Shown: in pieces, positions 1-56,778 of the stretch
Position numbering within the stretch: position 1 is the stretch's first letter
Layout of the letters: each line of letters opens with the position of its first letter
NCBI GenBank assembly: GCA_902779875.1
Contig: CACZCX010000005.1
Location: 1 to 56,778 of the forward strand
DNA from: an uncultured Bacteroidales bacterium
GTDB taxonomy: Bacteria; Bacteroidota; Bacteroidia; Bacteroidales; Bacteroidaceae
Direction of reading: 5' to 3'
Length of the DNA stretch: 56,778 nt
Translations under genes and position numbers: made by a program
Notes under the pieces: generated by a model
What the model saw: the letters and a program-made list of their open reading frames with translations, nothing else
What the model was told of the DNA's origin: nothing
Database searches by the model: none

Positions 1-1315
1 CGGTATGGCTGCTGCCGAGGGTATCCTGACATGCCGCGGCGGTATGACCAGCCACGCTGCAGTTGTTGCCCGCGGTATGGGTAAGTGCTGCGTATCAGGC
101 GCAGGTGCCCTGAGCGTTGACTACGTTAAGAAGACAGTTAAGATTGAGGACATTACCCTCAAGGAAGGTGACTATATTTCAATCAACGGTTCAACGGGTC
201 AGGTTCTGCTGGGTCAGATTGAGACCAAAGCTGCCGAGATCAGCGGTGATTTTGCCGAGCTGATGGATCTCTGCAACAAGTACACTCGTCTGGTTGTACG
301 TACCAACGCCGATACTCCTCACGATGCTGAGGTAGCCCGCACATTCGGTGCCGTTGGTATCGGTCTCTGCCGTACCGAGCACATGTTCTTTGAGGGTGAG
401 AAGATCAAGGCCATGCGTGAGATGATCCTTGCCGATAACAAGGAGGGTCGCGAGAAGGCTCTTGCCAAGCTGCTCCCCTACCAGACCAAGGACTTCTACG
501 GAATCCTCAAGGCCATGAACGGTCTGCCCGTCAACATCCGTCTGCTTGATCCCCCTCTCCACGAGTTCGTACCTCACGATACTAAGGGTCAGCAGGAGAT
601 GGCCGATGCCATGGGCGTAACTCTGGAGCAGATCAAGGCTCGCGTAGAGTCTCTGTCAGAGAACAACCCGATGCTCGGTCACCGTGGTTGCCGTCTGGGT
701 AACACCTATCCTGAGATCACAGAGATGCAGACCAAGGCTATCATCGGTGCCGCTATCCAGCTCCGCAAGGAGGGTATGGATCCCAAGCCCGAAATCATGG
801 TTCCTCTGGTTGGTAAGCACCACGAGTTCGAGCAGCAGGAGGCTATCATCCGCGAGACAGCTGCCAAGCTGTTCGAGGAGGAGGGCGTTAAGCCGTTCGA
901 GTTCAAGGTTGGTACTATGATCGAGATCCCGCGTGCAGCTCTTACCGCCGATGCAGTTGCAGCTCACGCCGAGTACTTCTCATTCGGTACCAATGACCTG
1001 ACACAGATGACATTCGGTTACTCACGTGATGATATCGCTTCATTCCTCCCCGTATATCTGGAGAAGAAGATCCTTAAGGTTGACCCGTTCCAGGTTCTCG
1101 ACCAGAAGGGTGTTGGCCAGCTCATCAAGATGGCCGTTGAGAAGGGTCGCTCAGTTCGTCCCGACCTCAAGTGCGGTATCTGCGGCGAGCATGGTGGCGA
1201 GCCTTCATCAGTCAAGTTCTGCGACAAGGTTGGTCTGAACTACGTGAGCTGCTCACCGTTCCGCGTACCTATCGCTCGTCTGGCTGCCGCTCAGGGCGCA
1301 ATTGAAAATTGCTAA
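1..1315 (+). CDS. ppdK: Pyruvate, phosphate dikinase, C-terminal half (5' end cut by window)
   Basis: This enzyme interconverts pyruvate, ATP and phosphate with phosphoenolpyruvate, AMP and pyrophosphate in the cytoplasm. About 437 residues are present of a family length near 900; base 1 is the last base of a codon and the reading frame is open from position 2. The fragment begins in the phosphohistidine domain: [15 protein letters not shown] carries the phosphorylated His. The rest is the PEP/pyruvate-binding TIM barrel, with [30 protein letters not shown] and the C-terminal [11 protein letters not shown], whose Cys is the proton donor in the family. Codon use is biased to GGT, CGT and GTT, as in glyA here, which suggests high expression. 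It ends in a terminator and probably forms a single-gene unit. Confidence 0.96.
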
Positions 1316-1426
1316 TCGCAATTTCCAATTCCGCCCAAACGACATCCTTTTAGTTTCCTAACGGAAACGGGGCGTCCTTCGGACGGGTACGGCAGACTAC
1401 CGTACTAACACTGAAAAATATCAATA

Positions 1427-1462
1427 AAGGTGGAGACCTCTTGGTTCTCCACCTTATTTTTC
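1427..1462. terminator. Rho-independent terminator after ppdK, probably bidirectional
   Basis: Perfect 10-bp stem AAGGTGGAGA / TCTCCACCTT with a 9-nt loop, followed by ATTTTTCT on the plus strand. It lies between the convergent ends of ppdK and the 1504-2547 gene. On the minus strand the tail is a looser TTTATTGATATTTTT. Two smaller hairpins (CGTCC-TTC-GGACG at 1373-1385 and GTACGG/CCGTAC at 1387-1405) precede it. Confidence 0.85.
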
Positions 1463-1503
1463 TCCCTCTTACGCGCCGAGGGTGGCGACGGTTTTCCGAA
1501 ATA

Positions 1504-2547
1504 TTATTTGTGGAAGGTGTAGAACCAGAAGTAGGTTTTGCCGTACTTGATGAAGGTACTGTTGGCCTGATAGCGGAGAGGTTCGCTACGGATTGGTTCG
1601 AGGGCTTGCAGGAACTCGTCATAGGCAGCCTTACCGGCGGCATACTGATCAGGGAATCTCTGGCTGGCTATGGTATCAGAAGATAGGATCAGAGCCTCCA
1701 TGTAATACCGGGGCATGACGGAATAGGATTCAATCCTGATACTGTCTGAGAATGCCGTCAGGTCACAGTCAAGGAGCAATGATGCGAGCATAGCCTGATC
1801 GGACTGCATAGCCTTGAGCGAGTCTGAAAGAGTGCTGACACTGGCCATACGGTACGCGAACAGGTTATCCCCTATCCCACTACCCTCGGGGTTGGAACGG
1901 ACAGGGACGGAGAGCATGGCTTTGGCACGCAGGAGGTCTATATACGTATCGGTCTCCTCTTCATCGGCCCCAACCTTAAGGACTCCTTCATAATCCGCCT
2001 CATACATGAGGTACTCCATGCGCAGACGACGGTGGAAATTTTCATCGACATTACTCAGATAGGCTATCATGGAGAACAGCAGCGTCATGATAAGGAAATT
2101 GCCCAAAAGCGAGCGTGCCTGTGAGTTGTAGCTGGACTTGGGTACGTTCGATATGATCTTGCTCACGGTAAGAAGCAGCAGGGAGAATGTAGCCACAAGT
2201 ATCCACTGGAGATAGTTCTGGCCGAATACGGACTCTCCGTCATATCCTGTCACTATACCCAGGAACAGTGCCGAAAGTATGTAGTTGCAGGCATAGAGAC
2301 CGCGGCGGAATCCAAGGATGGTCTTGCCCGGAAGGACAAAGAACATGGCAAGCGCCGTCACTACCAACGTCAGAGTGAGATGGTAGTATGACATGGGAGT
2401 AGCCACACACTCCCCATCAAAGAGGGCTCTGTTACAGGCCGAGCATACAAGGTCCTTCTGGAAGAAGAACAGCCAGCAGAAGGTGAACGTGCAGAACAGT
2501 ATTCCGCAGACCCACCGATCACATTTGTCACAATACTGTTTTTCCAT
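1504..2547 (-). CDS. Unrecognised polytopic membrane protein with two N-terminal Cys pairs
   Basis: 347 residues, function not recognised. The N-terminus has CDKC at residues 6-9, a hydrophobic segment (VCGILFCTFTFCWLFFF), then CSAC near residue 35, so two CxxC pairs bracket the first membrane segment. Three to four further hydrophobic segments follow up to about residue 190, and the last 150 residues are soluble, ending in a Tyr/Phe-rich tail. The start lies 20 bp inside glgB, so translation is probably coupled to it. It is the last gene of the minus-strand operon that begins at the PBP1A gene. It may belong to one of the Bacteroidales DUF families of membrane proteins, but I cannot say which. 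Confidence 0.8.
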   Translation of the reverse strand: MEKQYCDKCDRWVCGILFCTFTFCWLFFFQKDLVCSACNRALFDGECVATPMSYYHLTLTLVVTALAMFFVLPGKTILGFRRGLYACNYILSALFLGIVTGYDGESVFGQNYLQWILVATFSLLLLTVSKIISNVPKSSYNSQARSLLGNFLIMTLLFSMIAYLSNVDENFHRRLRMEYLMYEADYEGVLKVGADEEETDTYIDLLRAKAMLSVPVRSNPEGSGIGDNLFAYRMASVSTLSDSLKAMQSDQAMLASLLLDCDLTAFSDSIRIESYSVMPRYYMEALILSSDTIASQRFPDQYAAGKAAYDEFLQALEPIRSEPLRYQANSTFIKYGKTYFWFYTFHK

Positions 2548-4552
2548 TTCGTCTCACCTTTTTAAGTACTAAAGCCGAACGTGCGGGCAGGTAGAGTTTG
2601 AGCCACTCCTTACGCACTTTCTTATATAGGGGATCCATGAGGGTGAAGTGCTCCAGTTTGTCATCCACACGGCCGTAACCGCCGAACTCCAGGTCATCGG
2701 TATCAAGCACGGTACGGTATGAGCCGCGCGGTACCAGGAACCCGTAGTCGGAGAACGAGCGCGTGGGGTTGAAGTTGAATACGAACACCAGATCGCCGCG
2801 ACCGAACGCCAGCACCTGGTCGGAGTCGTTATGCCAATACTCCACCACCTCCTTGTCCTGATAGTTCTTAATTGATCCGAGAAGTCTCATGACGGCACGG
2901 TCAAAATCACCCAGCCATGAGTACGAGAGCTCCCTGTTATCGACAAGACTCCACTGACGGCGGGCGTATTTATGGCTCCAGCCGTTACCCTCACGCGGGA
3001 AATCGATCCACTCGGGGTGTCCGAACTCATTACCCATAAAGTTCAGGTATCCTCCGTTTATGGTCGATGCAGTCACGAGTCGTATCATCTTATGGAGAGC
3101 TATTCCCCTCGATGTCACATCATTGCCTCCGTCCTTGGTGAAATGCCAGTACATATCGGCATCGATAAGACGGAATATGACCGTCTTGTCACCTACAAGA
3201 GCCTGGTCGTGACTCTCCACGTATGATATGGTCTTCTCATCCTTACGGCGGTTGGTCACCTCCCAGAATATGCCGGCCATGGACCAATCCTCATCTTTCT
3301 TTTCCTTGATGGTCTTGATCCAATAGTCTGGTATGTTCATGGCCAGACGGTAGTCAAATCCGTATCCGCCATCCTCAAAGGGGGCTGCCAGACCGGGCAT
3401 GCCGCTCACCTCCTCGGCTATCGTTATGGCATTGGGGTTGAACTGGTGAATAAGACGGTTGGCGAGCATCAGGTAGCAGATGGCATCATCGTCCTGATGG
3501 CCGTTGAAATAGTCGTCATAGTTGCAGAACGCCTCACCCAGCCCGTGACTGTAATAGAGCATGGAGGTCACACCGTCAAAACGGAATCCGTCAAAACGGA
3601 ACTCATCCATCCAGTACTTGCAGTTGGAGAGCAGGTAATGAAGCACCTGATCCTTGCCGTAATCGAAGCAGAGCGAACCCCACGCTGAGTGCTCATGACG
3701 GTCACCGGGCAGGAAATACTGGTTGGGATCACCGGCCAGATTACCCAGTCCCTCGTTCTCGTTCTTGACCGAATGCGAGTGTACCAGGTCCATTATGACC
3801 GATATGCCCATACCGTGGGCGGTATCGATCAGCTCCTTGAGTTCCTCCGGTGTGCCGAACCTTGACGACGGGGCAAAGAAACTGGAGACATGATATCCGA
3901 AGCTTCCGTAATAGGGATGCTCCTGGATGGCCATGACCTGTATGCAGTTATATCCGGCAGCCTTTACACGCGGCAGGACATTATCCTTGAATTCTATGTA
4001 AGTACCCACACCCTCACGCTCCTGAGCCATGCCCACATGACACTCGTATATGAGCAGAGGGTCTTTCTTGGGTTTGAAATTCCTGTGACGGAAACTGTAC
4101 TCCTTCTCGGGATCCCACACCTGGGCTGAGAATATATGCGACTGCTGGTCCTGCACCACCCTGCGGCACCATGCCGGGATACGGTCACCCTGACCGCCCT
4201 GCCATTTGACACGCATCTTGTAGTGCTGGCCGTGACGCAGCACGCCAATGGGTATCCGGACCTCCCAGTCACCGGCGTCATTGATACGCTTGAGGCTGAA
4301 CCGCTCCTGTTCCTCCCAGTTTGAGAAATCACCTATAAGGTATATCTGTGTGGCATTGGGAGCCCACTCACGGAATACCCACTCGCCCTTGCCGTGCTGA
4401 AGACCGTAATAGAGATAGCCTGAGGCGAAATCCGTGAGGCTCATCTTACCGCCGGTCAGACTGTTCTCACGCCACAGGGCGTGGTCATGCCGGCCTTCAA
4501 TGGCACCTGTATAGGGTGTCAGCCAGGGGTCATTCTCTATAATCTTCATCAT
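2528..4552 (-). CDS. glgB: 1,4-alpha-glucan branching enzyme (GH13)
   Basis: 674 residues. It creates alpha-1,6 branches in glycogen. An N-terminal CBM48-type beta domain (about residues 20-130, WAPNATQIYLIGDFSNW) precedes the GH13 barrel. Visible catalytic regions are DLVHSHS, DGFRFDGVTSM (nucleophile Asp near residue 325), ITIAEEVSG (acid/base Glu near 378) and YVESHDQALVGDK (transition-state His-Asp). The sequence looks like the eukaryotic-type branching enzymes common in Bacteroidetes rather than E. coli GlgB. Its ATG overlaps the upstream stop by 4 nt (ATGA); a second in-frame ATG follows at once. No glycogen synthase or phosphorylase gene is adjacent. Confidence 0.95.
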   Translation of the reverse strand: MMKIIENDPWLTPYTGAIEGRHDHALWRENSLTGGKMSLTDFASGYLYYGLQHGKGEWVFREWAPNATQIYLIGDFSNWEEQERFSLKRINDAGDWEVRIPIGVLRHGQHYKMRVKWQGGQGDRIPAWCRRVVQDQQSHIFSAQVWDPEKEYSFRHRNFKPKKDPLLIYECHVGMAQEREGVGTYIEFKDNVLPRVKAAGYNCIQVMAIQEHPYYGSFGYHVSSFFAPSSRFGTPEELKELIDTAHGMGISVIMDLVHSHSVKNENEGLGNLAGDPNQYFLPGDRHEHSAWGSLCFDYGKDQVLHYLLSNCKYWMDEFRFDGFRFDGVTSMLYYSHGLGEAFCNYDDYFNGHQDDDAICYLMLANRLIHQFNPNAITIAEEVSGMPGLAAPFEDGGYGFDYRLAMNIPDYWIKTIKEKKDEDWSMAGIFWEVTNRRKDEKTISYVESHDQALVGDKTVIFRLIDADMYWHFTKDGGNDVTSRGIALHKMIRLVTASTINGGYLNFMGNEFGHPEWIDFPREGNGWSHKYARRQWSLVDNRELSYSWLGDFDRAVMRLLGSIKNYQDKEVVEYWHNDSDQVLAFGRGDLVFVFNFNPTRSFSDYGFLVPRGSYRTVLDTDDLEFGGYGRVDDKLEHFTLMDPLYKKVRKEWLKLYLPARSALVLKKVRRNGKTVL

Positions 4553-4998
4553 GACTTTCTTATCTTGACTACAATTTTTACAATTCCGGACTCAGTAATG
4601 GCAGGGGCGTGCCCCTCACCGGGAAAGAATACCACGAACATCCCTCTCCTTACATTCAGATATGTGTCGCAAAGACCAGGATAGAATGCCACGTCTTTCT
4701 GGGCGTTGTAGGGGACCGACGGTTCGGGCATATGGGCCGATGAGATATAACCCATCTCCTCGTCACATGATATGGGCACCTGGATGTCGATGTAATCCCG
4801 ATGCGCCTCGATGGGAACCTCCTCACGGCGCTGGGCGTCCTGGCGGTTCACATTGACAAAAAGGTCGTCACCCTGCAGCACGATACGGCCAGGCTCAAGG
4901 GTCTCCAGGTCAGTGTTACGGAAGAACTCCGTCACCTTGCCCATGAGGGGACTCAGGTAGCTGTAGCTGTCAAGTCTGTCAAGTGTATCGAGTATCAT
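4549..4998 (-). CDS. YhcH/YjgK/YiaL family protein (DUF386, cupin-like)
   Basis: 149 residues, the usual family length. The family is a small beta-barrel fold; members include EbgC and the sialic-acid-operon protein YhcH, proposed to act on sugar anomers or bind metal-sugar complexes. Diagnostic stretches are EAHRDYIDIQVPISCDEEMGY and MFVVFFPGEGHAPAI, which carry the conserved His and Glu residues. It has no signal peptide and is probably cytoplasmic. It sits 3 nt after the MORN gene and overlaps glgB by 4 nt, so it is part of the same transcript. The substrate is not evident from the sequence. Confidence 0.88.
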   Translation of the reverse strand: MILDTLDRLDSYSYLSPLMGKVTEFFRNTDLETLEPGRIVLQGDDLFVNVNRQDAQRREEVPIEAHRDYIDIQVPISCDEEMGYISSAHMPEPSVPYNAQKDVAFYPGLCDTYLNVRRGMFVVFFPGEGHAPAITESGIVKIVVKIRKS

Positions 4999-5001
4999 AA
5001 T

Positions 5002-6048
5002 TCAATATACTATTGTTCTTATCTGTTTTCCTGATTTATCCTTCACTACGAATGTGCCGGAGCGGAATCCCTCCTTGAACATACCCTCCAGGCGGGTACC
5101 ATCGGACTCCACGACCTCACCCTTGCCATCGACCAGACCGTCCACGAATGTTCCCCTGAACTTGGTGCCGTCGGCCAGGCTCATGGAGCCTTCACCCCAG
5201 GGTTTGTCCTCCAGCCACTCTCCGTAGTAGCTGTCACCGTTGGCCCAGACCATACGACCTGTACCCTCACGGCGGTTATCTTTCCACTCACCGTCATAGA
5301 CGGAGCCGTCGGCCCAGGTGAAAACGCCTTTTCCCTCAGCCAGTCCGTTGCTCAGAGTGCCTTTATATTTGTCACCGTTGGCGAACGTATACTCTCCGTT
5401 ACCGGTTATGGCTCCGTTACGGAACTGGCCCTTGTAGGAGTCACCGTTGGGCATGGTGCACGTTCCGTTTCCGTTCTCACGGTCATCCTTCCAGCCACCT
5501 GTGTAGCTGTAATCCGAACTGCGGTATTCACCGTGTCCCTCGCGGTGGCCGTTCACCCACGAGCCTTTGTACTCGGAGCTGTCACACCAGCACATGGTTC
5601 CCGTACCCTGACGCTTGCCGTTCTCCCACTCGCCTGAGTAATAGGAGCCATCGGCCCAGAGATATACTCCTTTTCCGTCACGGACATCGTGATCCCAGTT
5701 TCCCTTATAGACATCGCCCGATGTATACTGGAGCTCGCCCTCGCCCGACCTCACGTTACCCGACCAGAATCCCAGGTAAAGGTCTCCGTTGGCGTAATGG
5801 CAGATGCCTACACCCTGACGCTGTCCTTTCTCATATGCCCCTTCATAAACATCGCCGTTGACATACTCCGTACGGCCGGTCCCCGAAGGTTTACGCAACT
5901 TGAGCGTACCGGTGTATACGGAACCGTCACTGAACACATAACGGTTTTTGCGCTCGATCCGGGTGCTGTCCTGGGCTCCGCGGGCCCATACTCCCGTGGC
6001 TGACGCCAGCGCAAGAGTCATTATGCATACCGACCTGACTATCCTCAT
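5002..6048 (-). CDS. Exported MORN-repeat protein
   Basis: 348 residues. The first 23 residues form a signal peptide (LALASATGVWA). The rest is almost entirely MORN repeats: about 13 units of 23 residues with the pattern NGDxYxGxW...GxG, for example HYANGDLYLG, TMPNGDSYKG and VWANGDSYYG. MORN repeats form elongated beta-hairpin arrays that bind other proteins or lipids; no catalytic domain is attached. The start overlaps the kdsB stop by 4 nt, and the upstream genes make peptidoglycan and LPS precursors, which with the signal peptide suggests a periplasmic or cell-envelope scaffold. That role is inference. Confidence 0.9.
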   Translation of the reverse strand: MRIVRSVCIMTLALASATGVWARGAQDSTRIERKNRYVFSDGSVYTGTLKLRKPSGTGRTEYVNGDVYEGAYEKGQRQGVGICHYANGDLYLGFWSGNVRSGEGELQYTSGDVYKGNWDHDVRDGKGVYLWADGSYYSGEWENGKRQGTGTMCWCDSSEYKGSWVNGHREGHGEYRSSDYSYTGGWKDDRENGNGTCTMPNGDSYKGQFRNGAITGNGEYTFANGDKYKGTLSNGLAEGKGVFTWADGSVYDGEWKDNRREGTGRMVWANGDSYYGEWLEDKPWGEGSMSLADGTKFRGTFVDGLVDGKGEVVESDGTRLEGMFKEGFRSGTFVVKDKSGKQIRTIVY

Positions 6049-6800
6049 AGCGAATGTTCCTTAAGGAAACGCTCGGCAGCTGCCAAGTCATCGGGTGTAT
6101 CTATTCCTATGGTCTCCACATCGGTCACGCCCACCTTGATCCTATAGCCTGCAGAGAGCCAGCGAAGCTGCTCAAGACTCTCGGCTTTCTCAAGCGGGGC
6201 CTGTTCAAGACGTGTAACCTCCTCCAGCACCTTGGCTCTGAAAGCATAAAGACCGATATGCTTGTAGTAGGTGTGGCGTGAAGGCCATTCGTTCTCGGGT
6301 ACGCCTCGCAGATAGGGAATCACGCTGCGGCTGAAATAGAGCGCGTTCCAGTTGTCATCGACAACGACCTTGGGACTGTTGGGGTTGGCAACCTTCTCAA
6401 ATGGGGTGTCAGCCGGGAACGGCTTGACAAGAGTGGCTATATCGGTCTCAGGGCTGTCGAACAGGCTCTTTATGGTCATGAGCTGTGACGGCTGTATGAA
6501 CGGCTCGTCGCCCTGTATGTTTACTACCACATCGGCCTTGACACCGCATTTCATGAATGCCTCATAGCAACGGTCGGTGCCGCTCTTATGGTCCTCACGG
6601 GTCATGACGGGTGTGAAACCGCCATCCTTGACCGCGTCGAAGATACGTACGTCATCGGTTGCCACGAACACGTGGTCAAAGACCTTCTTAGCCTGCTCGC
6701 ATACACGTATCACCACAGGCTTGCCACCCAGCATGGCCAGGGGCTTGGCAGGGAAACGTGTGGATGCGTATCGGGCCGGAATGATTGCTGCAAATTCCAT
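6045..6800 (-). CDS. kdsB: 3-deoxy-manno-octulosonate cytidylyltransferase (CMP-KDO synthetase)
   Basis: 251 residues. It activates KDO with CTP for transfer to lipid A. The N-terminus AIIPARYASTRFPAKPL is the nucleotide-binding signature, and VVNIQGDEPFI carries the metal-binding Asp region. Its start codon overlaps the PBP1A stop by one base (TGATG) and its stop overlaps the MORN gene start by 4 nt, so the three genes are translationally coupled. The other KDO genes are not in the window. Confidence 0.96.
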   Translation of the reverse strand: MEFAAIIPARYASTRFPAKPLAMLGGKPVVIRVCEQAKKVFDHVFVATDDVRIFDAVKDGGFTPVMTREDHKSGTDRCYEAFMKCGVKADVVVNIQGDEPFIQPSQLMTIKSLFDSPETDIATLVKPFPADTPFEKVANPNSPKVVVDDNWNALYFSRSVIPYLRGVPENEWPSRHTYYKHIGLYAFRAKVLEEVTRLEQAPLEKAESLEQLRWLSAGYRIKVGVTDVETIGIDTPDDLAAAERFLKEHSL

Positions 6801-9148
6801 CAGAATGTTTCTATTGATATGTTATCAAGTATCTCACCTTGGGGGTTCATGCCGTCGGCGCACGGGTCAAAATCCTCGGGGATGTCAAAGCGGGCGCTGG
6901 GCGAGTAACCCAGATTAACGGAGTCGGCATAGACCTTATCCATGAACTTGCCGAACACAGGCAGTGCCGCATGGGCGCCCTGTCCGTGGTCCATGTCATC
7001 AAAATGTATGTCGCGGTCCTCACCTCCTACCCAGCATCCTGCAACCAGGTCAGGGGTATAACCCATGAACCATGCATCGGAGTGGTTATCGGTGGTACCG
7101 GTCTTGCCGGCGCAGTCTACGGTGTAGAAGTTAGGGAAGAGGCTCTTGACACGCAGACGTGTTCCTGTTCCCTCATTCACCACGGCACGCATCATGTCAA
7201 TCATCTTATAGGCCGATGTCTCGCTGATAACCTCATGCGAGCGTGCCGAGAACTGAGCCAGCACATTACCCTCGGAGTCCTCAATGCGCGATACGTAAAG
7301 CGGGCTTACGCGGATTCCGTGGTTTACGAATGTGGTGTATGCGCTTACCATCTCCTCGACCGATACGTCACAAGTGCCCAGGCAGAGCGAGAGCACAGGT
7401 TCGATGGCCTGGTTGCGCAGACCGAACTCATGAAGCAGGTCCACGAACGAATACGGACTGAGCTGGCTCATGAGGTATGCCGTGATGTTGTTGTTGGAGC
7501 GTGAAAGACCCCACTTGAGGGTAACCAGCTGACCCAGCATGGTCTTGCCGTCATCCTTGGGCTGCCATATCTGGCCCGACTCGGTAAGGATGGTCTGAGG
7601 CTGATTCACCACCTGGTCACAGGGCGAATAACCGCTCTCCATGGCCAGAGAGTAAAGATAGGGTTTCATGGTAGAACCCACCTGACGGCGGCCGGTATGT
7701 ACCATGTCATACTGGAAGGCGCGGTAGTCGGGTCCGCCCACGTAAGCCCTCACGAATCCGGTCTTGGGTTCCATGCACATGAATCCTGAACGCAGGTAGT
7801 GTTTCATGTAACGTATGGAATCCATGGGGGTGAGCACGGTATCCACGTATCCGTCATATGTGAACAGCTCCATCTCACGTGGAGTGTTCCATATCTTACG
7901 GAGAGAATCCATGGAGACTCCATTATTCTGAAGACGTCTGTAACCGGCATTCAGCAGTCCGTCCTCAAGCATCTTACGGGCTTGTTCGGCCGATATGTTA
8001 CTGGTGTATGGAGCCGTCTTTACATTCTTCTTGGCCTTGAAGAAATCAGGCTGCAGGTAATCCTGGAGCTGTGCCGCCATGGCCTCCTCGGCGTAACGCT
8101 GCATACGGGAGTCTATGGTCACATAGATCTTGAGGCCATCGGTATAGAGGTTGTAGGGCTCACCGTTCTCCTTGAAGTTCTTGTTGCACCATCCGAACAG
8201 GGGGTCGTTCTCCCAATCCAGCGAGTCCTCATAGAACTGCTGCTTACGCCAGCTGGCGGCATAATTCTTGGGATCGGGCTTTTTCTCGTAGAGTCTCACA
8301 CGCAGGAGTTCCCTCAGGTAGGTTGCCTGTCCGGCCTTCTGGTCCACCTCATGGAAGTTCAGCACGATATCGGTCTGCTGCAGCGAGTCTCTCTGGGCCT
8401 CGGTCAGGAATCCGGCCTTCTCCATCTGCGAGAGCACCACGTTACGACGCTCACGCGACCTCTGAGGATGTGACTTGGGGTTGAAACGCGAGGCGTTCTG
8501 AAGCATGCCGACCATGGTGGCAGCCTCCTCGGCGTTCAGTTCGGAAGGATGCTTGCCGAAATATGTGTTCGATGCAGTGTAGATACCTACGGCATGATGT
8601 ACAAAGTCATACTTGTTGAGATAGAGGGTCATGATCTCCTCTTTTGTATAGTAGCGCTCCAGCTTGACTGCCACCACCCACTCTATGGGTTTCTGCAAGG
8701 CGCGCTGCACCGTTCCGCGGGCCACATGCTCGGTATAGAGCTGCTTGGCCAGCTGCTGGGTCAGGGTACTGCCGCCGCCGGCACTGCGTTGCTGCAGTAT
8801 GACGCGCTTCACGATAGCTCTCACCAGAGCCTTGAGGTCTATGCCGGAGTGCTCCTGGAAACGCACGTCCTCGGTGGCCAGAAGAGCCTTGACCAGATAC
8901 GGTGACAGCTCATCGAAATTGACCCACACGCGGTTATCGGAAGTATATGCGAACGTACCCAGAACCACGCCGTCGGAGGAGATTATCTGGGTAGCGAATT
9001 TGTCAATGGGGTTTTCAAGGTCCTCAACCGAGGGGGTGTTTCCTATCCAGCCCTTGGCGATGCCGGTAAAGAAGAGGTATATGGAGAGGATTCCTACAAC
9101 AAACAAAAGCCACAGTCCCAGTATGATACGCTTGAATGTCTTGCTCAT
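6800..9148 (-). CDS. mrcA: Class A penicillin-binding protein 1A (transglycosylase/transpeptidase)
   Basis: 782 residues. It polymerises and cross-links peptidoglycan. One N-terminal membrane anchor (about residues 8-30) is followed by a GT51 domain with EDVRFQEHSG (catalytic Glu near 93) and GGSTLTQQLAKQL. The transpeptidase domain has the SxxK serine in GSTMKPY (near 491), SRSNN as the SxN motif and GKTGT (near 681). It is the first gene of the minus-strand operon that continues through kdsB, the MORN protein, YhcH-like, glgB and the membrane protein, with overlaps or gaps of at most 3 nt. Confidence 0.96.
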   Translation of the reverse strand: MSKTFKRIILGLWLLFVVGILSIYLFFTGIAKGWIGNTPSVEDLENPIDKFATQIISSDGVVLGTFAYTSDNRVWVNFDELSPYLVKALLATEDVRFQEHSGIDLKALVRAIVKRVILQQRSAGGGSTLTQQLAKQLYTEHVARGTVQRALQKPIEWVVAVKLERYYTKEEIMTLYLNKYDFVHHAVGIYTASNTYFGKHPSELNAEEAATMVGMLQNASRFNPKSHPQRSRERRNVVLSQMEKAGFLTEAQRDSLQQTDIVLNFHEVDQKAGQATYLRELLRVRLYEKKPDPKNYAASWRKQQFYEDSLDWENDPLFGWCNKNFKENGEPYNLYTDGLKIYVTIDSRMQRYAEEAMAAQLQDYLQPDFFKAKKNVKTAPYTSNISAEQARKMLEDGLLNAGYRRLQNNGVSMDSLRKIWNTPREMELFTYDGYVDTVLTPMDSIRYMKHYLRSGFMCMEPKTGFVRAYVGGPDYRAFQYDMVHTGRRQVGSTMKPYLYSLAMESGYSPCDQVVNQPQTILTESGQIWQPKDDGKTMLGQLVTLKWGLSRSNNNITAYLMSQLSPYSFVDLLHEFGLRNQAIEPVLSLCLGTCDVSVEEMVSAYTTFVNHGIRVSPLYVSRIEDSEGNVLAQFSARSHEVISETSAYKMIDMMRAVVNEGTGTRLRVKSLFPNFYTVDCAGKTGTTDNHSDAWFMGYTPDLVAGCWVGGEDRDIHFDDMDHGQGAHAALPVFGKFMDKVYADSVNLGYSPSARFDIPEDFDPCADGMNPQGEILDNISIETF

Positions 9149-9209
9149 TTCAATTTTTACTCCTTTTTGAATCTCCGGAACAGCCCGGAAAATGTTGCAC
9201 TTAATTCTA

Positions 9210-9217
9210 CAAATTTA
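9210..9217 (-). promoter_or_regulatory. Candidate -7 box for the mrcA operon
   Basis: TAAATTTG on the minus strand fits the Bacteroidetes -7 consensus TAnnTTTG. It lies about 60 nt before the mrcA start. No convincing -33 TTTG lies at the right distance, so only the -7 element supports the call. Confidence 0.4.
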
Positions 9218-9312
9218 GCATAAAAACAATGTAACGCGGAAACACTTGCAACAAAAAATGGGTATTTAAATAAAGTTATGAACAAGCGCTCCTGTAGTTG
9301 GTATTTTATTAG

Positions 9313-9320
9313 TAATTTTG
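9313..9320 (+). promoter_or_regulatory. Candidate -7 box for pyrBI
   Basis: TAATTTTG matches TAnnTTTG and lies 24 nt before the pyrB ATG. The nearest TTG (9298-9300) is only 12 nt upstream, too close for a standard -33 element. Confidence 0.4.
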
Positions 9321-9344
9321 GACTCCCGAACCAACTATACGCAT

Positions 9345-10265
9345 ATGGACCAAACAGGCAGAAGTCTGATATCACTCGAAGGGCTTGACAGAGAGGACAT
9401 TCTCTGGCTCTTAGGCCATGCGGCCAAGTTCGAGGCGAACCCCAACAGCAAGATACTGGACGGGAAAATTGTAGCGACCCTTTTCTTTGAGCCTTCAACC
9501 AGGACAAGGCTTAGTTTCGAGACCGCGGTGAACCGTCTGGGCGGCCGTGTAATCGGTTTTTCCGATGCAGCCACGACCAGTTCGTCAAAAGGCGAGACCC
9601 TCAAGGACACCATCATGATGGTAAGCAACTACGCCGACCTGATCATAATGCGACACTACCTGGAGGGAGCAGCCCGCTACGCCAGCGAGGTATCGCCTGT
9701 CCCCATTATCAACGCCGGCGACGGAGCCAACCAGCACCCTTCACAGACCATGCTTGACCTCTACTCCATGCTCAAGACACAGGGCCGTCTGGACGACCTG
9801 AACATATACCTTGTAGGAGACCTTAAGTACGGACGCACGGTACACTCCATGCTCACCGCCATGAGATTCTTCAACCCCACCTTCCATTTCATCTCTCCCG
9901 ATGAGCTCAAGATGCCTGAGGAATACAAGGAATACTGCCGCATACACGGAATTAAGTTCCAGGAGCACTCAAGCTTTGACGAGGACACCATAGCCGATGC
10001 CGACATACTCTACATGACCCGCGTTCAGCGCGAGAGGTTCACCGACCTGATGGAGTACGAGCGCGTCAAGGACATGTTCATACTGCGTAACGACATGCTC
10101 CGCAAGACCAAGCCCAACCTGAGGATCCTGCATCCGCTGCCCAGAGTGAACGAGATCACCCAGGATGTGGATGACAACCCCAAGGCATACTACTTCCAGC
10201 AGGCCAAGAACGGTCTGTTTGTACGTGAGGCCCTTATCTGCAACGCACTGAACCTTCTAAAATGA
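9345..10265 (+). CDS. pyrB: Aspartate carbamoyltransferase catalytic subunit
   Basis: 306 residues from the ATG at 9345. It condenses carbamoyl phosphate with aspartate in pyrimidine synthesis. [13 protein letters not shown] is the carbamoyl-phosphate loop, with later landmarks [20 protein letters not shown] and [12 protein letters not shown] longer in-frame form could start at TTG 9318, but that codon is the last three bases of the candidate -7 box, so the ATG is preferred. It overlaps pyrI by 4 nt (ATGA), as expected for subunits made in fixed ratio. Confidence 0.95.
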
Positions 10266-10735
10266 CAGCCATGGCAAAAAACGGAAAATCAGAACTGCTG
10301 GTTGCGGCACTCGAGAACGGAACGGTTATAGACCATATCCCCTCCGACAAGGTATTTGACGTAGTCAACCTGCTGGGACTCACAAGCATAGACACCCCCA
10401 TCACCATCGGCGCCAACCTGAGCAGCCGCAAGATGGGAACCAAGGGAATCATAAAGATTGCCGACAAGTTCTTCTCGGAGAAGGAGCTCAGCAAACTCTC
10501 GGTGATCGCGCCCAACATCGTGCTCAACATCATACGCGGCTATGAGGTCGTAGAGAAGAAAAAGATCTCCATGCCCGATGAGGTAAGAGGCATAGTAAAG
10601 TGCAACAACCCCAAATGCATCACCAATCACGAGCCTATGACTACCGTGTTCGATGTGGTGGATAAGGAAAACGGAACCATCAGGTGCCGTTACTGCAACA
10701 AGGACATACACAAAGGCGATATAAGACTGCTCTAA
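10262..10735 (+). CDS. pyrI: Aspartate carbamoyltransferase regulatory subunit
   Basis: 157 residues, the normal length. It binds ATP/CTP allosterically and bridges PyrB trimers. The N-terminal nucleotide-binding domain is followed by a zinc domain with CNNPKC and CRYC as the four Cys ligands. The codons for a second Met at residue 4 (MAKNGK) offer an alternative start; the ATG at 10262 gives the 4-nt overlap with pyrB and is retained. The presence of PyrI implies the allosteric E. coli-type holoenzyme. Confidence 0.95.
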
Positions 10736-10738
10736 GCG

Positions 10739-11455
10739 ATGAGATTGCGTGTATTGACATTATTACTTGCAGCGTTACTCCCGAGCATGGCCCAGGCCCA
10801 GCTCATGGACAGGCTCAGCCTGCCCAGCTTCCCGCGTGTGAACATGGGACTGAAGGTGGGATTCGCCGCAACAGGTACATATGTCACTGACGCATATATT
10901 GACGGACATGAGCTGTCGGAATACACCATGGATACCCAGGTGGGCAATTTTGCCGCCGTTCAGTTCAGAGTCAACTCACGCAAGTTCCTGTTCCAGACGG
11001 GTATGTCGGTGGCCCTGAACAAGTCATCGTTCATGATCGACAAGAACAGCTGGAACCCCGATGCCACAAGCAAGGACGAGATGTCAGAGTCCTACTCGAT
11101 GATATCATTCAGCGTACCGTTACAGGTCGGATATCACATCGTAAACAATGACCCCTACTGCATGTCAATCTTTACCGGACCCAGATTCCGTTACATACCC
11201 GATAAGTACTATACGGCTACATTCGAGAACATGGGTCCCAACAAGCTGATAGAGAACCCCACCACCATACTTATGGGATGGAGCATCGGACTCAGCGTAA
11301 AGATAGGACGTACGTTCCTTGACTTTGAGTATGAAGCAGTCATAAACAACCTGTCACACGAGCTCTCCTACGAGAACGGAGCCACCCCCGGGCCTGACAT
11401 CAGGCTGGACAGACGTTTCAGCACGGTGGCATTCTCATACGGAGTAATGTTTTGA
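10739..11455 (+). CDS. Outer-membrane beta-barrel protein (PorT-like / OMP_b-brl family)
   Basis: 238 residues. The first 21 form a signal peptide ending AQA. The mature part alternates polar and hydrophobic residues as in a small barrel of about eight strands (QVGYHIV, FTGPRFRYIP, GWSIGLSVKIG, VAFSYGVMF) and ends in Phe, the residue read by the BAM machine. It begins 3 nt after pyrI and ends 25 nt before glyA, so it is probably cotranscribed with pyrBI. Its function is unknown; a structural or export role is only suggested by the fold. Confidence 0.8.
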   Translation: MRLRVLTLLLAALLPSMAQAQLMDRLSLPSFPRVNMGLKVGFAATGTYVTDAYIDGHELSEYTMDTQVGNFAAVQFRVNSRKFLFQTGMSVALNKSSFMIDKNSWNPDATSKDEMSESYSMISFSVPLQVGYHIVNNDPYCMSIFTGPRFRYIPDKYYTATFENMGPNKLIENPTTILMGWSIGLSVKIGRTFLDFEYEAVINNLSHELSYENGATPGPDIRLDRRFSTVAFSYGVMF

Positions 11456-11480
11456 AAGATTTAAACCAATACAATAAACA

Positions 11481-12761
11481 ATGAAAAGAGACCAAGAAAT
11501 TTTTGACATCATTGAGCGCGAACACCAGCGCCAGGCAAAAGGCATCGAGCTGATTGCCTCCGAGAACTTTGTAAGTGACCAGGTTATGCAGGCCATGGGC
11601 TCATGCCTGACCAACAAGTATGCAGAAGGTTATCCCGGCAAGCGTTACTATGGTGGTTGCGAGGTTGTTGATGAGTCCGAGAGACTTGCCATTGCCCGCA
11701 TCAAGCAGCTTTTCGGTGCCGAATATGCAAACGTACAGCCCCACTCAGGTGCCCAGGCCAATGCAGCAGTACTCCAGGCCGTCCTCAACCCGGGCGACAC
11801 ATTCATGGGACTTAACCTGGCTCACGGTGGTCACCTGTCACACGGTTCAGCTGTAAACTCATCAGGTATTCTTTATCACGCCGTAGGTTACGACCTCAAT
11901 CCTGAGACCGGTCGCGTTGACTACGACAAGATGGAGCAGCAGGCTCTCGAGGTTAAGCCCAAGCTGATCATCGGTGGCGGTTCAGCCTATTCACGCGAGT
12001 GGGATTACGCCCGTATGCGCAAGATTGCCGATGAGGTTGGCGCACTCCTTATGATCGATATGGCACACCCCGCAGGTCTTATTGCAGCAGGTCTGCTCGA
12101 GAACCCTGTCAAGTACGCTCACATTGTTACATCAACAACCCACAAGACACTGCGCGGTCCCCGCGGCGGTATCATCCTGCTGGGTAAGGACTTTGAGGAT
12201 CCCCAGGGTCGCAAGACTCCCAAGGGTGAGATCAAGATGATGTCACAGCTTCTTGACTCAGCCGTATTCCCCGGTATTCAGGGCGGTCCTCTGGAGCACG
12301 TAATCGCTGCCAAGGCCGTTGCATTCGGCGAGGCTCTCCAGCCCGAGTTCAAGGAGTATCAGATCCAGGTTCAGAAGAACGCCAAGAAGCTGGCCGAGGA
12401 GCTGACCAAGCGCGGATTCACAATCGTATCAGGCGGTACCGACAACCACAGCATGCTGGTTGACCTCCGCTCCAAGTATCCTGACCTGACCGGTAAGGTT
12501 GCAGAGAAGGCCCTTGTAGCTGCCGATATCACCGCCAACAAGAACATGGTTCCGTTTGACTCACGCAGCGCATTCCAGACTTCAGGTCTGAGATTCGGTA
12601 CTCCCGCCATCACAACCCGTGGTGCCAAGGAGGACCTGATGGTTACAATCGCCGAGATGATCGAGGAGGTTCTGAACGCTCCCGAGGACGAGGCTGTAAT
12701 CGCAAAGGTTCGCGCCCGCGTAAACAACATCATGAAGGATTATCCCATGTTCGCATATTGA
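11481..12761 (+). CDS. glyA: Serine hydroxymethyltransferase
   Basis: 426 residues. It converts serine and tetrahydrofolate to glycine and methylene-THF with [26 protein letters not shown] and [15 protein letters not shown] are visible; the Lys in THKT (near residue 220) binds PLP. Codon use is strongly biased to GGT, GTT and TCA-type codons compared with the neighbours, as in ppdK, which suggests high expression. A clear terminator follows. Confidence 0.97.
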
Positions 12762-12788
12762 TTGCGACTGCATATCCTCACGACAGAA

Positions 12789-12816
12789 AGTCCGGCCCCG
12801 CGGCCGGACTTTTTTG
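12789..12816 (+). terminator. Rho-independent terminator after glyA
   Basis: Perfect 9-bp GC-rich stem AGTCCGGCC / GGCCGGACT with a 4-nt loop, followed by TTTTTG. It lies 28 nt after the glyA stop. Confidence 0.92.
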
Positions 12817-12849
12817 CGGTTCACGGAACTGCACTTTAATATAAACCTC

Positions 12850-12857
12850 TATTTTTG
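12850..12857 (+). promoter_or_regulatory. Candidate -7 box for pdxB
   Basis: TATTTTTG fits TAnnTTTG and lies 23 nt before the pdxB ATG at 12880, directly after the glyA terminator. No clear -33 TTTG is seen at 19 nt. Confidence 0.5.
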
Positions 12858-12879
12858 CAAGACAGAGACAAGTGACAGA

Positions 12880-14013
12880 ATGAAAATAGTTTGCGATGCA
12901 CATATACCATTCCTCCGCGGTGTACTGGAGCCGTACGCGGAGGTAGCCTATATACCCGGACAGGACATAAGTGCTGATGACGTCCGTGACGCCGACGCCC
13001 TCATGGTCAGGACAAGGACCCGCTGCGACAAGGCATTGCTGGAGGGTTCCAAAGTCCGTTTCATAGCCACCGCTACCATTGGATATGACCACATAGACAC
13101 AGCATGGTGTGAGGCCAACGGCATAGCCTGGACCAATGCGCCAGGCTGCAACTCATGGTCAGTCCAACAATACATGGGATCGCTCTTAGTGTGTCTCTCA
13201 CGCCACTTCGGGTTCGCCCCAAGAGAGAAAACCTTAGGCATTATAGGAGCCGGCAATGTAGGCAGCAAGGTTGCCCGTCTGGCAGCCCTGCTGGGATTCC
13301 GTGTCCTGCTGTGCGACCCACCGCGTGCCCGCAAGGAGGGTGCAGGCGGATTCGTGACAATCGATGAGATTGTGGCTCAATGTGACATCATAAGCTGCCA
13401 CGTCCCCCTGACACGCCAGGGCGATGACGCCACTTACCATCTGTTCGACAGCAAACGCATAGCGTCCCTCCGACCCGACCAGATACTCATAAACACCTCG
13501 CGCGGTGAGATAGTTGACGGTCAGGCACTCAAGGAGGCGCTCAAAAGCAAAAGCATACTTACAGCCGCCCTCGATGTCTGGGAGAACGAGCCCCTGATAG
13601 ACCCCGAGCTGCTCAACCTACTATTTACAGGTACACCCCACATAGCAGGCTATTCGCAGGATGGCAAGGCAAACGGCACCATGATATGCATACAGACCAT
13701 GGCCAAGTACCTGGACCTTCCGCTTACTGACTGGGAGGTGGATGAATTACCGCAACCCGAGGAACCGGCGGAGTTCACCCTTGATGCCGAAGGTCTCAAA
13801 CCCCAGGAGGTTCTGGCCGATGCCATACTGCACACTTACGATGTACGCCAAGATGACGCCCTTTTACGCTCAGACATAAGCTCATTCGAGAAATTACGCT
13901 CATCTTACCGCATCAGAAGAGAGTTCCAGGCATTCTCCGTAATGTTAAAAAATGACCAAACCGGCCGATGCGGAGCATTTTTAAGGGAAATGAGTTTCAA
14001 TATATGTGAATAA
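12880..14013 (+). CDS. pdxB: Erythronate-4-phosphate dehydrogenase
   Basis: 377 residues. It oxidises 4-phosphoerythronate in the DXP-dependent route to pyridoxal phosphate. Features are the N-terminal substrate domain (ADALMVRTRTRC), the Rossmann motif TLGIIGAGNVGSKVA, INTSRGEIVDG, LDVWENEP and TPHIAGYS with the catalytic His, and a C-terminal dimerisation domain of about 90 residues specific to PdxB. An upstream in-frame ATG at 12814 would add 22 residues encoded by the terminator tail and promoter region, so the ATG at 12880 is chosen. Confidence 0.92.
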   Translation: MKIVCDAHIPFLRGVLEPYAEVAYIPGQDISADDVRDADALMVRTRTRCDKALLEGSKVRFIATATIGYDHIDTAWCEANGIAWTNAPGCNSWSVQQYMGSLLVCLSRHFGFAPREKTLGIIGAGNVGSKVARLAALLGFRVLLCDPPRARKEGAGGFVTIDEIVAQCDIISCHVPLTRQGDDATYHLFDSKRIASLRPDQILINTSRGEIVDGQALKEALKSKSILTAALDVWENEPLIDPELLNLLFTGTPHIAGYSQDGKANGTMICIQTMAKYLDLPLTDWEVDELPQPEEPAEFTLDAEGLKPQEVLADAILHTYDVRQDDALLRSDISSFEKLRSSYRIRREFQAFSVMLKNDQTGRCGAFLREMSFNICE

Positions 14014-14075
14014 AAACGTATTTTCGCAAAAATAACAGTTTAGAGAAGCAGAAGACTGAACCTGATTAATAACCT

Positions 14076-15485
14076 ATGAATAATAGACCCTTTATCCACG
14101 AGAACTTTCTACTACAAAACGAAACAGCCGCCCATCTGTTTCACGACCATGCAAAGAAGCTGCCTATAATCGATTACCATTGCCATCTTGACCCCAAGAT
14201 GGTGGCCGAAGACCACAAGTTCCGTTCCATCACCGAACTCTGGCTTGGAGGTGATCATTACAAGTGGCGCGCGCTTCGCACCAACGGCGTAGATGAAAGA
14301 TTCATAACCGGCAACGCTTCAGACTGGGAAAAATTCCAGAAATGGGCGGAGACCATGCCCTACTGCATGCGTAACCCGCTTTACCACTGGTCACACCTGG
14401 AGCTCAAGACCTGTTTCGGGATAGAGAAGGTCCTAAATCCACAGACAGCCAAGGAGATTTATGACGAGTGCAACGAAAAACTGGCAAGTCCGGAGTTCAG
14501 TGCACGCAACCTAATGCTCCACTACAACGTAGAGGCCGTTTGTACGACCGATGACCCCATCGACTCGCTGGAGTATCACAAGCAGATACGTCAGAGCGGA
14601 TTCAAGGTCAAGGTCCTGCCCACCTGGCGTCCGGATATGGCGATGACCGTCGAGGATCCCAAGGCATACCGTGAATACATAGACAAGCTGTCAAAAGTCA
14701 GCGGCGTAAGCATCAACTCTTTCGATGACATTGTAAAGGCCCTCCTGATCCGCCACAAGTATTTTGAGGAGCAGGGTTGCCGTCTGAGCGACCACGGAAT
14801 GGAGGAGTTCTATGCAGAGGACTTCACTGCAGCCGAGCTGGATGCCATATTCAGCAAGGTCTACGGTGGCACCGCCTTGAGCGACATGGAGATACGCAAG
14901 TTCAAGAGCGCCATGCTGCTTGAGTTCGGAAAGATGGATGCCGACACCGGATGGACCCAGCAGTTCCATTACGGAGTAATCCGAAACAATAACACCAAGA
15001 TGTTCAACCTGATCGGTAAGGATACCGGTTTCGATTCCATGGCTCAGGTCATGACCGCCAAATCCATGAACCGCTACCTGGACCGCCTGAACAGCATGGA
15101 CAAACTGACCAAGACCATTCTGTACAACCTTAACCCGAGCGATTTCGAGATGGTAGGTACCACCATAGGTAACTTCCAGGACGGATCCGTTCCGGGCAAG
15201 ATACAGCTTGGCGCCGGTTGGTGGTTCCTGGATCAGAAGAACGGAATGGAACAGCAGATGCAGGTACTGAGCATGCTCGGCCTCATTTCCAGATTCGTGG
15301 GAATGCTGACCGACAGCCGTTCCTTTGTATCTTACCCCCGCCACGAGTATTTCCGTCGCATACTCTGCAACCTTATCGGAACCGACGTGGAGAAGGGTGA
15401 GATCCCGTCAAGTGAGATGCCTCGTATAGAGCAGATGATCGAGGACATCTCTTACTACAACGCCAAGAAGTTCTTTAACTTCTGA
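14076..15485 (+). CDS. uxaC: Glucuronate/uronate isomerase
   Basis: 469 residues. It isomerises D-glucuronate to D-fructuronate and D-galacturonate to D-tagaturonate, the first step of hexuronate catabolism. IIDYHCHLDP carries the metal-binding HxH region typical of this amidohydrolase-superfamily enzyme, and LGGDHYKWRALRTNGV is family-specific. No uxuA, uxuB, kdgK or transporter gene is adjacent, so in this genome it is separated from the rest of the pathway. A possible -7 box TATTTTCG (one mismatch) lies at 14019-14026. Confidence 0.96.
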   Translation: MNNRPFIHENFLLQNETAAHLFHDHAKKLPIIDYHCHLDPKMVAEDHKFRSITELWLGGDHYKWRALRTNGVDERFITGNASDWEKFQKWAETMPYCMRNPLYHWSHLELKTCFGIEKVLNPQTAKEIYDECNEKLASPEFSARNLMLHYNVEAVCTTDDPIDSLEYHKQIRQSGFKVKVLPTWRPDMAMTVEDPKAYREYIDKLSKVSGVSINSFDDIVKALLIRHKYFEEQGCRLSDHGMEEFYAEDFTAAELDAIFSKVYGGTALSDMEIRKFKSAMLLEFGKMDADTGWTQQFHYGVIRNNNTKMFNLIGKDTGFDSMAQVMTAKSMNRYLDRLNSMDKLTKTILYNLNPSDFEMVGTTIGNFQDGSVPGKIQLGAGWWFLDQKNGMEQQMQVLSMLGLISRFVGMLTDSRSFVSYPRHEYFRRILCNLIGTDVEKGEIPSSEMPRIEQMIEDISYYNAKKFFNF

Positions 15486-15492
15486 CGTTTGA

Positions 15493-15511
15493 ACGTCGCG
15501 GGATGCGACGT
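15493..15511 (+). other. Short hairpin between uxaC and the FAS1 gene
   Basis: Perfect 7-bp stem ACGTCGC / GCGACGT with a 5-nt loop GGGAT. There is no T-run after it, so it is not a standard terminator; it could stabilise the uxaC 3' end. Confidence 0.45.
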
Positions 15512-15546
15512 CCACTACAAAACTGTAACCTAAATTACCACCAATA

Positions 15547-17649
15547 ATGAGAATTAAAAAGTTTTCTGCAACCGGCATCATAGCATCCCTCTCATTTGCT
15601 GTGTTCTGCCTTACCGGATGTGTTAGCGAACAGCATCCCGGTACCTACTACACGTTCACCGGGCATACGATTGCATCGGAACTGGAAAGCCGCCCTGAGG
15701 ACTTCAGCGAGTTCATCAAGGTCCTTAAGCTCGCACATGACGACTCACGCCGTGGAGGAGCCAGTCTCTGGACCGAACTCTCTACTTACGGCGAGCATAC
15801 CGTATTCGCACCCTACAACGCATGTATCGAGGAGTTCCTCAAGGAGCGTTCACAATTGGCAGGACGTACCTACAACTCCATCGAGGACCTGTACCAGTGG
15901 GAGCCTACAGTAATCGATACCCTGGCCAAGACCCATATGGTAGACATCACATGCTATGTGGGCGAGATGAAAGCCGGTTCGTTCCCCAAGACCAACATGA
16001 ACGACAAGTATCTTACCCTGTCGTTTGATTCGGTCCTCAACACCGTAAACGGAACTGACTCGACCTACCGTCTGCGCAGATGCGTGAACAAGTTCTCTCA
16101 TATCGTAGAGAGAGATGACTCCTGCACCAACGGTGTTATTCACACCATTGACAAGTGCATCAACTTTAAGGGTAGTTACGTTTACGACCTTATCGAGGAG
16201 AACCCCGAGACCTCACTCTTTGCCGAGGCCCTCAAGGTTACAGGCCTGTCAGGTCCTAACAACCTCCTGAACAAGTACAAGGATGAGGAGTACAAGATCG
16301 GTGACGACTCAACCGGAACCACCTCCAAGGTTACCCTGATTTCAGCCACCAAGACCTACCGTGTAAGCTATTGGGCTGAGAGAAAGGACTGCTTTACCGT
16401 ATTCACCGTCACCAACAAGATTTTCCATGACAAGTACGGAGTCGATGACCTGGACGGTCTGGTTGCGCTGGCCAAGAGCATCTATGACCCCACCTATCCC
16501 GAGGATGCGAACATAACGGATTTCAAGGACCGCAAGAACTCGCTCAACCGATTCATGTCCTACCATATCCTGCCGTTCGGCTGCTCTCCCAGCAACTTCA
16601 ACACCAACCTGGAGATGATCACCACCTACAATGCCGGTGTAACCGATCCTGAGGACTTCTTTGAGACCGTTTCACCCCATACCCTTATGCGTATTTCGAC
16701 TGCCAAGTCAGCATCGGGATTCTATGATAAGGTATACATCAACCGTATGGGTAAAGAAGGCAACGGCACAAGAGACTATGAAGGTCCGTACTATGACGGC
16801 GTAAGGATACTCGGATTCGATGAGTCCGGTGACGCCCAGCAGATTGCCGATAACGGTTATGTACTGTTCGTAGAGGACATCCTCAAATATGACAACGAGA
16901 CACGTCTCAAGATACTGAACCGCCGTCTGAGAATTGACTGCGCCACCCTGTCGCCTGACTTCATAACATCAGGTGCAAGACAGTACTACTACGGAGAACA
17001 CAAGTCAGGTTCAGACCGCCCCGGATTCGGATTCCGTGATCCCATGAACTTCAGCTCCATCTACGGTGATTACGTACTCTCCGTCCGTCCCGTAAACAAG
17101 AGTGACAGTTACGCCTACGAGGGCGACGGTGTGGATATCATGGGTAACTTTGACATCTGCATCAAGCTGCCGCCTATACCGTATGACGGAACATGGGAGC
17201 TCCGACTCTCCACCAGATGTAACTCAGCCTGCGGTATCGTACAGCACTTTATCGGAACATCACAGACCGGAGTACCCGATTCATGGACTCCGCTCGGCAT
17301 TCCTACCGACCTCCGTGCCAGCGACCTGAAGGGCAACCCCACAATTGGTTGGTATGACGATTCAGATCTGGACGATGACCCCGAGGCCATCGATGCTGCC
17401 GACAAGGCTATGCACAACAGAGGCTGGATGAAGGGTCCCGACTCACAGAAGACCTCGACAGGCACCAACCACAGAGACGTCAGCACCATGGCACGCCGTA
17501 TCCTCATGACCGAATACATGCGTGCTAACAATGACTATTATCTGCGCATCAAGCAGGTGCTGCAGGACGACGAATCAGCACAGTTCCTGTTCGACTACCT
17601 GGAACTGGTACCGAAAGTTGTTTATGACAACACTGAGGACAAGCTCTGA
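15547..17649 (+). CDS. Large FAS1 (fasciclin)-domain lipoprotein
   Basis: 700 residues. A type II signal peptide ends in the lipobox LTGC (Cys near residue 25), so the protein is lipid-anchored. At about residues 40-210 a FAS1 domain is visible: HTVFAPYNACIEEFL near its start, KTHMVDITCYVGEM in the middle and NGVIHTIDKC at its end. A second FAS1-like copy is suggested at about 220-450 (YHILPFGC, NGYVLFVEDIL). The final 230 residues look like a beta-rich carbohydrate- or surface-exposed domain (PYDGTWELRLSTRCN). FAS1 domains mediate adhesion, and in Bacteroidetes such lipoproteins often accompany SusC/SusD pairs, but none is present here. A strong terminator follows. Confidence 0.82.
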   Translation: MRIKKFSATGIIASLSFAVFCLTGCVSEQHPGTYYTFTGHTIASELESRPEDFSEFIKVLKLAHDDSRRGGASLWTELSTYGEHTVFAPYNACIEEFLKERSQLAGRTYNSIEDLYQWEPTVIDTLAKTHMVDITCYVGEMKAGSFPKTNMNDKYLTLSFDSVLNTVNGTDSTYRLRRCVNKFSHIVERDDSCTNGVIHTIDKCINFKGSYVYDLIEENPETSLFAEALKVTGLSGPNNLLNKYKDEEYKIGDDSTGTTSKVTLISATKTYRVSYWAERKDCFTVFTVTNKIFHDKYGVDDLDGLVALAKSIYDPTYPEDANITDFKDRKNSLNRFMSYHILPFGCSPSNFNTNLEMITTYNAGVTDPEDFFETVSPHTLMRISTAKSASGFYDKVYINRMGKEGNGTRDYEGPYYDGVRILGFDESGDAQQIADNGYVLFVEDILKYDNETRLKILNRRLRIDCATLSPDFITSGARQYYYGEHKSGSDRPGFGFRDPMNFSSIYGDYVLSVRPVNKSDSYAYEGDGVDIMGNFDICIKLPPIPYDGTWELRLSTRCNSACGIVQHFIGTSQTGVPDSWTPLGIPTDLRASDLKGNPTIGWYDDSDLDDDPEAIDAADKAMHNRGWMKGPDSQKTSTGTNHRDVSTMARRILMTEYMRANNDYYLRIKQVLQDDESAQFLFDYLELVPKVVYDNTEDKL

Positions 17650-17665
17650 TTTATAACGAATTACG

Positions 17666-17709
17666 ATAATGCTCCGGTGCAGAGGACATCGGAGCATTAT
17701 TTTTTTTGA
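17666..17709 (+). terminator. Rho-independent terminator after the FAS1 gene
   Basis: Perfect 11-bp stem ATAATGCTCCG / CGGAGCATTAT, 13-nt loop, then eight T residues. It separates the FAS1 transcript from the tRNA-Lys promoter. Confidence 0.93.
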
Positions 17710-17728
17710 AAAAAAGTAGCCATTTCGT

Positions 17729-17759
17729 TTTGGAGTAATCACAAAAAGAAGTACCTTTG
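17729..17759 (+). promoter_or_regulatory. Promoter of tRNA-Lys (textbook Bacteroidetes form)
   Basis: TTTG at 17729-17732, 19 nt, then TACCTTTG at 17752-17759. Both boxes match the Bacteroidetes consensus exactly. The expected transcript start near 17766 is about 18 nt before the mature tRNA; the leader holds a small hairpin (CGCTTT / AAAGCG). Confidence 0.88.
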
Positions 17760-17783
17760 CATCGCTTTTAAGGAAAGCGCGAT

Positions 17784-17856
17784 GCGCGATTAGCTCAGTT
17801 GGTAGAGCAATTGACTCTTAATCAATGGGTCCAGGGTTCGAATCCCTGATCGCGTA
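17784..17856 (+). tRNA. tRNA-Lys, anticodon CTT
   Basis: 73 nt fold as a full cloverleaf. The acceptor strands are GCGCGAT and ATCGCGT (first pair G-T). The D arm contains AGTTGGTA, the anticodon stem is ATTGA/TCAAT with loop CTCTTAA, so positions 34-36 are CTT reading AAG (Lys). The T arm is CAGGG-TTCGAAT-CCCTG and the discriminator is A. CCA is not encoded (the next bases are CGA), as is common in Bacteroidetes. Confidence 0.94.
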
Positions 17857-17863
17857 CGAAAGA

Positions 17864-17892
17864 AAGGAGACCTGAACGGCCTCCTTTTTTCT
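17864..17892 (+). terminator. Terminator downstream of tRNA-Lys
   Basis: Stem AAGGAGaCC / GGcCTCCTT with one mismatch and a 5-nt loop, then TTTTC. It is nested inside a longer inverted repeat formed by the tRNA 3' end (17847-17856) and its reverse complement at 17893-17902. Confidence 0.75.
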
Positions 17893-18088
17893 TACGCGAT
17901 CACGCGACCTTTTTTTAGTTCGCTCCACGAACGCGCTCCCTCTGGGAGCTTGGCGGCCCTCCGGGTCCGCGGTCTCGCTCGTTGCCTCGCTCGCTCCAAT
18001 ACGTATAAACACGCGTAGCCAGCCATTGAAATGGCTGGCTACCTTTGTTTTATGCCTACGGCATATTTGGTGCCTACGGCACCTTACC
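17893..18088. other. Gene-free stretch rich in small hairpins
   Basis: This stretch holds no credible gene. It contains the inverted copy of the tRNA 3' end (17893-17902), a T-run at 17910-17916, a hairpin GCTCCC/GGGAGC, a 12-bp perfect stem GTAGCCAGCCAT / ATGGCTGGCTAC with loop TGAA (18015-18042) followed by CTTTGTTTT, and two copies of the small palindrome TGCCTACGGCA near 18052-18083. The 12-bp hairpin may act as a plus-strand backup terminator. The gene at 18089-18892 ends just after this stretch. Confidence 0.55.
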
Positions 18089-18892
18089 TTATTCGAAGGT
18101 GTAGAGGGGGCTGGGAGTGGTGCGTTTGAGGGCGGTCAGGTGAACGTCCTTGCCGGGAATTATACCGACGCCACGGAGCTCGTATTCTACGGTCTTGTAG
18201 GCTATCTCGGGATGGTTGTTCTCACCGCTCAGATGGCAGAGCCAGATATACTTCATATCGGGCGTCATGTTCTCAGCCAGGAACTTGGCGGTGGTCTTGT
18301 TGCTCAGATGGCCCTTGGGACTGGTTATGCGATCCTTGAGGAACTGCGGATAGTTGCCCATACGGAGCATGTCCTCGTCATAGTTGGCCTCCATGATGAG
18401 ATAGTTGGCCTGCAGGATGTATTTGGAAGCGGTCTCGGTAATCTGACCGAGGTCGGTCACGAAACAGAACACCTTGCCGTCCACGACCACACGGTAACCC
18501 ACATTGTCGGTACCGTCATGAGGGACCTCAAAAGGGGTGATGACGAACTCGCGGAATTCAAAAGGCACCTCCTTCTCCACATAATGAACGCAGCTTGACA
18601 GTTTCTCCGTCATGCAGTAGTTGTTGTTTATACCCTCGTGTGTCTCACGGGTAGCATAAACGGGGATGTTGCACTTTTCACCAAGGTTTCCGAGTGCCTT
18701 GATGTGGTCGGCGTGATCATGCGTCACGAACACGGCCATCACTCTCTCAAAAGGGATACCGGCATCCTTGAGATATCCCTTTATCTGTTTTACCGGGATG
18801 CCGGCGTCAATCAGGATTGCATGTTCGTCTGTGCCAAGATAGTAGCAGTTGCCGCTGCTTCCACTTGACAAACTCATAAAGTTGATCTTCAT
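18089..18892 (-). CDS. MBL-fold metallo-hydrolase (YycJ/WalJ-like)
   Basis: 267 residues. The N-terminus MSLSSGSSGNCYYL and the metal motif HDHADH (near residue 60), with a later CHLSGENN, match the YycJ/WalJ group of metallo-beta-lactamase-fold hydrolases. In Firmicutes this group is linked to cell-wall control and DNA repair, and exonuclease activity has been proposed; the Bacteroidales role is not known to me. It is cytoplasmic and has no close partner: tamL ends about 48 nt upstream in the same direction. Confidence 0.88.
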   Translation of the reverse strand: MKINFMSLSSGSSGNCYYLGTDEHAILIDAGIPVKQIKGYLKDAGIPFERVMAVFVTHDHADHIKALGNLGEKCNIPVYATRETHEGINNNYCMTEKLSSCVHYVEKEVPFEFREFVITPFEVPHDGTDNVGYRVVVDGKVFCFVTDLGQITETASKYILQANYLIMEANYDEDMLRMGNYPQFLKDRITSPKGHLSNKTTAKFLAENMTPDMKYIWLCHLSGENNHPEIAYKTVEYELRGVGIIPGKDVHLTALKRTTPSPLYTFE

Positions 18893-18939
18893 TTTTATGT
18901 TGTCTTATTTCTTTCTTCATAAACGGGTGTGTTTGACGG

Positions 18940-21225
18940 TCAGAACGGATAACCCACCGCAAGGTGGAATGCAAAGTCACGGTCCATGGACGGATGTATC
19001 AGAGGTATTTTCTGATAAGCCGTACGGCCTGAAGGATTGTAAGCCTTCATACCGCCGTCCAGACGGACCACAAGGAATCCGAAATCAAACCTGACGCCAA
19101 GTCCGTAGGATATGGCAATCTGTTTGTAGAACGTATCAAAGCTGAACACACCGCCGGGCTGCTCGGCATAGTCACGGATGGTCCAGATATTGCCGGCATC
19201 AACAAATGCGGCTCCGTTAACCTTCCAGAACAGTTTGGAGCGGTACTCCAGACTCGCCCCGAGCTTGATGTCACCCGACTGCTTGATATAATCGATGGTC
19301 TTGTCACCGCCACGGTAGGTACCGGGGCCCAACTCACGTACCGACCATCCGCGTACACTGTTGGCACCGCCTGCAAAATAACGCTTCTCAAACGGGAGGC
19401 TGGACGAGTTTCCGTAAGGAACGGCTATGCCCCACTCCACGTGAGCCACAAAGTTGTTCATACGGTCCAGCCGCCAGTTGGCGGTGAAAGAGAAGTCATG
19501 CTTGGCATACTGAGCGAATGCCACTCCGAACACCTTGTACTGACCAGCCGCATTCTCGTCAAACTTGAGCGGACGGGCAAGCAGGTTTAGCATATTGCCC
19601 GATGTCTCCAGGCCCACGCGCACCGAATACTGGAACGGAGCCACGGAGTTGACCTTGGCGTTCGAATAGTAGAATGTGTAACCTATCTTGGTTATAAGCA
19701 GGTCCTCGTAGTTGTACTTAAGGATAGAACGGGCCGATGTGATGTTATCCAGATACTCAGACCTGAAATAGTCCGATATCCAGGGCACAACCAGGTAGTT
19801 CAGGTCCAGCACATCGAACTGATGGACTTTCTGCCAAGTGTCGCCCCACTTGTAGCTCCAGCCCGTAGAGAAGATGGTCTTCTGGAACTCGGGACGGCGC
19901 TGTGCGTTGATCTTGGCGCTCAGGCGTGACGTAGCCTGACTCCTGCGCTGCAGCTCACGTGACATGAACGGCACCAGGAACTCAGGGAAATCCAGGTTAG
20001 CCTCCAGACCGTACTCCAGATAGGTGTCACCAGAGTAACCGGGCAGGTTCGAAATGGACTCGTAAGCGCCTCTCACCTTGATGGTGAGCTGCTCCGAGCC
20101 ACGGAACAGGTTACGGTCCGTAAGTGAGAGCGATGCCGCAGCACCCAGGTCACCGGCGGTGTTGGTACCCTCCACCTCAAAGGAGAATGAGTGCTTGGGC
20201 TGCCTCATGAGCAGCACGTTGGCCTTGAGCAGGTCCACAGTACCCGCTACCGTATCCATGCTCACGTTGGAGTATTTGAGGATACCCAGGCGGGAGAGTG
20301 ACGTATAGGTCTTGGATATGGAATCGGAGTTGTATATCATACCCTCCCTGAGGAACGAGTGGATATCTATTATCTTGGAACGCAACATGGGCTTGCGGTC
20401 GGAAAGCGGATGGAACAGGCGGAATCCGCCACAGCTGTCGGCCGTGAACTCCACCGCCGATCCGGGCAGGTTGCCGTTCTTATCGGAGAGGATATAGTCA
20501 ATCGATGAAATGGTATACTGACGGTGAGGATGCAGGGTGCCGTCCTCATCGGAACTCTCGGCGGCAATAATCATGCTTATGCCCACCTTCTCGCTTCCGC
20601 GGATGGTATCGGCAATGAAAGAGATGTAATCCCTGTTGAAACGGTAATAGCCGTGACGGCGTGCCAGCTGAACAATCCTGTTGCGCTCGTCATTGAGAAT
20701 CTCCACATCCAGGTTCATGCCCCTGACAAGGAGTGTCTGGTCCCAGCTCTCGCGTACAATGCGGTCTATGGCCGGATCCTGTACCGTGAGACGCACGCTG
20801 TCCACCACGAACATCTTACCCGGATCCAGCTCATAACGGACCGATGACTTATGACGTCCCTTCTTTGCGGTGTAGCTGACATTGGCGTTCAGGTATCCGG
20901 AGTTCATGAGGGAACGCCTGATATCGGCACTGGTGGCCTCAGACAGCAGCTCGTCATAGATGACCGGAGCCTCACCCGAGCGCCTGCCCGTGAGGGAGTA
21001 GAAACGCAGCGGCAGACGGAACAGTCCGAACCAGCGTGAGTTGGGGGTCTGGTAAGAGAGGTTGCGGTATTTGCCGGGGTTGGCAAGCGACTTGTCGGCC
21101 GATGTCACCTCCACGCTGTTAAGCAGATACTCACCCTGCGGCACATACTTGTAAACGGAGCAGGAGGCCAGCCACAGCAGGGTTGACAACACAATTGCCG
21201 AATGCAAGAATCTCCTGTTCATCAC
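18940..21225 (-). CDS. tamL: TamL-type outer-membrane assembly lipoprotein (BamA/TamA superfamily)
   Basis: 761 residues. A type II signal peptide ends in LASC (lipobox), then POTRA-like repeats occupy about residues 30-370, with a C-terminal 16-strand Omp85 barrel. RYFAGGANSVRGWSVRELGPG is the family L6-loop region with the conserved R-G-W/F element, and the protein ends in Phe. Lipid-anchored TamA homologues (TamL) are known from Bacteroidetes and work with TamB; no tamB is seen here. It is divergent from the TrmH-type gene, an order often seen in Bacteroidales. Confidence 0.85.
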   Translation of the reverse strand: MMNRRFLHSAIVLSTLLWLASCSVYKYVPQGEYLLNSVEVTSADKSLANPGKYRNLSYQTPNSRWFGLFRLPLRFYSLTGRRSGEAPVIYDELLSEATSADIRRSLMNSGYLNANVSYTAKKGRHKSSVRYELDPGKMFVVDSVRLTVQDPAIDRIVRESWDQTLLVRGMNLDVEILNDERNRIVQLARRHGYYRFNRDYISFIADTIRGSEKVGISMIIAAESSDEDGTLHPHRQYTISSIDYILSDKNGNLPGSAVEFTADSCGGFRLFHPLSDRKPMLRSKIIDIHSFLREGMIYNSDSISKTYTSLSRLGILKYSNVSMDTVAGTVDLLKANVLLMRQPKHSFSFEVEGTNTAGDLGAAASLSLTDRNLFRGSEQLTIKVRGAYESISNLPGYSGDTYLEYGLEANLDFPEFLVPFMSRELQRRSQATSRLSAKINAQRRPEFQKTIFSTGWSYKWGDTWQKVHQFDVLDLNYLVVPWISDYFRSEYLDNITSARSILKYNYEDLLITKIGYTFYYSNAKVNSVAPFQYSVRVGLETSGNMLNLLARPLKFDENAAGQYKVFGVAFAQYAKHDFSFTANWRLDRMNNFVAHVEWGIAVPYGNSSSLPFEKRYFAGGANSVRGWSVRELGPGTYRGGDKTIDYIKQSGDIKLGASLEYRSKLFWKVNGAAFVDAGNIWTIRDYAEQPGGVFSFDTFYKQIAISYGLGVRFDFGFLVVRLDGGMKAYNPSGRTAYQKIPLIHPSMDRDFAFHLAVGYPF

Positions 21226-21265
21226 CGTTTATTCTGTAATCTGCCAAACTTTTGAGTAGAATATA

Positions 21266-21296
21266 CAAAGATACAGAAAGTACCATTGCAAGCAAA
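21266..21296 (-). promoter_or_regulatory. Promoter of tamL
   Basis: On the minus strand TTTG (21296-21293), 19 nt, TATCTTTG (21273-21266): a perfect match to both Bacteroidetes boxes. Expected start near 21259, giving a leader of about 34 nt. Confidence 0.85.
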
Positions 21297-21344
21297 GGGG
21301 AGATTTGAAAAATAACTATCTTTACAACTCGTAAAAAAGCGGTC

Positions 21345-22100
21345 ATGCTCAGCAAGAACGACATAAAGAACATAAAGAGTCTGGAACAGAAGAAGTTCCG
21401 TGAAGAGAAACGCCTCTTTGTGGCCGAAGGTCACAAACTTGTAGGCGATCTTTTAAGTAAATTTGATTGTGTCCTTCTGGCTGCCACACCTGACTGGAAA
21501 CCCCTCGGCAGCTTCCGCGCCGAGCGTAAGGAAGAGATCACTCCCGATGAGCTCAAACGCGCCAGCCTGCTGCGTTCCCCTCAGGATGTGCTGGCTGTGT
21601 TCCGCATACCCGACTACAGCACCGACATGGCTACAGAGGCCGCAAAAAGCCTGATCCTTGCCCTGGATGACATTCAGGATCCCGGTAACCTGGGTACCAT
21701 AGTACGAATAGCTGACTGGTTCGGCATAAAGGATATATTCTGCTCCTCCGGCACCGCCGATATCTACAACCCCAAGGCCGTACAGGCCACCATGGGAGCC
21801 CTTGCAAGAGTCCGTGTACACTACACCGACCTCCTTAAAGATATCTCGCATATGCCGTCCGGGATACCCGTATACGGCACGTTCCTGGATGGAGAGACCA
21901 TCTACAGCACTACGCTCTCAGAAAACGGTGTGATAATAATGGGAAATGAAGGGAACGGAATAAGCCGTGAGATAGCCGCCAAGGTCAACCGCCGTCTGTT
22001 TATCCCCAACTGGCCCGCAGGTGCGGCCACATCGGAGTCACTTAACGTAGCTGTAGCTACCGCGATCACCTGCTCAGAGTTCCGCCGCAGGAGTTTCTGA
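21345..22100 (+). CDS. TrmH/SpoU-family RNA 2'-O-methyltransferase
   Basis: 251 residues. An N-terminal substrate-binding domain (KNIKSLEQKKFREEKRLFVAEGHKLV) precedes the SPOUT knot: motif 1 DDIQDPGNLGTIVRIADWFG, motif 2 IIMGNEGNGIS and motif 3 IPNWPAGAATSESLNVAVA. It methylates a ribose in rRNA or tRNA using S-adenosylmethionine; the exact nucleotide cannot be read from the sequence. Its last 27 bp overlap the convergent DUF4296 gene. A weak -7 box (TATCTTTA) precedes it. Confidence 0.9.
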   Translation: MLSKNDIKNIKSLEQKKFREEKRLFVAEGHKLVGDLLSKFDCVLLAATPDWKPLGSFRAERKEEITPDELKRASLLRSPQDVLAVFRIPDYSTDMATEAAKSLILALDDIQDPGNLGTIVRIADWFGIKDIFCSSGTADIYNPKAVQATMGALARVRVHYTDLLKDISHMPSGIPVYGTFLDGETIYSTTLSENGVIIMGNEGNGISREIAAKVNRRLFIPNWPAGAATSESLNVAVATAITCSEFRRRSF

Positions 22101-22895
22101 CTCTACGCTCACCGTATCGGCGGGCAACTCCTTTACCTTACTGTGATAACGCATGAGTCCGATACCCGTGACCATGAGTATGCCGCTGCGGCTCTTGGTT
22201 GAATCCAGATAGTTTATCGAACCGCTCAGGGTCGAGATTTCGTCCTTGTCATCAAGCACCAGCCTCAGGGCTACGTTGCCGCCTGCACGAAGTATGGTGT
22301 CGACAGTGGCTATGCTGTCCCTGTACATGGCTGACAAAGACATGTAGGCGTACTGAGGCTTTCCTACGGTATCGGGCACGAACGTGTTGTTCATGCTCAG
22401 TACGACCGTATCACCCATGTGGAACGTGGTGTCATAACCGATCTTGTATGTCACCTTGTCCATGAATGATGACGAGTTCAGAAGAGCCGTACGGTCAAGA
22501 TACCACAGGTCCACGCTGTCGCCCGACTCTATGATGACAGACTTCTTCTCTATCTGCGAGAGGGACCTGGATACCTCCTTATATTCGTCCTCAAGACGGT
22601 TGGAGAGTCGTTTGTACACCCTGGCCAACTCCTTGGGATAGCGGGTGTACCATACGAGCGACCTCTCGAACTGCTCGTGGGTCACATGATTCCTGTTGTA
22701 CGCCCAGTCTATGTAGGCGCGGGTCATGTATTTCTCTTCACGGGGCAGATCCTGGCTTATAGCCTGCGCAAGATGGTAGTCATAGAGGAACTGCTCCATC
22801 TTCTTGGGTGACATCACATCATCGGGACGTTTGAGACGGCAACCGGTGACGGTGAGCAGAAGCAGTGCAAGCAGCAGGATATTACTCTTTCTCAT
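22074..22895 (-). CDS. DUF4296 lipoprotein
   Basis: 273 residues. The signal peptide ends in the lipobox VTGC (Cys near residue 19). Residues 25-110 are the DUF4296 region (DVMSPKKMEQFLYDYHLAQAI and FERSLVWYTRYPKELARVYKRL), and the rest is a beta-rich C-terminal half. The start overlaps the lspA 3' end by 14 nt; since LspA cleaves lipoprotein signal peptides, this lipoprotein is cotranscribed with its own processing enzyme. The 3' end overlaps the trmH-like gene on the opposite strand by 27 bp. Function unknown. Confidence 0.85.
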   Translation of the reverse strand: MRKSNILLLALLLLTVTGCRLKRPDDVMSPKKMEQFLYDYHLAQAISQDLPREEKYMTRAYIDWAYNRNHVTHEQFERSLVWYTRYPKELARVYKRLSNRLEDEYKEVSRSLSQIEKKSVIIESGDSVDLWYLDRTALLNSSSFMDKVTYKIGYDTTFHMGDTVVLSMNNTFVPDTVGKPQYAYMSLSAMYRDSIATVDTILRAGGNVALRLVLDDKDEISTLSGSINYLDSTKSRSGILMVTGIGLMRYHSKVKELPADTVSVESETPAAEL

Positions 22896-23550
22896 CAGTC
22901 TCAGGCTTTTCCTCTCCGGGAGTATGGAAATGAAGTCCCATGTTGATGTACTTGGTATAGAAGAGCAGCAGGACTACCACGCCGCAGCTTATGCATGCAT
23001 CGGCAAAGTTGAATATAGGTCCGAAGAACACATCGCCTCCGACCAGCGGCATCCACTCAGGCCAGGTCCAGAGCGGGAAATAGAACATGTCGACCACCTT
23101 ACCGTACAGGAAAGGGGCATAACCCTCACCTATCGGTACGAAAGAGGCCACATGGCTCAGGGAGCTCTCATCAAAGATGAGACCGTAGAACATGCAGTCC
23201 ACCAGGTTTCCGGTAGCACCGGCCAGGATGAATGACAACGTCACAATGTAACCGGTCGGGAATCCCTTACCGACTATCTTGACCAGGTACCAGATAAAGA
23301 ATCCGATGGCCACGATACGAAACAGGGAGAGGAACAACTTGCCCAGTATCTCCATTCCGAATGCCATACCGTTGTTCTCCACGAAACGTATCTCAAACCA
23401 GGAGGTAATCACATTATAGTCATAGAGCGGCATGCCCGTCTTGACCATGATCTTGATGATCTGGTCAATAACAAGCATAGACACTGCTATCACCAGCACA
23501 ATGCACCCCTGACGGATACGCATGGTATCCTTCTGACTGCCGTTCTCCAT
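22882..23550 (-). CDS. lspA: Lipoprotein signal peptidase
   Basis: 222 residues. This inner-membrane aspartyl protease (signal peptidase II) removes signal peptides from prolipoproteins. There are four membrane segments; the catalytic Asp residues lie in AGATGNLVDCMFYG and FGPIFNFADACIS, and VENNGMAFG is the family motif. It is longer than E. coli LspA because of an insert between the catalytic regions and a charged tail. The start could also be the Met at residue 10 (MRIRQGC). It is part of the operon ileS-dksA-like-lspA-DUF4296. Confidence 0.94.
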   Translation of the reverse strand: MENGSQKDTMRIRQGCIVLVIAVSMLVIDQIIKIMVKTGMPLYDYNVITSWFEIRFVENNGMAFGMEILGKLFLSLFRIVAIGFFIWYLVKIVGKGFPTGYIVTLSFILAGATGNLVDCMFYGLIFDESSLSHVASFVPIGEGYAPFLYGKVVDMFYFPLWTWPEWMPLVGGDVFFGPIFNFADACISCGVVVLLLFYTKYINMGLHFHTPGEEKPETDEKE

Positions 23551-23559
23551 CGGCTCCGA

Positions 23560-23937
23560 TCAATGTTTGTTCTGCTTGGCCTCGATGCAGAGGGTAGCGT
23601 GAGGTACGGCGCGCAGACGCTCCTTGGGAATGAGCTTACCTGTCTCGCGGCAGATACCGTATGTCTTGTTCTCTATGCGTACCAGAGCAGCCTGAAGTGA
23701 CTGGATGAATTTCATCTGACGTTGTGCAAGGCGTGTAGTCTCCTCCTTGGAAAGGGTGTTGGCTCCCTCCTCAAGCACCTTGTATGTAGGTGATGTGTCA
23801 TCAGTACTGTTGTTGTCGGCATTCATAAGGGAAGCCTTGAGGGCATCATAATCTCTCTGTGCTACTTCAAGTTTTTCATTGATAATCTGACGGAACTCCT
23901 CAAGTTCCTCGTCAGAATAGCGGTTCTTCTCAGCCAT
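23560..23937 (-). CDS. TraR/DksA-family transcription regulator, two-Cys form
   Basis: 125 residues. DksA-family proteins bind the RNA polymerase secondary channel and act with ppGpp. A helical coiled-coil region (EELEEFRQIINEKLEVAQRDYDALKAS) precedes the C-terminal globular part, where the zinc-finger positions read CxxT and, 20 residues on, CxxA (GICRETGKLI ... ATLCIEAK). Two of the four Cys are therefore replaced, as in Pseudomonas DksA2, which does not need zinc. It sits 10 nt before lspA and 34 nt after ileS on the same strand. Confidence 0.9.
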   Translation of the reverse strand: MAEKNRYSDEELEEFRQIINEKLEVAQRDYDALKASLMNADNNSTDDTSPTYKVLEEGANTLSKEETTRLAQRQMKFIQSLQAALVRIENKTYGICRETGKLIPKERLRAVPHATLCIEAKQNKH

Positions 23938-23971
23938 AACAGGTAATTTGTATTTCGGTTATTAAATAAGG

Positions 23972-26900
23972 TTATTTCTTTTCAATCCTGACACTCAGGG
24001 TGTATTCATCGAACGATACGTCCTCACCGCCCTCAAGACCCTCTACGATCTCAATGGAGTCTGCCAGTACCTGGGTCTTTATCCACTCTTCATACTCGCG
24101 GACGGCCTCATCGGTCTGGGGGTTGGCGCTTATGCGTACGTTTATGCGGTCTGTTATCTCCAGTCCGGTAAGCTTGCGTACATCCTGTATTCTCTTCTTG
24201 AGCTCACGGGCTATACCCTCGCGCTTGAGCTCGTCGGTGAGCTGGATATCGAGAGCTACGGTCAGTGTACCCTCGTTGGCCACTACCCAACCCGGGATAT
24301 CCTCGCTGAATATCTCAACCTCGGTGGTATCGACGGTAGCGGGAGTGCCGTTTATATCAAAGGTAAAGCTGCCCTCACTTTCCAGACGGGCAACATCCTC
24401 CTGGCTCATGTTCTGAACAGCTGCGGCTACGCCCTTCATGAGCGGTCCGAACTTCTTGCCAAGAATCTTGAAGTTACACTTTACCTTCTTGACCAGGACG
24501 TTGGTAGCGCCCTCCACGAACTCGACCTCCTTGACATTGACCTCGTCACGGATAAGTTCCTTGACGGGCTCCAGGTGTGAGCGGAGTTCATCGGTAACAG
24601 GTATGAGTATCTTCTGCAGCGGCTTGCGCACGTTGATCTTGACATCATCGCGCTTACGCAGGGCCAGAGTCATTGAGGTGAGCTTCTGTGCCAGCTCCAT
24701 ACGTGTCTCGAGCTCCTTGTCGACCAGCTTGTTGTCACATACGGGATACTCGGCCAAATGTACTGAGGCCGATGCGCTGCCGGTCACAGCCGTAAGGTCA
24801 CGGTACAGACGGTCCGAATAGAACGGTGCTATAGGTGACATGAGTCTTGCAACGGTCTCAAGGCAGGTATAGAGAGTCTGGTAAGCGGCCAGCTTGTCAG
24901 CGCTCATGCTGCTGCCCCAGTAACGGTCACGTGTAAGGTGAACATACCAGTTGGACAGGTAGTCGTTCACGAAGTTGGTGATGAGACGGCCGGCACGGGT
25001 AGGCTCGTAGTCGTCAAGGCTCTCGCGTACGCCCTTGGTCAGTGAGTTGAGCTCACTCAGTATCCAGCGGTCCATTACGGGACGCTCAGCTACAGGAATC
25101 CGGGCTGCGGAGTTGTCGAATCCGTCCACATTGGCGTACTGTGCAAAGAACTTGTATGTGTTGTGAAGTGTACCGAAGAACTTACGGGTAACATCCTTCA
25201 CGCCCTCCTCATCGAACTTGAGGTTATCCCAAGGCTGGGCGTTGGTTATCATGTACCAGCGCAGGGCGTCACTTCCGAACTTCTCGATTGCCTGGAAGGG
25301 ATCCACGGCATTGCCAAGACGCTTGGACATCTTGTTGCCGTTCTTGTCCAGAACCAGACCGTTCGATATCACGGTCTTGTATGATACGCCGTCCTTGATC
25401 ATGGTGGCTATGGCATGCAGGGTGTAGAACCAACCGCGTGTCTGGTCCACGCCCTCGGCTATGAAGTCAGCCGGGAATACGGTGCCGTTGTCTATCAGTT
25501 CCCTGTTCTCGAACGGATAGTGCATCTGTGCGAAAGGCATGGCGCCGCTGTCGAACCATACGTCAATCAGGTCAGTCTCACGCTTCATCACACGGCCTGC
25601 CTCCGATACCAGCACGATATCATCGACATAAGGACGGTGGAGGTCTATCTTATCATAATTCTCAGCGGTATATACACCGGGCTGGAAACCTTTATCCTTG
25701 AACGGATTTGATTTCATCACGCCGGCCTTGACCGACTTTTCGATTTCGTTATAGAGTTCCTCAACAGAACCGATGCAGAGCTCATCGCCCTCATCGTTAC
25801 GCCAGATAGGCAGCGGGGTACCCCAGTAACGGCTACGGCTCAGGTTCCAGTCGTTCAGGTTCTCAAGCCACTTGCCGAATCGGCCTGTACCGGTTGACTC
25901 GGGCTTCCACTTGATGGTGTCGTTGAGCTGCATCATACGCTCGCGGGCTGCCGAAGCCTTGATGAACCAGCTGTCCAGAGGATAGTAGAGCACCGGCTTG
26001 TCGGTACGCCAGCAGTGAGGATAGTTATGTACGTGTTTCTCGATCTTGAATGCCGTGCCCTGCTGTTTCATGCGGATGCACAGGTATACGTTCAGGTCCT
26101 CAGCCTTCTGAGCGGCAGCCTCGTCGTACTTGCCGCCCTCATTGAATTTGGGATCGTATGCGTTCTTTACGTATGCTCCCTGATACTCGTTATAGAGGCT
26201 CTGGTCCACGCAGTTCTTGACGAAGTCGGGATCGAGCTCATCCAGGAGCCAGTACTTACCGGTAAAGTCAACCATAGGACGTGTCTCCATCTTGCGGTTG
26301 ACCATGAAGAGTGACGGTATGCCTGCAGCCTTGGCCACGAATGCGTCATCGGCACCGAATGTAGGTGCTATATGTACTATGCCGGTACCGTCTTCGGTTG
26401 TAACGTAGTCACCGGGAATTACGCGGAAACCTGCATCGGAAGTCCTGATTGAACCGTCCTCATCCTTATAGACGGGCTTAACCCAGGGGAACAGCTGCTT
26501 GTAGTGCATTCCTACCAGGTCCTTACCCTTGTACTCACCGACAATCTGATAAGGTACCACCTTGTCACCCTGTGCGTAAGAGTCAAGAGCCAGTTCTGCG
26601 CCCTTGGGATCAAGGTAAACGGAGAGTCTCTCCTTAGCCATTACGGCAGTCACGGGAGCTCCGGTATAGGGGTTATAGGTACGTACTGCAACATAGTCTA
26701 TCTTGTTGCCTACGCAGAGTGCGGTGTTTGAAGGCAGAGTCCACGGTGTAGTGGTCCATGCCAGGAAGCAGGGTGTGCCCCAGCCTGTCATCTCGGGTTT
26801 GGGATCGGTCATCTCAAACTGGGCTGTGACGGTGGTGTCCTTGACGTCACGGTAGCAGCCCGGCTGGTTGAGCTCATGGCTCGAAAGACCGGTACCGGCA

Positions 26901-27457
26901 GCGGGTGAATAGGGCTGGATGGTATAGCCTTTATACAGGTAACCCTTGCCGTAGAGCTGCTTGAGCAGCCACCACAGGGTCTCTATGTAGCGGTTGTCAT
27001 ATGTGATGTAGGGGTTGTCCAGATCCACCCAGTAACCGATCTTCTGTGTCAGGTCACTCCAGTGCTCCTTGTACTTCATGACCTCGGTGCGGCAGTTCAT
27101 GTTGTAGTCATCGACCGAGATCTTCTTGCCTATATCCTCCTTGGTAATGCCGAGTTTCTTTTCAACGCCCAGCTCAACGGGAAGTCCGTGGGTATCCCAA
27201 CCGGCCTTACGGTTTACCTGGAAGCCGCACATGGTCTTGTAACGGCAGAATGTATCCTTGATGGTACGTGCCATGACGTGATGGATACCGGGCATTCCGT
27301 TTGCCGAGGGAGGACCCTCGTAGAATACAAAAGAGGGACAGCCCTCACGCTCCTTGATACTGCGGGCGAAAAGGTCTTCCTTCAGCCAATCTTCCAACAC
27401 ATCCTTGTTGACCTGCGACAGGTCAAGTTGTCCACGCTCAGCAAACTTTTTCATCAC
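23972..27457 (-). CDS. ileS: Isoleucyl-tRNA synthetase
   Basis: 1161 residues. It charges tRNA-Ile. The class I HIGH region reads PGIHHVMAR near residue 57, and KMSKR is at about residue 709. The CP1 editing domain lies between them and the anticodon-binding domain after (MDRWILSELNSL). The length and C-terminal extension fit the eukaryotic-like IleS type found in many Bacteroidetes. A candidate -7 box lies 60 nt upstream. Confidence 0.97.
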   Translation of the reverse strand: MMKKFAERGQLDLSQVNKDVLEDWLKEDLFARSIKEREGCPSFVFYEGPPSANGMPGIHHVMARTIKDTFCRYKTMCGFQVNRKAGWDTHGLPVELGVEKKLGITKEDIGKKISVDDYNMNCRTEVMKYKEHWSDLTQKIGYWVDLDNPYITYDNRYIETLWWLLKQLYGKGYLYKGYTIQPYSPAAGTGLSSHELNQPGCYRDVKDTTVTAQFEMTDPKPEMTGWGTPCFLAWTTTPWTLPSNTALCVGNKIDYVAVRTYNPYTGAPVTAVMAKERLSVYLDPKGAELALDSYAQGDKVVPYQIVGEYKGKDLVGMHYKQLFPWVKPVYKDEDGSIRTSDAGFRVIPGDYVTTEDGTGIVHIAPTFGADDAFVAKAAGIPSLFMVNRKMETRPMVDFTGKYWLLDELDPDFVKNCVDQSLYNEYQGAYVKNAYDPKFNEGGKYDEAAAQKAEDLNVYLCIRMKQQGTAFKIEKHVHNYPHCWRTDKPVLYYPLDSWFIKASAARERMMQLNDTIKWKPESTGTGRFGKWLENLNDWNLSRSRYWGTPLPIWRNDEGDELCIGSVEELYNEIEKSVKAGVMKSNPFKDKGFQPGVYTAENYDKIDLHRPYVDDIVLVSEAGRVMKRETDLIDVWFDSGAMPFAQMHYPFENRELIDNGTVFPADFIAEGVDQTRGWFYTLHAIATMIKDGVSYKTVISNGLVLDKNGNKMSKRLGNAVDPFQAIEKFGSDALRWYMITNAQPWDNLKFDEEGVKDVTRKFFGTLHNTYKFFAQYANVDGFDNSAARIPVAERPVMDRWILSELNSLTKGVRESLDDYEPTRAGRLITNFVNDYLSNWYVHLTRDRYWGSSMSADKLAAYQTLYTCLETVARLMSPIAPFYSDRLYRDLTAVTGSASASVHLAEYPVCDNKLVDKELETRMELAQKLTSMTLALRKRDDVKINVRKPLQKILIPVTDELRSHLEPVKELIRDEVNVKEVEFVEGATNVLVKKVKCNFKILGKKFGPLMKGVAAAVQNMSQEDVARLESEGSFTFDINGTPATVDTTEVEIFSEDIPGWVVANEGTLTVALDIQLTDELKREGIARELKKRIQDVRKLTGLEITDRINVRISANPQTDEAVREYEEWIKTQVLADSIEIVEGLEGGEDVSFDEYTLSVRIEKK

Positions 27458-27517
27458 AACTATCTGATATATAGATATTTACAGTTAAAAACCGGGCTCC
27501 TGCCCAATAATTTGGCG

Positions 27518-27525
27518 CAAATTTA
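27518..27525 (-). promoter_or_regulatory. Candidate -7 box for the ileS operon
   Basis: TAAATTTG on the minus strand fits TAnnTTTG. The roughly 50-nt leader holds a small hairpin (GGGC-TCCT-GCCC, 27494-27505), but no T-box-like structure is visible. No -33 box is seen. Confidence 0.45.
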
Positions 27526-27603
27526 CTCATTTTATTATTAAGAAGACCTCTCCGAGTAGGTTAATTTAGTAACTTCGCGGCTGAAAACAGACAGCGACCC
27601 AAA

Positions 27604-28194
27604 ATGAACGTAGCCATTGTAAAATACAACGCCGGAAACATACGCTCCGTGATAGGAGCTTTGGGCAGACTCGGCGTCAATTATATGCTCACCGACAGGG
27701 AGGAGGAGCTCCGCAGCGCCGACAAGGTGATATTCCCCGGCGTAGGTGAAGCCAGCACCACCATGGAATACCTCAAGGCACATAATCTGGACAGGATAAT
27801 CAAGGACCTCAAGCAGCCCGTACTCGGAATCTGCCTGGGCCAGCAGCTCATGTGCAGCCGCAGCGAGGAGGGTGACGCCCAGTGCCTTGGCATATTCGAT
27901 GTACCCGTGCTCAAGTTCCAGCCCCAGCGTCATGAGGACAAGGTCCCCCACATGGGATGGAACACCATCGAGACCACGGGAGACGGCCTGTTCAAAGGGT
28001 TCGACAAACCTGAATTCGTATATTTTGTCCACAGCTTCTACGTTCCAGTATGCGAATGGACCGCAGCCAGGACAGAATACATAAATCCCTTCAGCGCATC
28101 GCTGCACAGGGACAACTTCTACGCCACCCAGTTCCACCCCGAGAAGAGCGGTGCCACAGGCGAGCGTATTCTTAAGAATTTTCTTGACATCTGA
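27604..28194 (+). CDS. hisH: Imidazole glycerol phosphate synthase, glutaminase subunit
   Basis: 196 residues. It supplies ammonia from glutamine to HisF in histidine synthesis. The nucleophile Cys is in GICLGQQLM (residue 77) and the His-Glu pair in ATQFHPEKSG (near 177). It is the first gene of an eight-gene plus-strand operon; a weak -7 box (TAACTTCG, 27570-27577) precedes it. Confidence 0.96.
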   Translation: MNVAIVKYNAGNIRSVIGALGRLGVNYMLTDREEELRSADKVIFPGVGEASTTMEYLKAHNLDRIIKDLKQPVLGICLGQQLMCSRSEEGDAQCLGIFDVPVLKFQPQRHEDKVPHMGWNTIETTGDGLFKGFDKPEFVYFVHSFYVPVCEWTAARTEYINPFSASLHRDNFYATQFHPEKSGATGERILKNFLDI

Positions 28195-28199
28195 GAGCA

Positions 28200-28922
28200 A
28201 TGGACATAATTCCTGCAATTGACATAATAGACGGCAAGTGCGTACGCCTGACCAAAGGTGACTACAACATCTGCAAGACCTACAGCGACAATCCTCTGGA
28301 CATGGCGCTCAGGTTCCAGGATGCCGGCATAAGACGCCTCCACCTGGTAGACCTGGACGGTGCACGCAGCAAGCATATAGTGAACTACCCCACCCTTGAG
28401 TCAATCGCCACTCATACCGACCTGACCATTGACTTCGGCGGCGGCATCAAGGCCCGCACCGACCTGGAGACGGCGCTCGGATGCGGCGCTCACATGGTCA
28501 CCGTAGGCAGCACCGCCGTAGAGCACCCCGAGCTTATGGAGGAGTGGATATCGGAATTCGGTCAGGAGCATATCATACTCGGGGCCGATGCCCGCGACGG
28601 CAAGATCTCGGTAAACGGATGGAAAGAGGACAGCGCCCTTGAACTCGATGATTTCATAGGCAGCTATATAAAGAAGGGAATCACCAAGGTGCTCTGCACC
28701 GATATAAACAAGGACGGCATGCTGCAGGGCCCGTCGGTTGAGCTCTACCGCCAGCTGCTCGCCAAGTTCCCCGACATCTATCTCATAGCCAGCGGCGGAG
28801 TGAGCTCCGTCGATGACCTGCACCGCCTCAGTGAGGCCGGACTGCCTGCCGCAATAGTAGGCAAGGCATATTACGAGGGCCGCATCACACTGGAGCAGCT
28901 CTCTGAACTTAGCCAGAATTGA
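28200..28922 (+). CDS. hisA: ProFAR isomerase (HisA)
   Basis: 240 residues, a (beta/alpha)8 barrel. It isomerises the ribose of ProFAR to PRFAR, the HisF substrate. [19 protein letters not shown] carries the catalytic Asp and [15 protein letters not shown] the second Asp; two phosphate-binding Gly motifs are visible ([16 protein letters not shown]). It starts 5 nt after hisH. Confidence 0.96.
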
Positions 28923-28924
28923 TC

Positions 28925-29680
28925 ATGTTAGCAAAGAGAATAATACCCTGCCTGGATATCTGCAACGGACGCACCGTCAAGGGCACCAACTTTGTAAACC
29001 TGCGTGACGCCGGCGACCCCGTGGAGCTGGGCAAGCTCTACAGCGAGCAGGGTGCCGACGAGCTTGTGTTCCTGGATATCACAGCATCGTTCGAGGGCCG
29101 AAAAACATTTACAGAACTGGTAGAGCGCATAGCCGCGGAGATATCGATCCCGTTCACCGTGGGCGGAGGCATACACGAGCTCAAGGACGTGGAGCGTCTG
29201 CTCAGTGCCGGTGCTGATAAGGTATCGGTCAACTCAGCCGCCATCAAGAACCCCGACCTGATAGACCAGATCGCACTCAATTTCGGTTCACAGGTATGTG
29301 TGACCGCCATCGACGCCAAGCAGACACCCGAGGGCTGGCGCTGTTTCCTGAACGGAGGCCGCGTTCCTACGGAGCGCATGCTGTTCGAGTGGGCGCATGA
29401 GGCCGAGAGCCGCGGAGCCGGCGAGATACTGTTCACCAGCATGGACCATGACGGAGTCAAACAGGGATTTGCCAATGACGCCCTGCGCAGGCTCTCCGAC
29501 GAGCTCACCATCCCCATCATAGCATCGGGAGGAGCAGGTGCCAAAGAGCATTTCCGCGACACTTTCATAGAGGGTCATGCCGATGCCGCACTGGCCGCCA
29601 GCGTTTTTCACTTCGGAGAAATACCAATTCCCGAATTAAAGCAGTACCTTTGCAGCTTGAATATTCCTATCAGATTATAA
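28925..29680 (+). CDS. hisF: Imidazole glycerol phosphate synthase, cyclase subunit
   Basis: 251 residues from the ATG at 28925. It forms imidazole glycerol phosphate and AICAR with His[24 protein letters not shown] contains the catalytic Asp, and [15 protein letters not shown] the second Asp. A TTG two codons upstream overlaps hisA; the ATG gives the family N-terminus ([10 protein letters not shown]) and is chosen. Confidence 0.95.
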
Positions 29681-29692
29681 TTTTACCATAAG

Positions 29693-30289
29693 ATGGATAT
29701 AAATTTTGAAAAATTGGGCGGTCTCGTACCCGCTATCGTTCAGGACAATGTGACACGCAAGGTCCTGATGCTTGGTTTCATGAACAAGGAGGCGTATGAC
29801 AAGACCGTAGAGACCGGTAAGGTTACATTCTGGAGCCGCACCAGGAACACCCTTTGGACCAAAGGCGAGACCAGCGGCAATTTCCTTAACGTAAAAGAGA
29901 TACTCCTTGACTGCGACCAGGACACCCTGCTCATCAAGGCACGTCCCGACGGTCCGGTATGCCACACAGGTGCCGACACCTGCTGGAACGAGAAGAACAG
30001 CGTGGACCTGAATTTCCTGTCATACCTGCAGGACTTCATCGACCGCCGTCACAAGGAGATGCCCGAGGGCTCATATACCACTTCACTTTTCAAGAGCGGC
30101 GTTAACCGCATGGCCCAGAAAGTAGGTGAAGAGGCTGTGGAGACCGTCATCGAGGCCACCAACGGAACAGACGACCGTCTCATCTATGAGGCATCGGACC
30201 TGATCTATCACCTCATCGTGCTGCTCACCTCAAAGGGTCACCGCATCGAGGAGCTTGCAGCCGAGCTCGTAAAACGCCACAAGGAATAA
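29693..30289 (+). CDS. hisIE: Bifunctional phosphoribosyl-AMP cyclohydrolase / phosphoribosyl-ATP pyrophosphatase
   Basis: 198 residues with HisI at about 1-110 (MLGFMNKEAYDKTVETGKV, WSRTRNTLWTKGETSGN, CDQDTLL with its metal Cys, CHTGADTCW) and HisE at about 112-198 (GVNRMAQKVGEEAVETVIEA). It performs two steps after HisG. hisG, hisD, hisC and hisB are not in the window, so the pathway is split between loci. Confidence 0.95.
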   Translation: MDINFEKLGGLVPAIVQDNVTRKVLMLGFMNKEAYDKTVETGKVTFWSRTRNTLWTKGETSGNFLNVKEILLDCDQDTLLIKARPDGPVCHTGADTCWNEKNSVDLNFLSYLQDFIDRRHKEMPEGSYTTSLFKSGVNRMAQKVGEEAVETVIEATNGTDDRLIYEASDLIYHLIVLLTSKGHRIEELAAELVKRHKE

Positions 30290-30307
30290 GAAACCTTTCA
30301 GCAAGAG

Positions 30308-31030
30308 ATGGACATCATAGATTACCGTAACGTTGAGGTCCGCCAGGAGGAGATGTATGTCCTGGGCGACGTCACCTTCACTGTCCAGGAGGGTGACTTT
30401 GTCTATCTTATAGGCAAGGTCGGCTCCGGCAAGAGCTCCCTGTTCAAGACGCTCTACTGTGAGCTTGACGTGCTCTGCCCCATGCCTGACAGCCACGCCA
30501 TCGTGCTCGGCATGGACCTTCAGAACATAAAGAAGCGCCAGATACCCCGCCTGCGCCGTCAGATGGGCATAGTATTCCAGGACTTCCAGCTTCTTACCGA
30601 CCGCAACGTATTCGACAATCTTAGTTTCGTGCTCAAATCCACAGGCTGGAAAGACAAGAAACTCATCCATCAGAAAATATTCCAGGTACTCTCACTGGTA
30701 GGCATGGACACCAAGGGTTACAAGATGCCCCACGAGCTGTCAGGCGGTGAGCAGCAGCGCATATGCATAGCACGCGCCCTGCTCAACGACCCCAAGCTCA
30801 TACTGGCCGATGAGCCCACCGGCAACCTGGACCCCGAGACCGGCCGTCAGATCATGGAGATCCTGCACAAGGTCGGCCAGAACGGAACTACCATCCTGAT
30901 GATCACCCACAACCTGCAGTGGATAACCGACTTCCCGGGCCGCGTATTCAAATGCGAGAACCGCAAGCTGCTGACAGGAGCCGATCCCACGGCACCCGAT
31001 GCAGAGCCGGAAGAGCAGGAACAACATTGA
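30308..31030 (+). CDS. ftsE: FtsE-like ABC ATPase
   Basis: 240 residues. Walker [10 protein letters not shown] (near residue 37), Q-loop VFQDFQLL, signature LSGGEQQR, Walker [13 protein letters not shown] and switch His in MITHN are complete. With the membrane protein FtsX, FtsE controls peptidoglycan hydrolases at the septum. No ftsX or other permease gene is adjacent; instead the gene lies 18 nt after hisIE and 23 nt before lysC. A LolD-type ATPase is the main alternative, since the families are close. Confidence 0.8.
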
Positions 31031-31053
31031 AGTAACACAAAAACGACCATAAG

Positions 31054-32376
31054 ATGAAAGTATTGAAATTCGGCGGAACATCAGTTGGAACACCGCAGCG
31101 AATGAAAGAGGTTAGCCGCCTCGTCACAGAAGACGGACAGCAGAAGTTGGTTGTCCTGTCAGCCATGTCAGGCACGACAAATTCACTTGTAGAGATTGCA
31201 CAGTACCTTTACGGCGGTAACAAGGCCGGAGCCGATGACGTAATCAACCGTCTGCGCCAGAAGTACTACGCTCACGTTCCCGAGCTCCTGAGCAAGAAGG
31301 AGAACCAGGACGACGTACAGAAATTCCTTGAAGAGAAATTCGCATTCCTCCAGTCATTCTCAAAGGAGAACTTCACCGAGAAGGAGGAGAAGATCATACT
31401 TGCCCAGGGTGAGCTGATTTCAACCTACATGGTTACCAGCTACCTCAAGGAGCAGGGCATCAAGGCAGCCCTCCTGCCCGCCCTCGACTTCATGAAGACC
31501 GATGCCGATGCCGAGCCCGACATGACATTCATCGCCGAGCACGCCGCAGCACAGCTCAAGTCAGTACCCGGCATGCAGATCTATATCACACAGGGTTTCA
31601 TTTGCCGCAACGACAACGGTGACATAGACAACCTGCAGCGCGGCGGCAGTGACTATACAGCCTCCATCCTGGGCGCAGCCATCAAGGCCGACGAGATCCA
31701 GATCTGGACCGATATAGACGGCATGCACAACAACGACCCCCGCGTGGTTGACAAGACACAGCCCGTACGTCACCTCCACTTTGAGGAGGCTGCCGAGCTG
31801 GCCTACTTCGGAGCCAAGATCCTCCACCCCACCTGCATCCAGCCCGCCAAGGCAGCAGGCATACCGGTACGTCTGCTCAACACCATGGAGCCCTCAGCAC
31901 CCGGCACACTCATTGACAACCGCAATGAGCCCGGCCGCATAGCAGCCGTAGCCGCCAAGGACAACATCACCGCCATCAAGATCAAGTCAAGCCGCATGCT
32001 TCTGGCCCACGGCTTCCTCAAGAAGGTGTTCGAGGTATTCGAGACCTACCGCACATCGATCGACATGATCTGCACATCGGAGGTAGGCGTGTCAATGTCA
32101 ATCGACAACATAAAGCATCTGGATGAGATCGTAAACGAGCTCAAGAAATACGGCACCGTAACCGTAGACCACGACATGTGCATCGTCTGCGTGGTAGGTG
32201 ACATGAACTGGGAGAACCTGGGATTCGAGTCAAGAGCCACCGATGCCCTGGCCGATATCCCCGTCCGCATGATCTCATACGGCGGCAGCAACTACAACAT
32301 ATCATTCCTCATCAAGGAATCCGATAAGAAAGCTGCCCTGCAGCGCCTCAGTGACGTACTCTTTAACAACAAATAA
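31054..32376 (+). CDS. lysC: Aspartokinase, monofunctional
   Basis: 440 residues. It phosphorylates aspartate, the first step to lysine, diaminopimelate, threonine and methionine. KFGGTSVG opens the kinase domain; SDYTASILGAAI and IWTDIDGM follow. Two ACT domains fill the last 150 residues and probably give allosteric control by lysine. There is no homoserine dehydrogenase domain. It lies 2 nt before lysA, consistent with service to the lysine/DAP branch. Confidence 0.95.
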   Translation: MKVLKFGGTSVGTPQRMKEVSRLVTEDGQQKLVVLSAMSGTTNSLVEIAQYLYGGNKAGADDVINRLRQKYYAHVPELLSKKENQDDVQKFLEEKFAFLQSFSKENFTEKEEKIILAQGELISTYMVTSYLKEQGIKAALLPALDFMKTDADAEPDMTFIAEHAAAQLKSVPGMQIYITQGFICRNDNGDIDNLQRGGSDYTASILGAAIKADEIQIWTDIDGMHNNDPRVVDKTQPVRHLHFEEAAELAYFGAKILHPTCIQPAKAAGIPVRLLNTMEPSAPGTLIDNRNEPGRIAAVAAKDNITAIKIKSSRMLLAHGFLKKVFEVFETYRTSIDMICTSEVGVSMSIDNIKHLDEIVNELKKYGTVTVDHDMCIVCVVGDMNWENLGFESRATDALADIPVRMISYGGSNYNISFLIKESDKKAALQRLSDVLFNNK

Positions 32377-32378
32377 AG

Positions 32379-33497
32379 ATGCGCACACCGTTTTACCAGT
32401 ATGACCTGGGGATACTTGAAAATACCCTCAAGTCAATCGAGGAATGCACACAGCTGCATAGCAACTGGCACGTACACTACGCCATCAAGGCCAATGCCAA
32501 CCCCCTGCTGCTCAAGCACATCAAGGAGTACGGCCTGGGTATTGACTGCGTAAGCGGCGGTGAGATCCAGGTTGCCATGGACAACGGTTTCCCCGCCTCG
32601 TCGATAGTATTCGCAGGCGTAGGCAAGGCTGACTGGGAGATTGACCTGGCACTCAAGGCCGGCATACTCTGCTTCAACGTGGAGTCAGAGGCCGAGCTTG
32701 ACGTGATTGCCGAGCGCTGCTCAGCCCTGGGCAAGACCGCTCACATAGCCTTCCGCGTGAACCCCGATGTCGATGCCCACACCCATGCCAACATAACCAC
32801 CGGTAAGGCAGAGAACAAGTTCGGAATTGAGATTCCCATGCTTCTGCCCATCATCCGCAAGGCTATAGATAACCCCTGCTTCATATTCGAGGGACTGCAT
32901 TTCCACATAGGATCACAGATCCTTGACATGGAGCCTTACCGTCTGCTCTGCCAGAAGGTCAACGCCCTGCAGGATCACCTTGAGAATGAGGGCATCAAGG
33001 TGAACAGCATCAACGTAGGCGGTGGCCTGGGTATTGACTATGTCAACCCCGAGCAGAACCCCGTACCTGACTTCAAGCAGTATTTCAGCATATTCGAGAG
33101 CGACCTCAAGCTCCGCCCCGGACAGCAGCTCCACTTTGAGCTGGGCCGTGCGGTGGTAGCACAGTGCGGACGCCTTGTCACCAAGGTGCTCTACGTAAAG
33201 CAGGGTACCATCAAGAAGTTCGCCATCGTGGACGCCGGATTCACCGAGCTCATACGCCCCGCCCTCTACGGAGCGCATCACAAGATCGTGAACCTGACCT
33301 CCAAGGGTGAGCTGCAGAAATATGACGTGGTAGGCCCCATCTGCGAGTCATCCGATGTATTCGGCAAGGACGAGATGCTGCCCGAGACACACCGCGGCGA
33401 CCTGATAGCCCTGCTGTCAGCCGGTGCCTACGGTGAGGTCATGTCATCACAGTACAACTGCCGTCCTCTCCCCCCTGCCGAGGCAGGCAAATTCTAA
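32379..33497 (+). CDS. lysA: Diaminopimelate decarboxylase
   Basis: 372 residues. This PLP enzyme converts meso-diaminopimelate to lysine. HYAIKANANP carries the PLP Lys (near residue 38); HFHIGSQI, GGGLGIDY and CESSDVFGKD (catalytic Cys of the partner subunit) are visible. It is slightly shorter than many LysA proteins and ends soon after SSQYNCRPLP, the normal C-terminal region. Next to lysC it completes a lysine unit inside the his operon. Confidence 0.94.
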   Translation: MRTPFYQYDLGILENTLKSIEECTQLHSNWHVHYAIKANANPLLLKHIKEYGLGIDCVSGGEIQVAMDNGFPASSIVFAGVGKADWEIDLALKAGILCFNVESEAELDVIAERCSALGKTAHIAFRVNPDVDAHTHANITTGKAENKFGIEIPMLLPIIRKAIDNPCFIFEGLHFHIGSQILDMEPYRLLCQKVNALQDHLENEGIKVNSINVGGGLGIDYVNPEQNPVPDFKQYFSIFESDLKLRPGQQLHFELGRAVVAQCGRLVTKVLYVKQGTIKKFAIVDAGFTELIRPALYGAHHKIVNLTSKGELQKYDVVGPICESSDVFGKDEMLPETHRGDLIALLSAGAYGEVMSSQYNCRPLPPAEAGKF

Positions 33498-33500
33498 GGT

Positions 33501-34589
33501 ATGAGGATAAGAGATATTCTCCTTACAGCACTGACAGTTGCCGTCATCTCATGTAAAGATGGCGGCGCTGCTGCTTTTGAGGGTTGGGATACCGCTCCAG
33601 CTGACCTTAGCGAGGTCCGTGAGCGCTGTCTTGACGCCCTCAGTATGGACGAGCCCTTCGTGACCGATTTTGAAGGTCTGGACATCTACTCCTACGGAAT
33701 GCCGGTGCCCGGTTCAGATTATCTCATTCCCGATACCATAACCCTAACCGCTCCCGCTTACAGAGGAGCCGTGGACCGATACAACTCCTATCTCACGGCC
33801 CACAACATATGGAGCCAGTATGACCTCTTCACGGTTTGCCGTGACAACGGTTACGCCGACCCGTTCGTAAACATCATGGAGAACATCATGGGATTCAATA
33901 CCGATACTCTCCGTGACCGGTCCGTGAAAGTCCAGCTGGACAAGGCCAAGAAAGCCCTCTGCAGGGAGATCGGTTCGACCGCCTTCGGTGCATCGGACGA
34001 GAATCCTGCCGCCACCTTTGACAAGGTCCTTGAGATCCTGGCCTCCGAGCCCTTCATATCCCCTCAGGACAAGACATGGAGCCGCGCCATAGCGGAGCAG
34101 CTCTCATGGAGGAAATACCTGGACTCCGACTACTGCAGACTCACCAACGGCATATCGTCCAAGGACTCGCTCTCCAGGGTGTTCCTTGACGCCGTAACAG
34201 CTGCGCCCTCACTTGAGGAGCAGTGCGCCATAGCCCTCTCATCGGTCGGAAAGGTGCCGGGTGAGGTGGTGTTGCCGGTCATGCGCGAGTTGCTTTCATC
34301 GGGTCGATACACCCCTTACCAGTTCATCATGTGGCTGGGATGGCGCAGCGCCGAGCAGTATTTTTTCTTTGGCACGCCGCGTGACGCACGTATGGCCGAG
34401 GAGCTCTACAACATGGTACGCCGTGATGCGTTCCTAAGCGCTCTCCGTTATGCCGATACCCATCCCTCCGACAAGACGGCAGCCGTCATACTGGAACTCT
34501 TCTGTACTACAGGAAACATAGTCCGGAACGGCAGCTACCCCTATGGTAACGATGCCGTCCCGGACTACGATATGGTGTTCGGAAACTGA
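33501..34589 (+). CDS. Unrecognised lipoprotein
   Basis: 362 residues. A short N-terminal hydrophobic segment ends AVISC, a plausible lipobox (Cys 18). The mature protein is mostly helical with several Trp- and Tyr-rich stretches (HNIWSQYDLFTV, FIMWLGWRSAEQYFFF), and I see no known motif. It starts 3 nt after lysA and closes the eight-gene operon. Its stop abuts the stop of the convergent next gene: the palindrome TGATCA (34587-34592) supplies both stop codons. Confidence 0.75.
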   Translation: MRIRDILLTALTVAVISCKDGGAAAFEGWDTAPADLSEVRERCLDALSMDEPFVTDFEGLDIYSYGMPVPGSDYLIPDTITLTAPAYRGAVDRYNSYLTAHNIWSQYDLFTVCRDNGYADPFVNIMENIMGFNTDTLRDRSVKVQLDKAKKALCREIGSTAFGASDENPAATFDKVLEILASEPFISPQDKTWSRAIAEQLSWRKYLDSDYCRLTNGISSKDSLSRVFLDAVTAAPSLEEQCAIALSSVGKVPGEVVLPVMRELLSSGRYTPYQFIMWLGWRSAEQYFFFGTPRDARMAEELYNMVRRDAFLSALRYADTHPSDKTAAVILELFCTTGNIVRNGSYPYGNDAVPDYDMVFGN

Positions 34590-35651
34590 TCAGAACTTCC
34601 AGAGCAGACCCACTGACACGGGTACGTCTGCGTAATAATCACCCTGATACTCCATCAATCCCACGCCTGCGCTCAGGTCTATGGCCATGTTCCTGGTAAT
34701 GAACCAGTCATAAACCGCGTTGCATGTGATAAAGTTCTCGTCATTCTCGTAAACGGCAGGTTTGCCGCGGAGCTGGAGTGAGAATGCACCCAGGTCGAAT
34801 CCCACACCTGCGCTCCAGGTGAATCCCGGATCGAACATACGTGCCTCATTCAGCGAGCCGGTCGTAAATCCCATGTCACCGATGAATGAGAAACCGCCGT
34901 AGTGACCTATCCTGGCCTTTACCTGCAGGACGTTACGCAGGCTTCCGGTCTGTGTAAAATACTGGACCTGAGGTGACAGTGATACATACGGGAACCTGTC
35001 ATCGGGCTTATCCCAGTTCTTGACGACAGCCACAAGCATACCGGCCGATGCCACAGCAACGGCAGCCACGCCTATTATGATGGCGGCATCATCAACCTTG
35101 TCAAGGTTTATATCCGATGAGCCTGAACGTCGGCGGTCGGGAGTAGTGACGCGGCGTGAAGGTGTGGCAGGGCGTACGTAGTTGTCATAACTGCGTCCGC
35201 GGTAGTAGGTGGCGCGGTGGAACACGTCGAACCAGAACAGGTCATGATAGAAATCGAACAGGTCTATCATGAGTGCGGCCAGCAACGGGTCGTTGGGGTC
35301 CTCGGTGCGGTATATCTCACCGTTCTCCTGAACGGCGGCATATATGACCTTGTCTATTACCACCTCGCTCACAGGCTTCTCGACCGGAGTCGGATCGAAC
35401 ACCTGAGCCACGGAATCGGGCATGACCAGATCGAACATCTGGGAGTTGGTGTTATCGGTATAATTGAAATGGAACTGTGCCGTTACCTCGGCAGGGCAGT
35501 TCTTGAACATGGTCAGATAATCCAGGCTGTCAGCACCTGTCTCAACCACGCCCCAGACCATGATGTTCTGGTCAATTTTCTCCTCTTTGGCAGCCCTTAT
35601 CGATACATAGGGAAGTATCAGGGCAATCATCATTAACAAACTCTTTTTCAT
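34590..35651 (-). CDS. Secreted protein with probable C-terminal outer-membrane barrel
   Basis: 353 residues. A signal peptide covers about residues 1-20. Residues 25-160 are a soluble domain of unknown type; a linker rich in Arg/Ser/Thr follows (RPATPSRRVTTPDRRRSGSS), then one hydrophobic segment near 190-210 (AAIIIGVAAVAVASAGMLVAV). The last 130 residues are barrel-like (GFSFIGDMGFTTGS, YDWFITRNMAIDLSAGVGL) and end in Phe (VGLLWKF). I do not recognise the family. A -7 box lies 45 nt upstream. Confidence 0.75.
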   Translation of the reverse strand: MKKSLLMMIALILPYVSIRAAKEEKIDQNIMVWGVVETGADSLDYLTMFKNCPAEVTAQFHFNYTDNTNSQMFDLVMPDSVAQVFDPTPVEKPVSEVVIDKVIYAAVQENGEIYRTEDPNDPLLAALMIDLFDFYHDLFWFDVFHRATYYRGRSYDNYVRPATPSRRVTTPDRRRSGSSDINLDKVDDAAIIIGVAAVAVASAGMLVAVVKNWDKPDDRFPYVSLSPQVQYFTQTGSLRNVLQVKARIGHYGGFSFIGDMGFTTGSLNEARMFDPGFTWSAGVGFDLGAFSLQLRGKPAVYENDENFITCNAVYDWFITRNMAIDLSAGVGLMEYQGDYYADVPVSVGLLWKF

Positions 35652-35695
35652 AACTTTAGAATTACATACGGCTATCCTGCCGTCCTAAACCGAGA

Positions 35696-35703
35696 CAAAG
35701 GTA
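35696..35703 (-). promoter_or_regulatory. Candidate -7 box for the 34590-35651 gene
   Basis: TACCTTTG on the minus strand matches TAnnTTTG exactly and lies 45 nt before the start. No TTTG is seen 19 nt upstream. Confidence 0.5.
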
Positions 35704-35783
35704 ATGCAAGAAATTTTCCCTGTCGGGGTAAATTCCCTAAAAGAAAGGGGGAAATATCCTACTCTCACAAATGGCGTCCGCTG

Positions 35784-35814
35784 TTTGAATAATTTTTAAA
35801 ATTATGTATATTTG
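35784..35814 (+). promoter_or_regulatory. Promoter of the binding protein / partner-switch operon
   Basis: TTTG at 35784-35787, 19 nt, TATATTTG at 35807-35814: an exact match to both Bacteroidetes boxes. Expected start near 35821, giving a leader of about 24 nt to the ATG at 35845. Confidence 0.85.
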
Positions 35815-35844
35815 CATAACTCTACGCCCTATTCAAGCATAAAC

Positions 35845-36786
35845 ATGAGAAAAAGCTTAATTATAACCTTGCTCGTCAGCCTGATGGCAGTCACGGCGCG
35901 GGCACAGGAAAAATTCATATTTACTCCGCAATGGACAGCCCAGGCACAGTTTGCCGGTTACTACGTAGCCTTGGAGAAGGGGTTCTACAAGGATCTGGGG
36001 CTCGACGTGGAGATTGTCCACCCCTCTGTAACCCAGTCTGCCATAAACCGCATACAGAACAACGAGAGTCATGCCACCACACTCCAGCTGGCCCAGGCCA
36101 TGGAGATAGTAGGTGACGGAATTCCCCTTGTGAACATACTACAGACCTCCATGAACAATGCCATGGTCATTGTATCGCGCCGAGGCAAGAACCCTCTGGA
36201 ACAGCAGGGTGAGAAGGTCGGCATATGGCAGGCCGGATTCGGTCAGATTGCCATCTGCATGAGTATCAACGACAACCTGGGCTACCGTTGGGTACCCTTT
36301 GCCAACAATGTAAACCTCTTTATTGAGGGTGCAGTCGATGCCACCCTGGCCATGAGCTACAACGAGTACTACCAGCTCAAGCAGACCGGCATAGAGTTTA
36401 CTGAGGATAATGTATACCGTTTCTGCGACCACGGATACAACATACAGGAGGACGGCCTGTACATGACTCTGGAATACTACAACAAGCATCAGGACCAGGC
36501 CCGCAGGTTCGCCGACGCCAGCCGTAAAGGTTGGGAGTACGCCATGGAGAACCCGGAGGAGACTCTCGACATAGTCATGCGCATGGTGCAGAAAAACAAC
36601 ATTCCTACCAACTCTGTGCTCCAGAAGCTCATGCTTGACGAGGTCATCAGACTCCTTCATGACCGCGAATCGGGCAAAGCCGAGTTCCGTCTGCGTAAGG
36701 ACATGGTCGACAAGGCCAGCCGTTACATGTATGAGATAGGAATGCTCAACCGCCCTGTCACATATGAGGAAATCCTAGCCAAATGA
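35845..36786 (+). CDS. NMT1/THI5-like periplasmic substrate-binding protein
   Basis: 313 residues from the ATG at 35845; an earlier in-frame ATG at 35812 lies in the -7 box region and is rejected. Residues 1-21 form a signal peptide (VTARA-Q). The body is a type II periplasmic-binding-protein fold of the NMT1/SsuA/ThiY group: FTPQWTAQAQFAGYYVALEKG at the start and GFYKDLGLDVEIV next. Relatives bind thiamine precursors, sulfonates or similar compounds for ABC import. Here no permease or ATPase is present; the ATGA overlap ties it to a membrane phosphatase, so it may present a ligand to that sensor. The ligand is unknown. Confidence 0.88.
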   Translation: MRKSLIITLLVSLMAVTARAQEKFIFTPQWTAQAQFAGYYVALEKGFYKDLGLDVEIVHPSVTQSAINRIQNNESHATTLQLAQAMEIVGDGIPLVNILQTSMNNAMVIVSRRGKNPLEQQGEKVGIWQAGFGQIAICMSINDNLGYRWVPFANNVNLFIEGAVDATLAMSYNEYYQLKQTGIEFTEDNVYRFCDHGYNIQEDGLYMTLEYYNKHQDQARRFADASRKGWEYAMENPEETLDIVMRMVQKNNIPTNSVLQKLMLDEVIRLLHDRESGKAEFRLRKDMVDKASRYMYEIGMLNRPVTYEEILAK

Positions 36787-39155
36787 ATACGGACATGAAA
36801 CAGGAAAAGCAGAAATCACTTTCAACCAGACTCAGTATCTGGATCGTGCTGTTTGCAGCTGTCATATTCATAGCTGCGCTGGGAGTCTTCTTTGCGGAGT
36901 CACGCAACGCCGTACGCCGTGAGGCCATCAACAACGCCACACAGGTGCTGGACAACACCGTCCAGCGTGTGGACAACATACTCAAAGGTGTCAAGGTGGC
37001 AACTGAGAACACCGCATGGCTGGTAGGCCGTCACCTTGACGAGCCCGACTCCATGTTCACCTACTGCCGCAGCATACTCCAGAACAACCCCAACCTGAAC
37101 GGATGCTCCATAGCTTTTGAGCCTTTCCATTACAGGCAGAAGGGACTCTATTTCTCGGCCTACGCGCTCAACGAAAACGGCCGCATACAGACCACCCAGG
37201 AGGGTAACGACCACTACCAGTATTTCTACCTTGACTGGTACCAGCTTCCCAAACTGCTCGACCGTCCCTGCTGGACAGAGCCGTTCAGGGACTTCAACCC
37301 CGAGGATATCTACTCCAAGGAGATGATTATCTCCTACTGCATCCCCATCAAGGATACGGATCAGAGATATATCGGAACCATGTCGGTCGACCTCTCGCTC
37401 GACTGGCTCTCCAAGACCATATCGGCAGTAAAGCCCTACCCCAACTCATACAGCATCATGATCGGTAAGGGCGGTACATTCTTTGTACACCCCGACTCAT
37501 CCAAGCTGTTCTACCAGACCATATTCACACAGACCATGCTTGAGCCCGACTCATCCGTCATCAATCTGGGTCATGACATGCAGGCCGGTCTGGAGGGCGT
37601 ACGTCAGATGGATATCGACGGTACGAACAGCTACGTATTCTTCAAGCCTCTGGCCGAGACCGGATGGAGCGTAGGTATAGTTTGTCCCGCCAGTGACATA
37701 TTCGGCGGATATTTCCGTCTCATCAACTCCATCATCGGTATCGTGATCGTGGGACTGCTGCTCATGCTCATGGTATTCAGCAGCATCATAACCAAACAGC
37801 TCGAGCCGCTTGAGGACCTGGTTTATCAGGCAGAGACCATCGCATCGGGTAACCTGCTGGAGGAACTGCCCGAATACACCCACAATGACGAGATAGGACT
37901 GCTCAACAAGTCGTTCCGCAACATGCAGCTCTCTATCGTGAACCAGATGGAGGAGCTCAAGAAGGTGAACGAACAGAAAGGTCGCATACAGAGCGAGCTC
38001 AAGATTGCGCGTGACATACAGATGGCCATGCTGCCCAAGATATTCCCGCCCTACCCGGACCGTGACGACATTGACGTATTCGGCAAGCTGACACCTGCCA
38101 AGGAGGTGGGCGGCGACCTGTTCGATTTCTACATCCGTGACGAGAAGCTCCTGTTCTGCATAGGCGACGTATCGGGCAAGGGCGTTCCGGCATCGCTCTA
38201 CATGGTGGTAACCAGGGCTCTGTTCCGAACCATATCGGCCCATGAGTCATCACCGAGCAAGATAATTCAGAACCTCAACGAGGTCATGTCAAAGGGCAAC
38301 GAGTCCAATATGTTCGTGACCATGTTCATAGGTGTGCTTGACCTGCCTACCGGACGTCTGCATTACTGCAACGCCGGACATGACGCGCCTCTGCTTATAG
38401 GCAACACCGGTGCCGGCATGCTTCCGGTTGACTCCAACCTGCCCGTAGGCGTGCTTCCGGAGTGGAAATTCAGCCTGCAGGAGACGCTTCTTGATCCCGA
38501 TACCACCATATTCCTGTACACCGACGGACTGACCGAGGCCGAGAACATAGACCACAAGCAGTTCGAGATGTCACGTATGGTTGAGCTGGCCAAGAGCATG
38601 CAGAAGGCCGGTACGTTCACACCCACATTCGTGGTCAATGAGATGACTGAAAAGGTACAGGCATTCGTAGGTGAGGCCGACCAGAGTGATGACCTTACCA
38701 TGCTGGCCATCCAGTACACCAAGCACCATAAGGACATAGTCTATCAGCACAGCCTCACGCTGACCAACGACCTCAAGCGCGTGCCCCGTCTGAACGCATT
38801 CATCGATGAGGTATGTGAGGCCAACGGGTTCGATATGTCCACCACCATGCAGATAAACCTGGCCATTGAGGAGGCGGTAGTCAACGTCATGAACTACGCC
38901 TATCCCGAGGGTACCAAGGGTGACATAAACGTAGAGGCCAAGTCCAACGGCGAGGTGATGAAATTCATAATACGTGACACCGGCGTTCCGTTTGACCCGA
39001 CCGTGAAGGAGGAGGTCGATATCACCCTCAGCGCCGAGGACCGTGAGATAGGCGGCCTGGGCATACATCTGATACGCCAGATTATGGACAATATAAACTA
39101 CGAGCGTACTGAAGGCCATAACGTGCTCACATTAACCAAGAAATTGCCAAAATAA
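36783..39155 (+). CDS. Membrane sensor: Cache domain, HAMP, SpoIIE phosphatase and RsbW-like kinase fused
   Basis: 790 residues. Order: membrane segment (about 20-40), periplasmic dCache-like sensor (about 45-310), second membrane segment (about 313-335), HAMP and coiled coil (336-410), PP2C/SpoIIE phosphatase (about 420-640) and GHKL ATPase (about 655-790). The phosphatase keeps its metal acids (GGDLFDF near 442, GDVSGKG, YTDGLTEAEN, QSDDLTML). The ATPase keeps its N-box (AIEEAVVNVMNYAYPEG, near 695), RDTGVPFDP and GGLGIHLI. SpoIIE/RsbU phosphatases dephosphorylate STAS antagonists and RsbW-type kinases phosphorylate them; here both are in one chain. The likely target is the STAS protein two genes downstream. 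Confidence 0.92.
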   Translation: MNTDMKQEKQKSLSTRLSIWIVLFAAVIFIAALGVFFAESRNAVRREAINNATQVLDNTVQRVDNILKGVKVATENTAWLVGRHLDEPDSMFTYCRSILQNNPNLNGCSIAFEPFHYRQKGLYFSAYALNENGRIQTTQEGNDHYQYFYLDWYQLPKLLDRPCWTEPFRDFNPEDIYSKEMIISYCIPIKDTDQRYIGTMSVDLSLDWLSKTISAVKPYPNSYSIMIGKGGTFFVHPDSSKLFYQTIFTQTMLEPDSSVINLGHDMQAGLEGVRQMDIDGTNSYVFFKPLAETGWSVGIVCPASDIFGGYFRLINSIIGIVIVGLLLMLMVFSSIITKQLEPLEDLVYQAETIASGNLLEELPEYTHNDEIGLLNKSFRNMQLSIVNQMEELKKVNEQKGRIQSELKIARDIQMAMLPKIFPPYPDRDDIDVFGKLTPAKEVGGDLFDFYIRDEKLLFCIGDVSGKGVPASLYMVVTRALFRTISAHESSPSKIIQNLNEVMSKGNESNMFVTMFIGVLDLPTGRLHYCNAGHDAPLLIGNTGAGMLPVDSNLPVGVLPEWKFSLQETLLDPDTTIFLYTDGLTEAENIDHKQFEMSRMVELAKSMQKAGTFTPTFVVNEMTEKVQAFVGEADQSDDLTMLAIQYTKHHKDIVYQHSLTLTNDLKRVPRLNAFIDEVCEANGFDMSTTMQINLAIEEAVVNVMNYAYPEGTKGDINVEAKSNGEVMKFIIRDTGVPFDPTVKEEVDITLSAEDREIGGLGIHLIRQIMDNINYERTEGHNVLTLTKKLPK

Positions 39156-39157
39156 AG

Positions 39158-40660
39158 ATGCTGATACCACTTTCCGTTTTTAACATCGACCTTTCTGCGA
39201 GCAACCTGATACTGTTCGTATCGCTGCTTATGTTCGTGGCTATCCTGGTAGCCAAGATCGGAACCAAATACGGTGTCCCTACCATGTTGCTGTTCCTGGT
39301 TCTGGGTATGCTGGCCGGTGAGGACGGACTGGGCATAAAGATAGAGAGCCTGCATGTGGCTGAGTTCCTGGGCCATTTTGCCATGACCATCATCCTTTTG
39401 TCAGGCGGTCTGGAGACATCGATGGAAGAGACCAGGCCCATCATAAGGAAAGGTATATCCATGACCACCCTGGGCATGTTCATCACCATTGCCCTTACCG
39501 GTGTGTTCATCTATTACGTATGGGGTGACCGCATAGGAGGAGCCGGCAAGACCATCATGGGCTGCATGCTTCTGGCTGCAGTCATGTCATCGACCGATTC
39601 CGCATCGGTGTTCTCCATACTCAGGAGCAAGCGCCTGTCACTACGCGAGAACGTAGGTCCCATCCTGGAACTTGAATCGGGAAGTAACGACCCCACCGCA
39701 TATGTGCTCACCATCCTTATAGTCCAGATCATGGACGTCATGGAGACCCAGGCAGGCACAGGAGCCACTTGGACGGTGATACTTCACGGAGCATGGGTGT
39801 TGGTGAACCAGATAGCCATGGGATTCGCCATGGGTTGCGCTATCGGATACGGAGCCCGTTGGCTGCTCACCAGGATACATCTGCCCAACGGCTCGCTCTA
39901 CTCCATCCTCATACTCAGCATAGCCATGTTCGCCAACGGTGCCACATCCTATCTGGGTGGTAACGGACTGCTGGCCCTCTACATATCGGCCATCATAATG
40001 GGTAACACCAAACAGATGCCTTTCCGCAAGGAGGTGCTCCAGTTCTTTGACGGAATCACATGGCTCTCACAGCTAATTATGTTCCTTCTGTTAGGACTGC
40101 TGGCCAAGCCCACGCAGATGCCTCACATCATTGTGCCTGCGCTCTTTATCGGACTGTTCATCATGATCGTGGCACGTCCCGCCGGCATCATACTGAGCCT
40201 GCTGCCGTTCAAGGGCCTCTCGTTCAGGGCCAAGCTGCTGGCATCGTGGGTAGGACTCAAGGGAGCCGGCCCCATACTGTTCGCCCTCTATACCGTAATT
40301 GAGGGAGTGGACGGTTCAAACGAGATATTCAACATCGTGTTCTGCATAACCCTGCTCTCGCTGCTCCTGCAAGGCATGACACTCTCCCCCATGGCTCACC
40401 TGCTCAACATGAGCATTGATGATGACCCTGAGGTTGAGACATTCGGCATGGAGATACCGGAGGAGATGGGAATTCTGCGTGACCATATCGTCACGACCGA
40501 TGACCTGGAACGCGGCGCCACCCTGAGGGAGCTGCATCTGCCGCACGGAATCCGTGTGGTCATGGTAAGGCGCGGTCCCAAATACATAGTACCTCACGGA
40601 AGCCTCAAGCTCATGGAGGGCGACAGGCTCGTGATACTCATGGGAGATACTGAAGATTAA
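39158..40660 (+). CDS. Potassium/proton antiporter, CPA1 NhaP2/CvrA type, with TrkA-C domain
   Basis: 500 residues. About 12 membrane segments form a cation/proton antiporter domain up to about residue 405. SSTDSASVFSILRS and LELESGSNDPTAYVLT are the membrane-core motifs; the paired Asp residues and the ND pair fit CPA1 exchangers. The C-terminal 80 residues are a TrkA-C (RCK-C) ligand-binding domain (ATLRELHLPHGIRVVMVRR, LKLMEGDRLVIL). The family exports K+ (or Na+) for protons across the inner membrane. It lies 2 nt after the phosphatase/kinase and 25 nt before the STAS gene, so it may be the controlled output. Confidence 0.9.
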   Translation: MLIPLSVFNIDLSASNLILFVSLLMFVAILVAKIGTKYGVPTMLLFLVLGMLAGEDGLGIKIESLHVAEFLGHFAMTIILLSGGLETSMEETRPIIRKGISMTTLGMFITIALTGVFIYYVWGDRIGGAGKTIMGCMLLAAVMSSTDSASVFSILRSKRLSLRENVGPILELESGSNDPTAYVLTILIVQIMDVMETQAGTGATWTVILHGAWVLVNQIAMGFAMGCAIGYGARWLLTRIHLPNGSLYSILILSIAMFANGATSYLGGNGLLALYISAIIMGNTKQMPFRKEVLQFFDGITWLSQLIMFLLLGLLAKPTQMPHIIVPALFIGLFIMIVARPAGIILSLLPFKGLSFRAKLLASWVGLKGAGPILFALYTVIEGVDGSNEIFNIVFCITLLSLLLQGMTLSPMAHLLNMSIDDDPEVETFGMEIPEEMGILRDHIVTTDDLERGATLRELHLPHGIRVVMVRRGPKYIVPHGSLKLMEGDRLVILMGDTED

Positions 40661-40685
40661 TTGACAATTAAATAATTGATAAAGT

Positions 40686-40991
40686 ATGGAAGTTAAGATC
40701 ACCACACAGGACTCCGTCACCACAGCACAGCTGATCGGACGTCTTGACACACCCGCATCACAGGAGATTAGCGGAGACTTTGAGAACCTTACCAAGTATG
40801 CCGCCGGCACAGTCATTCTGGACTGCACCCAGCTGGAGTACATCTCCAGTTCCGGTCTGAGACTCTTTCTGTCACTGAGAAAGGCAGCCGCATCAAAGGG
40901 TGGTAAGGTAATTGTAAAGGCCATCAACAACGAGATCCGCTCGGTGTTCATGATGACCGGATTCCTGAACCTGTTCGAGATTCAGGACTGA
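40686..40991 (+). CDS. STAS-domain antagonist (SpoIIAA/RsbV-like)
   Basis: 101 residues, a single STAS domain. The phosphorylatable Ser lies in LEYISSSGLRLFLSLRKAA, preceded by the strand VILDCTQ. SpoIIAA-type proteins bind their kinase when unphosphorylated and release a partner. Bacteroidetes have no SigB/SigF-type sigma factors, so the partner here is not a standard sigma factor; the antiporter or an unlinked protein are options. A strong terminator follows. Confidence 0.92.
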   Translation: MEVKITTQDSVTTAQLIGRLDTPASQEISGDFENLTKYAAGTVILDCTQLEYISSSGLRLFLSLRKAAASKGGKVIVKAINNEIRSVFMMTGFLNLFEIQD

Positions 40992-41005
40992 TACTGCAGG
41001 GATAA

Positions 41006-41055
41006 AAGAGACCCGGGCTCTCCGTTTGGTTGGGGAGCCCGGGTCTCTTGCTTTA
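41006..41055. terminator. Strong bidirectional terminator between the STAS gene and rmuC
   Basis: Perfect 15-bp stem AAGAGACCCGGGCTC / GAGCCCGGGTCTCTT with a 14-nt loop. The plus-strand tail is GCTTTATT and the minus-strand tail TTTATCCC. It sits between convergent genes, 14 nt after the STAS stop and overlapping the rmuC stop. Confidence 0.92.
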
Positions 41056-42396
41056 TTCTGTTGCGGTGTCAGGCGTATCGGGAGACTCATCGTCATCGTC
41101 AGGGAGCTGTTCCTGGAGCTGAGGTATGGGATTGCGCGAGCTCTGCTTGGCACCCAGCTTCTGCAGTTTTCCGCAGGTCTGTATTATGCTCTGACCGCTC
41201 GGCAGGAGTTTCTTCTCACCTGCCTCATAGGCCTTGCCGGCATTCTCAAGAGCCTTGCCTATGGCCTTGTATCGGTCCATGAACTGGCCCACGCGGTCCA
41301 TCATCTCATTTGCCAGCTCGTAGACCTTCTCATGATTCTCAGCCTGACGTATCTGGGTCCATGTCATGTTGATTATGCGAAGGGCGGCGAACAGGGTCTG
41401 CTCATCGGCTATATAGACGTTTTTCTCCATGGCGTTGCGCCACAGGTCGGGTTGGGCCTTGACGGCGGTCCACAGGGCGCCTGTATTGGGGACGAACATT
41501 ATCACATAGTCCATCTTGATCTTGGGCGGCTTGACGTATGACGAATAGTCCTTGGCCGATAGTTCCTTGACATGTTTCTGGATGCTGTCCACATGAGCCT
41601 TGAGGAATCGCTGGCGCTCGTTCTCGTCATCCGAGTTCACATAATCCATGAATGCCGTCAGGGAGACCTTGGAGTCAATGATGACATCACGCTCCATATC
41701 CAGATGAAGTATCACGTCGGGACGCATGCTGTGTTCGGAATCATTGCGGACCACATCGCCGGCAGCATCACGGATTGATGACTGGAGATCATAATGTACG
41801 CCCTTGGTCAGACCCTGTGATTCAAGCAGCTCGTCAAGTATTATCTCGCCCCAGTTGCCCTGTACGCGTCCGGCGTGGCGGAATACACGTGTCAGTTCAT
41901 CGGCACTCTGCTTGGCGGCGGCACTCTGACGCATCATGTTCTCCGCCTGGGTCTTGATCTCACTGCTTATGGAGGTCTGCTTGAGGGTATTCTCCTGCAT
42001 GGCCTCCTTCATCTTGTCAATGGTCTCCTTGAGGGGATTGACTATCTGCCCTATGCTGCTGTTGCTGGAGGCGGCAAACTCCTCCTGGCGTTTCTTGAGC
42101 ATCTGCTCGGTGGCGGTACCCATCTGGGCCGTGACCTTGGCTATGGTCTCATCGAACTTGGACTGCTGGGCTGCCATGAGTTCCTGGGTGTGTGACTGCC
42201 ACTCCTCACGGGAACGGGCCAGTCGGGCATCGGACTCGTCCTTGTCTTTCTTAAGCTGCTCGTCCTTAGCCTCCAGCTGTTTTGCGAGCATGGCGGCCTG
42301 CGCCTCGAGCTCCGCCTCCCTCTTGCGGTTACGGCCGAGAAGGAATCCCACGAGTGCTCCCAGAGCCGCGAACAGTATGTATAACAATATCTCCAT
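41053..42396 (-). CDS. rmuC: RmuC-family DNA recombination protein
   Basis: 447 residues. One N-terminal membrane anchor (about 3-22) is followed by a long coiled coil (25-180) and the RmuC nuclease-like domain (GRVQGNWGEIILDELLESQGL, RPDVILHLDMERDVIIDSKVSL, and MDYVIMFVPNTGAL). RmuC limits inversions at short repeats in E. coli. The acidic tail (LPDDDDESPDTPD) is probably disordered. It stands alone on the minus strand. Confidence 0.93.
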   Translation of the reverse strand: MEILLYILFAALGALVGFLLGRNRKREAELEAQAAMLAKQLEAKDEQLKKDKDESDARLARSREEWQSHTQELMAAQQSKFDETIAKVTAQMGTATEQMLKKRQEEFAASSNSSIGQIVNPLKETIDKMKEAMQENTLKQTSISSEIKTQAENMMRQSAAAKQSADELTRVFRHAGRVQGNWGEIILDELLESQGLTKGVHYDLQSSIRDAAGDVVRNDSEHSMRPDVILHLDMERDVIIDSKVSLTAFMDYVNSDDENERQRFLKAHVDSIQKHVKELSAKDYSSYVKPPKIKMDYVIMFVPNTGALWTAVKAQPDLWRNAMEKNVYIADEQTLFAALRIINMTWTQIRQAENHEKVYELANEMMDRVGQFMDRYKAIGKALENAGKAYEAGEKKLLPSGQSIIQTCGKLQKLGAKQSSRNPIPQLQEQLPDDDDESPDTPDTATE

Positions 42397-42446
42397 TTGT
42401 ACAGCGAATGATTACGTTTGCAGTTGTAAATATAAGCATTTAATCA

Positions 42447-42475
42447 TTGTCAAGCCAAAGAAAAAAATATCTTTG
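42447..42475 (+). promoter_or_regulatory. Promoter of the alarmone synthetase operon
   Basis: TTG at 42447-42449, 18 nt, TATCTTTG at 42468-42475, close to the Bacteroidetes consensus. The -7 box is exact. The leader to the ATG at 42503 is about 21 nt. Confidence 0.75.
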
Positions 42476-42502
42476 CAGATGTAACATCAATATGTACGGA
42501 CT

Positions 42503-43567
42503 ATGCCAAAGACCAGACATCTCGATCCTCACTGCGAGGCAATACTTGAGGAATACCAGAGTAATCTTCCACGATTCAGAGAGGTTGAACAGACTGTCAA
42601 GCAGAAGCTGAGCGACACGTTCCGCGAGGCCGGGCTGCTTGTGGCTGCCATTGAGTCACGCGTCAAGGCATATGACTCGCTGGCCGGCAAGCTGGAACTC
42701 AAAGGGCAGAAATACAAGAGCCTGGCCGATATAACCGATATCCTGGGCCTGCGTGTCATTACCTTCTATATCGATGACGTGGACAAGGTGGCATCGGCCG
42801 TGGAGAAACTGTTCGAGATAGACTGGGAGAACACCATCGACAAGCGCAAGATACATGAGATTGACAGCTTTGGCTATCTCTCGCTGCATTACATATGCTC
42901 CGTGCCCGGTTTCCCCTACCGTTTTGAGATTCAGATGCGCACACTGCTGCAGCATGCATGGGCCAACATGGACCATGACACCGGTTACAAGTCGGGCGTG
43001 GAGATTCCCAAACGCTACTTGCGTAACATGAGCCGTCTGGCAGGTATGCTGGAGCTGGTCGATGACGAGTTCAGCAAGATACGCATAGAGCTCACCGACT
43101 ACCGCCGCAAGGTGCAGTCGCTCGTGCGTTCCGGCAACCTTGACGAGGTGCCGCTTGACGGTGACACGTTCCGCAGCTACCTGGAACTGGAGCCGTTCAG
43201 CCAGCTCAACAAGCGTATCGCAGCCATGAACCAGGCCGAGATACAGGATGTATCGATCCTGCCCTACCTGGCCGTGTTCAAGGGCATCGGACTCAAGACC
43301 CTTGGCGATATCGCCACCGTAATCAAGGAGTATTCAGAGGGTGCATATCAGATTGCCTGCTATCAGATAGGACTCACCGACCTGGATATAATCTCATCGT
43401 CCATCGGCCCGCAGGACCTCTGCATTGCCTATATACTCAAGAACGGAGGCGGCAAGGCCGGTATCAGGCATATGTTTGACCTGCTTAACGGCGAGTCAGA
43501 GAGTAATGATATGATGGCGGAGATGCTTCTGGAACAGTCCAAGGGCCTGCCTTTTATGAACAAATAA
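42503..43567 (+). CDS. Stand-alone RelA/SpoT-type alarmone synthetase with extra C-terminal domain
   Basis: 354 residues. The (p)ppGpp synthetase fold spans about 20-200 and has its active-site residues: RVKAYDSLAGK at 53-63 fits RxKxxxSxxxK, DILGLRVITFY holds the metal Asp, GYLSLHYI is the G-loop and FEIQMRT (near 143) has the catalytic Glu. There is no HD hydrolase domain in this chain. Residues about 215-354 form an added domain I do not recognise. The hydrolase is encoded 6 nt downstream as a separate protein. It could be a housekeeping small alarmone synthetase or a toxSAS-type enzyme. Confidence 0.9.
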   Translation: MPKTRHLDPHCEAILEEYQSNLPRFREVEQTVKQKLSDTFREAGLLVAAIESRVKAYDSLAGKLELKGQKYKSLADITDILGLRVITFYIDDVDKVASAVEKLFEIDWENTIDKRKIHEIDSFGYLSLHYICSVPGFPYRFEIQMRTLLQHAWANMDHDTGYKSGVEIPKRYLRNMSRLAGMLELVDDEFSKIRIELTDYRRKVQSLVRSGNLDEVPLDGDTFRSYLELEPFSQLNKRIAAMNQAEIQDVSILPYLAVFKGIGLKTLGDIATVIKEYSEGAYQIACYQIGLTDLDIISSSIGPQDLCIAYILKNGGGKAGIRHMFDLLNGESESNDMMAEMLLEQSKGLPFMNK

Positions 43568-43573
43568 ACCTAT

Positions 43574-44140
43574 ATGGCTAACAAACCGTTAGACACCGCA
43601 TTTCTTGACCGCGCCATAGAGTTCGCGGTAAAAGCCCATGCCGGCACAGAACGCCGAGGCAAGGGATTTCCCTACGTAGTACACCCGCTTGAGGCCATGG
43701 CTATCGTGGCCACCATAACATCGGACCAGGAGCTGCTGGCCGCCGCCGCGCTTCATGACACGGTTGAGGACACAGACGTCACTCTGGAGCAGATCCGTAA
43801 GGAGTTCGGTGACCGTGTGGCGCAGCTGGTCAATGTTGAGAGCGTGGGCGATGACGAGGGCACGTGGCATGAGCGCAAGCGGAAAGCCATTGACCGCATA
43901 GCCGCCGCTCCGCTCGATGCCAAGATCGTAGCCTTGGGGGACAAGCTCTCCAACATGCGTGCCATAGCGCGCGACTACTACCTTCAGGGCGATTCCCTAT
44001 GGAGCCTTTTCCACGCCAGCGATCCCAAGGACCACGAGTGGCACTACCGCGGACTGGCCGATGCCCTTAAGGAGCTCAAGGACACGTTCGCATATCAGGA
44101 ATTTGAATGGTTGATTGAAAAAGTCTTCAGTAAGAAATGA
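43574..44140 (+). CDS. HD-domain small alarmone hydrolase (MESH1-like)
   Basis: 188 residues. The order of metal ligands matches RelA/SpoT hydrolases: VVHPLEAMAI (His), ALHDTVEDTDVT (His-Asp then Glu-Asp, near residue 61) and VALGDKLSNMRAI (Asp...Asn, near 120). Such small alarmone hydrolases remove the 3'-pyrophosphate from (p)ppGpp and, in toxSAS systems, can undo toxin-made nucleotides or tRNA modifications. It overlaps the next gene by 4 nt and follows the synthetase by 6 nt, so the two activities are made together. Confidence 0.9.
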   Translation: MANKPLDTAFLDRAIEFAVKAHAGTERRGKGFPYVVHPLEAMAIVATITSDQELLAAAALHDTVEDTDVTLEQIRKEFGDRVAQLVNVESVGDDEGTWHERKRKAIDRIAAAPLDAKIVALGDKLSNMRAIARDYYLQGDSLWSLFHASDPKDHEWHYRGLADALKELKDTFAYQEFEWLIEKVFSKK

Positions 44141-44970
44141 TTGATCCCGTAAAAATATCACTCAGTGACTATGTGCTCTCCGGCGGAGGTGCCAACGGAG
44201 AGAGTTATGACCACAAGACCGACCCCGGGGTCATGCTCAAGCTCTATTTTCCGGGCAAGATCCAGCAGCCCTATGACGAGATGATGATGGCCCGCAAGGT
44301 CTATGAGCTGGGCATACCGTCACCCGAGCCCGGCGACCTGGTGGTAACTGAGGACGGCCGCTACGGCATACGGTTCCGCCGCATCCTCGGCAAGAAATCA
44401 TATGCCCGCGCCACCGGTGACAACCCGGCCCTGGTGGGTCAGTACGCCCAGGAGTTCGCCCAGATGTGCAAACAGCTCCATACGGTCCATGTTGACACCA
44501 CCCGGTTCGAGAACGTAAAGGACCGATACTACCGTCTGCTCGAATCCAACCCCTTCTTTACCCCGCAACAGAAGGACCGCATAGGCAAGTTCATATCCGA
44601 TGCCCCCGACTCCGACACCGCCATCCACGGTGACCTGCAGTTCGGCAATGCCATATTCACCGACACAAGCCGCTATTTCATAGACCTGGGTGATTTCTGC
44701 TACGGTTACAGCCTCTTTGACGTGGGTATGGTTTACCTGTGCTGCTGTCTGAGCCATGCTGATTTCATTGAGGAGACCTTCCATATGCCCAAGCCGGTAG
44801 CCATTAAGTTCTGGCAGGAGTTTGCCGTCGCTTACTTTGGCCAGGACCGTCCGCTCAAGGATATAGAGGAGGAGATACGCCCTTATGCCGGCCTCAAGAC
44901 CCTCATCGTGGAGCGTGACACCAACTGCCCCATGCCGGAGCTCCGTGAAGGAATGGCATCACTTCTTTGA
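44137..44970 (+). CDS. Aminoglycoside-phosphotransferase-fold kinase of unknown substrate
   Basis: 277 residues. The APH/choline-kinase fold is shown by the catalytic loop IHGDLQFGN (Asp near 165) and the metal motif FIDLGDFCYG. The N-lobe has LSGGGANGESYDHK as glycine-rich loop and a Lys in VMLKLYF. The sequence resembles a group found as paralogues in Fibrobacter and Bacteroidetes. Its substrate is unknown. It overlaps the hydrolase gene by 4 nt (ATGA); the stop is directly followed by repeat A, which would terminate the operon. Confidence 0.85.
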   Translation: MIDPVKISLSDYVLSGGGANGESYDHKTDPGVMLKLYFPGKIQQPYDEMMMARKVYELGIPSPEPGDLVVTEDGRYGIRFRRILGKKSYARATGDNPALVGQYAQEFAQMCKQLHTVHVDTTRFENVKDRYYRLLESNPFFTPQQKDRIGKFISDAPDSDTAIHGDLQFGNAIFTDTSRYFIDLGDFCYGYSLFDVGMVYLCCCLSHADFIEETFHMPKPVAIKFWQEFAVAYFGQDRPLKDIEEEIRPYAGLKTLIVERDTNCPMPELREGMASLL

Positions 44971-45046
44971 GGGGGCCAAAGGGGACGGTTCTATTTGGCT
45001 CCTTTTTTGAAAAAGGGGCCAAATAGAACCGTCCCCTTTGGCCCCC
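44971..45046. repeat. GGGGACGGTTC repeat, locus A (inverted pair)
   Basis: Two head-to-head copies. The first (44971-45002) has arms GGGGCCAAA / TTTGGCTCC around the core GGGGACGGTTCTA; the second (45011-45046) is its reverse complement with arms GGGGCCAAA / TTTGGCCCC. Together they make a near-perfect hairpin with arms of about 35 bp whose centre is TCCTTTTTTGAAAAAG. It lies between the convergent kinase and permease genes, each ending within 6 nt of it, and can act as a bidirectional terminator. Confidence 0.95.
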
Positions 45047-45051
45047 TTCCG

Positions 45052-46290
45052 CTATTCAAAGCGAATTGACTTGGAGGGAACTATGCGCGAAATCACTGCG
45101 CACGGTATGAGCATCATGAGCATGGAGAGGAGGAACATCACCACGTTGAGGATGATGAGCCAGCCCAGACCCACCTGCATGGGAACGCTGTCCAGGTAAT
45201 AGTTTACCGGATCGAGCGGGATAATATGCAGCCACTGCTGAGTCAGGCAGATTGCCAGGGCCACGACATTACCTATCACCATACCTTTTATAATGATGTA
45301 CGATGCCAGGCGCATGAATATGGCACGCACCGTACGGTTTGACGCACCCATGGACTTGAGCGTGCCTATTGTGGCAGTACGCTCGAATATGATTATGAGA
45401 AGGCCCGATATCATGGTGAATCCCGCTATACCCAACATCAGGGTCAGGATTATCCATACGTTGAGGTCGAGCACATCGAGCCATGCGAACAGGCCGGCAT
45501 GTGAGTCGTAGAGAGTCTGTACCAGGAAGCTGTCGCCGGTGGTCTCCTCCAGTTCGTTGATCACGTCACGAACCTGACCATATCCCTCATCGACCTTGCT
45601 GACATCGGTCAAACCTATCTCCAGGCCGCTGTACTCATAACTCTCCCAGTCATTCATGCGCTGAAGCAGGTGCATATCGGTAATACCCATCAGCCTGTCA
45701 TACTCCACGAATCCCGATTCATATATTCCGGTTACCGTGAGGCGTCTTATACGCACCTGGTCCTGCATGAAATAGACATCGGCCCTGGAGCCCACGTCAA
45801 GTCCGAGCATGCCGGCTATCGTCTCTGAGAGTATTATCCAGTTGTTGCCCAGTGAATCCTGAGGTTCGGGGAATCCGCCTTTTACCATGTACTCGTTCAG
45901 GAACGTGCGGTCGTAAAGGTTGTTGACGCCCTTGAGCATGAAGCCGTGGAAGGCCTCATCGGTCCTTATTATACAGGGTTTGCTCACGTAGGGCTGTACG
46001 TGCTCTATCGTGCTTTGTGAAAGGAGGGTCTGCATTGTGGTGGCCGTGCAGGTCACGGGGTCCTCGATCGTGCCCAGGCCGGTGTGATAGTTGGTTACGG
46101 TGATGTGCTGGGAGAATCCCATCACCTTGTCGCGTATCTGGCCCTTGAATCCGCGGGTCACTGCCATGGTGATTATCATGACCGCCAGACCCACCGCAAT
46201 GCCTGCCGTGGCTATGATGATGGCCGGACGCGAGCCGCCTTTTACGCCCTCGTCCCTACCATACAGACGTCTGGCCAGAAACTTCTCCAT
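45052..46290 (-). CDS. LolC/LolE/FtsX-type ABC permease
   Basis: 412 residues from the ATG at 46290. An N-terminal segment (FLARRLYG), one membrane helix (about 30-50), a large periplasmic MacB-PCD-like domain (about 55-255) and three C-terminal helices are visible, the LolE/MacB layout. FERTATIGTLKSMGASNRTVRAIFM is the conserved coupling region. In Bacteroidetes such proteins are annotated as lipoprotein-releasing permeases. No LolD ATPase gene is adjacent, so the ATPase must come from elsewhere. A start at 46323 is possible but would read through a candidate -7 box (TATCTTCG, 46307-46300). Confidence 0.88.
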   Translation of the reverse strand: MEKFLARRLYGRDEGVKGGSRPAIIIATAGIAVGLAVMIITMAVTRGFKGQIRDKVMGFSQHITVTNYHTGLGTIEDPVTCTATTMQTLLSQSTIEHVQPYVSKPCIIRTDEAFHGFMLKGVNNLYDRTFLNEYMVKGGFPEPQDSLGNNWIILSETIAGMLGLDVGSRADVYFMQDQVRIRRLTVTGIYESGFVEYDRLMGITDMHLLQRMNDWESYEYSGLEIGLTDVSKVDEGYGQVRDVINELEETTGDSFLVQTLYDSHAGLFAWLDVLDLNVWIILTLMLGIAGFTMISGLLIIIFERTATIGTLKSMGASNRTVRAIFMRLASYIIIKGMVIGNVVALAICLTQQWLHIIPLDPVNYYLDSVPMQVGLGWLIILNVVMFLLSMLMMLIPCAVISRIVPSKSIRFE

Positions 46291-46326
46291 AACTGACCGC
46301 GAAGATAAATATTTTTTTTGCACACC

Positions 46327-46440
46327 GGGGACGGTTCCTACTGTTTAAGTTTTATACATTTGCATAAAACTGCAACATTAGGGACGGTTCCTAATGTTGC
46401 AGTTTTCCCGCAAAACTATAACATTAGGAACCGTCCCCAA
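46327..46440. repeat. GGGGACGGTTC repeat, locus B (three copies, different arms)
   Basis: Three cores: GGGGACGGTTCC at 46327-46338 (plus), GGGACGGTTCC at 46381-46391 (plus) and GGAACCGTCCCC at 46427-46438 (inverted). The middle copy has perfect 17-bp arms AAAACTGCAACATTAGG / CCTAATGTTGCAGTTTT (46366-46406, loop GACGGTT). The third has related but imperfect arms (AAAACTATAACATTAGG). The first and third also pair with each other over about 27 nt with four mismatches. The arms are unrelated to those at loci A, C, D and E, while the core is kept. Confidence 0.92.
46355..46362 (+). promoter_or_regulatory. Candidate -7 box for the GH2 gene, inside repeat locus B
   Basis: TACATTTG matches TAnnTTTG exactly and lies between the first and second repeat copies. 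The transcript would start near 46369 and carry the 17-bp hairpin and the third copy in its leader. The -33 region falls on the first copy's core (46335-46337 is TTC), so the upstream box is weak. Confidence 0.5.
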
Positions 46441-46455
46441 TGTATTAATTTTATT

Positions 46456-48948
46456 ATGAGAAAGATTTGGTTTGTTCTTTTCCTTCTGATCACACTCTCG
46501 ATTCAGGCCAGAGAGATCCAAAACTTTAATGAAGGCTGGAAGTTCGCCCTGAACATCCCGGAGAGCGAAAACCCCGCAGAACCTAAGTTCAATGACCGTG
46601 ACTGGCGCACCCTTGACCTGCCCCATGACTGGGCCATAGAGGGCGACTTTGACGAGCACAACCCCTCCGGAACCGGCGGCGGCGCACTGCCCGGTGGCAC
46701 AGGCTGGTACCGCAAGAGCTTCAAGGTCGACAAAAAGGACAAGGGACAGAGTGTAAGCATTGAGTTTGACGGCGTCTATATGAACAGCTCGGTCTACATA
46801 AACGGACACCTGCTCGGCACCCGCCCCTACGGATACATATCGTTCAGCTACGACCTGACCCCTTACCTGAACTGGGGCGGAAAGAACGTGATAGCCGTTA
46901 AGGTCGATAACTCCGACCAGCCCAACAGCCGATGGTACTCCGGCTGCGGCATATACCGCGACGTGAGGATCGTAAAGACCAACCCGGTGCACATCGCCCA
47001 ATGGGGTACATACATAACCACAACAATAAATGATGAGTATACAGTCGTTGACGTTGACCTGACCATTGAGAACGACAGTCCCGATCCGGCCGAAATTTCC
47101 ATATGGTCCACTATAGTCGATGCCAATCGCAAGGGAATCTCCCAGATGGCAGACCATATGATTGCCACAAACGGCACAAACACCTTCAAGCAGCATGTAT
47201 ACATGACTGACCCTCACCTGTGGAGTGTCGATGACCCGTACATGTACACCATGATTACCGAGATAAGGGTGAACCAGAAAACCATTGACACATATGTAAC
47301 CCCGTTCGGCATACGCACCATAGAGTTCCGCGCCGACAGCGGATTCTACCTGAACGGCGAGCATGTACTCATAAACGGAGTCTGCAACCACCACGACCTG
47401 GGCTGCCTGGGCGCCGCGACCAACCGACGCGCCATAGAACGCCAGCTCGAGATACTCAAGGCAATGGGCTGCAACGGAATCCGATGCTCCCACAACCCGC
47501 CCTCACCCATCCTGCTGGACCTCTGCGACCGCATGGGATTCCTGGTCATGGATGAAGGCTTTGACATGTGGCGCCGCCGCAAGACCGACCGCGACTACGC
47601 CCGTTTCTTTGACGAGTGGCACGAGCGTGACCTGACCGACCTGGTGGTACGTGACCGCAACCACCCCAGCATAGTGCTTTGGAGCATCGGCAACGAGGTA
47701 CTCGAACAGTGGTCCGATGCCAAGGCCGATACCCTGTCGCTTGAACAAGCCAACCTCATACTGAACATGGGACACAGCGAGGACCAGCTGGCCCAGGAGG
47801 GTGAGATGAGCGTCAACTCCCTCATCACCGCCCGTCTGGCCGAGATCATAAAGAAACTCGACCCCACCCGTCCCGTCACAGCCGGCTGCAACGAACCCAG
47901 CCCAGGCAACCACCTGTTCCGATCGGGCGCCATCGACGTGATAGGTTACAACTACCACAACCAGAACGTGCCGTCCGTGCCTCGCCTTTTCCCCGGCAAG
48001 CCGTTCATCATCACCGAGAGCGTATCGGCCCTGATGACACGCGGTTTCTACGAGATGCCGTCGGACAAGATGATGCAGCGCCCAGCCCGCTGGGACCGTC
48101 CCTACTTTAACGAGACATTCTCATGCTCGGCCTACGACAACGTACGCACCCCGTGGGGCAGCCATCATGAGGACAACCTCATATTCCTGAACTCCCAGCC
48201 CTTCGTGGCCGGCCAGTACATCTGGACCGGATTCGACTACATAGGCGAGCCCACCCCCTACGGCTGGCCCGCCCGCAGCTCATATTTCGGCATAGTTGAC
48301 CTGGCCGGATTCCCCAAGGACGTCTACTATCTCTACCAGTCCGAATGGACCGATACCCCCGTCCTGCACCTGTTCCCCCACTGGAACTGGGAGCCCGGCG
48401 AGCAGGTTGACATGTGGTGCTACTACAACAACGCCGATGAGGTGGAGCTGTTCATTAACGGCAAGTCACAGGGCGTACGCAGCAAGGACGCAGAGCACCT
48501 GCATGTAGTCTGGAACACGACCTTTGAGCCCGGCACCGTCAAGGTCGTAGCCCGCAAGGATGGCCGCGAGACTGCATCGGAAGAGATACATACCGCCGGC
48601 GAGCCCGCCCAGATACGCCTCACCCCCGACCGCACCACCATCAAGGCCGATGGCAAGGACCTGAGCTTTATCACCGTTGAGATCCTTGACAAGGACGGCA
48701 ACCTCTGCCCCAATGCCGACAACCTGGTGGAGTTCAGGATTGACGGCAACGGATTCATAGCAGGTGTCGACAACGGAAGCCCCATATCGCTGGAGCGCTT
48801 CAAGGACAATAAGCGCAAGGCGTTCTACGGGAAGTGCCTGGTTGTAGTTCAGAACAACAAAAAATCCGGAGAAATCCGACTTGAAGCCACATCGGAAGGG
48901 CTAAAACATGCACAAACTACTATAAACTGTGCATCTCAGGCTAAATAA
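46456..48948 (+). CDS. Exported GH2 glycoside hydrolase (beta-galactosidase-like)
   Basis: 830 residues from the ATG at 46456; an open frame reaches back to 46318 but would be read from the repeat array. A signal peptide covers about 1-19. Domains: sugar-binding jelly roll (FNEGWKFALN ... GTGWYRKSF, NSRWYSGCGIYRDV), Ig-like, then the TIM barrel with HNPPSPILLDLCDRMGFLVMDE, the acid/base Glu in SIGNEVLEQW and the nucleophile Glu in PFIITESVSAL. C-terminal Ig-like domains follow (DUF4982-like, VELFINGKSQG). It probably acts in the periplasm on beta-galactosides or related plant or host glycans. No SusC/SusD or other glycosidase gene is adjacent. Confidence 0.92.
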   Translation: MRKIWFVLFLLITLSIQAREIQNFNEGWKFALNIPESENPAEPKFNDRDWRTLDLPHDWAIEGDFDEHNPSGTGGGALPGGTGWYRKSFKVDKKDKGQSVSIEFDGVYMNSSVYINGHLLGTRPYGYISFSYDLTPYLNWGGKNVIAVKVDNSDQPNSRWYSGCGIYRDVRIVKTNPVHIAQWGTYITTTINDEYTVVDVDLTIENDSPDPAEISIWSTIVDANRKGISQMADHMIATNGTNTFKQHVYMTDPHLWSVDDPYMYTMITEIRVNQKTIDTYVTPFGIRTIEFRADSGFYLNGEHVLINGVCNHHDLGCLGAATNRRAIERQLEILKAMGCNGIRCSHNPPSPILLDLCDRMGFLVMDEGFDMWRRRKTDRDYARFFDEWHERDLTDLVVRDRNHPSIVLWSIGNEVLEQWSDAKADTLSLEQANLILNMGHSEDQLAQEGEMSVNSLITARLAEIIKKLDPTRPVTAGCNEPSPGNHLFRSGAIDVIGYNYHNQNVPSVPRLFPGKPFIITESVSALMTRGFYEMPSDKMMQRPARWDRPYFNETFSCSAYDNVRTPWGSHHEDNLIFLNSQPFVAGQYIWTGFDYIGEPTPYGWPARSSYFGIVDLAGFPKDVYYLYQSEWTDTPVLHLFPHWNWEPGEQVDMWCYYNNADEVELFINGKSQGVRSKDAEHLHVVWNTTFEPGTVKVVARKDGRETASEEIHTAGEPAQIRLTPDRTTIKADGKDLSFITVEILDKDGNLCPNADNLVEFRIDGNGFIAGVDNGSPISLERFKDNKRKAFYGKCLVVVQNNKKSGEIRLEATSEGLKHAQTTINCASQAK

Positions 48949-48983
48949 TGGATTGCCGAATCATCCGAACTACCACAGTTGAG

Positions 48984-48991
48984 TAATTTTG
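48984..48991 (+). promoter_or_regulatory. Candidate -7 box for yggS
   Basis: TAATTTTG fits TAnnTTTG and lies 17 nt before the ATG at 49008. No TTTG lies 19 nt upstream. Confidence 0.45.
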
Positions 48992-49007
48992 CAGCGCTTT
49001 AACAGAT

Positions 49008-49688
49008 ATGGATATAAAAGAGAACCTGAACAGGATCAAAGCCACGCTCCCCGCAGGAGTCAGGCTTGTCGCAGTATCCAAGACCCACCCCGCCGAGATG
49101 ATACAGGAGGCCTATGATGCCGGCCAGCGCGTATTCGGCGAGAACAAGGTCCAGGAGATGACAGCCAAGAGCCAGGTGCTTCCCGCCGATATCGAGTGGC
49201 ACTTCATAGGTCATGTACAGAGCAACAAGATACGAATGATGGCTCCGTACGTATCGGTCATACAGGGAATCGACTCATTTGACAAGCTGGTCGAGACCGA
49301 CCGTCAGGCTGCCAAAAACGGCCGTCATATCACCTGCTACCTGCAGCTTCACATAGCCAGTGAGGAGACCAAGTTCGGATTCAGTCCCGATGAATGCAGC
49401 GCCATGCTCGAGCAGGGTGACTGGAGGAACCTCAGGAACATCACCATCGGCGGAGTCATGGGAATGGCCACCAATACCGATGATGAGGCACAGGTGCTCG
49501 GCGAGTTCCGCCGCCTCAAGGAGCTGTTTGACACCTACAAGGCCAAATACTTCAGTGCCAGTCCTGAGTTCAACACCATATCTGCCGGCATGAGCGGTGA
49601 CTATGAGCTCGCCATCAAGTCCGGAAGCAATATGGTCCGCATAGGCAGTTCCATATTCGGAGAGAGAAACTACAATTTGAAAAAATAA
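49008..49688 (+). CDS. yggS: PLP homeostasis protein (YggS/PLPBP family)
   Basis: 226 residues, an alanine-racemase-like barrel without catalytic activity in known members. RLVAVSKTHPAEMI carries the PLP Lys, and VFGENKVQEM, WHFIGHVQSNK and MGMATNTDD are family motifs, with SAGMSGDYELAIKSGSNMVRIGSSIFG at the end. It balances free pyridoxal phosphate. It lies 12 nt before the acyl-CoA synthetase gene and is probably cotranscribed with it. Confidence 0.95.
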   Translation: MDIKENLNRIKATLPAGVRLVAVSKTHPAEMIQEAYDAGQRVFGENKVQEMTAKSQVLPADIEWHFIGHVQSNKIRMMAPYVSVIQGIDSFDKLVETDRQAAKNGRHITCYLQLHIASEETKFGFSPDECSAMLEQGDWRNLRNITIGGVMGMATNTDDEAQVLGEFRRLKELFDTYKAKYFSASPEFNTISAGMSGDYELAIKSGSNMVRIGSSIFGERNYNLKK

Positions 49689-49699
49689 TTCATTACTAC

Positions 49700-51391
49700 A
49701 TGATTGATCATTACGACCGTTCAGACAATGTCTTCAAGGAGAAGAACCTGAATGCATACATCAGCGCTTCAATCACCAGCAACTGGGACATGGAGGCATT
49801 TACCGATTATAAGGGAGCCACCCTCTTTTACCGTGACGTGGCCCGCCGCATCGCCAAGCTGCATATTCTCTTTGAGGAGACCGGGCTCAAACCCGGCGAC
49901 CGCATTGCACTCTGCGGCAAGAACAGCTCCAACTGGGGTACCGCCTGCCTGGCCGCCCTCTCTTACGGAGCTGTGGTAGTTCCCATACTTCACGAATTCA
50001 AGGCCGATAACATACACCACATCATCAACCACTCGGAGACCAAGCTCTTCTTTGCAGGCGACCAGATATGGGAGAACCTGAACGAGGCCTCCATGCCCGA
50101 TGTGCTCGGCATCATCACACTCGACAACTTTGAGCTGGTGATCTCACGCAGCGAGAAACTCACCGAGGCACGCGAGCACCTGAACGAGCTGTTCGGACGC
50201 AAGTACCCCAAGGAGTTCACCAAGTCCGATGTCAAATACTTCGAGGCCGGCTTTGATGACATGGCCATGATCAACTACACATCGGGCTCAACGGGATTCT
50301 CCAAGGGTGTCATGCTCCCCTACCGCTCACTCATAAGCAACTATATGTTCGCCAGGAGGGCGCTCTACGTGCTCACACCCGGTGACAAGGTTATATCCAT
50401 GCTCCCCATGGCTCACATGTACGGATTCTCGTTCGAGTTCTTCTTTGAGTTCCTCATAGGTTGTCATGTATATTTCCTGACCCGTCTGCCGAGCCCCAAG
50501 ATCATCTTCCAGGCCCTGGGAGAGATCAAGCCCAGCGTGATTGTATCGGTCCCCCTCGTTATAGAGAAGATCATAAAGAAGAACATACTGCCCAAGCTCG
50601 AGACTCCGCAGATGAAGTTCCTGCTTAAGGTGCCTCTGCTGAACGACCAGATCAAGAAGAAGGTCTGCGAGGAGATGATAAAGGGATTCGGCGGCAATTT
50701 CTACGAGGTGATCCTGGGCGGTGCGCCTTTCAACCAGGAGGTGGAGAGATTCGTTGCATCGATCCGTTTCCCCTACACCGTAGGTTACGGCGCCACCGAG
50801 TGCGGTCCTATCATCGCATATGATGACAAGAACACCTTTGCTCAGGGTTCATGCGGTAAGCCCGCTCCCAACATGGAGGTCAAGATCCTGAGTCCCGATC
50901 CCGAGCACGTGCCCGGCGAGATCATATGCCGCGGTCCCAACGTCATGCTCGGCTACTACAAGAACGAGAAACTCACCGAGGAGACCATTGACAAGGACGG
51001 CTGGATGTATACCGGCGACCTGGGTATCATGGACAAGGAGGGCAACATATTCATCAAGGGTCGCAGCAAGAGCATGATCCTGGGTCCCTCAGGCCAGAAC
51101 ATCTACCCCGAGGAGATTGAGGACCACCTGAACAACATGACCCTGGTCAACGAATCGGTCGTAATCTCTGAGAACGATAAGCTCGTGGCTCTGGTTTATC
51201 CTGACTTTGACGAGGCCATGAAGACTGGCATGACCGAGGAACAGATCGCTGCAGTCATGGAGCAGAACCGTCAGGAACTTAACGACATCCTGCCCGCCTA
51301 CGAGAAGATCTCGCAGATCCGCATCTATCATGAGGAGTTTGAGAAGACTCCCAAAAAGAGCATTAAGAGGTTCCTGTACCAGAAAGAGTGA
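49700..51391 (+). CDS. AMP-forming long-chain acyl-CoA synthetase
   Basis: 563 residues. This ANL-superfamily enzyme makes an acyl-adenylate and then an acyl-CoA. The P-loop is INYTSGSTGFSKGVM, YGATECGP is the adenine/acyl pocket, DGWMYTGDLGIMD the hinge region, and KTPKKSIKRF the C-terminal catalytic Lys region. It lacks a signal peptide. Long-chain fatty acids are the usual substrate, but chain length cannot be read here. Its stop is followed after 3 nt by repeat C. Confidence 0.92.
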   Translation: MIDHYDRSDNVFKEKNLNAYISASITSNWDMEAFTDYKGATLFYRDVARRIAKLHILFEETGLKPGDRIALCGKNSSNWGTACLAALSYGAVVVPILHEFKADNIHHIINHSETKLFFAGDQIWENLNEASMPDVLGIITLDNFELVISRSEKLTEAREHLNELFGRKYPKEFTKSDVKYFEAGFDDMAMINYTSGSTGFSKGVMLPYRSLISNYMFARRALYVLTPGDKVISMLPMAHMYGFSFEFFFEFLIGCHVYFLTRLPSPKIIFQALGEIKPSVIVSVPLVIEKIIKKNILPKLETPQMKFLLKVPLLNDQIKKKVCEEMIKGFGGNFYEVILGGAPFNQEVERFVASIRFPYTVGYGATECGPIIAYDDKNTFAQGSCGKPAPNMEVKILSPDPEHVPGEIICRGPNVMLGYYKNEKLTEETIDKDGWMYTGDLGIMDKEGNIFIKGRSKSMILGPSGQNIYPEEIEDHLNNMTLVNESVVISENDKLVALVYPDFDEAMKTGMTEEQIAAVMEQNRQELNDILPAYEKISQIRIYHEEFEKTPKKSIKRFLYQKE

Positions 51392-51394
51392 TTG

Positions 51395-51526
51395 AAAAGG
51401 AGCCAAAGGGGACGGTTCTATTTGGCTCCTTTTATCTGACATTAACAGAAGCAGTGAAGGTTGAAACCCTCACTGCTTTTTGGTTTTGTAAAAAGGAGCC
51501 AAATAGAACCGTCCCCTTTGGCCCCT
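51395..51526. repeat. GGGGACGGTTC repeat, locus C (split inverted pair)
   Basis: The first copy (51395-51433) has perfect 13-bp arms AAAAGGAGCCAAA / TTTGGCTCCTTTT around GGGGACGGTTCTA. The second (51491-51526) is inverted, with arms AAGGAGCCAAA / TTTGGCCCCTT. Between them, unlike at the other loci, lie 57 nt that contain an ordinary terminator. It separates the convergent acyl-CoA synthetase and lepA genes. Confidence 0.95.
51450..51484 (+). terminator. Rho-independent terminator within repeat locus C
   Basis: Stem AGCAGTGA / TCACTGCT, continued by GG/CC after one mismatch, then TTTTTGGTTTTG. It lies 59 nt after the acyl-CoA synthetase stop, between the two copies of repeat C. Confidence 0.85.
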
Positions 51527-51543
51527 TGGCTCCCTCAGCTCGC

Positions 51544-53325
51544 TTAGTCAAGTTTGAGTACTGCCAGGAAGGCTTTCTGCGGAACTTCCACGTTGCCGAT
51601 CTGTTTCATGCGCTTCTTACCCTTCTTCTGTTTCTCGAGCAGCTTGCGCTTACGTGACACGTCACCGCCGTAGCACTTGGCGGTCACATCCTTACGCACC
51701 TGCTTGATGGTCTCACGCGCAATGATCTTGGAGCCGATGGCAGCCTGGATAGCGATATCGAACTGCTGACGCGGTATGAGCTCCTTGAGCTTCTCGCACA
51801 TGCGTCGGCCCAGGTCATAAGCGTTGTCCACGTGAGTAAGGGTCGAGAGGGCATCGACAGGCTCACCGTTAAGCAGAATGTCCAGTTTGATGAGCTTGGA
51901 CGGACGGTATCCTGCGGGATGGTAGTCAAATGATGCGTAACCCTTTGATATGCTCTTGAGCTTGTCGTAGAAGTCAATCACGATCTCACCCAGAGGCAGC
52001 TTGAAGTAAATCTCCACACGGTTACCGGCTATGAACTGCTGCTTTACCAGCTCACCGCGCTTGTCAAGGCACAGTGTCATGATAGGGCCGATATACTCGG
52101 TGGTGGTAATTATCGATGCGTCAATATAAGGCTCCTCGATATGGTCAATCAGCGTAAGGTCCGGCATGCCGCTGGGGTTGTGTACCTCGGTCGCATTACC
52201 CTGCTTGTCATAGACCATATATGATACGTTCGGCACGGTGGTGATCACGCTCATATCGAACTCGCGGTCCAGACGCTCCTGCACAATCTCCATATGCAAC
52301 AGACCCAGGAATCCGCATCGGAATCCGAATCCTAATGCTGCCGATGACTCAGGGAAGAAGCTCAGCGAGGCATCGTTCAGCTGCAGTTTCTCAAGCGATG
52401 CACGCAGGTCTTCGAACTCATCGGCCTCAATGGGATATACGCCGGCGAACACCATCGGCTTGGACTCCTCGAATCCGGCGATCGCCTTGTCGCAGGGACG
52501 GGCCACATGAGTAATGGTATCGCCCACCTTGACCTCGGTCGATGTCTTTATGCCCGATATGATATAACCCACATCGCCTGTGGTCATCACATCACGCGGC
52601 ACCATATCCATTCGGAGCACGCCCACCTCATCGGCATCATACTCCTTGCCGGTGTTGAAGAACTTGACCTTGTCACCCTTGCGGATGCAGCCGTTCTCGA
52701 TCTTGAAATATGCTATGATTCCGCGGAACGAGTTGAATACCGAGTCAAAGATAAGGGCCTGCAGCGGGGCTTCGGGGTCGCCGACCGGGTGCGGGATGCG
52801 CTCCACGATGGCGTTCAGGATCTCCTCCACGCCCATTCCGGTACGGGCCGATGCACGTATTATCTCATCGCGCTTGCAGCCCAAAAGCTCTATAATCTCA
52901 TCCTCAACCTCATCGGGCATGGCACTCTGCATATCGCATTTGTTTATGACCGGGATGATCTCCAGGTCATGCTCGATGGCCATGTAAAGGTTGCTGATGG
53001 TCTGCGCCTGCACGCCCTGTGTGGCATCGACCACCAGGATAGCGCCCTCGCAGGCAGCGATTGAGCGGCTTACCTCATATGAGAAATCCACATGTCCCGG
53101 AGTGTCAATAAGGTTCAGGATATATTTCTGTCCCTGATACTCGTACTCCATCTGGATAGCGTGACTCTTGATTGTGATACCGCGCTCCTTCTCCAGGTCC
53201 ATGTCGTCGAGCATCTGGCCCTCGGTAATGTTTATGGTATTGGTAAACTCGAGCATACGGTCAGCCAGCGTAGACTTACCGTGGTCAATATGAGCTATTA
53301 TGCAAAAGTTGCGGATGTTCTCCAT
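51544..53325 (-). CDS. lepA: Elongation factor 4 (LepA)
   Basis: 593 residues, the normal length. This ribosome-bound GTPase helps initiation and back-translocation. G1 [10 protein letters not shown]2/G3 [10 protein letters not shown] and [13 protein letters not shown]4 NKCDMQSA, and the LepA-specific C-terminal domain ([26 protein letters not shown]) are visible. The 3' end faces repeat C and the 5' end faces repeat D. Confidence 0.97.
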
Positions 53326-53344
53326 ATGGGGCGTTTTTACCCTG

Positions 53345-53352
53345 CAAATTTA
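53345..53352 (-). promoter_or_regulatory. Candidate -7 box for lepA, abutting repeat D
   Basis: TAAATTTG on the minus strand fits TAnnTTTG and lies 20 nt before the lepA start. Its -33 region falls inside repeat D, which begins 2 nt away; no TTTG lies at 19 nt, so any -33 function would have to come from the repeat. Confidence 0.45.
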
Positions 53353-53354
53353 AT

Positions 53355-53438
53355 AAAAAGGAGCCAAAGGGGACGGTTCTGTTTGGCTCCTTTTTTAAAA
53401 AGGGGGCCAAATAGAACCGTCCCCTTTGGCTCCTTTTA
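53355..53438. repeat. GGGGACGGTTC repeat, locus D (inverted pair overlapping a gene end)
   Basis: The first copy (53355-53395) has arms AAAAAGGAGCCAAA / TTTGGCTCCTTTTT and core GGGGACGGTTCTG. The second (53397-53438), inverted, has arms GGGGGCCAAA / TTTGGCTCC and reads TAGAACCGTCCCC, so the two halves differ at the base after the core (A versus G). The second copy lies inside the reading frame of the 53395-54837 gene and supplies its last codons and stop. Confidence 0.95.
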
Positions 53439-54837
53439 CCGGACGGACGGGCAGACCAAGATGGCGGTGTTCGTCTTTGGGGCCGATGCCCGCGGATATC
53501 GCGTAGTCAGCATCATTATCACCGCCATAATGGAGCGTGGAGAGATTTGAGGTCCAGATCAGCCCACGCTCTCCGCGCCCGACCGGTTCATCCCTGTCCA
53601 TCATCCCTCCAAACGGGATGAATATGCTGTTACCCTCATATCCGTGGACAGTACTGGTAAACAGAATGCCGTTCACACCGTTAACGGCCACAGTATCCTG
53701 CCTGCTGTTATCGGCCAACTCCCGGAAATCCCGCGAAGTAGGCATCCTCCACTCTCCTCCTGACAGGACCGATGCCACATCGTCGGCAGGTTCAAGCGTA
53801 ACACTGGGGTAGATAACGGTATCGTCCTCGAAATCATATATCGGATAACCGGCACTCTCCTGATTGTATTTGGTATTAACCTCACTGTAAGGATTGACAT
53901 AGCTGGCATACCGGTAATTGCCTCTGAGATATGTCTCTTTAGGCTCAATCTCCGCCCAGGCAAAATAATCGCCGTAATCCGATGGATTATCGGCCCCTAT
54001 ATTGGACGTGGCCCACAACACGTCAAGGCCCATATCCACGAACTCCACATCATGTTTAATGACCGATACGGTGCACTCGGCTCTCTTTCCGAACGCCTCA
54101 GCACGGACTGTGCATCGGCCGGGACCGACTGCGACTATCAGGCCGTCATCCGTGACACGCACCACTGATTCATCGGCCGATGTCCACCTGCATGCGTGGT
54201 TCACGTTTCGCGCCTCTTCTGACACGGTCACGTTCAGCCTTGCCGAAGTGTGCTGCTGCATGGTGTACCTGCTCTTTTCAAACGATATACCGGCAACCTC
54301 CCTGACGGACAGGGGCATGACCATACGGATTGAATTACCGTATTCCTTCTTATCGGCCTTCCATCTTATATTACCTTCCTGGAAGAAGATGGAATATGCG
54401 GTCTGGAGATCAGGGCTTGTCACTGGGGTTGAGGTCCAGTATCGGCCGAATGACGACAGGTCCTCGACATGATCATCCTTCCAATAGCCTGCTGCCGGAA
54501 TGAATATGCTGTTGCCTTTGTAGCCTTTCACCTTACTGGTCAGAAGATATCCGGAAACCCCATCCTGGAAGGTCCATTTCCAGATGCAATTGTCAATCAG
54601 TTCCTGCCACTCCTCTTTTGAAGGGATGCGGGCGCCGGTCGATGTCCTGGCGTTGGTTGCCTTGGACCAGTTAAAATAGTTCCCATATCTGGTTTTTGCG
54701 GATTGGTACTGGTTATGGGTAGACCACTTGACGCTAAGGCCCAGATCAACAAACTCGCCATCCAGTTCCTGGGCCTGAGCCATCGTAAATACTGCTCCCA
54801 GGAAAAAAGTCAATGCTTTAATTCGTAAATTCTTCAT
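53395..54837 (-). CDS. Secreted protein with two Fibrobacter-type paralogous domains around an Ig-like domain
   Basis: 480 residues from the ATG at 54837; the open frame reaches back to 54903 only through repeat E. A signal peptide covers about 1-20 (FTMAQA). Residues about 25-175 and 270-465 are two copies of the Fib_succ_major type domain: each begins with EFVDLGL.VKWST or VDMGLDVLWATSN, continues YGNYFNW or YGDYFAW and contains KGNSIFIPAAGY or EGNSIFIPFGGM. Between them (about 185-262) is a BIG_2 Ig-like domain (CRWTSADESVVRVTDDGLI). This domain is common in Bacteroidetes surface proteins; its role is unknown. The last 13 residues (KGAKGDGSIWPPF) are encoded by repeat D. Confidence 0.85.
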   Translation of the reverse strand: MKNLRIKALTFFLGAVFTMAQAQELDGEFVDLGLSVKWSTHNQYQSAKTRYGNYFNWSKATNARTSTGARIPSKEEWQELIDNCIWKWTFQDGVSGYLLTSKVKGYKGNSIFIPAAGYWKDDHVEDLSSFGRYWTSTPVTSPDLQTAYSIFFQEGNIRWKADKKEYGNSIRMVMPLSVREVAGISFEKSRYTMQQHTSARLNVTVSEEARNVNHACRWTSADESVVRVTDDGLIVAVGPGRCTVRAEAFGKRAECTVSVIKHDVEFVDMGLDVLWATSNIGADNPSDYGDYFAWAEIEPKETYLRGNYRYASYVNPYSEVNTKYNQESAGYPIYDFEDDTVIYPSVTLEPADDVASVLSGGEWRMPTSRDFRELADNSRQDTVAVNGVNGILFTSTVHGYEGNSIFIPFGGMMDRDEPVGRGERGLIWTSNLSTLHYGGDNDADYAISAGIGPKDEHRHLGLPVRPVKGAKGDGSIWPPF

Positions 54838-54850
54838 ACTGCTGCTATTT

Positions 54851-54931
54851 AGGGGGCCAAAGGGGACGGTTCTGTTTGGCCCCCTTCGGGAAAAAGGGGC
54901 CAAACAGAACCGTCCCCTTTGGCTCCTTTTT
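54851..54931. repeat. GGGGACGGTTC repeat, locus E (inverted pair)
   Basis: The first copy (54851-54886) has arms GGGGGCCAAA / TTTGGCCCCC around GGGGACGGTTCTG. The second (54891-54931) is inverted, with arms GGGGCCAAA / TTTGGCTCC. Both copies have G after the core, unlike loci A and C (A). It fills the gap between two tandem minus-strand genes: the DUF4419 stop lies 3 nt away and the next start 14 nt away. Confidence 0.95.
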
Positions 54932-54933
54932 CA

Positions 54934-56397
54934 TCAAAGTTGAACTACTGTCGCAGTGGGAACCTGGCGCAGGATATCGGCCTTCTGCTCGTCGGTCATG
55001 GGGGCCTTTATTGTCAGGCTCTCTATTCCGAACTTGCTGCACCACTCGCCCAGGTCATCGGGCACAGTTATCCTTTCAAGGCTAATGAACACAAGACTGT
55101 TTCTTTTATATCCTTGAGGATATTTCTCAAGCATGGAGCCACTAGGCAATCCCATAATGTACCATGTATCGGAATTACCGAATATCTCTTCCAGAATACC
55201 GGAGTTAATGAACCTGATTTTTTTAGAACTCCTGATAAATGTCTGTTCGGCGGGTGTCAGTTTATCAAGATAAAGATCCGATTCCGGCTTTTCACGTACC
55301 ATCCAGCTCATGGCGGGTTTCAGAGTGCGGGTCTCCCAGTCCATCTCCATGCCGATGAATCCGGCCCAAAGCTCAAGTTCATGCCTCTCCTCAATAAGCG
55401 TTATAGGATCCTGCCATGTATATCTTACATCGACTTTCTTTATTTCCGGGCATACATCAGTATTATGGGTAACGAGTTCAGGTGTACGAAAGATCTTGTC
55501 ATCACTGTCTTTACAAAACGGGAAAAACACAGTGAACCAACCATTATACTTAGCCGGAATGATACCGTTCGATCCACACATTGCCGGTACTCTCTTCTGG
55601 GGAGAGTATTGATCCACCATATCTAGCCAGAACTTACGGTTTACCTTTCCTTCCGATGCCTTTACGAACTCATCAAGGACGGGCTCCAGTTTCTCGCGCC
55701 ACCAGCCCAGGTCCAGATAATCAAGCCTATTGATGCGTGAGCGTATCTCCGTCCAGTCATCCGTGGTGCCCAGAAGGGTGATATCAGGAATACCGCACCC
55801 ACTCTCCTGCAGTTCATATTTGAAATACTTCTTTACGCTCTCCATCATGGTAATCTGTGACGTAATGCGCTCCACAGCACCTGTCGTTGAGAAATTGCAT
55901 ACCATAAGGTCCGGAACAATCCAATCCCAGTACTCCGGATGCTTGAGCAGTCCCTCACCCTCGAATTTGATATTCAAAGTCTTCTGGCCGTCAAAACCGA
56001 CCAGACGGTCACGCAGCTCCTCGGCATGCTCATTGATATGCGTGGCTATGCCCTGGCTTATGAGCAGCCATATCATATCGGGCGAAAGAACCAGTGAATA
56101 GTGCTTATCGTACGCTGTAAGGAAGCCCTCAAAGCAGGCGTTGCGGTCAAAACAGACCAGGCTGTCGCTCACTTGGCTCAGGTGCCTGATATTATAATTT
56201 GATGCGGCAATCTCAGACTCCTTCAGGATCTTTTCCCAGCACTGGCGTCCGGCAATACGAGGCAGCGGATCTGTAGGTATATCCCTGTCTTCAATATGGA
56301 ACTTTACTCCGCCATCAACCTGCTCCGTCTTCACCTTTTTGGCAGACGCCACACTCACACACATCAGTGAGATTACAATAATAACCAGCTTTTTCAT
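54934..56397 (-). CDS. Secreted DUF4419 protein
   Basis: 487 residues from the ATG at 56397, just after a clear promoter; the upstream open frame to 56583 crosses that promoter and is rejected. A signal peptide covers about 1-19 (MCVSVASA). The DUF4419 region is shown by SPDMIWLLISQGIATHINEHAEELR (about 120-145), HPEYWDWIVPDLMVCNFSTTG and WFTVFFPF. The C-terminal 70 residues look like a leucine-rich tail. DUF4419 proteins occur in bacteria and fungi; no activity is known to me. The mRNA probably continues into the Fib_succ-type gene unless repeat E stops it. Confidence 0.82.
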   Translation of the reverse strand: MKKLVIIVISLMCVSVASAKKVKTEQVDGGVKFHIEDRDIPTDPLPRIAGRQCWEKILKESEIAASNYNIRHLSQVSDSLVCFDRNACFEGFLTAYDKHYSLVLSPDMIWLLISQGIATHINEHAEELRDRLVGFDGQKTLNIKFEGEGLLKHPEYWDWIVPDLMVCNFSTTGAVERITSQITMMESVKKYFKYELQESGCGIPDITLLGTTDDWTEIRSRINRLDYLDLGWWREKLEPVLDEFVKASEGKVNRKFWLDMVDQYSPQKRVPAMCGSNGIIPAKYNGWFTVFFPFCKDSDDKIFRTPELVTHNTDVCPEIKKVDVRYTWQDPITLIEERHELELWAGFIGMEMDWETRTLKPAMSWMVREKPESDLYLDKLTPAEQTFIRSSKKIRFINSGILEEIFGNSDTWYIMGLPSGSMLEKYPQGYKRNSLVFISLERITVPDDLGEWCSKFGIESLTIKAPMTDEQKADILRQVPTATVVQL

Positions 56398-56429
56398 ACC
56401 GTTGTCGGTTTTTTGATTTGTTCTGCCGA

Positions 56430-56460
56430 CAAAGGTAGAGCGGCTGTCAACCCATAACAA
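56430..56460 (-). promoter_or_regulatory. Promoter of the DUF4419 gene
   Basis: On the minus strand TTG (56460-56458), 20 nt, TACCTTTG (56437-56430). The -7 box is exact. The leader of about 27 nt contains an inverted repeat TTGTCGG / CCGACAA that starts in the -7 box. Confidence 0.7.
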
Positions 56461-56589
56461 GAAAAGAGCGTTGCATTGCCGTTGCATTTTTTCTGCGACG
56501 GTTTTGCAACGCCCTATCAATTTGATAATATGAGCTTTATCTGGCCAGTACGTACACAATAGTATCGTTTCCCTGTACTGCAACTTGCC

Positions 56590-56778
56590 TTAAGGGAGGA
56601 GAGACTTTATGCTGTCGGTGACGGCTGTTACCCGGGGGCTGGTGTAGGTGATTTCCTCTACGGGCATGAGTTGGACGCTTACCTTGCCGCCGGTTGTTAT
56701 TATCAGTTTGCCGATGTTGGCAAAATGGATACCGGTCTGGGTGATGGGGATTTGCTTGCCGTCCTTGTTCTCAACATA
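56590..56778 (-). CDS. C-terminal end of a metallophosphatase / 5'-nucleotidase-like protein (5' part outside window)
   Basis: 62 codons and a stop (TAA at 56592-56590) are present; the frame is open to the window edge. The text reads YVENKDGKQIPITQTGIHFA followed by NIGKLIITTGGKVSVQL, which resembles the end of the catalytic domain of Bacteroidetes calcineurin-like 5'-nucleotidases, where this part carries conserved His/Thr contacts. The identification rests on a short fragment. It would lie upstream of the DUF4419 gene in the same direction, with about 190 nt between. Confidence 0.5.
   Translation of the reverse strand, partial: YVENKDGKQIPITQTGIHFANIGKLIITTGGKVSVQLMPVEEITYTSPRVTAVTDSIKSLLP

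Follow-up and report, generated by a model that had tools for sequence, protein, structure and literature searches.

The window, a stretch of 56,778 nucleotides from an uncultured Bacteroidales bacterium, belongs to a genome that is 86.5% complete, that of a rumen gut bacterium. The part of the window considered here contains the following features, given with position, strand and the basis of the assignment.

35784..35814, plus strand: Bacteroidetes-type promoter, TTTG (-33), 19 nt, TATATTTG (-7); motif scan and reading
35845..36786, plus strand: periplasmic binding protein, NMT1/THI5-like (ThiY/THI5 relatives), ATG start; Pfam NMT1 8.2e-31, signal peptide by eye
36783..39155, plus strand: membrane sensor of 790 aa, a fusion of dCache, HAMP, SpoIIE phosphatase and HATPase_c_2 (RsbW-like) kinase; profiles, alignment
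36909..37679, plus strand: dCache sensory domain of the sensor, aa 43-299; PDC/dCache profile, exchanged jointly with the binding protein within the genus
38139..38717, plus strand: SpoIIE/PP2C phosphatase domain of the sensor, aa 453-645; Pfam SpoIIE 3.7e-48, alignment
38763..39140, plus strand: HATPase_c_2 (RsbW-like) kinase domain of the sensor; Pfam 3.6e-26, alignment
39158..40660, plus strand: K+/H+ antiporter (CvrA/NhaP2-type), TrkA_C at 40514-40642, a lineage-specific member; Na_H_Exchanger 3.4e-45, TrkA_C 3.3e-9
40686..40991, plus strand: STAS-domain protein with conserved putative phospho-acceptor Ser55 (codon 40848-40850); Pfam STAS 1.3e-16, alignment
41006..41049, plus strand: terminator-like hairpin of 19 pairs with a T-rich tail after it; hairpin scan
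41053..42396, minus strand: RmuC gene, between STAS and synthetase in the window and in five other genomes of the genus; Pfam
42446..42475, plus strand: candidate second promoter before the synthetase, ATTG-N18-TATCTTTG, one mismatch; by eye
42503..43567, plus strand: small RelA/SpoT-type synthetase, 354 aa, of which roughly 150 aa at the C terminus are unannotated; profiles, alignment, structure matches
43574..44140, plus strand: SpoT/Mesh1-like HD_4 hydrolase, 188 aa; profiles, alignment
44137..44970, plus strand: APH-like kinase; TIGR02172 214.9 bits, just under the cut-off of 228.2

The four genes from the binding protein to the STAS protein are real and intact, and form one unit with the promoter at 35784-35814 and the terminator-like hairpin at 41006-41049. 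A preliminary description of this DNA had given the same coordinates, the same gaps and overlaps of -4, +2 and +25 nt and a single upstream promoter, and its family assignments (NMT1, SpoIIE and HATPase_c_2 fusion, antiporter with TrkA_C, STAS) are borne out by the Pfam and NCBIfam profiles. The promoter has the form TTTG-N19-TAnnTTTG, and the window contains three such matches (spacers of 17-22) where 0.32 are expected. The hairpin scan returned four terminator-like structures against 4.2 expected, and because this total is no higher than expected it is the stem length that counts for the hairpin as a terminator. The preliminary description had stopped short: in close relatives the unit continues into the synthetase, the HD_4 hydrolase and the APH-like kinase, and in the window the same three genes follow past RmuC (42503-44970), which is probably not part of the system. 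No description of an NMT1 protein combined with SpoIIE/STAS proteins was found in the titles and abstract openings of the open-licence papers that the searches listed, in agreement with the earlier statement that none was known.

Gene models in the relatives are mechanical frames with approximate starts and overlaps, and genes at the loci were labelled with custom profiles built on the sequences of this analysis, with Pfam confirmation on representatives; the label "ABC963" is loose, as is "DASS" for proteins shorter than about 400 aa. The NMT1 neighbourhoods comprise the best 80 of 580 relatives, a set biased to rumen Bacteroidaceae, and fusions and neighbour pairs were tallied over 201 annotated loci. 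Some loci (L) overlap counted genomes (G), being on the same contigs (L149/G133, L188/G127, L146/G469, L148/G462, L158/G442).

The best solved matches to the binding protein are ThiY/THI5-type proteins of the same NMT1 family (PDB 4nmy, 3ix1, 4h65; 5.6e-26 and 5.1e-19). Unlike these it has no permease in its genome and is paired instead with a sensor phosphatase: the BPD_transp_1 permease family has no match in the 86.5% complete genome, while all 14 control genomes are positive. On this 86.5% complete genome an orphan ABC importer is rejected, and the earlier claim of a binding protein without an ABC transporter is right as far as this family of permeases goes. The clue to the ligand is limited to the kinship with ThiY/THI5. 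The W-P-N of 4nmy and 3ix1 is replaced by W-Q-AQF in the family of the window protein, and therefore we do not claim a pyrimidine ligand. The sensor gene is the next gene after NMT1 in 79 of the 80 loci (best 80 of 580 relatives). Within the genus, the sensors accompanied by a binding protein share one common Cache type (12 of 12) and those without it have another (5 of 5), the switch and the outputs being retained. The natural joint swap of Cache domain and binding protein supports the input half, from binding protein to Cache, and the gene adjacency supports the view that binding protein and sensor are one conserved pair. Beyond the genus the Cache type is a less clean predictor of the binding protein: the median Cache profile scores are 190 for sensors without and 396 for sensors with NMT1, and 16 of the 36 sensors without NMT1 exceed the lowest of the 96 with it.

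The switch itself appears complete, as had been claimed of its catalytic motifs. The phosphatase has the metal-binding aspartates and the kinase the N-box and G-boxes, and across 94 fused sensors there is no variation at the ten positions compared, five aspartates in the phosphatase and five residues in the kinase, except that one row is gapped at three of them. The kinase domain is the sole HATPase_c_2 domain over the Pfam cut-off in the genome (86.5% complete) and misses the RsbW equivalog cut-offs of NCBIfam (51.8 of 145 and 45.8 of 155). The STAS protein exceeds the TIGR00377 cut-off (63.4 of 53.45), and its serine S55, found in all 102 distinct STAS proteins, aligns with the serine of SpoIIAA that we take to be the phosphorylation site. 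The SigB and SigF switches of Bacillus (RsbU/RsbW/RsbV and SpoIIE/SpoIIAB/SpoIIAA) likewise comprise a SpoIIE-type phosphatase, an HATPase_c_2 kinase and a STAS protein with the aligned serine. In contrast to these, the window has a phosphatase-kinase fusion behind dCache-HAMP, a linked binding protein and linked alarmone genes, and no such sigma factor. The best SigB/F/G-type match in the 86.5% complete genome scores 27.6 bits where the SigBFG cut-off is 234.35, which rules out a SigB-type output, as the preliminary description had expected. The best solved match to the fusion is Rv1364c of Mycobacterium (PDB 3ke6, 6e-16), spanning the phosphatase into the kinase part. The sensory part of the window fusion differs from that of Rv1364c. 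The mycobacterial protein is not known to us to be linked to alarmone genes or to a periplasmic binding protein.

By prediction, the synthetase produces and the hydrolase degrades a bacterial starvation signal. The synthetase has a RelA_SpoT domain with its catalytic residues, and the HD_4 domain of the hydrolase has the H, HD, ED and D/N residues, the HD active-site residues being invariant in 18 relatives; the roles of these residues are presumed from general knowledge. The synthetase is below the NCBIfam equivalog cut-off (56.8 of 320), and its conserved Tyr is followed by a residue other than the Arg of RelP/RelQ. In domain content and active-site residues both enzymes are like the small alarmone synthetases RelP/RelQ and the small alarmone hydrolases (PMC3153485), but the window synthetase differs by some 150 additional aa at the C terminus and by the linkage to a partner switch. 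For its 8 Bacteroidia, the 2011 table of that paper gives nothing but long Rel and RshB.

In the genus of the window, the genes that accompany the switch most consistently are those of the RelA/SpoT-type synthetase and the HD_4 hydrolase. The synthetase is encoded in 31 of 37 genus genomes, and in 29 of these 31 a phosphatase, kinase or STAS gene is no more than 2.5 kb away (the exceptions are G104 and G461). Among the 19 family genomes it is located beside switch genes in ten and away from them in eight, with one cut by a contig end; outside the family, four of six strong loci are clustered with switch genes, and the two that are not belong to one genus. STAS is followed by the synthetase in 26 distinct neighbour pairs with gaps of at most 60 nt (median 12), and the synthetase by HD_4 in 27 pairs (median gap 3). 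Near NMT1, a synthetase or HD_4 gene is found in 24 of 37 loci with a kinase-fused sensor compared to one of 42 without (p 6e-10, kinship ignored; 79 usable of the best 80 of 580 relatives, the probable broken fusions L184 and L211 being tallied as unfused and L192 in neither column).

From this linkage and the families of the proteins we would give an even chance to a ligand-sensing partner switch that controls alarmone metabolism, with the antiporter as an accessory. The alternative that survives best is a co-regulated stress cluster, in which the target of the switch would be unlinked and synthetase, hydrolase, kinase and transporters would merely be co-transcribed. Co-transcription alone could account for the linkage, and the core set of NMT1, PP2C, HATPase and STAS is found throughout the order at loci that lack the synthetase; the order-wide loci L111-L131 have neither synthetase nor HD_4 nearby, and the same is true for 13 of the 37 fused-sensor NMT1 loci (among the best 80 of 580). 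The other neighbours, such as transporters, a tyrosine phosphatase and ABC proteins, differ between lineages. Of 108 distinct STAS genes, just 23 are followed within 100 nt on the same strand by the synthetase, 40 having no such next gene and 28 another one, and in the window RmuC, the hairpin and the candidate second promoter, from which the synthetase genes may be transcribed on their own, stand between STAS and synthetase. Against this, the same set is retained in shuffled order (NMT1>sensor>CvrA>STAS>RSH>HD4>APH in L296 and L297, RSH>HD4>APH>sensor>STAS in L349, HD4>NMT1>sensor>STAS>RSH in L165 and L209) and in three other families recurs as synthetase-switch clusters that lack NMT1. Fused frames are also present among the 201 annotated loci, STAS-APH in three, HD4-APH in four and HD4-RSH in one (L284, labelled by custom profile alone), and the STAS-APH and HD4-APH frames count against the co-regulated cluster because plain co-transcription predicts no fusions. 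We consider it unlikely.

The antiporter, which the preliminary description had placed at the output of the circuit, exceeds the curated cut-off of the NCBIfam potassium/proton antiporter model NF003716 (484.9 bits against 355); of the other PRK05326 models one is exceeded (397.7 of 309) and one is not (326.9 of 471). Of the 37 genus genomes 21 have it, and on the tree of 89 fused sensors it is confined to one clade, while most module loci lack it and the module without it is found across the order, so that it is ruled out as a general output and looks like a late addition to the module. A comparison of neighbourhoods among relatives had been proposed as a check, and what stands of the earlier circuit is the conserved NMT1-sensor pair, the intact switch parts and an output other than SigB. 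That the STAS protein regulates the antiporter directly through the TrkA_C region, with the alarmone genes as bystanders, is quite improbable, given the single clade and the 37 of 89 fused sensors that are directly followed by STAS with no transporter between. The genome also encodes a c-di-AMP cyclase, and c-di-AMP, a conventional regulator of TrkA_C, would offer this domain another regulator. The position of the antiporter is nevertheless fixed where it occurs: all 21 genus loci have its gene directly before STAS, 20 of them also directly after the sensor gene (in L309 the contig begins inside the antiporter gene), and a more distant CvrA (40% identity) adjoins NMT1 in one other family (L110). 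In other genera the slot is occupied by a CitMHS/DASS transporter, in 15 distinct sensor>DASS pairs (counted without the 400-aa floor that was applied to DASS labels on the sensor tree) and at several points of the tree, where the slot content changes seven times among the 66 of 89 rows with CvrA, DASS or STAS in the slot. Because the four CitMHS/DASS transporters scanned by Pfam contain TrkA_C domains, an action of STAS or its signal on a TrkA_C transporter can be kept as a side branch of the circuit.

In toxSAS systems a hydrolase antitoxin can neutralise a toxin of the RelA/SpoT type, and there is a weak PADLOC match (PDC-S33, 1.6e-15), but it is very improbable that synthetase and hydrolase are such a toxin-antitoxin or a phage-defence pair located beside the switch by chance, since among solved structures RelP/RelQ-type GTP pyrophosphokinases come closest (2.3e-18; CapRel just 1.5e-4), the synthetase is unlike typical mobile defence genes in being present in most genomes of the genus, and its linkage to the switch extends to several families.

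A ligand-sensing partner switch acting on alarmone enzymes could work as follows. The periplasmic NMT1 protein would bind a small molecule and, because there is no permease, signal whether it is occupied to the sensor by way of the dCache domain, as the natural swap suggests. The HAMP domain would pass on the signal and shift the balance between the SpoIIE phosphatase and the RsbW-like kinase, which is consistent with their families and intact residues, and this balance would set the phosphorylation of the invariant Ser55 of STAS. Linkage and fused frames suggest that STAS in one phospho-state may bind and switch the RelA/SpoT-type synthetase, the HD_4 hydrolase or both, and that the APH-like kinase may be a further player in its output. 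In the genus, the K+/H+ antiporter inserted between sensor and STAS might be an accessory effector, reached through STAS or through a nucleotide signal on TrkA_C. The model for STAS acting on synthetase and hydrolase is SiaC switching the cyclase SiaD in Pseudomonas. According to PMC7647112 and PMC8457831, the SiaABCD system of Pseudomonas aeruginosa likewise combines a PP2C-like phosphatase, a kinase and a STAS-like protein with a nucleotide second-messenger enzyme, but it has a c-di-GMP cyclase as output and a threonine as phospho-site, whereas the window has a RelA/SpoT-type synthetase with hydrolase, a serine, and the added binding protein. The sensor scores 64.5 bits with the SiaA model (cut-off 700), and there is no GGDEF cyclase among the ten window genes scanned with Pfam.

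In its most specific form, which we put forward tentatively, an RsbUWV-type switch would directly control a split RelA/SpoT system, leading from an extracellular ligand through STAS to synthetase and hydrolase, with the nucleotide or STAS tuning the TrkA_C antiporter. The titles and abstract openings of the open-licence papers that the searches listed contain no report of a partner switch on alarmone enzymes that we could find. If the proposal is true, Bacteroidales would have a stringent response that is driven by a receptor and independent of the ribosome. The natural swaps of Cache domain and binding protein are ready-made tests of signalling by a permease-less binding protein. Partner switches are known chiefly as controls of sigma factors. 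The link to alarmone enzymes, if conserved, would provide a testable output for such switches in bacteria without these sigma factors and would connect two major systems of stress signalling. A nutrient cue outside the cell, and not stalled ribosomes, could then set off the alarmone response of a gut Bacteroidales bacterium.

The four genes of the preliminary description are present in the window, where the unit begins with a promoter pair that fits the Bacteroidetes -33/-7 consensus perfectly.

35784-35814: perfect -33/-7 promoter pair, heading the four-gene unit
35845-36786: NMT1 binding protein
36783-39155: sensor (dCache, HAMP, SpoIIE-type PP2C phosphatase and HATPase_c_2 kinase in one frame)
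39158-40660: CvrA antiporter
40686-40991: STAS protein
42503-44970: RelA/SpoT-type synthetase (RSH), HD_4 hydrolase and APH-like kinase, downstream of STAS, with only RmuC (opposite strand) intervening

Three perfect promoter pairs are found in the window compared to 0.32 expected (spacers of 17-22 nt), the other two being located at 17729-17759 (+) and 21266-21296 (-). A hairpin of 19 pairs lies 3' of STAS. The window's own genome (2.14 Mb in 74 contigs, 86.5% complete, the window being one entire contig) encodes one HATPase_c_2 kinase over the cut-off, two STAS matches, the second inside a 564-aa frame, and one diadenylate cyclase. Neither a BPD_transp_1 permease nor a SigB/F/G-type sigma factor above the cut-off was found in this 86.5% complete assembly, in agreement with the earlier claims that the binding protein has no ABC transporter and that SigB-type sigma factors are lacking.

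Relatives of the sensor are encoded in 57 of the 151 family genomes sampled, and the binding protein has relatives in 40 of 295 order genomes (35 of 184 genera), a few being weak matches in each case. Among the named loci (the best 80 of 580 relatives) a Cache sensor directly follows the binding protein in 79; the binding-protein frame of the 80th is broken in two, again with the sensor as the next gene. In several families NMT1, Cache-PP2C, HATPase and STAS are consecutive separate genes (e.g. loci L111-L114, L116, L119, L121, and L123), so the four-part system extends beyond the fused sensor, which is one of its forms. Other architectures were also observed. Five genomes (L132-L136) share a conserved neighbourhood in which the NMT1 protein measures 764-806 aa and stands outside the NMT1-sensor arrangement (e.g. 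frame L132:6042-8336); the one scanned, from L132, has no Pfam match in its last 500 residues. In L127-L131 the Cache domain is on a long protein apart from the PP2C phosphatase, and the one scanned (L127) is a histidine kinase of 883 aa with GAF and HisKA.

Seventeen genus sensors, all complete or almost so, were compared with the window sensor. Twelve have NMT1 upstream, and their N-terminal parts are, the window itself aside, 68-74% identical to that of the window. The N-terminal parts of the other five, which lack NMT1, are only 27-29% identical to it and represent a common alternative type (57-91% identity to each other), while their phosphatase/kinase parts are 71-80% identical to the window's. 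The partition of twelve versus five has a p of 1.6e-4, which ignores kinship; the five belong to two clades of the sensor tree. Their loci retain the antiporter (with a broken frame in genome G024) and STAS; the synthetase is also kept, together with hydrolase, APH or both. This genetic correlation indicates that in the genus the binding protein and the Cache domain travel together as input, whereas the remaining parts are retained as output. The pairing rule is looser in the larger collection of sensors: scored with a profile of the NMT1-linked Cache domain, the 96 that have NMT1 reach a median of 396 bits and the 36 that lack it 190, and 16 of these 36 exceed the lowest of the 96.

The preliminary description regarded the antiporter as a possible output. 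A module-type antiporter (at least 74% identity) is encoded in 21 of 37 genus genomes, immediately 5' of STAS in all 21 loci and immediately 3' of the sensor in 20, the remaining one being cut by the contig start. The four more distant antiporters examined in these genomes (L310-L313), including one at 36% identity on another contig of the own genome (C32), sit elsewhere. In the tree built from 89 fused sensors, rows with the antiporter in this slot form a single clade of 17 (SH-aLRT 100; one row cut at the contig end). Among the 66 rows in which CvrA, DASS or STAS adjoins the sensor, the slot changes at least seven times. In other genera a CitMHS/DASS transporter occupies it, with TrkA_C domains in the four scanned; the 201 annotated loci contain 15 distinct sensor-DASS pairs. 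That two different TrkA_C-bearing transporter families share this slot points to such transporters as useful effectors of the switch, but not as its universal output. Several further neighbours were noted. L165:9000-18942 contains tandem partner-switch sets, NMT1, sensor, STAS and RSH followed by PP2C plus HATPase, DASS and STAS. In L111:10513-14652 the split unit precedes genes for an ABC_sub_bind protein, for a protein of 412 aa carrying a STAS domain at its N terminus, and for a BPD_transp_2 permease. A 963-aa ABC_tran/ABC2_membrane protein (L053:9775-12666; also in L054) adjoins the fused sensor. In L139-L144 the gene after sensor and STAS encodes about 435-450 aa, with a weak match to Alginate_exp in the one scanned, L139; next comes a long frame, reaching 2471 aa. 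Together these could be another output of a partner switch.

The four genes had been described as one circuit. In the neighbourhood search the NMT1-sensor pairing is conserved, the module-type antiporter is present in part of the genus, and synthetase, hydrolase, and APH-like kinase, omitted from that circuit, recur around the module in variable order. In L296 and L297 all seven genes are consecutive on one strand with gaps of at most 46 nt. To avoid picking loci by the switch, the linkage was re-tested with the synthetase as query. In the genus 31 of 37 genomes match, and in 29 the synthetase has a partner-switch gene no more than 2.5 kb away, the exceptions being G104 and G461. G461 (L376) keeps synthetase, hydrolase, and APH beside RmuC and lacks NMT1, sensor, antiporter, and STAS as a block, and therefore the downstream genes can stand alone. 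The family search gave matches in 22 of 151 genomes, 19 of them at 51% identity or more; phosphatase, kinase or STAS genes are close by in ten of the 19 and not close by in eight, and one locus is cut at a contig end. Each of the 19 genomes also belongs to the 57 that encode a sensor relative, a count that ignores kinship. In the order 26 of 295 genomes match, seven strongly, including the own genome; of the six strong loci outside the family, four (three families) are clustered with PP2C, HATPase, and STAS and two (one genus) are not. Among the NMT1 loci (best 80 of 580), those whose sensor is fused to the kinase have synthetase or hydrolase close by in 24 of 37 cases and the others in 1 of 42, and this exception, L211, has a broken sensor frame. 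A tyrosine phosphatase of family PF13350 (two representatives scanned with Pfam) also recurs, in 11 of 201 annotated loci and several more genus loci.

In the 201 loci, which were selected in several biased ways, all 26 distinct STAS-synthetase neighbours and 26 of 27 distinct synthetase-hydrolase neighbours have gaps of at most 60 nt. Against these 26 close STAS-synthetase pairs it has to be counted that the synthetase is the next same-strand gene within 100 nt for only 23 of 108 distinct STAS genes; the others are followed by a DASS-labelled gene (6), hydrolase (5), tyrosine phosphatase (3), NMT1 (1), another gene (28), or no such gene (40), or are at an edge (2). Fused frames join STAS to APH in L062:4267-5478, L072:4207-5400, and L074:7376-8584 (Pfam-checked in two), the last directly after a stand-alone HATPase kinase, and HD_4 to APH in L289, L292, L347, and L348 (Pfam-checked in one). 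L284 contains a candidate HD_4-RSH fusion, labelled from profile annotation.

Both predicted alarmone enzymes seem intact. The synthetase has K67, G68, K70, D79, R84, Y125, H129, E142, Q144, and H158 invariant in 26 sequences, with roles presumably as in RelSeq-type structures. Its closest solved structures are RelP/RelQ-type GTP pyrophosphokinases, CapRel being much weaker, and its last ~150 residues have no Pfam match (E 0.001). H37, H61, D62, E65, D66, D123, and N127 are invariant in 18 hydrolases, whose closest solved structures include small alarmone hydrolases, Mesh1, and Rel HD domains. In the accessible part of the 2011 RelA/SpoT survey the Bacteroidia entries are Rel and RshB only (PMC3153485).

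No published account of this combination was found in the titles and abstract starts covered by searches of open-licence papers. A review of STAS-only proteins from 2021 includes systems with an unknown target, and its accessible text contains neither "bacteroid" nor "alarmone" (PMC8256260). The closest working model is SiaABCD of Pseudomonas, in which, according to the accessible parts of the reports, a STAS-like protein activates a diguanylate cyclase (PMC7647112, PMC8457831), although the window system is not a member of it. For the most likely mechanism, the results supply the binding protein/Cache pairing, catalytic residues that are intact, a linkage conserved between genomes, and the fused frames; ligand binding, phosphorylation, and the acting state and target of STAS are inferred. 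A ligand on the binding protein would alter the Cache domain of the sensor, and HAMP would relay this change to the phosphatase/kinase balance, which would set the putative phosphorylation of Ser55 of STAS. In its presumed acting state STAS would then switch the adjoining alarmone enzymes as its probable targets, and APH and, in the window's lineage, the antiporter may be further effectors.
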